From: a virus
Direction: 5' to 3' (one strand)
IMG/VR virus record: IMGVR_UViG_3300010392_000219
Coordinates: 1-29,521 of that record
DNA: 29,521 nucleotides
Shown here: positions 1 through 29,521 of the stretch, piece by piece
Layout: the number at the start of each line of letters is the position of its first letter
Numbering within the stretch: position 1 is the first letter of the stretch
Program-made: the position numbers and the translations under genes
Notes under the pieces: generated by a model
What the model was told of the DNA's origin: nothing
Databases searched by the model: none
What the model saw: only the letters and a program-made list of their open reading frames with translations

Positions 1-57
1 ATAAAAAACTGGTTCCCCTGTTTCTTGAACATACTTTAACGCACTAAAAAAATCCAT
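1..57 (-). CDS. 5' part of the 58-aa hypothetical gene, duplicated at the contig end
   Basis: These are the first 19 codons of the minus-strand gene that is complete at 29275-29451. It appears broken here only because the contig starts inside it. The ATG (reverse of 55-57) follows the phage's recurring AAGGTGTGAAAATG translation-start box, which also contains the stop codon of the upstream gene (60-62). On the circular map it is one intact gene, not a pseudogene. Confidence 0.85.
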   Translation of the reverse strand, partial: MDFFSALKYVQETGEPVFY

Positions 58-127
58 TTTCACACCTTCTTTTCTTCCAATCTCTCAAAGTTATAAAAAA
101 CGGCATTTTGAGAGATCGTTGTTATAT
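1..127. repeat. 127-bp terminal direct repeat (circular contig overlap)
   Basis: Bases 1-127 are identical to 29395-29521. The repeat is exactly 127 bases, a common largest k-mer of short-read assemblers, and it cuts through coding sequence in both copies. It is best read as the overlap left when a circular or circularly permuted genome was assembled. The unit genome is then 29,394 bp. A biological terminal repeat is possible but less likely. Confidence 0.95.
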
Positions 128-263
128 ACTTGTTATTTTCATCGTAAATTTTGCAGAGTCTCATTCTACCGTTAAAATAAGACCCTGCTTTGTAGTTCTT
201 TCCTTTTTGGAAATAGCTATACTCTCTTTTGAGAGTTATTAAAAACCATTTATCAATTTTCAT
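60..263 (-). CDS. Hypothetical small basic protein (67 aa)
   Basis: This is the last full gene before the circle junction in the leftward early operon. The start ATG overlaps the SSB stop codon (TAATG) and has no good ribosome-binding site of its own, so it is probably translationally coupled to SSB. The protein is rich in Lys, Tyr and Phe (starts MKIDKWFLITLKREY) with alternating hydrophobic stretches that suggest a small beta-rich fold. I recognise no family. Its 3' end supplies the ribosome-binding site of the next gene (start at 57). Its place after ERF and SSB suggests an accessory role in recombination or replication, which is inference from position only. Confidence 0.7.
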   Translation of the reverse strand: MKIDKWFLITLKREYSYFQKGKNYKAGSYFNGRMRLCKIYDENNKYITTISQNAVFYNFERLEEKKV

Positions 264-649
264 TAAAAAGGAATATTTTCGTCTGTTACAGGTTCAATAA
301 CTTTAGGCTTTTGATTTATTCCTGTATTTGCCTTATTAGAATCAAGGTTTCTAATTTCATTCGCTAAAATACAAACTTTTGAACGTTTTTCACCTTCTTT
401 TGTTTCCCATTTATCCTGCTGTAACCTTCCCACAATCATAATATGATCGCTTTTTTTTGCATCGCCAAGCCATTCAGCCTGTTTTCCAAAAGCTGTAAAA
501 TCAAAATGGTGAAATTCGTCGTCCTTGTCTTTCTTCCATTCTTTTACAAATACAGTTCCTTTTGCGACTGCTAAACCGCTTTGAGTGAATTTGATTTCTA
601 TTTCTCTTGTTAATTGACCTACCATATTAATACAATTCATATAAGGCAT
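263..649 (-). CDS. ssb: Single-stranded DNA-binding protein
   Basis: A 128-residue OB-fold SSB that coats single-stranded DNA during phage replication and recombination. The N-terminus (NMVGQLTREIEIKFTQSG) matches the usual N-GxLxxDPE-like opening strand, followed by FHHFDFTAFGKQAEWL and IMIVGRLQQDKWET, the typical core strands. The C-terminus ends in the acidic, hydrophobic tip DENIPF, which in SSBs recruits partner proteins. The length is short but normal for phage SSBs. The ATG at 649 has a GGAAGG ribosome-binding site. It sits directly downstream of the RHH-like gene and the ERF annealing gene, the common phage recombination pairing. The stop overlaps the next ATG. Confidence 0.93.
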   Translation of the reverse strand: MPYMNCINMVGQLTREIEIKFTQSGLAVAKGTVFVKEWKKDKDDEFHHFDFTAFGKQAEWLGDAKKSDHIMIVGRLQQDKWETKEGEKRSKVCILANEIRNLDSNKANTGINQKPKVIEPVTDENIPF

Positions 650-650
650 T

Positions 651-794
651 TTATACCTTCCTTTCTTTCAAGTAGTTTTTCACTACTGTAGTTATGAAGT
701 TTGTTTTACTTCTATTCTCTTTTTTAGCTTGCTTTTGTATCTCGATGAATAATTCTTCATCAATTTTAAGCAGAATATGTCTTTTTACTTTCAT
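651..794 (-). CDS. Small ribbon-helix-helix-like protein (47 aa)
   Basis: An unbroken 47-codon frame lies between the ERF gene and SSB. Its ATG (reverse of 792-794) overlaps the ERF stop (TAATG-type junction), and its stop lies 1 base before the SSB start codon. The protein begins MKVKRHILLKIDEELFIEIQ: a short basic beta-strand, then a helix with IDEELFIEIQKQAKKE, then NRSKTNFITTVVKNYL. This is the strand-helix-helix order of Arc/CopG-type DNA-binding proteins, with the usual N/S-R-S turn before helix 2. Such dimers bind short palindromes. A plausible target is the palindrome in the ERF promoter (1667-1678), giving autoregulation. The fold call is from pattern only. Confidence 0.75.
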   Translation of the reverse strand: MKVKRHILLKIDEELFIEIQKQAKKENRSKTNFITTVVKNYLKERKV

Positions 795-1612
795 TATTCA
801 ATCCCTAGCTCTTTTCTTCTGGCTATAATTTTTTCGTTATACTCCCTTTTCTTCTTGTCTATTATGTTGCTTTCGTCGTATGGGTTGATTATACCCATAT
901 TGACAAGTTCAAGGCCATCAATTTCATGGAATAGTCTCAAATCTTCTTTGATTTCTTCCTTCTTATCAAGAGCCTTTTCTAGTTCTTTGAAATATTCTTC
1001 TTTCCAAGATATATATTTTTCACCGTATTTAGCCTTAAAATCGGCTACAATACTATCTTTTTTATCTTTTTCAAGTTCAGAGCTTTTATAAAGACTTATA
1101 AGCCTTTGTTTCGCCTTTTCTTCTAGCTCTTTTTCTTTTTGTTGTTTTGCTTTTTTTTCAATATCTTCTCTTGAATTATAATGAACTGTATTATTGTCTG
1201 GATCTTCATTTTTTTCTGAAATAGAAAGAAGATTAAACCAAAATCTTTTATTACAATCTGTTACAGCTTGTGCGAAGCTTTTAGCTTCATCTTGATCGGC
1301 ACCAAAAAAGAAGCTTTCTAAAGAAAAACCTGTTTCAGAGTCAATCAAAACAAAGGACATTTTTACAATTGTTCTAATTATTGTATTACCTTTTTTTGTG
1401 GTTCCTGCTTCACTTTCTTTGTATTCAACAATAGAAGGAATACATATAATACCTAATTCTGGCAAAAACCTGTTTAGATGATATTTTATTTGATTGCTTG
1501 AAATAAAAGACCAACCAGAAAAGTTATTTTTCCCATCAGGTGACAATTCACCTATTTTTTTTTGTAGCAAGTTCAATTTTTTTACTAATTTTGCTTTCAA
1601 TTCGCTTTCCAT
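794..1612 (-). CDS. erf: ERF-family single-strand annealing recombinase
   Basis: A 272-aa protein resembling the ERF superfamily, ring-forming proteins that anneal complementary single strands in phage recombination and genome circularisation. Residues about 1-140 hold the ERF-like core: an N-terminal helix (KLVKKLNLLQKKIGEL), NQIKYHLNRFLPELGI, beta-strands with RTIVKMSFVLIDSETG, and AQAVTDCNKRFWFNLLSI, the equivalent of the conserved 'Yarry-aLlnLlgi' block. The remainder (about 150-272) is highly charged and mostly helical or coiled coil. The start ATG follows an AAAGGTGTGAAA box and its own promoter at 1655-1684. It is followed by RHH-like and ssb genes. The family is a good match by pattern; the exact ERF subgroup is uncertain. 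Confidence 0.82.
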   Translation of the reverse strand: MESELKAKLVKKLNLLQKKIGELSPDGKNNFSGWSFISSNQIKYHLNRFLPELGIICIPSIVEYKESEAGTTKKGNTIIRTIVKMSFVLIDSETGFSLESFFFGADQDEAKSFAQAVTDCNKRFWFNLLSISEKNEDPDNNTVHYNSREDIEKKAKQQKEKELEEKAKQRLISLYKSSELEKDKKDSIVADFKAKYGEKYISWKEEYFKELEKALDKKEEIKEDLRLFHEIDGLELVNMGIINPYDESNIIDKKKREYNEKIIARRKELGIE

Positions 1613-1640
1613 TTTTCACACCTTTCTAAACAATTAATAC
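1613..1640 (-). promoter_or_regulatory. Shared leader/ribosome-binding box, copy 1
   Basis: Bases 1613-1640 upstream of the ERF gene are the same 28 bases as those upstream of the first leftward gene (4725-4752, apart from one extra T next to the ATG here). On the minus strand they run from GTATTAATTG to AGAAAGGTGTGAAAA, ending at the start codon. It is the untranslated leader in both transcripts, so a shared translational control is possible. Confidence 0.7.
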
Positions 1641-1654
1641 TTTGTTAAAATCTA

Positions 1655-1684
1655 ATAATAAACCATAAGTATATACTTTTGCAA
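1655..1684 (-). promoter_or_regulatory. Promoter for the ERF-SSB operon with operator-like palindrome
   Basis: Read on the minus strand, TTGCAA (1679-1684) is separated by 18 bp from TATTAT (1655-1660). This sits just after a terminator and 43 bp before the ERF ATG. The spacer contains a perfect 12-bp palindrome AAGTATATACTT (1667-1678), in the position where a bound repressor would block RNA polymerase. Confidence 0.6.
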
Positions 1685-1709
1685 TATTTTTTTAATATTA
1701 TTTTGAAAT

Positions 1710-1743
1710 AAAAAAACGGTTGATTTTTACAATGGTTCAACCG
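1710..1743 (-). terminator. Rho-independent terminator after the micro-gene cluster
   Basis: On the minus strand, CGGTTGA (1737-1743) pairs with TCAACCG (1717-1723), a 7-bp perfect stem followed by seven T. It lies just after the stop at 1755-1757 and just before the ERF promoter, so the left arm is split into two transcription units. Confidence 0.8.
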
Positions 1744-1754
1744 CTAAAACCTTT

Positions 1755-1883
1755 TTACTGTTTTTCAAACTTCTTACGCTCTAATTCTTTTTTTATCTTC
1801 TTAGTTGTACAATTCTCACAAAGTCCATCTTGAAGCTTTGAGAAGTAGTAATTACATGCTTTGCATTTATGGAGTATTATCAT
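1755..1883 (-). CDS. Small zinc-ribbon protein (42 aa)
   Basis: The last gene of a run of four overlapping micro-genes. Its ATG overlaps the upstream stop by 4 bases (ATGA), so the reading frame is well anchored. Two CxxC pairs (C7/C10 and C22/C25) make a minimal zinc ribbon, followed by a very basic helix (TKKIKKELERKKFEKQ). A small zinc protein with a basic tail could bind nucleic acid or a host protein; no family is recognised. The stop is 12 bases before the terminator stem at 1743-1717. Confidence 0.75.
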   Translation of the reverse strand: MIILHKCKACNYYFSKLQDGLCENCTTKKIKKELERKKFEKQ

Positions 1884-2023
1884 CTCTCAAACCTTTCATT
1901 TCTAGCTTTTACAAGCTTTTCAGCGTGTTTCTTGCACATTTTCACTTTTCCATCAGTATAAACATCACTATGCACAAATGATCTACAAAATGCGCAATAG
2001 TTAAGTTCTATTGTTTCTTTCAC
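1880..2023 (-). CDS. Small treble-clef/zinc-finger-like protein (47 aa)
   Basis: The likely start is GTG at 2021-2023. It overlaps the upstream stop as GTGA and has AAGGTGG 5 bases before it. A longer TTG start at 2062 lacks this support. C10, C13, C30 and H33 form a CxxC-x16-CxxH zinc-binding pattern (CAFCRSF ... MCKKHAEK), followed by a basic helical tail. It resembles the many small phage zinc-finger proteins of unknown function. The stop overlaps the next ATG by 4 bases, implying coupled translation. Confidence 0.75.
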   Translation of the reverse strand: MKETIELNYCAFCRSFVHSDVYTDGKVKMCKKHAEKLVKARNERFER

Positions 2024-2118
2024 ATCAACCACCTTAATATAAAACTCCACACAGCCCCACAAAAAGCAAGGCTTAGTATGAAGTATATGTTTATGTCGTA
2101 AGTTAGTATTTTAATCAT
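2020..2118 (-). CDS. Single-span membrane micro-protein (32 aa)
   Basis: A 32-codon frame locked between two 4-base overlaps: its ATG overlaps the upstream stop (ATGA) and its stop overlaps the next GTG start (GTGA). The protein is MIKILTYDINIYFILSLAFC followed by GAVWSFILRWLM. About 20 residues are hydrophobic enough for one membrane helix, with a basic R near the end. I do not recognise a family. An inner-membrane micro-protein expressed early could act in superinfection exclusion or in modulating a host envelope enzyme; that is speculation. Confidence 0.62.
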   Translation of the reverse strand: MIKILTYDINIYFILSLAFCGAVWSFILRWLM

Positions 2119-2243
2119 TGTTCAAACTGCCTTTTAAGAGTATCTTTTATTTGCCTATCCATCGGTTTAAATCTGCCTTTCAAAATTTCTTCAAGATAGT
2201 TTTTGTATTTACGATCATAATTAGGGAATAAATTTTCTAACAT
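2115..2243 (-). CDS. Hypothetical small basic protein (42 aa)
   Basis: The first gene of the overlapping micro-gene cluster. The ATG (reverse of 2241-2243) is preceded by the phage's recurring GGAAGGTGTGAAAATG start box, strong evidence that it is translated. The protein (starts MLENLFPNYDRKYKNYLEEI) is charged and predicted helical with a basic C-terminal half. No family is recognised. Its stop overlaps the ATG of the membrane micro-protein. Confidence 0.72.
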   Translation of the reverse strand: MLENLFPNYDRKYKNYLEEILKGRFKPMDRQIKDTLKRQFEQ

Positions 2244-2332
2244 TTTCACACCTTCCTGTTAAGTTTTTGTTCAAGTTCTAAATGCTTAACGACATAAAGA
2301 ACTTAAAAGTTAATAGTTTTGTTAAAGTTTTT
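2244..2332. other. Intergenic gap with inverted repeat
   Basis: An 89-base gap between the PP-loop gene and the micro-gene cluster. AAGTTCT (2273-2279) and AGAACTT (2298-2304) form a 7-bp inverted repeat with an 18-base loop and no adjoining T-run, so it is not a clear terminator. It could be an operator or an RNA hairpin in the leader of the cluster. No convincing promoter is visible. Confidence 0.4.
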
Positions 2333-3130
2333 TTATAAATTTGGGTATCTTTTCCCTTCAGCGAAATCAACTAATGATAACTGACATTGACAAGCCTTGT
2401 CTGGTTTATCGCTCCAATTACTTTCGCTTTTGAATCTTTCCTCAAGATCTGAAAGTTTATCGTTTATTTTCCATGTTGGATTTTGTACATTTTCCATATT
2501 TAAAAGTTTATTTTCAATATCTTTCATATATTGCCAAGTTTTATTATAATGTTTATATAGTACGTAAAATGCTCTTAAACTTTGATATGGGCAAATAGAA
2601 CAGCCAGTTCTAGAGAAATAATCATAAAGAGGGTTTATCATGTCTATATCTTCTAAATGATAAGAAACTTCATACTCACAATATACTTTATTAATAAGAG
2701 GAAAGATTTGTTTTTCATCTTTTACTTGAGATCTTCTTTTTTCTGAAAAAGTATAGCCTATATACAGTTTATAATCTTTTATATCATTCTCTTTTAGCCA
2801 TTTCTCAAAAGGCTTAACTTTACTTTCTCTCTTCCAAAAACAAGGTAAAGTTATCATAGGTAGGCCACGTATAAAACCTTCTTTTTTACCTTTTGAAATT
2901 TTGCCAAAAACCCAACTTTCAAAAGTAGTTTCAGGTTTTAAATATGTTATTTTCTTTCCATACTTTTTTTGTATGTAATTATCGAATTTTTCAAGATAAC
3001 TATACATCTCTTGAAATTCAAAAGTTGTATCACAAAAAATAATATAATCTACTGGATCTCCATCTCTTAAAAGTAAATCAACCATCGCAGTACTATCTTG
3101 CCCGCCACTCAACATCGCTATATATTTCAT
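2333..3130 (-). CDS. PP-loop ATPase, PAPS-reductase-like, with Cys cluster
   Basis: A 265-aa protein of the adenine-nucleotide alpha-hydrolase (PP-loop) superfamily. The SGGQDST loop (residues 8-14) binds ATP pyrophosphate, and FCDTTFEF (32-39) matches the 'DTGxxFPET' strand of PAPS reductases. Next come PCFWKRESKVKPFEKWL around 96-112 and IGYTFSEKRR (124-133). Cysteines C97, C177, C180 (TGCSICPYQS) and C247/C249 could hold an iron-sulfur cluster, as in DndC-type and several phage PP-loop proteins. Cellular members reduce activated sulfate or transfer sulfur. Phage members have been linked by others to DNA or tRNA modification, but no partner for phosphorothioation is visible here. It has its own AAAGGTGTAAAAATG start box. 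Confidence 0.8.
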   Translation of the reverse strand: MKYIAMLSGGQDSTAMVDLLLRDGDPVDYIIFCDTTFEFQEMYSYLEKFDNYIQKKYGKKITYLKPETTFESWVFGKISKGKKEGFIRGLPMITLPCFWKRESKVKPFEKWLKENDIKDYKLYIGYTFSEKRRSQVKDEKQIFPLINKVYCEYEVSYHLEDIDMINPLYDYFSRTGCSICPYQSLRAFYVLYKHYNKTWQYMKDIENKLLNMENVQNPTWKINDKLSDLEERFKSESNWSDKPDKACQCQLSLVDFAEGKRYPNL

Positions 3131-3177
3131 TTTTACACCTTTCTTTTAAGTTTTTTCAGTTGTAAAGTTTTTCTTTA

Positions 3178-3660
3178 CTACTCACTTTTATTTTTTCTTA
3201 TGTCAAGAATCCCGCAAATTTTTCCATCGTTTAAATTTTCTTGTGTTAAAGTTGCTTTGCCGTATTTTTCATAGTCTTTTTGGCTCATTTTACGGTTTTT
3301 TTCTTTCCTTTTCTTTTTTTGTATCTCACTATTTACTTTTATAAGACACTGCTTACATCTTCCCTCAAATTGCCCTCTTTTATTCAAGTAAAACTCGCTT
3401 GTAGGCTTTATCTTATTACATCGAGAGCATCTTTTTTCTTTTAGATCACGATTTTTAACTATCTCGCTTTTAGTGTATTTTCTTTTTCCTTCTAGCTTTG
3501 GAAGTTTTTTTACTTTTACAGGACTTTCTACACCACGACAAACAGGGCAAGGATTTGTAAAGCTTACGTTTTCCAGGCACTCGCAACAAAATTGCTCTCT
3601 ATATCTTAAATCTTCACCATTGTAACGCTTATAAATTTTTTTATCTATTTTTTCGCACAT
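3178..3660 (-). CDS. Two-zinc-ribbon basic protein
   Basis: A 160-aa, strongly basic protein with two separate four-cysteine zinc modules. One is C25/C28 with C38/C41; the other is C78/C81 with C102/C105 (RCSRCNKIKPTSEFY ... GRCKQC). The second module is the zinc knuckle commonly seen at the N-terminus of phage HNH endonucleases, but no HNH nuclease motif follows. The C-terminal third is Lys-rich. It is likely a nucleic-acid-binding protein, perhaps a degenerate or truncated HNH relative. The start ATG overlaps the stop of the DUF1064 gene (TAATG), so translation is coupled. Confidence 0.7.
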   Translation of the reverse strand: MCEKIDKKIYKRYNGEDLRYREQFCCECLENVSFTNPCPVCRGVESPVKVKKLPKLEGKRKYTKSEIVKNRDLKEKRCSRCNKIKPTSEFYLNKRGQFEGRCKQCLIKVNSEIQKKKRKEKNRKMSQKDYEKYGKATLTQENLNDGKICGILDIRKNKSE

Positions 3661-4031
3661 TATTTACCTCTTGACATATAAAAAATGCAGTCTGGATACT
3701 TATCATCAAAAGCACCATCAGAAATTAGTTTTAATAACATTTTTTTCTTGATCTTAAAAGCTTGTGTTTCAAAGCCCTTAAAATCTTCTATAATCCATTT
3801 ATTACAACGATTGTCATAATAAACAAAATCGGCTTTATATGTTATCGCTCTTATTTTCTTTTTTGTTTCTCTATCAACAAAACCATCTTGAATAGTAAAA
3901 GAAACCTGTTTTTCAAGTTTTGAAATAATTGCATTATCTTCTGCAAGCTGTAACTCTAAAAAACGTCTATGTTCCCCGATAGAGTCAAAAGTACCTTGTT
4001 TTGTTTTTACTTTCTTGTTTTTATATTTCAT
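3660..4031 (-). CDS. DUF1064 nuclease-fold protein (Holliday-junction resolvase-like)
   Basis: A 123-aa protein with the DUF1064 layout: KYKNKKVKTKQGTFDSIGEHRRFLEL at the N-terminus, then YKADFVYYD and WIIEDFKGF. E20, D68, E82/D83 and K85 fit the catalytic E...D...(E/D)xK of PD-(D/E)XK nucleases. Family members in lactococcal phages act as Holliday-junction resolvases or structure-specific endonucleases, so the likely role is debranching replicating or recombining phage DNA before packaging, alongside ERF and SSB. It overlaps the upstream gene by 11 bases. No signal or membrane segment is present. Confidence 0.8.
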   Translation of the reverse strand: MKYKNKKVKTKQGTFDSIGEHRRFLELQLAEDNAIISKLEKQVSFTIQDGFVDRETKKKIRAITYKADFVYYDNRCNKWIIEDFKGFETQAFKIKKKMLLKLISDGAFDDKYPDCIFYMSRGK

Positions 4032-4530
4032 CGTTTAACCTTTTTAATAAACTGCTTTTTAATACATTAGAATAGCCTATTTTCTTAGCTATTCTTATCA
4101 TAAATTTAGACAGTATTCTTAATCCTTCAATAGAACAAAAACTCTTTTCATTTTCTGATAAATGATGTTCCAGGTCAAAAGCTCCAAAAGAACCATAGAA
4201 GTATTTGTTTAACCATGCTTGAAACTCTAACTTTAGATCATTCTTACAGTCTGCAAGTACAATAGACTGCATCTCACGATCTTCTTTCGTCTTACAATAC
4301 ATCAAACGATACTCATTAAATAACTTGTGATATTCAAGCAATCTAATAAATTCAACAATACTATTTCCATCTTCTTTGTCAATCTCACTATAAATAACTC
4401 CCACCTTTTCATATTCAAGATAGTCATATAAGAAGCATGAGATTGTATCTAAATCGATTGGCACTTTTTTTCCATCACCAGTCGGCATCATGCGAACGCC
4501 TGACTTTAAATCTTTTAGTGAGTTTCTCAT
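4021..4530 (-). CDS. Hypothetical protein (169 aa)
   Basis: The preferred start is the ATG at 4530. It overlaps the upstream stop as ATGA and has AGGTGG seven bases upstream; an in-frame GTG at 4539 lacks spacing for this site. The protein is mixed and mostly helical (DTISCFLYDYLEYEKVG, EFQAWLNKYFYGSFGAFDLE, ILSKFMIRIAKKIGY) without motifs I can assign. It lies between a Cys-rich protein and the DUF1064 nuclease in the first leftward operon, so it is an early gene. Conserved W/F/Y and His content suggests a folded protein rather than a shadow frame. Function is unknown. Confidence 0.75.
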   Translation of the reverse strand: MRNSLKDLKSGVRMMPTGDGKKVPIDLDTISCFLYDYLEYEKVGVIYSEIDKEDGNSIVEFIRLLEYHKLFNEYRLMYCKTKEDREMQSIVLADCKNDLKLEFQAWLNKYFYGSFGAFDLEHHLSENEKSFCSIEGLRILSKFMIRIAKKIGYSNVLKSSLLKRLNDEI

Positions 4531-4724
4531 TTTTCCCACCTATCGCAATCAAAAATACCCTCTGGACTAGCAAAACAGTTTTCTTTGTTATCTGGATCAG
4601 AGCAAACTTTCCCTGTAAACCACTCGCATGATTTACAGTTCTCTTTTGCGTATAGATAATTTACCTTTTCGGATACATGATCTATTTTTTGTTGTAAGTT
4701 TTTTATGTATTCTAGTATTTCCAT
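4527..4724 (-). CDS. Small Cys-rich protein, first gene of the leftward operon (65 aa)
   Basis: The ATG at 4724 follows the AGAAAGGTGTGAAAATG box at ideal spacing; an in-frame GTG two codons earlier is too close to it. The N-terminal third is a helix or coiled coil (MEILEYIKNLQQKIDHVSEK). The rest carries C30, C33, C41, C50 and C60 in the order CxxCxW...C...C...CDRW, a common pattern in short phage zinc proteins of unknown role. As the promoter-proximal early-left gene it should be made first after infection. The stop overlaps the next ATG by four bases. Confidence 0.78.
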   Translation of the reverse strand: MEILEYIKNLQQKIDHVSEKVNYLYAKENCKSCEWFTGKVCSDPDNKENCFASPEGIFDCDRWEK

Positions 4725-4752
4725 TTTCACACCTTTCTAAACAATTAATACC
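4725..4752 (-). promoter_or_regulatory. Shared leader/ribosome-binding box, copy 2
   Basis: This is the 28-base block identical to 1613-1640 (which has one additional T next to its ATG). It contains the AGAAAGGTGTGAAA ribosome-binding box immediately before the ATG at 4724. Shorter versions of the box precede the starts at 57/29451, 2243 and 3130, and, with one mismatch, the plus-strand gene at 7565. Confidence 0.7.
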
Positions 4753-4766
4753 TTATTACGTTTTTT

Positions 4767-4796
4767 ATCTTACTACTTTTATAAATGATACGTCAA
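4767..4796 (-). promoter_or_regulatory. Leftward early promoter
   Basis: On the minus strand, TTGACG (4791-4796) lies 18 bp from TAAGAT (4767-4772), upstream of the first leftward gene. The spacer holds a small palindrome TTTATAAA (4778-4785). It is divergent from the cro promoter. Confidence 0.7.
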
Positions 4797-4801
4797 GAAA
4801 A

Positions 4802-4820
4802 AATAAAAATAATTTTTATT
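4802..4820. promoter_or_regulatory. Candidate operator between divergent promoters
   Basis: AATAAAAAT and ATTTTTATT form a perfect 9-bp inverted repeat around one central base, lying exactly between the two divergent -35 boxes. It is AT-only, so chance is a real alternative. Its placement fits a site controlling both promoters. Confidence 0.45.
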
Positions 4821-4832
4821 GGCCGTTAAATG

Positions 4833-4861
4833 TTGACTTTATGTATTAATAAAGTTAATAT
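4833..4861 (+). promoter_or_regulatory. Rightward early promoter with operator
   Basis: TTGACT (4833-4838) is followed after 17 bp by TAATAT (4856-4861), close to the sigma-70 consensus. Between the boxes lies ACTTTAT-6 bp-ATAAAGT (4836-4855), a perfect 7-bp inverted repeat. It is the expected kind of site for the Cro-like protein encoded 26 bases downstream. Confidence 0.78.
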
Positions 4862-4880
4862 ATGTCTGAAAGGAGTTAAT

Positions 4881-5075
4881 ATGACTAGATTTGAAGAGTT
4901 TTTAGAAAGCAAGGCGATAATGAAATCAAAGCTTGCAAAACAGTTAGGTTTAAGTAATGTAACGATAATTAATCATGCAAGAGGGAAAACAGAGATATCA
5001 AGAGATACAGCTAAAAAGTACGCTGATTTCTTTGGAATGTCTCTTAAAGAGTTTATGAATAGATTTGTATTGTGA
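4881..5075 (+). CDS. Cro/XRE-family helix-turn-helix repressor
   Basis: A 64-aa single-domain DNA-binding protein. MKSKLAKQLGLSNVTIINHARG is the helix-turn-helix: LAKQLGLS as helix 2 and the turn, VTIINHARG as the recognition helix. It is followed by the third helix DTAKKYADFFGMSLKEF, typical of XRE/Cro proteins. The ATG at 4881 has AAGGAG 6 bases upstream; a longer frame from 4830 overlaps the promoter and is not credible. It is the first gene rightward and probably represses its own promoter and the divergent one. No C-terminal dimerisation or cleavage domain is present, so it is Cro-like rather than CI-like. Confidence 0.88.
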   Translation: MTRFEEFLESKAIMKSKLAKQLGLSNVTIINHARGKTEISRDTAKKYADFFGMSLKEFMNRFVL

Positions 5076-5082
5076 GGTTGAG

Positions 5083-5379
5083 ATGATTTTAGATATTAAT
5101 GAGATTATGAAAGAAATTGAAGAAAACGAAAAAAAGTTTTTTACTTGTAAATGTTGTGGTTTAGAAAAAAATGAAAATAACAGATCACATCTTTATTATT
5201 GGGTAGGTGATTCAAGGGCGTTAGATTCTTGCATTTGTTCAAAATGTAGGGAATTGCTTAATGGTGGTTGGTTGAACTTAGAAGATTATGAGTTATCATA
5301 TTGTTTTCAAGCTATTAAGAACGGAACTATAAAAAAACCAGATGATTATCCTAAATTTATTAAAAAATTAAGAGGTTAG
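5083..5379 (+). CDS. Zinc-ribbon protein (98 aa)
   Basis: The start is ATG at 5083, seven bases after the cro stop, with GAGGTTGAG as ribosome-binding site. C22/C25 (TCKCCGLEKNENN) and C52/C55 (CICSKCRELL) form a zinc ribbon, with extra Cys at 24 and 50. The C-terminal part is helical (LEDYELSYCFQAIKNG). It lies between cro and the replication initiator, in the position where phages often carry small regulators, but no family is recognised. Confidence 0.75.
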   Translation: MILDINEIMKEIEENEKKFFTCKCCGLEKNENNRSHLYYWVGDSRALDSCICSKCRELLNGGWLNLEDYELSYCFQAIKNGTIKKPDDYPKFIKKLRG

Positions 5380-5381
5380 TT

Positions 5382-6182
5382 ATGTCAAAAGATGGATATA
5401 TTTGTTTATTTAGAAAACTACAAGACAATTTTCTTTGGAAAGAAAAAAGAGTTTTTTCAAGGCTTGAGGCTTGGATAGATATTCTTTTTGCAGTTAGATT
5501 TTCAGAAATACCAGAAGAAACTATGATTAAAGATAAAGTTTTTTTAGTTAAACAAGGTGAGTCTATAAAATCTTTAGACACGTGGGCAAATAGATGGAAT
5601 TGGAATAAAAGCCGAACAAGAAGGTTTTTAGAGTTGTTAAAAAAACGAAACATGATTGAAACAATAGGCGAACAAAAAACGACACACCTAAGGGTTATTA
5701 ACTATGCGTATTACGTTGATTTAGTGAAACAAAAACGAAACAAACTTGAAACAAATTTGAAACAAAAACGAAACAAACTTGAAACAAATTTGACACCAGA
5801 AGAAGAAAGAAATAAAGAAATAAAGAAAAATAATATATATAAAAAAGAAAACGAAGCTCTTTATGTGTTTGAAAAATATTGTGAATTGTTTGATAGTAGA
5901 AACATGACTTATCACAATAAAACTCAATCTATAAAAAACATTAAAAAACTTTTGAAGGATAACGACAAAGATCAGCTTGTCCAGTATGCGAAAAATTGTT
6001 TATCTGAAAAAGGTAATACAGAATATTGTTACGCTTGTTCGAACTTCTACGGAAGAGCAGAGCATTATAAAAATTTTGATAAAGAATGTTTGGGATCAAA
6101 TAATCTTTCTGATGATAATGATCATAATGATTGTGATGTTTCTGAACAGTTAGAAATAGTTAAAGCTTTGTTAGGTGGTTGA
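5382..6182 (+). CDS. Phage replication initiator (O/DnaD-like)
   Basis: A 266-aa initiator that should bind the phage origin and recruit the helicase. The N-terminal ~110 residues are the winged-helix domain typical of phage replisome organisers: RLEAWIDILFAVRF, QGESIKSLDTWANRWNW, SRTRRFLELLKKRNMIET, TTHLRVINYAYYVDL. Residues 116-137 are a duplicated 11-residue block (KQKRNKLETNL twice) encoded by the iterons at 5726-5791. A charged linker follows, then a C-terminal domain ending in the NFYGRAEHYKNF-type motif that many phage initiators use near helicase contacts. The next gene is the DnaB-type helicase, as in lambda O-P or DnaD-DnaB layouts. RBS AAGAGG precedes the ATG. Confidence 0.85.
   Translation: MSKDGYICLFRKLQDNFLWKEKRVFSRLEAWIDILFAVRFSEIPEETMIKDKVFLVKQGESIKSLDTWANRWNWNKSRTRRFLELLKKRNMIETIGEQKTTHLRVINYAYYVDLVKQKRNKLETNLKQKRNKLETNLTPEEERNKEIKKNNIYKKENEALYVFEKYCELFDSRNMTYHNKTQSIKNIKKLLKDNDKDQLVQYAKNCLSEKGNTEYCYACSNFYGRAEHYKNFDKECLGSNNLSDDNDHNDCDVSEQLEIVKALLGG
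5726..5791 (+). repeat. Six tandem 11-bp iterons (two perfect 33-bp units)
   Basis: Two perfect 33-bp copies (5726-5758, 5759-5791). Each divides into three 11-bp units, GAAACAAAAAC, GAAACAAACTT and GAAACAAATTT, giving six GAAACAAA boxes spaced by about one helical turn. The regular spacing at DNA level, inside the initiator gene, is the hallmark of initiator-binding iterons. Confidence 0.9.
5726..5852 (+). other. Candidate replication origin inside the initiator gene
   Basis: The six iterons are followed directly by an almost GC-free purine-rich tract (about 5803-5852, AAATAAAG repeats then TAATATATATAAAA), the usual arrangement of binding sites plus an easily melted element. The layout copies ori-lambda, which lies within gene O. 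The sequence shows the structure; origin function is inferred. Confidence 0.75.
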
Positions 6183-6183
6183 T

Positions 6184-7551
6184 ATGGAAGAAGATTTAAT
6201 ATGTTTAGACAGTGAGAGAGTTATTTTAAATCAAATAATAAACAGTTCTGATACTTTCTATAACAAAGAAAGAGAAATCCCTGAAAAACTCTTCTATTTA
6301 GATATTCATAAAAAAATATTGAAAGCTATTAGATTTCTTTATAAAAACAATAATAAAATTGATTATTTAATGATTGATTCTATTGTTTGTAATGAAGCAG
6401 ATTATATAAGAGTAGGGAAGAAGAATGGACTAAAGAAACTTGTTAATCTTGAGCCTAAAAATTTAGAAAATGCTATAGAAAGACTAAAAAACTTATCTAT
6501 AAAAAGGAAGCTTCATAGTTTAGGTAAAGAATTACTTCTTATATCAACAAAAAACACTTTTGAAGATGTTTATAATGTTGAGAAAGAGATAGCAGTATTA
6601 AATGACTTTACATTAAAAAATGAAACAAAAACGGAAACTTTGGAAGAGGTGGCAGAAAAAACATTTTTATCTATAAACAAAAAAGCAGAAGATTTTCGTA
6701 ATGGAATTATCCCTGACACAGGAGTAAAAACAGGGATCAAAGCTTTAGATGACGTTATTATAGGTATGAAACCAAGGCAATTAATAACACTTGGAGCAAG
6801 ACCATCAACGGGCAAAACAGCATTTTTAGGTCAACTACTTATAAACATTGGAATAAAGCAACAAAACGAAGTATTGTTTTTTAATTTTGAAATGGCAAAT
6901 ACTGAAATATCAGAGAGATTTTTTACAAACTTATCAAGCTGTAATTATTCAGAAATACAAAGAGGTAATTTTTATAAAAACTACGATAATTCAATATCAG
7001 AAGCTTTTACAAAACAATCAAGCAGTAAAATATTTCTTAATGACAAGCCTATGACGCCAGATCAAATGAGAATTGAAATAAAAAAGCTAAAATCAACTAA
7101 AGCGAAAAATCTAAAAGGTATATTTATTGATTATTTAGAAAAAATAAAAGTTCCTAAAAGTATGGAATCGAAAGGGCTTTATGAAAAAGTGTCTTACTTG
7201 TCAAATGAGATGAAATCAATAGCCGAAGAGTTTGATATTTTTGTTTTTTGTCTTGCTCAACTAAATAGAAAAGTTGATGAAAGAAGAAATAAAAGGCCGA
7301 TCTTATCAGATTTTAATAATTCTGGTGTCATAGAAGCTGATAGTCATTGTTCATTTATGTTAAGTTCAATGTTTAAGTATTACCCAAAAGTTAAAGAGCT
7401 TGAGAATATAATACTTTTAGATGTAGTTAAAAACAGAAGTGGTGAGCTTGCAAATATACTATTGCATTTTGATGGTTCTAGTATGAAAATTAGAGAAGCA
7501 ACAAAAACAGAGATAAAAATATATGCAGATGGTTTGCTAAAAATTAAATAG
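6184..7551 (+). CDS. DnaB-type replicative helicase
   Basis: A 455-aa hexameric 5'-3' helicase. The start is ATG at 6184, with AGGTGG five bases upstream and one base after the initiator stop; a GTG at 6175 is less suitable. The N-terminal ~100 residues are the helical DnaB-N domain (RVILNQIINSSDTF, KLFYLDIHKKILKAI), followed by a linker. The RecA-like core has Walker A GARPSTGKT (204-212), FEMANTE (H1a, about 235), Walker B GIFIDYL (about 312-318), AQLNRKVDERRNKRP (sensor/loop) and SGVIEADS. Length and order match DnaB/gp41-like helicases. No separate loader or primase is visible, so the phage probably uses host primase. Confidence 0.93.
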   Translation: MEEDLICLDSERVILNQIINSSDTFYNKEREIPEKLFYLDIHKKILKAIRFLYKNNNKIDYLMIDSIVCNEADYIRVGKKNGLKKLVNLEPKNLENAIERLKNLSIKRKLHSLGKELLLISTKNTFEDVYNVEKEIAVLNDFTLKNETKTETLEEVAEKTFLSINKKAEDFRNGIIPDTGVKTGIKALDDVIIGMKPRQLITLGARPSTGKTAFLGQLLINIGIKQQNEVLFFNFEMANTEISERFFTNLSSCNYSEIQRGNFYKNYDNSISEAFTKQSSSKIFLNDKPMTPDQMRIEIKKLKSTKAKNLKGIFIDYLEKIKVPKSMESKGLYEKVSYLSNEMKSIAEEFDIFVFCLAQLNRKVDERRNKRPILSDFNNSGVIEADSHCSFMLSSMFKYYPKVKELENIILLDVVKNRSGELANILLHFDGSSMKIREATKTEIKIYADGLLKIK

Positions 7552-7564
7552 AAAGGGGTGAAAA

Positions 7565-7822
7565 ATGAACTTAGATTTTGAGAAAATTATGCTACAAGTT
7601 TCAAGACATGGGCATAATAAAAAGATTGTTTTTAAGAATAAATTACTGAATTGGGTTATTATGAGAATCGGTTGGATTAATTTATGTAGAGCTGATTCAA
7701 ATAATTTTTCTTACTATGAAAAAAGATTTGATTCTTTGATGAAGCTTGGTAAAGAAGGGAATAAGGCTTGTGATTGTGCTTATGTTCCTGATTTTGATGT
7801 TTATGAGACGAAGGAAATTTGA
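7565..7822 (+). CDS. Hypothetical protein (85 aa)
   Basis: Preceded by GAAAGGGGTGAAAAATG, a one-mismatch version of the leftward start box, so translation is well supported. The protein is basic with several aromatic residues (LLNWVIMRIGWINLCRADSN, SYYEKRFDSLMKLGKEG) and a short Cys-containing end. No family is recognised. It lies just after the helicase in the rightward early operon. Confidence 0.7.
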   Translation: MNLDFEKIMLQVSRHGHNKKIVFKNKLLNWVIMRIGWINLCRADSNNFSYYEKRFDSLMKLGKEGNKACDCAYVPDFDVYETKEI

Positions 7823-8010
7823 TGGAAGATTTTGTTTATATGGAAATGACAAAAGAAGAAGAAAGGGTTTTAGAAATACTTGTAGAGTATGAAGAAAAAA
7901 GAGTAGAAGAAGCAGAAGAACAAAGCTTTGACAATATGATAGAGTTTTTTTCTGGGTTAGTAGAAACTTTGAAAGAAGAAAAAGGAAGGTTTAACAATGC
8001 AATCAATTAA
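7822..8010 (+). CDS. Hypothetical acidic helical protein (62 aa)
   Basis: The ATG overlaps the upstream stop as TGATG. The protein is very rich in Glu (TKEEERVLEILVEYEEKRVEEAEEQ) and predicted to be helical throughout, possibly a coiled coil. Acidic small early phage proteins sometimes mimic DNA or bind host enzymes; there is no direct evidence for that here. It overlaps the next gene by 14 bases. Confidence 0.68.
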   Translation: MEDFVYMEMTKEEERVLEILVEYEEKRVEEAEEQSFDNMIEFFSGLVETLKEEKGRFNNAIN

Positions 8011-8152
8011 AGAAACAGTAGTGACAAATTATTATACGGGTGATAAATATTTTTTAGTAAAGATAAATGGTGCTGAAACTTACGCATCAGAAAAAAGAGT
8101 GAAAGAACTAAATTTAAGTTTGACAGAGAATAATATTGTAAAAAACAAATAA
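7997..8152 (+). CDS. Hypothetical small protein (51 aa)
   Basis: A 51-codon frame starting at ATG 7997, with AAGGAAGG upstream inside the previous gene. The protein (MQSIKETVVTNYYTGDKYFL, then VKINGAETYASEKRVKELNL) looks like a small beta-rich fold followed by a helix. It is the last gene before the double terminator. No family is recognised. Confidence 0.65.
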   Translation: MQSIKETVVTNYYTGDKYFLVKINGAETYASEKRVKELNLSLTENNIVKNK

Positions 8153-8221
8153 ATCATGTACTATAAGAAATGACTTATATTTCTTCTTAGTTAAAAGTTA
8201 AAGTTAAAAATTGATGCTTTA

Positions 8222-8261
8222 AGCTCTTTGTTACACCTCTCTGTAACAAGGGGCTTTTTTT
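8222..8261 (+). terminator. Terminator of the rightward early operon
   Basis: AGCTCTTTGTTACA (8222-8235) pairs with TGTAACAAGGGGCT (8242-8255) over 14 bp with two G-U pairs and a 6-base loop, then seven T. It lies 69 bases after the last early stop codon. Confidence 0.9.
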
Positions 8262-8314
8262 ATTCAATAAATATGTTATGATTAATCAATACTTAAAAGT
8301 ATGCTTGTTCTGAG

Positions 8315-8346
8315 AATCCTCTATCGGTTTAGGGGATTTTTTTTTA
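8315..8346 (+). terminator. Second terminator before the late promoter
   Basis: AATCCTCTA (8315-8323) pairs with TAGGGGATT (8330-8338) with one G-U pair and a TCGGTT loop, followed by a run of nine T. It insulates the late promoter at 8361 from early read-through. Confidence 0.85.
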
Positions 8347-8360
8347 TAATTTAAAAATTG

Positions 8361-8369
8361 TGATATAAT
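8361..8369 (+). promoter_or_regulatory. Late promoter, extended -10
   Basis: TGA-TATAAT (8361-8369) is a full extended -10 with no good -35. The AAGGAG ribosome-binding site at 8378 and the ATG at 8392 follow within 25 bases. The upstream sequence is T-rich, as in Campylobacterota housekeeping promoters. Confidence 0.75.
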
Positions 8370-8391
8370 TTGAAAAAAAGGAGTATATAAC

Positions 8392-9690
8392 ATGAGATTA
8401 TTAATTTTATTTTGTATTTTAAGCCATTTTATTTTTGGTGCTGAAAGTTCAAAGGATAGATTTTCATGGACTGCGATAAGAGATAGACTAGGCAACGAAA
8501 AAAGCCTTGACATGTTTGCGAGAGACAGAGTCGGGCAGCCATTTCAAATCGGTGCAGGCTTTTTCACTTATGATTTAATGCCTCAAGATATGGGAATTTC
8601 TGTTTCAGGTAGTGGGCTTGTAACACATAACAGCGTTGAAGGTTTAGCAATCGTTTCATCAGGGGCAGGGGTTGGCACTGCAAAGTTTAGAACGCATCAA
8701 TATCATTTATATCAGCCAGACAAGGCTCAAGAAATTGATATAAGTATTGCACCTATGAGTTCAAATACAGGAACCATAAAAAAATGGGGTTATTTTGATG
8801 ATAACGATGGACTTTATTATAAGCTTGAAGATGATAATATTTTGCAAGCTTGCGTTTTAACTTCAACCAGTGGCTCACCTGTAGAGAGTTGCACAAATAT
8901 GTATAACTTTAACTCTTTAGATGTAAATGGTGTTGATTTTATTAGGAATAGATGGACTCCTGATGGTGGTACTATATATCGTATTCAGTTTCAATGGCTA
9001 GGAACAGGAGTTGCTAAGTTTTGCATGGTAAACGACGAAGGCGACACAATCATATTACACACATTAAAAAACCCACTAAAATATACAAAAGCTTATATGA
9101 AAAGGGGTGCTTTGCCTGTTTCCTTTGAAATAGAAACTGATGGTACAAATACAGAAGGTTGTTATATGAAACCTATTTGTTACTCTGTAGTTTCAAACGG
9201 TGGAGAACAACCAACTGTGCAAACTTTTGCAGCATTTTTGCCGACAGTCGGAGAAACGACAAATACAGATGAAACGCATATAATGAGTTTTAGGTTAAAA
9301 GATCAGTTCAAAGGTCAAGTTAATACAACAACAGTTTTCCCTCAAAGCCTTGATCTTGTTGCAGACGGTGGCACAGTTCGTTTTAGAGTTTATCAAAATT
9401 GTACTGTGTCTGGTGCAAGCTGGACAGATGTAAATACAGAACTTAGCGCAGCAGAATATTCTACAGCTGGAACTTTATCAAATTGCGATAAGGTTGTAGA
9501 AGCTAGAACGCTTTTTGGTTCTACTAAAGCAGGTACAACAATCGGCTCGCAGGGTAGTGTAGGTTTTAGAGCTTTCAAAGTGGTTAAAGAAGCTTTCAAT
9601 GGCGGGGGTGTGTTTAGTGTTACAGTGCAAAGAGTGGGGTCAAACGATGCAGAATACGATATTTCTTTACGATGGGGGGAGTCAAGATGA
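8392..9690 (+). CDS. Virion-protein-family protein with N-terminal signal peptide
   Basis: A 432-aa protein. From residue ~35 onward it follows a pattern I associate with structural proteins of many environmental phages: KSLDMFARDRVGQPFQIG, FRTHQYHLYQPDKAQE, KKWGYFDDNDGLYYKLEDD, IQFQWLGTGVAKFCM and KAYMKRGALPVSFEIETDG. Residues 1-17 are a clear signal peptide: MR, a hydrophobic core LLILFCILSHFIF, and FGA as the likely cleavage site. At least seven Cys are present, fitting an oxidised, exported protein. AAGGAG and the promoter at 8361 fix the start. It overlaps the small terminase gene by four bases. Virion proteins are normally cytoplasmic, so export is odd; it may be a surface-acting or envelope-located relative. 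Confidence 0.68.
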   Translation: MRLLILFCILSHFIFGAESSKDRFSWTAIRDRLGNEKSLDMFARDRVGQPFQIGAGFFTYDLMPQDMGISVSGSGLVTHNSVEGLAIVSSGAGVGTAKFRTHQYHLYQPDKAQEIDISIAPMSSNTGTIKKWGYFDDNDGLYYKLEDDNILQACVLTSTSGSPVESCTNMYNFNSLDVNGVDFIRNRWTPDGGTIYRIQFQWLGTGVAKFCMVNDEGDTIILHTLKNPLKYTKAYMKRGALPVSFEIETDGTNTEGCYMKPICYSVVSNGGEQPTVQTFAAFLPTVGETTNTDETHIMSFRLKDQFKGQVNTTTVFPQSLDLVADGGTVRFRVYQNCTVSGASWTDVNTELSAAEYSTAGTLSNCDKVVEARTLFGSTKAGTTIGSQGSVGFRAFKVVKEAFNGGGVFSVTVQRVGSNDAEYDISLRWGESR

Positions 9691-10088
9691 CAGAAAAAAA
9701 AGAAAAAAACTTAGGTGGTAGACCTAGAAAATATACAGACCCAAAAGAGTTCGATAAAAAAGTCGATGAATACATAAAATATTGCACAAAAGAGCAAATA
9801 CCAACTACATACACAGGATTAGCTCTATACTTAGGTTTTTCTCAAAGAGTCGCTATTGATGAGTATTTGAAGTATGAAGGGTTTTCTAACTCCGTAAAAA
9901 GAGCAAAGGCAATTATCGAGGAAAGATACGAAAGAAAATTACAAGATGGAAGCCCTACAGGAGCTATTTTTGCTCTTAAAAATTATGGTTGGAGTGATAA
10001 GAGTCAGGTCGATAATATTTCAAGTGATGGAAGCGCGGGCACTACTATTATTTTTGAAGGGGTAGAGGTTGAGGATTCAGATACCTAA
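9687..10088 (+). CDS. terS: Terminase small subunit (gp3-like DNA packaging protein)
   Basis: A 133-aa protein that recognises the packaging start and presents DNA to the large subunit. GGRPRKYTDPKEFDKKVDEY, TTYTGLALYLGFSQR, FSNSVKRAKAIIEERYERKL and GAIFALKNYGWSD are the ordered blocks of the P22 gp3-like packaging family. The start at 9687 overlaps the upstream stop (ATGA) and has GGGGGAG five bases before it; a longer ATG at 9672 would overlap this site. The large subunit follows with a 20-base overlap. Confidence 0.87.
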   Translation: MTEKKEKNLGGRPRKYTDPKEFDKKVDEYIKYCTKEQIPTTYTGLALYLGFSQRVAIDEYLKYEGFSNSVKRAKAIIEERYERKLQDGSPTGAIFALKNYGWSDKSQVDNISSDGSAGTTIIFEGVEVEDSDT

Positions 10089-11262
10089 AAAAATATTGAA
10101 TGTTTTAGCAACAAAAAAAAGGTATAAAGCTCTCTATGGTGGAAGAGGATCGGCTAAAACTTATTCTGTATCTCTTATGCTTGCAGCTTTAGGCATGAGT
10201 AAAAAATTAAAAATACTTTGTTGCAGGGAGTTTCAAAACTCTATAAAAGACTCTTCTTTATCAGAAATAAAAGAGGTTATATCAAAGCATAAAGAATTAT
10301 CAAATCACTATCAAATCACAGAAAATACAATTAGAGGTGTAAACGGTACAGAGTTTATTTTTAAGGGTTTGGCAAGAAATATAGAGTCTGTAAAATCACT
10401 CTCTCAAGTTGATATTTGTTGGATAGAAGAAGCCGAGACTATATCTCAAAAAAGCATAGATGTTTTACTACCTACGATTAGAAAAAAAGACTCTGAAATA
10501 TGGGCAACATGGAATCCAGAAAAAGAAGATTCACCTATAAATAAATTCTTTATAGAAAATACTCCTAATAACTGCGCAATATCTAAAATAAACTATTATG
10601 ACAATCCTTTTTTCCCTGATATCTTAGAAGAAGAAAGAAAAAACTGCTTTAATCGTGAGTCTTTAGACATTTATAATCATATTTGGGAAGGTGATTTTTT
10701 AACTAAATCAGATGCGCTTGTTTTTAATAATTTCTTTAAGTACGAAGATTTTGAAATAGACGATTCTTTTGAAGGGGCGTATTTCGGTTTAGATTTTGGT
10801 TTTGCTCAAGACCCAACGGCATGTGTAGAGGTTTATATAAAAGATAATACTTTGTATATCTATCGAGAAGCTGGAAAAATAGGTTTAGAGCTTGACGATA
10901 CATATAATTTTATTAAAAAGAATATACCGAACATAAATGATCGTTTTTGTTGGGCTGATAACTCAAGACCTGAAAGCATTTCTTATTTAAAGCGTCATGG
11001 TATGGATAAATTAAAACCTTGTAATAAGTGGGCAGGTTCTATTGAAGATGGTATTTCTTACATAAAAAGTTTTAATAGTGTTATAATTCATACTAGATGC
11101 AAAGAAGTTTACAACGAATTTAGAAAATATTCTTATAAAGTAGATAGACGAACATGCGAAGTATTAAACAAAATAGAGGACAGTTTTAATCATTACATAG
11201 ACGCTTTAAGATACAGCTTAAATGATATGATAAAAGCAAAAGGAAAGTTTTTTTTAGGGTAA
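10069..11262 (+). CDS. terL: Terminase large subunit (PBSX/Terminase_3 type)
   Basis: A 397-aa packaging motor and nuclease. Walker A is GGRGSAKT (residues 24-31), Walker B DICWIEEAE (about 115-123), and the coupling region IWATWNPEKEDSP. The RNase H-like nuclease domain carries D242 in FGLDFGFAQDPTA, D297 in CWADNSRPES and D378 in HYIDALRYSL. The order and spacing match PBSX/SPP1-type large terminases, which usually work by headful packaging and would explain a circularly permuted genome. The start codon appears to be TTG (10069) with GAAGGGG six bases upstream; no ATG lies before Walker A. Confidence 0.94.
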   Translation: MRIQIPKKILNVLATKKRYKALYGGRGSAKTYSVSLMLAALGMSKKLKILCCREFQNSIKDSSLSEIKEVISKHKELSNHYQITENTIRGVNGTEFIFKGLARNIESVKSLSQVDICWIEEAETISQKSIDVLLPTIRKKDSEIWATWNPEKEDSPINKFFIENTPNNCAISKINYYDNPFFPDILEEERKNCFNRESLDIYNHIWEGDFLTKSDALVFNNFFKYEDFEIDDSFEGAYFGLDFGFAQDPTACVEVYIKDNTLYIYREAGKIGLELDDTYNFIKKNIPNINDRFCWADNSRPESISYLKRHGMDKLKPCNKWAGSIEDGISYIKSFNSVIIHTRCKEVYNEFRKYSYKVDRRTCEVLNKIEDSFNHYIDALRYSLNDMIKAKGKFFLG

Positions 11263-11265
11263 ATT

Positions 11266-12744
11266 ATGTTTAATAAATTTTTTAATAGGTTCAAAAAATC
11301 ATTCAAAGCACCAGTTTTATACAACAGGATTCAACAGGGTGCAAGTTATACAAACTGGGATTCTAAAAAAGCAATAGATGAAGGTTATAAAAGCTCTTCA
11401 TGGGTTTTTGCATGTATAAAAAGACGTGTTGATGCTGTATCTACTGTAAAACTAAAAGTGCAAGTTAAAAATAGTGATGGTTGGGAAGATAAAGAAGACC
11501 ATATTTTACAAAAGCTTTTAGATAATCCTAATCCTGTAATGAACCAATCAGAGTTTTTACGGTACATGGTTTCACATCTTGATTTAGATGGAAATTTCTT
11601 TTCAATGAAAGTTAAGGCAGGGCAAAATAAAACTACGCAGGAACTCTGGCCTGTTTTACCTTATGATGTTTCATGTGAGGTAAGGGGAAAAGAAGATTCG
11701 TACATAAGCTATTATAGTTTTCTTCCTACAGGTGAAAAAATAAATGTTGATGATATGTTGCATATTCAATATACAGACCCTTCTAATTTTCGTAGGGGTA
11801 TTTCACCATTAAAAGCAGCGTCAAGAGCGGTTGATATTGATAACGCATCAGGAGACTTTCAAAAAATATCGTTTCAACAAAGAGGGATCCCAGATGGAGT
11901 TTTTCAAATCGAAGGCTTAACAAGTGATTTTGAATTTGAACATGCAAAGAAGCTTGTAAAAGAACAATACGCAAACTTAGGAACAGCAAGAGAGCCTTGG
12001 GTTTTAGGTAATGGAACTTGGACGCCACTATCAAGAACGGCTGTAGAAATGGATTTTATGACAACACGTCAATTTTCAATGAAAGAGATTGCAGCAGCTT
12101 ACTGTGTTCCAAGCGAATTAATATCAGGCATGGGAGATTCAAATCGTGCAAGTTCTGATACTGTACGCAGATCATTCTGGGAAGATACTATACTCCCTTT
12201 GGTTAGTGATATCGTATCTCACTTAAATCTATCGTTAGCGAATGAATACAAAGACGTTCGCATAATTGCAGACTATTCTAATGTAATACCACTAAAAAGA
12301 AATGAAACAGAGCTTATAAAAAACGTAAAAGAGCTTTGGTTAATGGGAGTACCTTTTGAAGCACTAAACCAAAAATATAATTTAGGTTTTGAGAGTTTTG
12401 ATGGTTGGGAAAAGTCATATATTACAAATGGCGTTAAAGATGAATTTATTCAAGATTTAAGCAGCGATAATGATTTAATTGAAATTGGAAATAAAGATAT
12501 TCAAAAAGAAGCACTAAACGGAGCTCAAATATCATCACTACAAAAAATCATACAAGATACTGCATTAGGTTTAATACCAAAAGAAAACGCAAAAGAGCTT
12601 GTGACAGTTGCTTTTCCTACTATTGATAAAAATTCAATAGATGCTTTATTTAACAATATAGATAAGTTTGATTTAGATCCAGAATCAAAAGAAGAAGATT
12701 TAACACTAGAAGAAAAAATTTATAAAATTGCTTACGGTGGATAA
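11266..12744 (+). CDS. Portal protein (HK97 family)
   Basis: A 492-aa dodecameric portal through which DNA enters and leaves the head. Recognisable blocks are SSWVFACIKRRVDAVSTVKL near residue 45, DHILQKLLDNPNPVMNQSEF, YDVSCEVRGKED, DDMLHIQYTDPSNFRRGISPL, FSMKEIAAAYCVPSELISGM and the SSDTVRRSFWEDTILPLVS helix, all typical of HK97-type portals. The start is three bases after the terminase stop. The C-terminal ~90 residues are acidic and helical and less conserved. The next gene overlaps its stop codon (TAATG). Confidence 0.92.
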   Translation: MFNKFFNRFKKSFKAPVLYNRIQQGASYTNWDSKKAIDEGYKSSSWVFACIKRRVDAVSTVKLKVQVKNSDGWEDKEDHILQKLLDNPNPVMNQSEFLRYMVSHLDLDGNFFSMKVKAGQNKTTQELWPVLPYDVSCEVRGKEDSYISYYSFLPTGEKINVDDMLHIQYTDPSNFRRGISPLKAASRAVDIDNASGDFQKISFQQRGIPDGVFQIEGLTSDFEFEHAKKLVKEQYANLGTAREPWVLGNGTWTPLSRTAVEMDFMTTRQFSMKEIAAAYCVPSELISGMGDSNRASSDTVRRSFWEDTILPLVSDIVSHLNLSLANEYKDVRIIADYSNVIPLKRNETELIKNVKELWLMGVPFEALNQKYNLGFESFDGWEKSYITNGVKDEFIQDLSSDNDLIEIGNKDIQKEALNGAQISSLQKIIQDTALGLIPKENAKELVTVAFPTIDKNSIDALFNNIDKFDLDPESKEEDLTLEEKIYKIAYGG

Positions 12745-13499
12745 TGAAAACGATTACAGGAAATAACGCTATAAACGAAATAAAAGCATGGGAAAAGCTA
12801 TTGCAAGAAATTGAGAGTATTTATCAGCCACAGTATTTTAATGCTATTGAAAAAGCTATGAAAAAAATGATAGATAAGTATGAAAAAACTAATAGCAAAG
12901 ACTTTGCAGAAGAAACTTTATTACATGCTGTAGATATTGAAAAAATTGTTTCTAGTAATTGGAGCAAGTCAGGAAGGACTTTTTCAAATAGAATTTTAGA
13001 ATCAATTAATTCATATCAAGAAAAAGGATTAAAAGAAGATTTTCTTAATTTATTAAACGTATTTAAGAGCATGTATCTGGCTGAAAAAGTGACAAAAATA
13101 TCTGAAACAACAAAGAATCAAATAAAAAATATTATAGAAGCAGGGGAAAAAAGAGGAGATACACTCGACGTAATATCAGAGAAATTAAGAGATATTACTA
13201 CACAGTTTAGTTTATATCGCTCTCACATGATAGCAAGAACTGAAACGCATCAATTGGCAAACTATGGAAATCAGACAGGTGCAGAGCTTTCAGATATTGA
13301 ACTTGAGAAAAAGTGGATATATTCAAAAGATCACAGGACAAGAGATTCAAAGTATAATCACAGAATAAATCAACAAATACCATTAAAAGATGATTTTATT
13401 GTTAGTGGTGAGAGATTGAAATATCCTGGCGATCAAAAAGCGTCAGCAGGGAACGTCATAAATTGTCGTTGTGTGGTTGGATATATACCAGTAGAATAA
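12744..13499 (+). CDS. Minor head protein, Mu gpF/SPP1 gp7-like
   Basis: A 251-aa head morphogenesis protein. The C-terminal half holds the Mu gpF domain: RSHMIARTETHQLANYGNQT, a Trp-containing strand KKWIYSKDHRTRDSKYNH, and the ending AGNVINCRCVVGY. The N-terminal half is helical (KAMKKMIDKYEKT and NRILESINSYQEKG). Such proteins join the procapsid with the portal and may enter the cell with DNA. Start overlaps the portal stop. It is shorter than many gpF-family proteins but appears intact. Confidence 0.88.
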   Translation: MKTITGNNAINEIKAWEKLLQEIESIYQPQYFNAIEKAMKKMIDKYEKTNSKDFAEETLLHAVDIEKIVSSNWSKSGRTFSNRILESINSYQEKGLKEDFLNLLNVFKSMYLAEKVTKISETTKNQIKNIIEAGEKRGDTLDVISEKLRDITTQFSLYRSHMIARTETHQLANYGNQTGAELSDIELEKKWIYSKDHRTRDSKYNHRINQQIPLKDDFIVSGERLKYPGDQKASAGNVINCRCVVGYIPVE

Positions 13500-13524
13500 T
13501 AAATTTATTTTTTTTATTTTTTTT

Positions 13525-13533
13525 TGCTATAAT
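13525..13533 (+). promoter_or_regulatory. Promoter before the prohead protease, T-tract plus extended -10
   Basis: TGC-TATAAT (13525-13533) is directly preceded by a T-rich tract (13503-13525). A T-tract running into TTTTTGCTATAAT is close to the Campylobacter/Helicobacter housekeeping consensus. It lies in the only gap of the head cluster before the protease, 22 bases from its ATG. Confidence 0.78.
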
Positions 13534-13554
13534 TAAAAATTAAAGAGGTTAAAA

Positions 13555-14184
13555 ATGAATATGGAATTAAAATCAATAGAGTTCAAAGCAGATAATGTTA
13601 ATATTGAAGAAAGAACTTTCGAGGGCTACGCTTCAACATGGGATTTAGACAAGATCGACGATGTCATACATCAGGGAGCCTTTGCGAAGTCTATTCAAGA
13701 AGCTTTCCCAAAAGGTAAAATTAAAGTTCTTTGGGAACATTCAAAACCTCTTGGTATGCCTTTAGAAATGAGAGAAGATGCTAAAGGGCTATATGTTAAG
13801 GCTAAAGTATCTAAGACAAAATTAGGTGATGAAGCTTTGGAATTAATGCGAGATGGCGTTGTATCTACTATGTCAATTGGTTTCTCAATTCCAAAAGATA
13901 AGAGTTATATTGATGAAAAAGGCGTTAGGCATATTACAGAAGTAAAACTATTTGAATTTAGTCCTGTTACTTTTCCTTGCAACGACGAAGCTATTATAAC
14001 AAGAGTTAAATCATTATTAAACATAACAAAGAGCCAAAAGCTTAAAAATGCTTTTACTCAAGATATTGAAACACTTGAAGAAGATAATAAAAAAGAGTTG
14101 GATAATTCTTTTGAGTCTGAAATCAAGCAGTTAAACGAATTAAACAAAAAAACACTTAATTTTATTGAAAGGGTTCTAAAATGA
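13555..14184 (+). CDS. HK97-family prohead protease
   Basis: A 209-aa serine protease that cuts the capsid protein's delta domain and itself during maturation. FEGYASTWDLDKIDDVIHQGAF is the conserved opening; H62 in LWEHSKPLGMP and S107 in STMSIGFSIP are the catalytic His and Ser; FEFSPVTFPCNDEA is the C-terminal signature. The final ~50 residues are a charged helical tail. It has its own promoter (13525) and an AGAGG ribosome-binding site, and its stop overlaps the capsid ATG by four bases. Confidence 0.93.
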   Translation: MNMELKSIEFKADNVNIEERTFEGYASTWDLDKIDDVIHQGAFAKSIQEAFPKGKIKVLWEHSKPLGMPLEMREDAKGLYVKAKVSKTKLGDEALELMRDGVVSTMSIGFSIPKDKSYIDEKGVRHITEVKLFEFSPVTFPCNDEAIITRVKSLLNITKSQKLKNAFTQDIETLEEDNKKELDNSFESEIKQLNELNKKTLNFIERVLK

Positions 14185-15374
14185 ACGAAGAGATCAAAGC
14201 ACTTGCAGAAAAGCAAGAGACCGTTATGGTCAAAATTGAGGAATTAGTAGGGAAGCAATCAGAAGAAATGAAATCTTTCGGAAAAACTCTTACCACTACA
14301 CAAGAAGAGTTAAACGACTTTACTAAAAAACATGAAGAATTACAAAAATCTTTTGATGAAAGAATGGTAGAACTAGAAAAGAAAAACGGCCGTATTCAAA
14401 TGCAAAAAGAAGCTGAAAAGAAAGATTTAGGCTCTATTTTCGCACAATCTGAAATTGTTAAATCTTATAGAGGCGGAACATCTCAAACTTTTAACTTTGA
14501 GAAAAAAGATATTACTAATGTAACAGCAGCAAACGCAGTTCGACCAGACAGAAGAGACATGATTTTTTCTGACCCTAGTCAGTTAAGATACTTACACACT
14601 CTTTTCCCTATGGTTTCAACAAACAGTGATTCTGTACAAGTTATCAGAGAAGCAAGTTTCACAAATAACGCAGCACCACAAGCAGGACAATTAGTTGCTA
14701 AAGCAAAATCTGATTTAACAACTGAAATGGTTACTTATAATGTACAAACTATTGCACACTATATGCAAGCAGCAAAGCAAGTTCTAAACGATGCAGCAAG
14801 ATTAAGAGATTTAATCAACAGAAAATTACTTGATGGACTTAATTTACAGTTAGATTCACAGGTTTTTTATGGTGATGGTACAGGACAAAACTTTACTGGT
14901 GTTTTTGTTGATAGTGATATTCAAGATGTTGGAGAAATTACAGCAGGTACAACAGCAGCAGACTTGCCACAAGCTATGATGGAGCACATCAGGGCAGCTA
15001 TGACAAAATTAAGACTTGCAAACTATATCGGAACTGCAACAGTAGTTAATCCAGAAGATTTTGAGACAATGGAGCTTGCAAAAGGTTCTGATAACCACTA
15101 TCTATGGGCAGTTGTAAACATGGGTGCAGAGCGTAGAATGTGGAGAATTCCAGTAATTGAGTCAAATACAATTGTTAAAAATGACTTTGCGGTTGGTGAC
15201 TGGTCAATGGCAGGAGAAATCTACGATAGAGAGTCAACTAGTATTCAAATCGCAGATCAACACAGTGATTTATTTGTTAAAAACGGTATTGTTTTACTTG
15301 CAGAAGAAAGAAAAGGTTTTGGTATTCCATTACCAAACGCAATCTGCAAAGGTAAATTTACCGTAGCATCTTAA
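14181..15374 (+). CDS. Major capsid protein (HK97 fold)
   Basis: A 397-aa capsid subunit. Residues 1-~95 are a charged coiled-coil scaffold (delta) domain (EEIKALAEKQETVMVKIEEL ... QKSFDERMVELEKK) that the adjacent protease should remove. The HK97 core follows: RPDRRDMIFSDPSQLRYLHTL, AHYMQAAKQVLNDAARLRDLI, QVFYGDGTGQNFTGVF, and the C-terminal ADQHSDLFVKNGIVLLAEERKGFGI. The order protease-capsid with ATGA overlap is standard. A terminator 18 bases after the stop should make this the most abundant late product. Confidence 0.95.
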   Translation: MNEEIKALAEKQETVMVKIEELVGKQSEEMKSFGKTLTTTQEELNDFTKKHEELQKSFDERMVELEKKNGRIQMQKEAEKKDLGSIFAQSEIVKSYRGGTSQTFNFEKKDITNVTAANAVRPDRRDMIFSDPSQLRYLHTLFPMVSTNSDSVQVIREASFTNNAAPQAGQLVAKAKSDLTTEMVTYNVQTIAHYMQAAKQVLNDAARLRDLINRKLLDGLNLQLDSQVFYGDGTGQNFTGVFVDSDIQDVGEITAGTTAADLPQAMMEHIRAAMTKLRLANYIGTATVVNPEDFETMELAKGSDNHYLWAVVNMGAERRMWRIPVIESNTIVKNDFAVGDWSMAGEIYDRESTSIQIADQHSDLFVKNGIVLLAEERKGFGIPLPNAICKGKFTVAS

Positions 15375-15391
15375 TATCATTTTTATGATAG

Positions 15392-15425
15392 AGCCTGTTT
15401 AGTTTTCACTAAATGGGCTTTTTTT
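15392..15425 (+). terminator. Terminator after the capsid gene
   Basis: AGCCTGTTTAGT (15392-15403) pairs with ACTAAATGGGCT (15408-15419) over 12 bp (two G-U) around a TTTC tetraloop, followed by seven T. A promoter begins two bases later, so transcription is reset here. Confidence 0.92.
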
Positions 15426-15426
15426 A

Positions 15427-15435
15427 TGCTATTAT
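15427..15435 (+). promoter_or_regulatory. Promoter for connector and tail genes, extended -10
   Basis: TGC-TATTAT (15427-15435) lies directly after the terminator's T-run, which doubles as an upstream T-tract. AAGGAG and the ATG at 15458 follow. Confidence 0.7.
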
Positions 15436-15457
15436 TAAATTTTAAGGAGTAATTAAA

Positions 15458-15619
15458 ATGTATATTGCAAGAATTAATTTTTTATCTAAAGATGGTTTTA
15501 TAAAAGCAGGCGAAGAAGTTAAAAACCCTTCAAAAGAGCATTTATCTAATGGTTTAGTAATTGAAACGAAACATGACACAAAAGAAGTAAAACCAAAAAA
15601 ACGACGAAAAAAGGCTTAA
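15458..15619 (+). CDS. Hypothetical small head-region protein (53 aa)
   Basis: A 53-codon frame with a strong AAGGAG site 8 bases before its ATG. The N-terminal 35 residues look folded (MYIARINFLSKDGFIKAGEE, VKNPSKEHLSNGLVIET) and the tail is Lys/Arg-rich (KEVKPKKRRKKA). Small genes of this kind are common between capsid and connector genes of HK97-type phages and may be head-associated. No family is assigned. Its stop is three bases before the next gene. Confidence 0.75.
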   Translation: MYIARINFLSKDGFIKAGEEVKNPSKEHLSNGLVIETKHDTKEVKPKKRRKKA

Positions 15620-15622
15620 AAA

Positions 15623-16219
15623 ATGTACGGTTTTCAATTAAATAAAAACTACACTTCAAACACTACTACAGATCAAATACAAAGCCCTGTTTTAGTTGAT
15701 GAATTAAAAACATGGTTAAGGCTTGATAGTGACGACGAAAACGACAAATTAGAAATGATTTTGAAGTCTGCAACAGCTCAAGCAATTGCATATATGCAAA
15801 GAGAGATTTTGCCGAGAAGTTTTAAGTTAAAGCTAGACAGGTTTCCAGAGCAATCTAATAATTTGACAGGATTAAATCAAATTGGAGTATTAAAAAACTG
15901 GATTGATATACCATCAAAAAACCTTTTAAGCGTTGAGTCTTTTACAATCAATGGCGATGCTTTTAATGATTATACATTAGATTTAGAAGGTGCTAGAATT
16001 AATTCAGATTCTTTTGTTTATAGCGAAAATTATGTTATTGATTATACCGCAGGATATACAGATATTGACGCAGTTCCAGACGCTATAAAAATGGGCATTA
16101 TTCTTTTATCTGCTTGTATTTATGAACAAACTGGAGAATGCGACGCATCATCTATATTAAATAAATCAGGGGCTAAAATGTTGTTTAATCAGTTTAGAAC
16201 TTTTTCAGGTGGTTTTTAA
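15623..16219 (+). CDS. Head-tail connector (gp6/phiE125 gp8-like)
   Basis: A 198-aa adaptor that docks on the portal ring. LVDELKTWLRLDSDDENDKLE and MILKSATAQAIAYMQREILP are the signature N-terminal helices of gp6-like connectors. They are followed by a beta-domain and the C-terminal helix AIKMGIILLSACIYEQTGE. Position between capsid and head-closure genes agrees. The stop overlaps the next ATG (TAATG). Confidence 0.88.
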   Translation: MYGFQLNKNYTSNTTTDQIQSPVLVDELKTWLRLDSDDENDKLEMILKSATAQAIAYMQREILPRSFKLKLDRFPEQSNNLTGLNQIGVLKNWIDIPSKNLLSVESFTINGDAFNDYTLDLEGARINSDSFVYSENYVIDYTAGYTDIDAVPDAIKMGIILLSACIYEQTGECDASSILNKSGAKMLFNQFRTFSGGF

Positions 16220-16563
16220 TGAATTGCTCTATTATCAAATTAAATAAAAAGTTTGAACTACAAGAAAAACAAACCTTGCCTGATACTATGGGCGGTGAAT
16301 ACGTTCAATGGGTAAAAAAGAAAGATGTTTGGCTTAATATAGTAAAAGTTTCTGATTCAGTAGCTTATCAACTATCAAGACTTAATAAAACGACTACGCA
16401 CAAAGCATACTCAAGATATGACTCTACAATAACAGATGAAATGCGATTTGTTAGAAATGAAGAAATTTATATGATAACAAGCGTAAACAACATCGGAGAA
16501 AGGAATAAGTATATTGAGTTTAAGCTTGTCAAAGGTGGTAATTATGAAGATTCTGGGGTTTGA
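16219..16563 (+). CDS. Head-tail joining (head closure) protein
   Basis: A 114-aa beta-barrel protein of the gp7/SPP1 gp16-like joining family. Typical elements are the strand with a conserved Trp (VWLNIVKVSDS), HKAYSRYDSTITDEMRFV, and NEEIYMITSVNNIGERNKYI leading to the final strand. It seals the connector after packaging. The C-terminal 20 bases overlap the next gene. Confidence 0.82.
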   Translation: MNCSIIKLNKKFELQEKQTLPDTMGGEYVQWVKKKDVWLNIVKVSDSVAYQLSRLNKTTTHKAYSRYDSTITDEMRFVRNEEIYMITSVNNIGERNKYIEFKLVKGGNYEDSGV

Positions 16564-16954
16564 TAGAGTTTGGGCAAATTTAGGTAAAATTGATGCTAAA
16601 ATAAATAAAGAAATTAAAGATCATGTTAATCGCACATCGCAATTAATAAGAACAGAAGCATTAATTCAGATACAGCAAGGCGAAAAAACAGGTAAAGACT
16701 ACGTTAAATATAAACCATTTTATAGAGAGCATAAAGCATCGGCAAAAGGCGAAGCACCTGCGACAGATACTGGATATTTAGCAAGAGAGTTGAAGGCTAA
16801 TTTTTTTGGCTTAACTGCGGAAGTAATTTCAAATGCTGATTATTCGTATCAACTAGAAATTAATCTAGATAGACCGTTTTTATATCCTGCTATGGAAAAA
16901 TACAGATCATATTTTACGAACAAACTAGGTAAAATTAAAAGAGGAAAGTTTTAA
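16544..16954 (+). CDS. HK97 gp10-like tail completion protein
   Basis: A 136-aa protein. The start is ATG 16544 with AAAGGTGG upstream; a longer frame from 16514 lies wholly inside the previous gene. GFDRVWANLGKIDAKINKEI, LIRTEALIQIQ, ATDTGYLARELKA, DYSYQLEI and RPFLYPAMEKYRSYF follow the gp10-like pattern, including the late RPFLxPA box. It connects head and tail. Confidence 0.87.
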   Translation: MKILGFDRVWANLGKIDAKINKEIKDHVNRTSQLIRTEALIQIQQGEKTGKDYVKYKPFYREHKASAKGEAPATDTGYLARELKANFFGLTAEVISNADYSYQLEINLDRPFLYPAMEKYRSYFTNKLGKIKRGKF

Positions 16955-16956
16955 TT

Positions 16957-17322
16957 ATGAATCAATACGAACTACAGCAAGAAATATATTCTTTTTTAGT
17001 TGATCGTGTTTCTGTACCTGTTTACGATAGAGTTCCAGAAGGAAAACAAGGCAACTATATAAAAATAGGCGATACAACAACAAATCCTCATTTCACAGAT
17101 GAGACTTTCGGCTCTGATAATGTGGTCACTATTCATATATATTCAAACCACGCAGGTAAAGAAAAAATAAAATCAATTATGAATGAAATATTTGGTATAC
17201 TTAATAGAAATGATGAATTTAACGCAGTGACTATATATTGCGATCATCAGCAAACTTTCGATATAAATGATGGAAAATATTCACATGGAATCATGCGATT
17301 TCGTGTTATTAAGGAGTTATAA
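16957..17322 (+). CDS. Tail terminator (DUF3168/gp17-like)
   Basis: A 121-aa protein that caps the tail tube and joins it to the head. VPVYDRVPEGKQGNYIKIGD, FGSDNVVTIHIYSNHAG and KEKIKSIMNEIFGILN match the DUF3168 tail-completion family. It lies two bases after the gp10-like gene and two bases before the tube gene, as expected. Confidence 0.85.
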   Translation: MNQYELQQEIYSFLVDRVSVPVYDRVPEGKQGNYIKIGDTTTNPHFTDETFGSDNVVTIHIYSNHAGKEKIKSIMNEIFGILNRNDEFNAVTIYCDHQQTFDINDGKYSHGIMRFRVIKEL

Positions 17323-17324
17323 AA

Positions 17325-17720
17325 ATGGCTGAATTTGTAGGAAGAAAATGTACAATTACACCACAAGGTGGATCTGCGATTGCAGCAGCAACTAGCAAAA
17401 GTTTTACTATTTCAAATGAATTAATCGACGTAACATCTGACGACGATGCAGGATTCAGAAAATTAATCGAAGATGCTGCAGGAAAGCGTTCTTTAGATAT
17501 GAGTATTGAGGGGATCTTCAAAGACAAATCATTACTTGAGATTGTTATGGGTTCAGAAGCAAGTCTTTTCGATACTTATGATATTCTTTTTCCTGCGATC
17601 GGTACAGTGTCAGGAACTTTCGGATTCAATTCTTTTGAAGTTGGCGCACCAACAGAAGAGGGAGTGACTTTCACAGCTAGTTTACAAAGTTCTGGAACTT
17701 TTACTTTTACAGCAGTTTAA
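17325..17720 (+). CDS. Major tail (tube) protein
   Basis: A 131-aa tube subunit. SFTISNELIDVTSDDDAGFR, KRSLDMSIEGIFKDKSLLEI and the final FTASLQSSGTFTFTAV are typical of TP901-1-type/HK97-like tube proteins. It has a GGAG site nine bases before the ATG. Position before the tail chaperones and tape measure agrees. Confidence 0.88.
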   Translation: MAEFVGRKCTITPQGGSAIAAATSKSFTISNELIDVTSDDDAGFRKLIEDAAGKRSLDMSIEGIFKDKSLLEIVMGSEASLFDTYDILFPAIGTVSGTFGFNSFEVGAPTEEGVTFTASLQSSGTFTFTAV

Positions 17721-17731
17721 TTTGAGGTTTT

Positions 17732-18085
17732 ATGTTTAGAGAAATTACTTTAAATTGGGATAATAAAGAGTATAGAATTTTGCCTACTATGGAATTGCTT
17801 GTAAGAGTTGAAGAAAAGTTTTCTTTGCCGATTCTTATAAACAGAGTTCTTAACGGTGATAGTCCAATCTCTCATGTATCTTATGTAATATCATGTTTTT
17901 TACAGTATGGCGGTGCTATGGTTTCATCAGAAGATGTTTACAAAGAGATTTTAACATCAGAAGATCAAGAAATAGCTATAAAATTAATGCTTCCTATTAT
18001 GCAAGCACTAGAGCCAGAAATAAAAAACGAAAAGGCCCTAGCTACAAAAAAGAAGAAAAAAACTACTTCAAGAAAGAAAAGGTAA
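17732..18085 (+). CDS. Tail assembly chaperone, short form (GTA gp10-like)
   Basis: A 117-aa protein. ITLNWDNKEYRILPTMELLV, RVEEKFSLPILINRVLNG, YGGAMVSSEDVYKEIL resemble the GTA gp10/TAC_11 tail chaperone family. The C-terminus becomes an artificial-looking Lys/Arg run (TKKKKKTTSRKKR) because the zero frame passes through the slippery A-tracts to a stop at 18083. It corresponds to the lambda gpG-type short product that helps the tape measure recruit tube subunits. Confidence 0.83.
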   Translation: MFREITLNWDNKEYRILPTMELLVRVEEKFSLPILINRVLNGDSPISHVSYVISCFLQYGGAMVSSEDVYKEILTSEDQEIAIKLMLPIMQALEPEIKNEKALATKKKKKTTSRKKR

Positions 18086-18276
18086 GCTGGGGCGATTTTT
18101 TTGATATAGCGGTTTGCGGTTGGGAGATACAGCCATCGGAGTTTTGGAAAATGACCCCAAAAGAATGGTGGCGTATTTATGAGTGCAAGCGACCGAGAAA
18201 CAAAGAAACAGACTATGCAGGTAATTTGACACAACAAGACATAGACGAATTAAGCGAAATGTTAAGGGATTCTTAA
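17732..18276 (+). CDS. Tail assembly chaperone, -1 frameshift fusion (gpG-T-like)
   Basis: A second domain lies in the -1 frame directly after the slippery site: SWGDFFDIAVCGWEIQPSEF, WKMTPKEWWRIYECKRPRN and NLTQQDIDELSEMLRDS. This resembles the TAC_6-type chaperone found next to gp10 in gene transfer agents. There is no start codon with a ribosome-binding site for it. A -1 shift at 18046-18052 gives about 107 + 74 residues (181 aa), ending just before the tape measure gene, as in lambda gpGT. The -1 frame is open well upstream of the site. Confidence 0.82.
18046..18052 (+). other. Programmed -1 ribosomal frameshift site A AAA AAG
   Basis: In the zero frame the codons ACA AAA AAG place the heptamer A AAA AAG exactly in slippery register (X XXY YYZ), the most efficient type in E. 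coli. A 7-A run in register follows at 18056-18062 and could act as a second slip site giving the same downstream frame. I did not identify a clear downstream hairpin by eye. Confidence 0.82.
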
Positions 18277-18278
18277 AA

Positions 18279-20294
18279 ATGGCAATCGAAGCAGGTAGAT
18301 TAAAAATAGTTGTAGATGCAAGCACAGAAGGACTTTCAAAAGGTATTGCAACAGCTCAAAGCAAGTTATCAAAATTCAAGAATAAAGTTAACTCTTCTAT
18401 GGTGTTAATGGGTAAATTTGCAGCAGGCGCAGCACTCGCAGGGGCTTCTCTTGCAGCGATGAAACTTGTATCTGTTACAAGAAAATTCGATGTTCTTAAT
18501 GCAGGATTAAAAACTGCGACAGGTTCAGCAGAAGGGGCAAGCAAAGCCTTTTCTGCTATACAAGACTTTGCATCAAAAACTCCTTTTTCTTTGCAGACTG
18601 CTACAGATGCTTTTATCAAACTAAAAAACTTAGGTTTAGACCCTTCAGAAAAAGCATTAATGAGTTATGGTAATACTGCATCGGCTTTAGGCAAAGACTT
18701 AAACCAGATGATAGAAGCAGTTGCAGACGCAGCTACAGGAGAATTTGAGAGATTAAAAGAGTTTGGTATTAAGGCGAAATCTCAAGGAGATAATGTTTCT
18801 TTCACTTTTCAAGGCATAACAACAACAGTTAAAAAGAACGCATCAGAGATTGAAAATTATCTAAAATCAATAGGTGATAATCAATTTGCTGGTGCTATGA
18901 GTGAGAGAGTAAAAACTCTTGACGGTGCTTTATCAAACCTTGGTGATTCTTGGGATAAACTTTTCTTGGCTATCTCTAAAAGTGGTATAGGTGGCAAGAT
19001 AGCATCAGGAACAAATACTGCGATAACTGCACTTGAAAACTTAACAAATGCAATAAATTCTGGTGAAGTTAAAAACACTTTTAAGGCTTTTGGTGATAGG
19101 TTTCAAGGAGTTATCAATCAAGCTAGACAAACTTTCGGGATATTAAATATATTCTATGCTAAAAGTTCGGAATCTTGGGTTAAATCAGTTAATACAGCGA
19201 TGAATTTTATCGTCAAAGCTTTTAAGAACTTACCCGAAAACGTAACCGCTTTTATTAATATCATGGATATTAAGATGCGATCTTTTGGTCGTAGAGCTGA
19301 ATTATACGGAAAGTGGATTGTTAATAGCTTGAGTTTTTGGAAGTCTAGTAAATTTGATTTAGATAAAGAACTTGCTAGATTAGATAGTCAAACAGGCGTA
19401 ATGATTGATCGTCAATTGAAATGGCATGAAACATCTATAGAAGGTTTTGAGAGTCAAATATCAAAAGCCAAAGCACTCACAGAAGAGTTTAACAAAATGA
19501 ACCTTGTGAGAGAAAAAACAGGTGGTGATAGGCTTGCAGGATTTATCGCTAAAAAACCAGAACAACAACAAAAAACACCAGAACAGCAAAAAGAGGAAGT
19601 TAAACTACAAAAAAAACTTGAAGAGTTGAAAAAATCTTACATGTCAGAAGATGAGATCACAGCACAAACGCATCAAAAAAGACTTGAAGAGTTAAAAACA
19701 TATAAAGAAAAGAAGCTTTTAACAGAGCAAGAATATAATTCTTTAATGGAGCAAGAAGAAGCAAGGCACTTGCAGAGCATGACAGGGTTAAGAAGTTCTT
19801 CTTTTAATGCTATGACAAAGCTAGTTTCAAAGCAATACGGCTCACAGGCTGGACTTGTAGCAGCTTCTTTGCAAGATATTGTTTCATCAACTGCGACATA
19901 TTCTAAAAAAGCCTTTGAAATACAAAAAGGTGCAGCAATAGCAAATGCAGTTATAAACACGCATGCAGGTATCACAAAAACACTTTCTTCTACGCCTTGG
20001 CCTCTTGCTGGAGTTTTAGCAGCAGCTCACGCAGCAGCAGGATTCGCACAGGTTAGAGCTATTAAAAGTCAAACTTTTTCTGGTGGTGGTTCAACTAGCG
20101 CAAGCGTACCAACAGCAGGCACAACTACAACAGCAGGCGCAAGTATACCGACTACCGATTCAACTAGTCAAACAGGCGGTCAATCTGTTAATATTACACT
20201 AGCAGGCGATACATACGGAAGAGAACAAGTAAGAAACTTAATCAATCAAATAAATGATGCTTTATCAGATGGAGCACAGTTAAATTTAGTTTAA
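18279..20294 (+). CDS. Tape measure protein
   Basis: A 671-aa protein that sets tail length and is ejected with DNA. It begins with coiled coil (LSKGIATAQSKLSKFKNK) and a hydrophobic Ala-rich segment (GKFAAGAALAGASLAAMKLV). The conserved tape-measure domain follows: FASKTPFSLQTATDAFIKLK, GEFERLKEFGIKAKSQGD, LDGALSNLGDSWDKLF. Then come a long helical Lys/Glu/Gln region (about 430-510) and an Ala-rich C-terminus with AAHAAAGFAQVRAIKSQTF and a Gly/Thr linker. By the usual ~0.15 nm per residue the tail would be near 100 nm. It begins two bases after the chaperone fusion stop. Confidence 0.93.
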   Translation: MAIEAGRLKIVVDASTEGLSKGIATAQSKLSKFKNKVNSSMVLMGKFAAGAALAGASLAAMKLVSVTRKFDVLNAGLKTATGSAEGASKAFSAIQDFASKTPFSLQTATDAFIKLKNLGLDPSEKALMSYGNTASALGKDLNQMIEAVADAATGEFERLKEFGIKAKSQGDNVSFTFQGITTTVKKNASEIENYLKSIGDNQFAGAMSERVKTLDGALSNLGDSWDKLFLAISKSGIGGKIASGTNTAITALENLTNAINSGEVKNTFKAFGDRFQGVINQARQTFGILNIFYAKSSESWVKSVNTAMNFIVKAFKNLPENVTAFINIMDIKMRSFGRRAELYGKWIVNSLSFWKSSKFDLDKELARLDSQTGVMIDRQLKWHETSIEGFESQISKAKALTEEFNKMNLVREKTGGDRLAGFIAKKPEQQQKTPEQQKEEVKLQKKLEELKKSYMSEDEITAQTHQKRLEELKTYKEKKLLTEQEYNSLMEQEEARHLQSMTGLRSSSFNAMTKLVSKQYGSQAGLVAASLQDIVSSTATYSKKAFEIQKGAAIANAVINTHAGITKTLSSTPWPLAGVLAAAHAAAGFAQVRAIKSQTFSGGGSTSASVPTAGTTTTAGASIPTTDSTSQTGGQSVNITLAGDTYGREQVRNLINQINDALSDGAQLNLV

Positions 20295-20307
20295 GGAGTT
20301 ATAAAAA

Positions 20308-21534
20308 ATGGCAGTAGTAACAATTTCAGGAATATTAAAAAGCCCTGATAACTCAAGCCCTGCAATAAACGCAAAAATAGAATTTAGAACTGTTACAAAT
20401 AGTGAATTAGTTTTAATCGGCTCTTATGGTAGCGTAACAACATCAGAAACAGGCTCTTATTCTATTGATGTTAATTATGGTTTATATAGTGTTTGGGTAA
20501 CATATCAAAGAGATACAGACAGTATCACGCCTGCAAGAGCTGTAAACGTAGCACCTAGGCTATATCTATCTAGTGCTATTTCTAATGGTGATTTGAACGA
20601 TGTAATACAGCAATATCTTTTATGGGCAGTTAATGAAAACTTTAGAGGTGAATGGAACAGCGGTAGTACATACAGCGTTAATGATACAGTTGTAAAAGCA
20701 GGAGAATTATATTATTCACTTCAAGATAACAACAAAAATCAAGACCCTGTTTCAGCATCGGCATATTGGAATAGCGTTGATTTTCCTGGCTCTGGAACGA
20801 CAAACTATATTTCAAAATGGGTTTCACCTACTACGCAAGGCAACAGCGTTATTTATGATGATGGTGTAAACGTAGGAATAGGAACAAGTTCGCCAAGTGC
20901 AAAATTAGATGTAAACGGAAATATTAAAGTTAAAAATGATGTATCAAATGTAGGCGAGATTGTGTTGCGTGATTCTATATATTCTACATACGGGGCAATA
21001 TCAGCAAATAATCTTAATATGTACACTAATCAAGATATTGCTATCACTTCCGAGGGTGGCATTATTAAATTTGGTTCTGGTTCAGGTGCTAATGAAAGAA
21101 TGAGAATTGATTCCTCTGGCAACGTAGGAATAGGAAAAACTCCAGCTTTAGGCACTTTAGACGTAAATGGCTCAATCGCTTTAAGTGATAATTTATTGCT
21201 TTCTGAAACTACAGCAGGAACTTATCGAATGAGGCTGAAAGAGACTACTAGTAATAATGAGGTTGGTATAACTCACTTATCGAATACAGTAGGAGCTTTG
21301 CAAAGTTTTGTTTCTGGCGTTGGTTGGGGAACAACATTTTCATGGAGTCAAACAGTAAATACAAATTATGTGCCGTTAAAACTACAATCTTACACAGTTG
21401 GAACAGTTCCTAATGCTTCAACAGTTGGCGCAGGATCAATGATTTATGTTTCAAATGAATCAGGCGGTCAAGTTCCTGCTTTTAGTGATGGCACAAACTG
21501 GCTTAGATTTACAGACAGAGCCGTTATATCATAA
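20308..21534 (+). CDS. Tail fibre protein (prealbumin-like N-terminus, VGIG repeats)
   Basis: A 408-aa fibre. Residues ~1-85 are a beta-sandwich like the phage tail-fibre N-terminal domain (SGILKSPDNSSPAINAKIEF, GSYSIDVNYGLYSVWVTYQR). About 115-150 looks like a small carbohydrate-binding module (FRGEWNSGSTYSVNDTVVKA, GELYYSLQDNN). Then two copies of the fibre motif VGIGTSSPSAKLDVNG / VGIGKTPALGTLDVNG frame a repetitive beta-rich shaft, with a C-terminal head after ~300. No S74 intramolecular chaperone is seen. It is placed, unusually, between the tape measure and the distal tail gene. AAGGAG precedes the ATG. Confidence 0.82.
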   Translation: MAVVTISGILKSPDNSSPAINAKIEFRTVTNSELVLIGSYGSVTTSETGSYSIDVNYGLYSVWVTYQRDTDSITPARAVNVAPRLYLSSAISNGDLNDVIQQYLLWAVNENFRGEWNSGSTYSVNDTVVKAGELYYSLQDNNKNQDPVSASAYWNSVDFPGSGTTNYISKWVSPTTQGNSVIYDDGVNVGIGTSSPSAKLDVNGNIKVKNDVSNVGEIVLRDSIYSTYGAISANNLNMYTNQDIAITSEGGIIKFGSGSGANERMRIDSSGNVGIGKTPALGTLDVNGSIALSDNLLLSETTAGTYRMRLKETTSNNEVGITHLSNTVGALQSFVSGVGWGTTFSWSQTVNTNYVPLKLQSYTVGTVPNASTVGAGSMIYVSNESGGQVPAFSDGTNWLRFTDRAVIS

Positions 21535-21555
21535 TAAACGAAAGGAAAAATAAAA

Positions 21556-21948
21556 ATGTCAATTGAAAAACAAACAAAACCATACGAATTTTTAGCACGA
21601 TTTAACGATCAAGGCATTCAAGGAATGCACATTCAAAACATTGAAAAAGTATTTGATACTGTTACGGGAGAAATTATTTCTATAAAGCAATTACAAGCTC
21701 AATCAGTAGAAGAAGCAAGCGAAGAATACAACGCAATTTTATCAAGTATTAATACTGCTATTCAAACAGAAAATACAAGCTTAAAAGAAGAAAATACAAG
21801 CTTAAAAGCAGATAAAACTTTATTAGAGACAGAAAAACAGGCTTTAGAGTCTCAAGTATTAAGTTTAGAAGCAGAAAAGCAGACTTTATTATTAAGAATT
21901 GAAGCTTTAGAAAATCCAGAAGTAGTTGAAGAAGTTATCGAAGAATAA
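21556..21948 (+). CDS. Coiled-coil tail-fibre accessory protein
   Basis: A 130-aa acidic protein. The N-terminal ~50 residues (EFLARFNDQGIQGMHIQNIE, KVFDTVTGEIISIKQL) resemble short phage proteins found downstream of tail fibres. The rest is a heptad coiled coil (TSLKEENTSLKADKTLLETE ... LESQVLSLEAEKQTLLLRIE) with two 21-base direct repeats (21769-21810) encoding ENTSLKE/ENTSLKA. It may be a fibre chaperone or trimerising tip. GAAAGGAAA precedes the ATG. Confidence 0.68.
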   Translation: MSIEKQTKPYEFLARFNDQGIQGMHIQNIEKVFDTVTGEIISIKQLQAQSVEEASEEYNAILSSINTAIQTENTSLKEENTSLKADKTLLETEKQALESQVLSLEAEKQTLLLRIEALENPEVVEEVIEE

Positions 21949-21958
21949 AGGTTATATT

Positions 21959-22738
21959 ATGCCTGTAGTTATTGAAGAAAATACTAATTTTGAAAGACCG
22001 TTAAATCATGCAAGAATTTGTTATGATAATAAAGTTATAGATGCAACTGTAACAGCTACAAGCGAACAAACTAATTTTGAAGCTACAGCAGTACAAAATC
22101 CATTCACTTATGAATTTTGGAGACCGAATAGTCAAACAGCATCTTTAACTATTGCTTTTGATTCTAGTCAAGATATTGATTATATAGCTTTAGGAAGTCA
22201 AAACTTAAAAGGCGAAATAACTATAAAAAACGGTAGTACAGAAGTTATAACTTACGATGCTACAGGCGAAAACGAGAATATTCTATTTTTAATAAAAGAG
22301 CGATCTTTTGATTCTTTAGTTATAGAAATAGATTCTACTTCTTACGGAGAGTTAGCAGGCTCTTTAGGTGTTGTTTACGCAGGGAAAACTCTTGAAATGT
22401 ATCGTCCTTTTTTTGAAGGATTTACCCCTTTTTTAAGATCACGAACAACAAAAATACTTTCTAATAAATCAGAGTCAGGGCAATTTTTAGGAAAGTCAAT
22501 AATTAATCAAGGGTATAGAGCTAATTTTGAATGGGATAATTTACCTTCAAAATGGTATAACGAACACTTTGATGCTTTTGTTGAAAAAGCTTTGCAATAT
22601 CCTTTTTTTGTTGCTTGGAATCCTTTAAGATATCCTGATGATATTTTATATTGTGAAGTCAATCAAGATATTATCCCAACATTCACAGGCACAAAAGACT
22701 TTTTAAGAGTTGGATTTAGAGCAGAGGGTATAAAATGA
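21959..22738 (+). CDS. Distal tail-like protein
   Basis: A 259-aa beta-rich protein. The start is ATG 21959 (MPVVIEENTNFERPLNHARI) with AAAGG before it; a longer frame from 21926 lies in the preceding gene. It looks like a discoidin-like sandwich (SLTIAFDSSQDIDYIALGSQ) plus a second domain (RANFEWDNLPSKWYNEHFDA, QYPFFVAWNPLRYPDDILYC). Position before the hub gene, with ATGA overlap, suggests it is the tail-tip ring protein (Dit/gpM-gpL region). Carbohydrate binding by the sandwich is possible. Confidence 0.65.
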   Translation: MPVVIEENTNFERPLNHARICYDNKVIDATVTATSEQTNFEATAVQNPFTYEFWRPNSQTASLTIAFDSSQDIDYIALGSQNLKGEITIKNGSTEVITYDATGENENILFLIKERSFDSLVIEIDSTSYGELAGSLGVVYAGKTLEMYRPFFEGFTPFLRSRTTKILSNKSESGQFLGKSIINQGYRANFEWDNLPSKWYNEHFDAFVEKALQYPFFVAWNPLRYPDDILYCEVNQDIIPTFTGTKDFLRVGFRAEGIK

Positions 22739-24489
22739 GAAAACCTCTTGTTTTAGTTGAGATAGTGCAAGATTTTTGTAGTTTAACTTATGGTAGTTCG
22801 CCTTGTACTGCATCAGTTCCTAGTACAGGCACTACAAAATGCTTTAACACAAAGAAAACTTGTCAAGATCAAGATAATTATACAAAATCTAGTTTAAGTT
22901 TATTTTTCGGTAAATCAAACGCAGAAAACCCAAAAGATTTAAATATTATTCCATCAGTAACAAATATATCTTTTACACCTACTTTACTTAATCCTGCGAA
23001 TAGTTCTACAAATTCAAGCCCACTAGGTCAAAGATCAATGGTTACTGTATCTTTTCAAGATCATATACATTCTGATTTATTAGTAGATAAGTATAGAAGC
23101 GATAGAGACTATAATCCTTTAGAGTCTGGTACATTTTGGGCTAAATGGAAATCTAGAAACCCTTATTATAAAAATAGAGTTTTACGAGTTTACGAGGGGT
23201 TTGTAGGCGATTCAATAAACGATATGACTAAAAAAGAGTATTTTATTGACTCTGTTTCTGGCCCTTCTTCAACTGGTAGCGTTTCAATAGTAGCAAAAGA
23301 TATTCTAAAACTAGCGGACGATAAAACAGCTCAAGCTCCACCGATTACAGCAGGAGAATTAATCGTTGATATTGGAGAAGGCGACAGCGTTACAACATTA
23401 AGAATAACGAACGCAGTTGTCGCAGATTACGCATTTTTTAATACTGTTAGAATAGGAAAAGAACTTTTTACTTTTACAGGTACAAGCACAATATCAAGCA
23501 CAGAAATAAATCTAACAGGCGTTACAAGATCAACAGACGATACTATTGCAGAAGATCACAAAGCAGGCGACAGGGTACAAGCTTGTTTAAGATACACTAG
23601 CGAAAGAGTTGATAATATTTGTAAAGACTTGCTTTTGAACTATGGCAATATTGATTCAAGTTATATAGACTCAACAGAATGGAATACCGAGGGTTCAACA
23701 TGGCTAAATAATTTTACTGTATCTGCTGTAATTACAGAACCGTTAGGAGTAACAAAGCTTATCGGAGAGCTTACAGAACAGTTTTTATTTTATATTTGGT
23801 GGAATGAAAAAGACCAAAAAATAAAAATGGAAGCGATAAAGCCAGTTCCAGATGGAGAAGTTAATTTATTATCAGATGATTATTCAATAATAGAAAACTC
23901 TGTTTCATTGAAAGACGATAATAATAATAGGTTTTCTCAAATCTGGGTTTTTTACTCTCAAAAGCTTGTTACTGAAAAAATCGACGAAGAAAGCAACTAT
24001 ACAAAAGTTTCTATTCGTGCAGATTTAGCAGCAGAAAGCGACGACGAATACCAAGAGCAAAAGATTAAAAAAATATATTCTCGGTGGGTAGGTACAGAAT
24101 CGCAAGCGCAAAATATAACGGCTAGAATGTTATCAAGATTTAGAGAGACACAAAAAACTATTCAATTTGATGTAGACGCAAAAGAATCTGATTTATGGAC
24201 AGGTGGAATCGTAGATATAAAACATCGAAATTATGTTGATTTTACAGGAGCAGAAAAAATCGCAAGATGGCAAATTATATCAGCTCAAGACGTAGAAACA
24301 TCACATAAGAAAAGAATTATGTTATCATTATATGAGTACGGAGCAGGAGATCGTTTTGGAGTCTGGACAGTTGACGCTATGACAGACTATGAAAACTCAA
24401 GCGAAGCTGAAAGGCAAACTAATAGTTATTGGTCAAACGATGAAGGCTTGATACCGTATGATGATTCGCTAGGTTACAATTGGATTTAA
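22735..24489 (+). CDS. Tail hub/tip protein with N-terminal four-Cys motif
   Basis: A 584-aa protein, by length and place the central tail-tip hub. The first 45 residues contain C15, C24, C36 and C43 (QDFCSLTYGSSPCTAS ... KCFNTKKTCQDQDNY), a motif recurring in tail proteins of environmental siphophages. It recalls lambda gpL, which binds an iron-sulfur cluster. The middle has hub-like beta domains (FIDSVSGPSSTGSVSIVAKD, GELIVDIGEGDSVTTLRI, VGTESQAQNITARMLSRFRE), and the C-terminus KKRIMLSLYEYG precedes an Asp/Ser-rich tail. It probably seals the tail and contacts the cell surface. ATGA overlap with the upstream gene. Confidence 0.75.
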   Translation: MRKPLVLVEIVQDFCSLTYGSSPCTASVPSTGTTKCFNTKKTCQDQDNYTKSSLSLFFGKSNAENPKDLNIIPSVTNISFTPTLLNPANSSTNSSPLGQRSMVTVSFQDHIHSDLLVDKYRSDRDYNPLESGTFWAKWKSRNPYYKNRVLRVYEGFVGDSINDMTKKEYFIDSVSGPSSTGSVSIVAKDILKLADDKTAQAPPITAGELIVDIGEGDSVTTLRITNAVVADYAFFNTVRIGKELFTFTGTSTISSTEINLTGVTRSTDDTIAEDHKAGDRVQACLRYTSERVDNICKDLLLNYGNIDSSYIDSTEWNTEGSTWLNNFTVSAVITEPLGVTKLIGELTEQFLFYIWWNEKDQKIKMEAIKPVPDGEVNLLSDDYSIIENSVSLKDDNNNRFSQIWVFYSQKLVTEKIDEESNYTKVSIRADLAAESDDEYQEQKIKKIYSRWVGTESQAQNITARMLSRFRETQKTIQFDVDAKESDLWTGGIVDIKHRNYVDFTGAEKIARWQIISAQDVETSHKKRIMLSLYEYGAGDRFGVWTVDAMTDYENSSEAERQTNSYWSNDEGLIPYDDSLGYNWI

Positions 24490-24498
24490 GGAAATAAA

Positions 24499-24993
24499 AT
24501 GACAAATTGGACTACAATCCCAGATTCAAATTTAGACGCAGGAAAGCCGATACGGTCGATTGATGGTAAAGCTCTTAGAGATAATCCTATAGCAATCGCA
24601 GAAGGTTCAACAGGAGCACCAAAAATCACAAATAACGCTTTTACAGACAATACTATCAACGGCTCTAAGCTTGTAGATAGTTCTGTTTCTACTTCAAAGC
24701 TATCAGATGAAGTTGTTACAGCTGATTCTTTAGGCGATATTACTTACCCTGTGGGCTCTATTGCTCTTTGTTGGTCGAGTTCAACATCTTCAATAAACTA
24801 CGGATCAACAGTTGCGGGAACTTCTTTATATATGCTTGATATGTCTTTGCTTTTTACTGGTGGTGGAAATAACACTATAAACAGCAAAAAATCAGGTTCA
24901 TTAATAAATGTTGGAACTTGGAAAGCGTTAAATAATTGTGTTTATATCGGTTCTGGTGAAATACCAGCAGGGCTTTTCGTGAGGGTTTCATAA
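24499..24993 (+). CDS. Tail fibre/receptor-binding-associated protein
   Basis: A 164-aa protein. The opening WTTIPDSNLDAGKPIRSIDG, KALRDNPIAIAEGSTGAP is a widely shared N-terminal tag of phage tail-tip and fibre proteins (W..IPD..vD...Pi...l..alRDNp.AiaeG..gAP). A Ser/Thr-rich collar (NNAFTDNTINGSKLVDSSVS) and a small beta-rich C-terminal domain follow. Likely part of the receptor-binding complex with the next gene, whose ATG overlaps its stop (TAATG). Confidence 0.78.
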   Translation: MTNWTTIPDSNLDAGKPIRSIDGKALRDNPIAIAEGSTGAPKITNNAFTDNTINGSKLVDSSVSTSKLSDEVVTADSLGDITYPVGSIALCWSSSTSSINYGSTVAGTSLYMLDMSLLFTGGGNNTINSKKSGSLINVGTWKALNNCVYIGSGEIPAGLFVRVS

Positions 24994-26705
24994 TGGCAAT
25001 ACAAAAACTATATCCTAGCACATCAGACACTTATTCAAATGACGAGGTTTTAGTTGATGATGGAGTAAGTGCAGAATTAAAAAACACTAACTTATTTGAC
25101 AAAACAGTTTTGCTTTGCAGGTTTGATTCATCAGCGACAAAAGATTGGTCAATAAATGACAGATCATTGACTATTGCAAGCGGTACGCCTGTTATAGTTG
25201 TAGATGCTACAGAAGGTAATGTTTTAGAATGTGACGATACGGAGTTTTTGAACATTCCTAACTTGTTTTCTAGTCAACCAAGCGATTATACTTTTTCTTG
25301 CAAATTCAAAGGAAGCGGCACAGATCATACAGAATTTTTATTTGAATATGATGCAAACGACATAAACTTAAAAGTATTTTATTTGCGTTCTTTATCATCA
25401 ATTTATTTCCAAATTAAAAAAGGAACTACAGGGAATTATCAATACATAAAAACAGCATGGGCACCTGCGAATTGGGTTTTGTGGCACACATACGGCATTA
25501 CAGTTTCACAAGATTTAAGCAATAATGTAGCTATAAAAATTTATATAGATGGTGTTTTACAAACTAATATTAATGATACGTCAGGTGCAGGACAAGCTGA
25601 AGCAGGAAACCAAAGCAATTTAGGTGCAAGTCAAGCAGGGATCGCAAATGGTGATTCATCTAGCGGATATTTTAAGCATTTTGTAGTTTGTGATTCTGTA
25701 TTAAGCGATTCTGAAATGCTATCGTTACATAATAACGAGATTAAAAAATTCTCTGATAGTGCAATTTATACAATGAACCAAGATTTTACAAATGTAAACT
25801 TAACAAAGTTTTTAGCTTTTTCAGAGCAATCTACAGGCGATGGCTCGCTTGCTTATAATGTTTCGATTGACGATGGCGTAACATGGTTGAGGTGGGATAG
25901 TGATTTATCACAATGGACTTCTACAGGAACAGGATACAATACTGCAACTACTCTAAATGATAATATCCAATTTTTAGACGCAGAGAATCAAAAGTTTAGA
26001 TTAAAAATAGCGATGATTAGTGATGGTTGGCAAGATGTAGGATTCACAGAGTTTCAAACGACTTATGCAGTTAATACAGCACCTAACGTTGATTGTAGTG
26101 TGCCAAGCTTTGTGATATTAAATAATGCCTGGTTGCCGTTCGCTTATGCTTTAGTATCTGATATTGACAGTAATTTAACAAATTTATATTATCAGATTGA
26201 CTGGGAAGCGTCAGAAACAGGAGTTCTAAAAGGAGCTTATGCAAGCTTTCAAGAAGCATTAAGAGTTATTACTAAAGATACAACAGGACAAAACGTTGGT
26301 ATGCACTCTTACACTTTGAGAGCAGTTGACGCACTCGGAGCAGAAACAACATGTACAGGAGTATTTTATATTGAACCTGATCTTGAAACAAAGATAGATG
26401 ATATTTTGTCGATTGTTAATAATTCAGACGCTAAAATTGATATACTAGATACAAAATCTAATGATATTAAATCAAATACTATAGATATAGAATCAAAAAT
26501 TGATGTAGTTTCTCTTAATGTAGACGCAACAAAAACAGCAAGCGAAAACACAGAAACTTTTATAAAAGCTAATAAATCAATGTCGAACACTGGTTTAATC
26601 GAGTATAGAGATTCTGATACAAACGATTTGATTTTTTCACAACAAGGGAAAGACGTAGATAATAATAATACTTATTTAGATATTACAAGCGTAGTTAAAG
26701 TATGA
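24993..26705 (+). CDS. Receptor-binding protein with LamG/ConA-like domain
   Basis: A 570-aa protein. Residues ~35-240 form a concanavalin/LamG-like sandwich: KTVLLCRFDSSATKDWSIND, PSDYTFSCKFKGSG, WHTYGITVSQDL, IKIYIDGVLQTNIND and YFKHFVVCDSVLSDSEMLSL. This domain normally binds sugars. Further beta domains follow (GDGSLAYNVSIDDGVTWLRW, GMHSYTLRAVDALGAETT). A C-terminal coiled coil (about 465-545, ETKIDDILSIVNNSDAKIDI) and a short cap suggest a trimer. It is probably the host-range determinant. Confidence 0.82.
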   Translation: MAIQKLYPSTSDTYSNDEVLVDDGVSAELKNTNLFDKTVLLCRFDSSATKDWSINDRSLTIASGTPVIVVDATEGNVLECDDTEFLNIPNLFSSQPSDYTFSCKFKGSGTDHTEFLFEYDANDINLKVFYLRSLSSIYFQIKKGTTGNYQYIKTAWAPANWVLWHTYGITVSQDLSNNVAIKIYIDGVLQTNINDTSGAGQAEAGNQSNLGASQAGIANGDSSSGYFKHFVVCDSVLSDSEMLSLHNNEIKKFSDSAIYTMNQDFTNVNLTKFLAFSEQSTGDGSLAYNVSIDDGVTWLRWDSDLSQWTSTGTGYNTATTLNDNIQFLDAENQKFRLKIAMISDGWQDVGFTEFQTTYAVNTAPNVDCSVPSFVILNNAWLPFAYALVSDIDSNLTNLYYQIDWEASETGVLKGAYASFQEALRVITKDTTGQNVGMHSYTLRAVDALGAETTCTGVFYIEPDLETKIDDILSIVNNSDAKIDILDTKSNDIKSNTIDIESKIDVVSLNVDATKTASENTETFIKANKSMSNTGLIEYRDSDTNDLIFSQQGKDVDNNNTYLDITSVVKV

Positions 26706-26714
26706 GGTTAAAGT

Positions 26715-26879
26715 ATGAGTTTTGTAACTGGTGGTTTAGGTGCAGCTTCAAGAGAATCAGGCGGTATAGGTTTTATATCTGATATTGTAGAAGTAAAAAA
26801 GAAAATAAGCACTTTAGAAGAAATAAAAAAGACCGTTGATATAGTGGAATTAAAATTAAAAATAGATTGCGAAGGTTAA
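26715..26879 (+). CDS. Hypothetical small protein (54 aa)
   Basis: A 54-codon frame with GAGG seven bases before its ATG. The first 20 residues are Gly/Ser-rich (MSFVTGGLGAASRESGGIGF) and the rest is an amphipathic helix with Lys/Glu/Ile heptads (VEVKKKISTLEEIKKTVDIV). It may be a fibre-tip or coiled-coil companion of the preceding receptor-binding protein. The stop is three bases before the next gene. Confidence 0.7.
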   Translation: MSFVTGGLGAASRESGGIGFISDIVEVKKKISTLEEIKKTVDIVELKLKIDCEG

Positions 26880-26882
26880 AAA

Positions 26883-27197
26883 ATGGCTTTAGTGAAAAAA
26901 TTAGGTGAGGATTTCGGATATTCAATATCAAATGAAGATTCAAGCAAATTAAACGCTTTGACTACTGGAACTCTTTATATCAGAAAAAACTCAATTTCAG
27001 GCGATGTTGCTTTTACAAAAGCTTTTACTTTATCAGATGATAGAAGCAATATTTTTGTTAAAGTTTTACCAGATGAGGCTTTATTAAATTTAGAAGTAGC
27101 AAGATATAAAAGCATCATTAAAATAGATGTTGGTGGAACAGAAAGACAAATTTTTATAGAAGATCTTCAAATCATTGAAAATGGGATTCCTGCGTAA
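26883..27197 (+). CDS. Hypothetical beta-rich protein (104 aa)
   Basis: A 104-aa protein with alternating strands (TGTLYIRKNSISGDVAFTKA, NIFVKVLPDEALLNLEVARY, SIIKIDVGGTERQIFIEDLQ). It is probably a small structural tail protein, by place after the receptor-binding genes, but no family is recognised. GAAGG lies in the preceding gene's end just before the ATG. Confidence 0.7.
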   Translation: MALVKKLGEDFGYSISNEDSSKLNALTTGTLYIRKNSISGDVAFTKAFTLSDDRSNIFVKVLPDEALLNLEVARYKSIIKIDVGGTERQIFIEDLQIIENGIPA

Positions 27198-27220
27198 TAC
27201 TAAAAAAAGGGTTTATTAAT

Positions 27221-27910
27221 ATGTATTCAGATTTAGAAAGCCAACAAAACGGCTATAGAATAATTATTATAGAAGATGAAGAATCTCAAATCGAGATCTG
27301 GAAAAGAATTTTACAAGAAGTAACAAAAGACTTTCCTTCAATGTATGTAAGTCCATTCAAAGACGCAGAAACAGCATATAAAAGTATTCTTGAAGATAAT
27401 CATGTTTCAATGGTAATATCTGACTTGCATTTATCAGCTTCAGGAATGAACGGCTACGATCTTTACAAAGCTTTGAGAAGCAAAGGAAAAGAATTCCCGT
27501 TTGCAATTGTTTCAGGCGATAAAATAGCATTAAATCAAATAAAAGAAAGAAAGCTATTGACTATTGAAAAACCTATCTTAGACTTTATACCTTTAGCGCA
27601 AGAGATAAGCAGTATTATACAAAGCAACTTAGAAACTATTTTTAGGGGACACGTGAGCGACGAAATCAAACATATAAAATCTAGCTTAAAAGAAGTCAAA
27701 CACGAGCAAGAACATGCAAGAAAAATAACCGAAGAGTCTTTATCGTTAGCAAAGGAACTAAAAGAAGAACTACAAAGACACACTAAAAAAGAGGAAGAGT
27801 TTCAGAAACTTATAACTGATAAACTAGTTAATAAAAAAGAAGATGAAAAAAAGGATTCTTTATTAGTTGGAGCTGGAAAGTTTTTCAGGGTTTTTTTTTC
27901 GACAAAATAA
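27221..27910 (+). CDS. CheY-like response-regulator receiver protein with coiled-coil tail
   Basis: A 229-aa protein. Residues ~12-125 are a receiver domain with every key site: E18/D19 (IIIIEDEES) for Mg2+, D68 (VISDLHLSASGMNGYDLYKA) as the phospho-acceptor, S98 (AIVSGD) as the switch Ser/Thr, and K117-P118 (LTIEKPI). Residues ~150-205 are a Lys/Glu coiled coil and the end (DSLLVGAGKFFRVFFSTK) is amphipathic. No DNA-binding or enzymatic output domain is present. It lies between tail genes and the lysis promoter on the late strand, with A/T-rich codons like its neighbours. Receiver proteins are rare in phages; possible roles are a phospho-signal sink for a host kinase, interference with chemotaxis, or lysis timing. 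All of these are inference. Confidence 0.85.
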   Translation: MYSDLESQQNGYRIIIIEDEESQIEIWKRILQEVTKDFPSMYVSPFKDAETAYKSILEDNHVSMVISDLHLSASGMNGYDLYKALRSKGKEFPFAIVSGDKIALNQIKERKLLTIEKPILDFIPLAQEISSIIQSNLETIFRGHVSDEIKHIKSSLKEVKHEQEHARKITEESLSLAKELKEELQRHTKKEEEFQKLITDKLVNKKEDEKKDSLLVGAGKFFRVFFSTK

Positions 27911-27920
27911 GTAAAAAACT

Positions 27921-27929
27921 TGTTATACT
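27921..27929 (+). promoter_or_regulatory. Promoter for the lysis cassette, extended -10
   Basis: TGT-TATACT (27921-27929) lies in the 63-base gap between the receiver gene and the endolysin. AAAGGTGG and the ATG at 27974 follow. An independent lysis promoter fits the segmented late region. Confidence 0.62.
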
Positions 27930-27973
27930 CATTTCTAGTTATTTAATTTCATTATTTATGTAAAGGTGGTTTT

Positions 27974-28555
27974 ATGTTCAATGACTATGCAAAAAGTCTT
28001 TTTAATTTCCTAAAAAATGTTTCACCAGAATATTTCAGAAACTTTGAGTATATTATGGCTCAATGGTGCTATGAAACAGGTTATTTCAAGTCTGATTTAG
28101 CAACAAAGTATTTTAATCCAGCTGGTATGAAATGGCGACCAGAATTAAAAGAGGTTGCGACTTGCTCACCTGCTGATTATACAGATTGGGAAAATGAAAC
28201 CGATGCTTATGCAAAAGTAGATAATATTGTTTTTAGCCCTTATCTATATTTTAGATTTGTTCAACGTTGGCCGTACAAAGGCTATGAAGATTTTGCAGGC
28301 GATGGAATAGGTTTTATATCTCACTTGGCTTTTTGCGGTTGGTGCGGTTCTATCGATGGAGTTAATACAGATCATTTTATAAATGAAGAAGATAGAAAAA
28401 GAGCTATTGCTTTTAAGTATTTATCAAACATTAGAGAAGTTTATAATTCAAAAAAATTCACAAAGCTTTTAACTGATTTTTATAGGATATATATTGATGT
28501 TGCGTCAGTAAAAAGTATCACTATTGACGATTTACCGTTCACCTGTAGGGGGTAG
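27974..28555 (+). CDS. Endolysin, glucosaminidase/lysozyme-like
   Basis: A 193-aa peptidoglycan hydrolase candidate. IMAQWCYETGYFKSDLATKY followed by FNPAGMKWR matches the catalytic block of N-acetylglucosaminidases (A..iLESGwGkS.La...NpfGiK), with E34 as the likely acid. Downstream FAGDGIGFISHLAFCGWCG and the helical end agree with a muramidase-like fold. There is no signal peptide, so it depends on the holin encoded three bases later. The three Cys around W31-C32 and FCGWC are unusual and may form a disulfide. Confidence 0.77.
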   Translation: MFNDYAKSLFNFLKNVSPEYFRNFEYIMAQWCYETGYFKSDLATKYFNPAGMKWRPELKEVATCSPADYTDWENETDAYAKVDNIVFSPYLYFRFVQRWPYKGYEDFAGDGIGFISHLAFCGWCGSIDGVNTDHFINEEDRKRAIAFKYLSNIREVYNSKKFTKLLTDFYRIYIDVASVKSITIDDLPFTCRG

Positions 28556-28558
28556 AAA

Positions 28559-28990
28559 ATGGAAGAACAATTTTTAAGCATTATTCAAGTTATAGCAGGC
28601 ACAGTTTTAACTTTTCTTGCAGGGTTTATTACAAAGTTTATTAAGAAACAATCTGATCTTGTACATGAAAAGATTAAGAATGAAGTTTTAGGGCGTTTTT
28701 ATGCTCTTGTAGAAGATGCAATCATGCAAAGCTATCAAGTACATATTAAACCAGTGAAGGACGCTGTAAAAGATGGTAAACTTGATAAGAAAGATATAGA
28801 GCTTGCTAAAGTTCAAGCTAGACAATTTGCAGTTGATTCTATTAATAAGATTATTTCTGGACTACCAAAGTTTTTAAGATCAGAACTAGAAGGAAAAGCA
28901 AGCGATATTTTAGAGAGTAAAATCCAGAAAACAAAAGCAAAACAAGTTAATTTAATGATGCCAGATATAAAAAAAAAGGATTCTCAATAA
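28559..28990 (+). CDS. Holin (LLH/superfamily-6-like)
   Basis: A 143-aa protein with one N-terminal membrane helix (residues about 6-27, LSIIQVIAGTVLTFLAGFIT), a basic stop (KFIKKQ), then a long charged amphipathic region (KIKNEVLGRFYALVEDAIMQ, DAVKDGKLDKKDIELAKVQA). This matches LLH-type holins, which release or activate the endolysin. It follows the endolysin directly. The zero frame stops at 28988-28990, just after a run of nine A; see the -1-frame extension. Confidence 0.8.
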   Translation: MEEQFLSIIQVIAGTVLTFLAGFITKFIKKQSDLVHEKIKNEVLGRFYALVEDAIMQSYQVHIKPVKDAVKDGKLDKKDIELAKVQARQFAVDSINKIISGLPKFLRSELEGKASDILESKIQKTKAKQVNLMMPDIKKKDSQ

Positions 28991-29115
28991 ACTGGAATCT
29001 ATCAGATCACAAAGCAATCGACATAGAGTATCAAAAGAACAGATTAGCGTTTCAAACTGGTTTCGACTCGAACGGCAAGCCTAAAGCGAAAATAACTTAC
29101 AATGTTAAGTTTTGA
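28951..29115 (+). other. Open -1 frame after the holin: possible 45-residue C-terminal extension
   Basis: The -1 frame relative to the holin is open from 28951 to a TGA at 29113-29115 and has no in-frame start codon. Within the holin it contains the A-run 28969-28977 followed by G, a slippery A AAA AAG in register (28972-28978). A -1 shift there would add 45 residues (GFSINWNLSDHKAIDIEY, QKNRLAFQTGFDSNG, KPKAKITYNVKF). These look like a real beta-hairpin-rich segment ending in an aromatic residue. The codons use more C/G at third positions than the surrounding genes. It is either a programmed frameshift, an assembly/sequence indel in a homopolymer, or a relic. Confidence 0.5.
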
Positions 29116-29153
29116 TATGTTAATATAGATATTCACACCTTCTAGACATAAAT

Positions 29154-29192
29154 AAAAAAGCCCCTCAAAAGTTCAAGGGGCTTTTCTTTTTA
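29154..29192. terminator. Bidirectional terminator between late and early arms
   Basis: AAAAGCCCCT (29156-29165) pairs with AGGGGCTTTT (29176-29185) over 10 bp with a 10-base loop. It is flanked by A-run on the left and T-run on the right, so it can stop both the late rightward and early leftward transcripts. On the minus strand it immediately follows the last early gene. Confidence 0.92.
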
Positions 29193-29282
29193 CGCTAGTT
29201 TTATGATTCTCTTAACTTGGAACCCGTTTGGGCATATACATCTAGTTCTATCTAGCTTGCAATTACTGCATTTATTATTCAT
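29190..29282 (-). CDS. Small zinc-ribbon protein (30 aa)
   Basis: A 30-codon frame whose ATG overlaps the end of the 58-aa gene. C5/C8 and C15/C17 (CSNCKLDRTRCICPNG) suggest a minimal zinc site, followed by basic VKRIIKLA. The stop lies at the edge of the terminator stem. It is the last gene of the leftward operon. The Cys pattern matches the other Cys-rich early proteins, but its short length leaves doubt. Confidence 0.6.
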   Translation of the reverse strand: MNNKCSNCKLDRTRCICPNGFQVKRIIKLA

Positions 29283-29451
29283 TTTCTTCTACTTCCTTTT
29301 TTGCCTTATAAAAACTTGTTTGCTTTAACATATCAACTGAATATTCAACTGCTTTATGCTCAAACTTTGTATTGTAAACTCCAATATCACCCATATAAAA
29401 AACTGGTTCCCCTGTTTCTTGAACATACTTTAACGCACTAAAAAAATCCAT
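29275..29451 (-). CDS. Hypothetical small protein (58 aa)
   Basis: The ATG at 29451 follows AAGGTGTGAAAATG, the phage's start box, which also contains the stop of the gene upstream on the circle. An in-frame GTG two codons earlier is too close to the box. The protein (MDFFSALKYVQETGEPVFYM) has a helix-then-strand opening and a charged helical end (KQTSFYKAKKEVEENE). No family is recognised. Its 5' end is duplicated at 1-57 by the contig overlap. Confidence 0.75.
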   Translation of the reverse strand: MDFFSALKYVQETGEPVFYMGDIGVYNTKFEHKAVEYSVDMLKQTSFYKAKKEVEENE

Positions 29452-29521
29452 TTTCACACCTTCTTTTCTTCCAATCTCTCAAAGTTATAAAAAACGGCAT
29501 TTTGAGAGATCGTTGTTATAT
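29395..29521. repeat. Second copy of the 127-bp terminal direct repeat
   Basis: This is the exact copy of bases 1-127, at an offset of 29,394. It holds the 5' end of the small minus-strand gene at 29275-29451 and the 3' end of the gene whose complete copy lies at 60-263. One copy should be trimmed for a circular map. Confidence 0.95.

Follow-up and report, generated by a model that had tools for sequence, protein, structure and literature searches.

Lysis time is a central trait of a phage, and its responsiveness to the condition of the host is known mainly from a few model phages. Genes for CheY-like and PhoB-like proteins are already known in phages (PMC7289586, PMC8228385). The locus described here raises the question of what a CheY-like receiver protein does in the late strand of a small siphovirus, directly before an endolysin gene. 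The stretch analysed, referred to as the window, is the whole 29,521 bases of the viral record IMGVR_UViG_3300010392_000219. Its two ends share an identical 127 bp, which makes it a complete circular genome and the receiver gene a gene of the phage.

The receiver protein and its gene

The capsid, portal, terminase and tail genes of the window follow the gene order of marine siphoviruses, among them Marinomonas phage P12026, whose large terminase is 47% and whose adhesin is about 36% identical to that of the window. The late strand runs from tail fibre genes through a 104-aa protein to the receiver, an endolysin candidate and a holin-like gene, with the following features:

1..127, no strand assigned: direct terminal repeat, identical to 29395-29521
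22735..24489, plus strand: tail adhesin (phrog_11439, E 5.8e-127), used as anchor for finding related phages
26883..27197, plus strand: ORF of the 104-aa protein, 23 bases upstream of the receiver gene
27221..27910, plus strand: receiver (REC) protein of 229 aa with ATG start (ORF, PF00072, residues, model, Foldseek)
27254..27580, plus strand: receiver domain, about residues 12-120, with E18/D19, D68, S98 and K117 (PF00072, residues, model)
27584..27868, plus strand: predicted continuous helix, residues 122-216 (AlphaFold2 model, heptad analysis)
27854..27907, plus strand: C-terminal tail DSLLVGAGKFFRVFFSTK, residues 212-229, a possible weak membrane-binding segment (low model confidence)
27974..28555, plus strand: endolysin candidate of 193 aa with a glucosaminidase domain (PF01832, E 1e-7, above cut-off)
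28559..28990, plus strand: holin-like protein of 143 aa (phrog_13712 holin, E 4.7e-4)
29154..29187, no strand assigned: terminator-like hairpin of 15 pairs, 3' of the late genes, scored on the minus strand in a scan whose total match count was not above chance

The ORF at 27221-27910 was confirmed as a real gene carrying a receiver domain, as had been proposed from the DNA alone: the 229-aa protein matched PF00072 with 34.6 bits (E 2.3e-8, curated cut-off 30.2), which is well beyond chance. Residues E18, D19, E20, D68, S98, K117 and P118 were all found at the positions given for them in the initial annotation or adjoining these, and the full receiver set of acidic pair (E18/D19), phospho-Asp (D68), Ser (S98) and Lys (K117) is present. 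AlphaFold2, supplied with an alignment that comprised 18 viral-contig receivers (17-26% identity), produced a (beta-alpha)5 fold with a pLDDT of 92-97 over the receiver domain, having strands at 12-17, 41-46, 62-68, 94-98 and 113-116 and helices at 21-37, 49-58, 78-87, 101-108 and 122-216; run on the single sequence it left the receiver domain unresolved. Foldseek comparison with the PDB returned the NtrX, FixJ and PhoP receivers (E 4e-7 to 6e-7) and also matched RssB, while among viral proteins it picked out histidine kinases and receivers that are already described, one of them being the V22 CheY-like protein (Alteromonas phage). The initial annotation had made its reading depend on such a fold, and both the model and Foldseek give a receiver.

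Directly after the receiver domain the alignment-based model has one continuous helix, residues 122-216, and then a disordered end. The C-terminal half of the protein is modelled as one helix with no winged-helix DNA-binding domain, in agreement with the earlier statement that no output domain is fused to the receiver. The coiled coil and amphipathic C-terminus proposed at the same time were borne out in part. The long helix is present in the model and its heptad pattern is moderate (in its best register, over residues 135-205, 52% of the a/d positions are hydrophobic), but the tail, whose last 18 residues are hydrophobic with a net charge of +2, has a hydrophobic moment of only 0.35, a moderate value, and segment 215-229 has a pLDDT below 50. 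Membrane binding by tail residues 212-229 is possible but weakly supported. Sequence and model support a predicted phosphorylation-competent receiver fold without a DNA-binding output domain; the long helix joined to a receiver in a small siphovirus, as modelled here, would be new.

Two profiles, phrog_731 and PHROG 5982, were initially taken for phage families with the same helix and were set aside. The phrog_731 profile is that of an OmpR-type regulator, scoring 234 bits on an OmpR-like protein of another locus (L101) as against 27-29 bits on the window receiver, so its match over the helix carries no weight.

The late-strand position 63 bases before an endolysin gene, also claimed initially, was confirmed, the next ORF at 27974 carrying a Glucosaminidase domain (PF01832). 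The endolysin promoter that had been placed inside this 63-base gap was not recovered: no sigma-70-like site was found there on the plus strand, and across the region such sites showed no excess (26 observed against 23.3 expected). The holin-like protein has an N-terminal membrane segment, where hydropathy peaks at 2.13 (residue 6), and after it a charged, helical stretch; the 104-aa protein had no Pfam, PHROG or NCBIfam match. The window proteins scanned included no histidine kinase, phosphotransfer protein or other two-component protein, which leaves the host as the source of any phosphodonor.

Two regions outside the late genes were also recorded. Tandem 11-base repeats of the CGAAACAAACT / TGAAACAAATT type at 5635-5790 lie inside ORF 5382-6182, the gene of a DnaD-like helicase loader, and look like replication-origin iterons inside an initiator gene, as in lambda. 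A PAPS-reductase-like gene (PF01507, phrog_424) at 2333-3130 on the minus strand is possibly auxiliary or DNA-modification-related.

Of the searches which the initial annotation had proposed for the 229-aa protein, that against profiles returned the PF00072 receiver and that against phage records no close relative. No close homologue was found by tblastn in 50,697 INPHARED phage records or by peptide-pattern scans of IMG/VR and GTDB genome contigs, and plasmid matches were ordinary weak receiver matches. The best cellular matches in about 700 sampled genomes of two phyla were ordinary receivers (25-33% identity, E 5e-7 to 4e-6 per genome). Relatives of the adhesin were found at 205 loci in viral contigs. 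A PF00072 receiver was found in 0 of 50 records of adhesin-related phages, many of which are fragments in which a single absence means little, yet none was positive. Other lysis genes lay downstream in five related phages that were inspected, and since related phages are without the receiver, lysis in this group does not depend on it. Because no close relative was found and none of the 50 related records has a receiver, the gene appears to be a lineage-specific addition, long diverged and with its active site kept. Relatives of the phage occur in Burkholderiales, Campylobacteraceae and others. A prophage-like locus in a Campylobacteraceae MAG from a low-GC host (L092, JAIRXG010000031.1) has relatives of both the adhesin (38%) and the terminase (38% over 202 aa) of the window, a hint, not proof, of the host group of the window phage.

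Receivers beside lysis genes in other phages

Other phage receivers were gathered by three IMG/VR scans with receiver consensus queries and from a phage collection. In Alteromonas phage V22, a myovirus, the gene order is papain-like amidase, helix protein, CheY-like ORF30, Rz-like spanin (phrog_4297, E 7e-6; overlapped by ORF30) and a protein with two membrane segments, and the schitovirus A5 has the same block of receiver, spanin and two-membrane-segment protein followed by an annotated endolysin. This block is common to phages of different morphotypes and has been read as a host-recognition module in which gp29, gp31 and gp32 were given no function (PMC10579305). The genes listed as hypothetical that adjoin the CheY-like gene span 6168-7039 in V22 (L128) and 4910-5805 in A5 (L167). 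In our comparison one of them matches Rz-like spanins (phrog_4297) and the next, with two membrane segments, resembles a holin. The spanin reading of gp31 and the holin-like reading of gp32 come from the present analysis, by which the published module may end in a lysis cassette.

The receiver of L115 (IMGVR_UViG_3300018080_000117) lies between an amidase and an Rz-like spanin, with no tail gene among the immediate neighbours scanned, and its relative L103 has a homologous spanin-type partner beside the receiver. In L107 and L116 a tail fibre gene is followed by the receiver, then by a small protein with a coil and a membrane segment, and then by a phage lysozyme; in L163 tail genes are followed by the receiver, a membrane/coil protein, a lipoprotein-like protein and an endolysin (phrog_315, E 2e-46); and in L152 an amidase is directly downstream. 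An endolysin is no further than about four genes from the receiver in L107, L116, L152 and L163. Membrane/helix partners without a lysis-profile match were present in L121, L123, L136, L146, L165 and L199, and in two cases receiver and membrane/helix parts are fused in one protein, as receiver-membrane segment-helix in L192 and as receiver-helix-membrane segment in L196. The recurrent neighbours are endolysins, Rz-like spanins and small membrane/helix proteins. Receivers thus recur in unrelated phages, either where a tail module ends or within a lysis cassette, but their association with lysis genes is suggested rather than established.

The catalytic set (acidic pair, phospho-Asp, Ser/Thr, Lys) is kept in 20 of 20 phage receivers compared, that of the window included, the acidic pair being partly selected by the search patterns and the other positions not. 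The initial annotation had named homologues in related phages lacking D68 or K117 as evidence that would count against it; no close homologue was found, and both residues are kept throughout these 20.

The strength of the association was assessed with an automated rule, a small neighbour within 60 bases having one terminal membrane segment and a charged helical remainder. Such a neighbour was found for 10 of 37 distinct stand-alone phage receivers versus 5 of 68 control genes from those receiver loci (p 0.008) and 13 of 451 control genes taken from around adhesins (p 1e-6). These p values are optimistic, since the rule was formulated only once the pattern had been noticed on inspection. In a fresh sample of ten only one receiver had such a neighbour and the enrichment was not replicated; pooled with this sample, the p value against same-locus controls was about 0.015. 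The signal had been weaker (17/37 versus 22/90, p 0.016) in an earlier, less refined adjacency test that relied on a crude gene caller. The window receiver does not have a neighbour of this kind, the endolysin being its immediate neighbour and the holin-like gene next but one. Tail genes are often followed by lysis genes, and small accessory genes gather in that same region, so that position alone may mislead; adjacency differs from function.

Several records were set aside or noted during this survey. Many INPHARED "phage" receivers came from host-like unannotated contigs or from records seemingly containing host DNA, among them contigs of Listeria phage LM 4-11-1 and Acinetobacter phage MD-2021a, and counts of phage response regulators are inflated by such records; these receivers were left out of the comparison. 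In Pseudomonas phage Komp_PAO1_1 (L097) an annotated minus-strand gene at 5989-6774 overlies a plus-strand bacterial-type receiver-HTH gene at 6040-6621; the annotated gene is likely a misannotation within a host-like insert. L154 carries at 1874-5411 two successive pairs of a receiver-like and a membrane/coil protein (234-241 aa), as if a unit made up of receiver and membrane-helix protein had been duplicated in tandem. The IMG/VR records L172, L174, L175 and L176, candidate phage contigs, each have at about 3986-4690 a gene for a receiver (228-233 aa) that is joined to two hydrophobic membrane segments. The receivers of L119, L123, L163 and L165 have a DSxxEE/ET motif after the phospho-Asp strand, a Lys without a following Pro and adjoining membrane/helix proteins, and apparently form a phage-only receiver type.

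A possible role in lysis and its alternatives

The best reading of the locus, which we hold tentatively and at somewhat less than even confidence, is that the protein is a phospho-receiver made late in infection, through which phosphodonors of the host influence the lysis apparatus. The late-expressed protein would be phosphorylated on D68 by host histidine kinases or by small phosphodonors such as acetyl phosphate, and this would alter how it dimerises or how far its long helix is exposed. Helix and hydrophobic, basic tail would then act on inner-membrane lysis proteins, the most likely partner being the holin-like protein encoded two genes downstream, and lysis would be delayed or allowed according to the state of the host sensors. 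What the analysis shows is a receiver sequence, a retained active site, a modelled receiver fold and long helix, and a position beside the endolysin and holin-like genes; that the protein is phosphorylated during infection, by which donor, that it binds a lysis protein in the membrane and that it alters lysis time are steps that we infer. The stand-alone receivers that recur beside lysis or membrane-helix genes, and the receiver fusions to such segments, lend support by comparison. A broader reading, which we consider doubtful, is that unrelated phages have repeatedly recruited phospho-receivers to the lysis apparatus, encoding them next to a membrane/helix lysis protein or as a fusion to helix and membrane segments, with host two-component signals setting lysis time and the window protein as a fused member. 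Some phages may let host sensors influence the time at which the cell bursts.

If lysis-cassette receivers act as switches, they would couple host signalling directly to the release of virus. The idea is testable, since V22 and A5, both in culture, already carry such a receiver gene. Their spanin- and holin-like neighbours suggest a role other than that of the published auxiliary host-recognition gene. No earlier report of phage receivers recurring beside lysis genes was found in the literature searched, which lay mainly outside subscription journals.

The main rival, itself rather unlikely in our judgement, is that the receiver serves as a decoy or phosphate sink which drains or blocks host histidine kinases and so damps a late stress, envelope or defence response of the host, its place among lysis genes being incidental. 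An intact active site without an output domain, and with no phage kinase detected, would suit this role, and there are precedents in the phage protein PIT4, which binds host histidine kinases (PMC10714779), and in the host kinase/regulator pair that controls CRISPR-Cas phage resistance in Marinomonas (PMC8523701). However, a sink should act early in the infection and would have no need of a 95-residue helix and tail, and the recurrent membrane/helix neighbours and fusions are left unexplained. It is less probable that the receiver is an accessory protein that travels with host-recognition genes and aids assembly or host adaptation with no part in lysis. The V22/A5 CheY-like gene does lie in a transferred block with tail fibre and chaperone genes, its authors describe a similar module in P24 and regard the gene as an auxiliary metabolic gene belonging to a module for host recognition (PMC10579305, PMC7289586), and the window receiver also comes after tail genes. 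Yet the genes right after the receiver in V22 and A5 are those of the Rz-like spanin and the two-membrane-segment protein, with the endolysin next in A5, and the L115 receiver has amidase and spanin, not tail genes, at its sides.

That the gene was recently acquired from a host and is under no lasting selection in the phage would fit the want of a close phage relative and the 0 of 50 related records, but the sampled cellular genomes hold no close relative either, and the protein has long diverged while keeping every active-site residue; we regard this as quite improbable. Least probable is mimicry of chemotaxis, with the receiver acting as CheY-phosphate on the flagellar switch or the chemotaxis kinase. 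The general similarity of the receiver to CheY structures in Foldseek speaks for it, but the best sequence and fold matches are NtrX, FixJ, PhoP and RssB-type receivers and the long helix is unlike CheY. Moreover, the position of the CheY switch tyrosine, Tyr106, holds no aromatic residue but a threonine (T114, three before K117), which makes a FliM-type output unlikely, and with it the rewiring of chemotaxis that the initial annotation had offered as one possible role.

Comparison with known systems

The window protein differs from CheY, a single domain of about 130 aa, in its 229 aa and its helix at 122-216, and from OmpR/PhoB-type regulators in being without a C-terminal winged-helix DNA-binding domain. 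Its best NCBIfam match was RssB, a response regulator and ClpXP adaptor, over residues 10-171 (the receiver and the start of the helix), although the 26.6 bits fall far below the family cut-off of 329 and the window protein has no C-terminal phosphatase-like domain. PIT4 of Pseudomonas phage LSL4 is likewise a phage protein acting at host two-component systems, but it is an early gene product that binds histidine kinase domains, and the abstract of its report (PMC10714779) mentions no receiver domain. The cyclic-phosphate-processing receiver-like domain cREC of jumbo phages (PMC7824862) is also a divergent phage receiver fold with a catalytic aspartate; it is linked to NAD/ADP-ribose enzymes, whereas the window receiver has tail, endolysin and holin-like genes as neighbours, with no enzyme of that kind found.

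V22 gp30 and A5 gp11 (PMC7289586, PMC10579305) resemble the window receiver in having no DNA-binding domain and in lying on the late strand after tail fibre genes, the window receiver also being placed between tail fibre and lysis-type genes. They differ in their length of 147-149 aa without a long helix, in directly adjoining a spanin gene where the window receiver adjoins an endolysin, and in sequence, the window receiver having no detectable homology to gp30 by tblastn in a collection containing V22 and A5. The L115 and L103 receivers share with it a place inside or beside a lysis cassette and the retained catalytic residues, but they are of 131-134 aa and their membrane/helix protein is separate, encoded by the next gene. 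The L192 and L196 fusions, although theirs are true membrane segments (hydropathy 1.8-2.1) and the window protein has only a weak hydrophobic tail, have in common with it a receiver followed by a helix and a hydrophobic segment in one protein.
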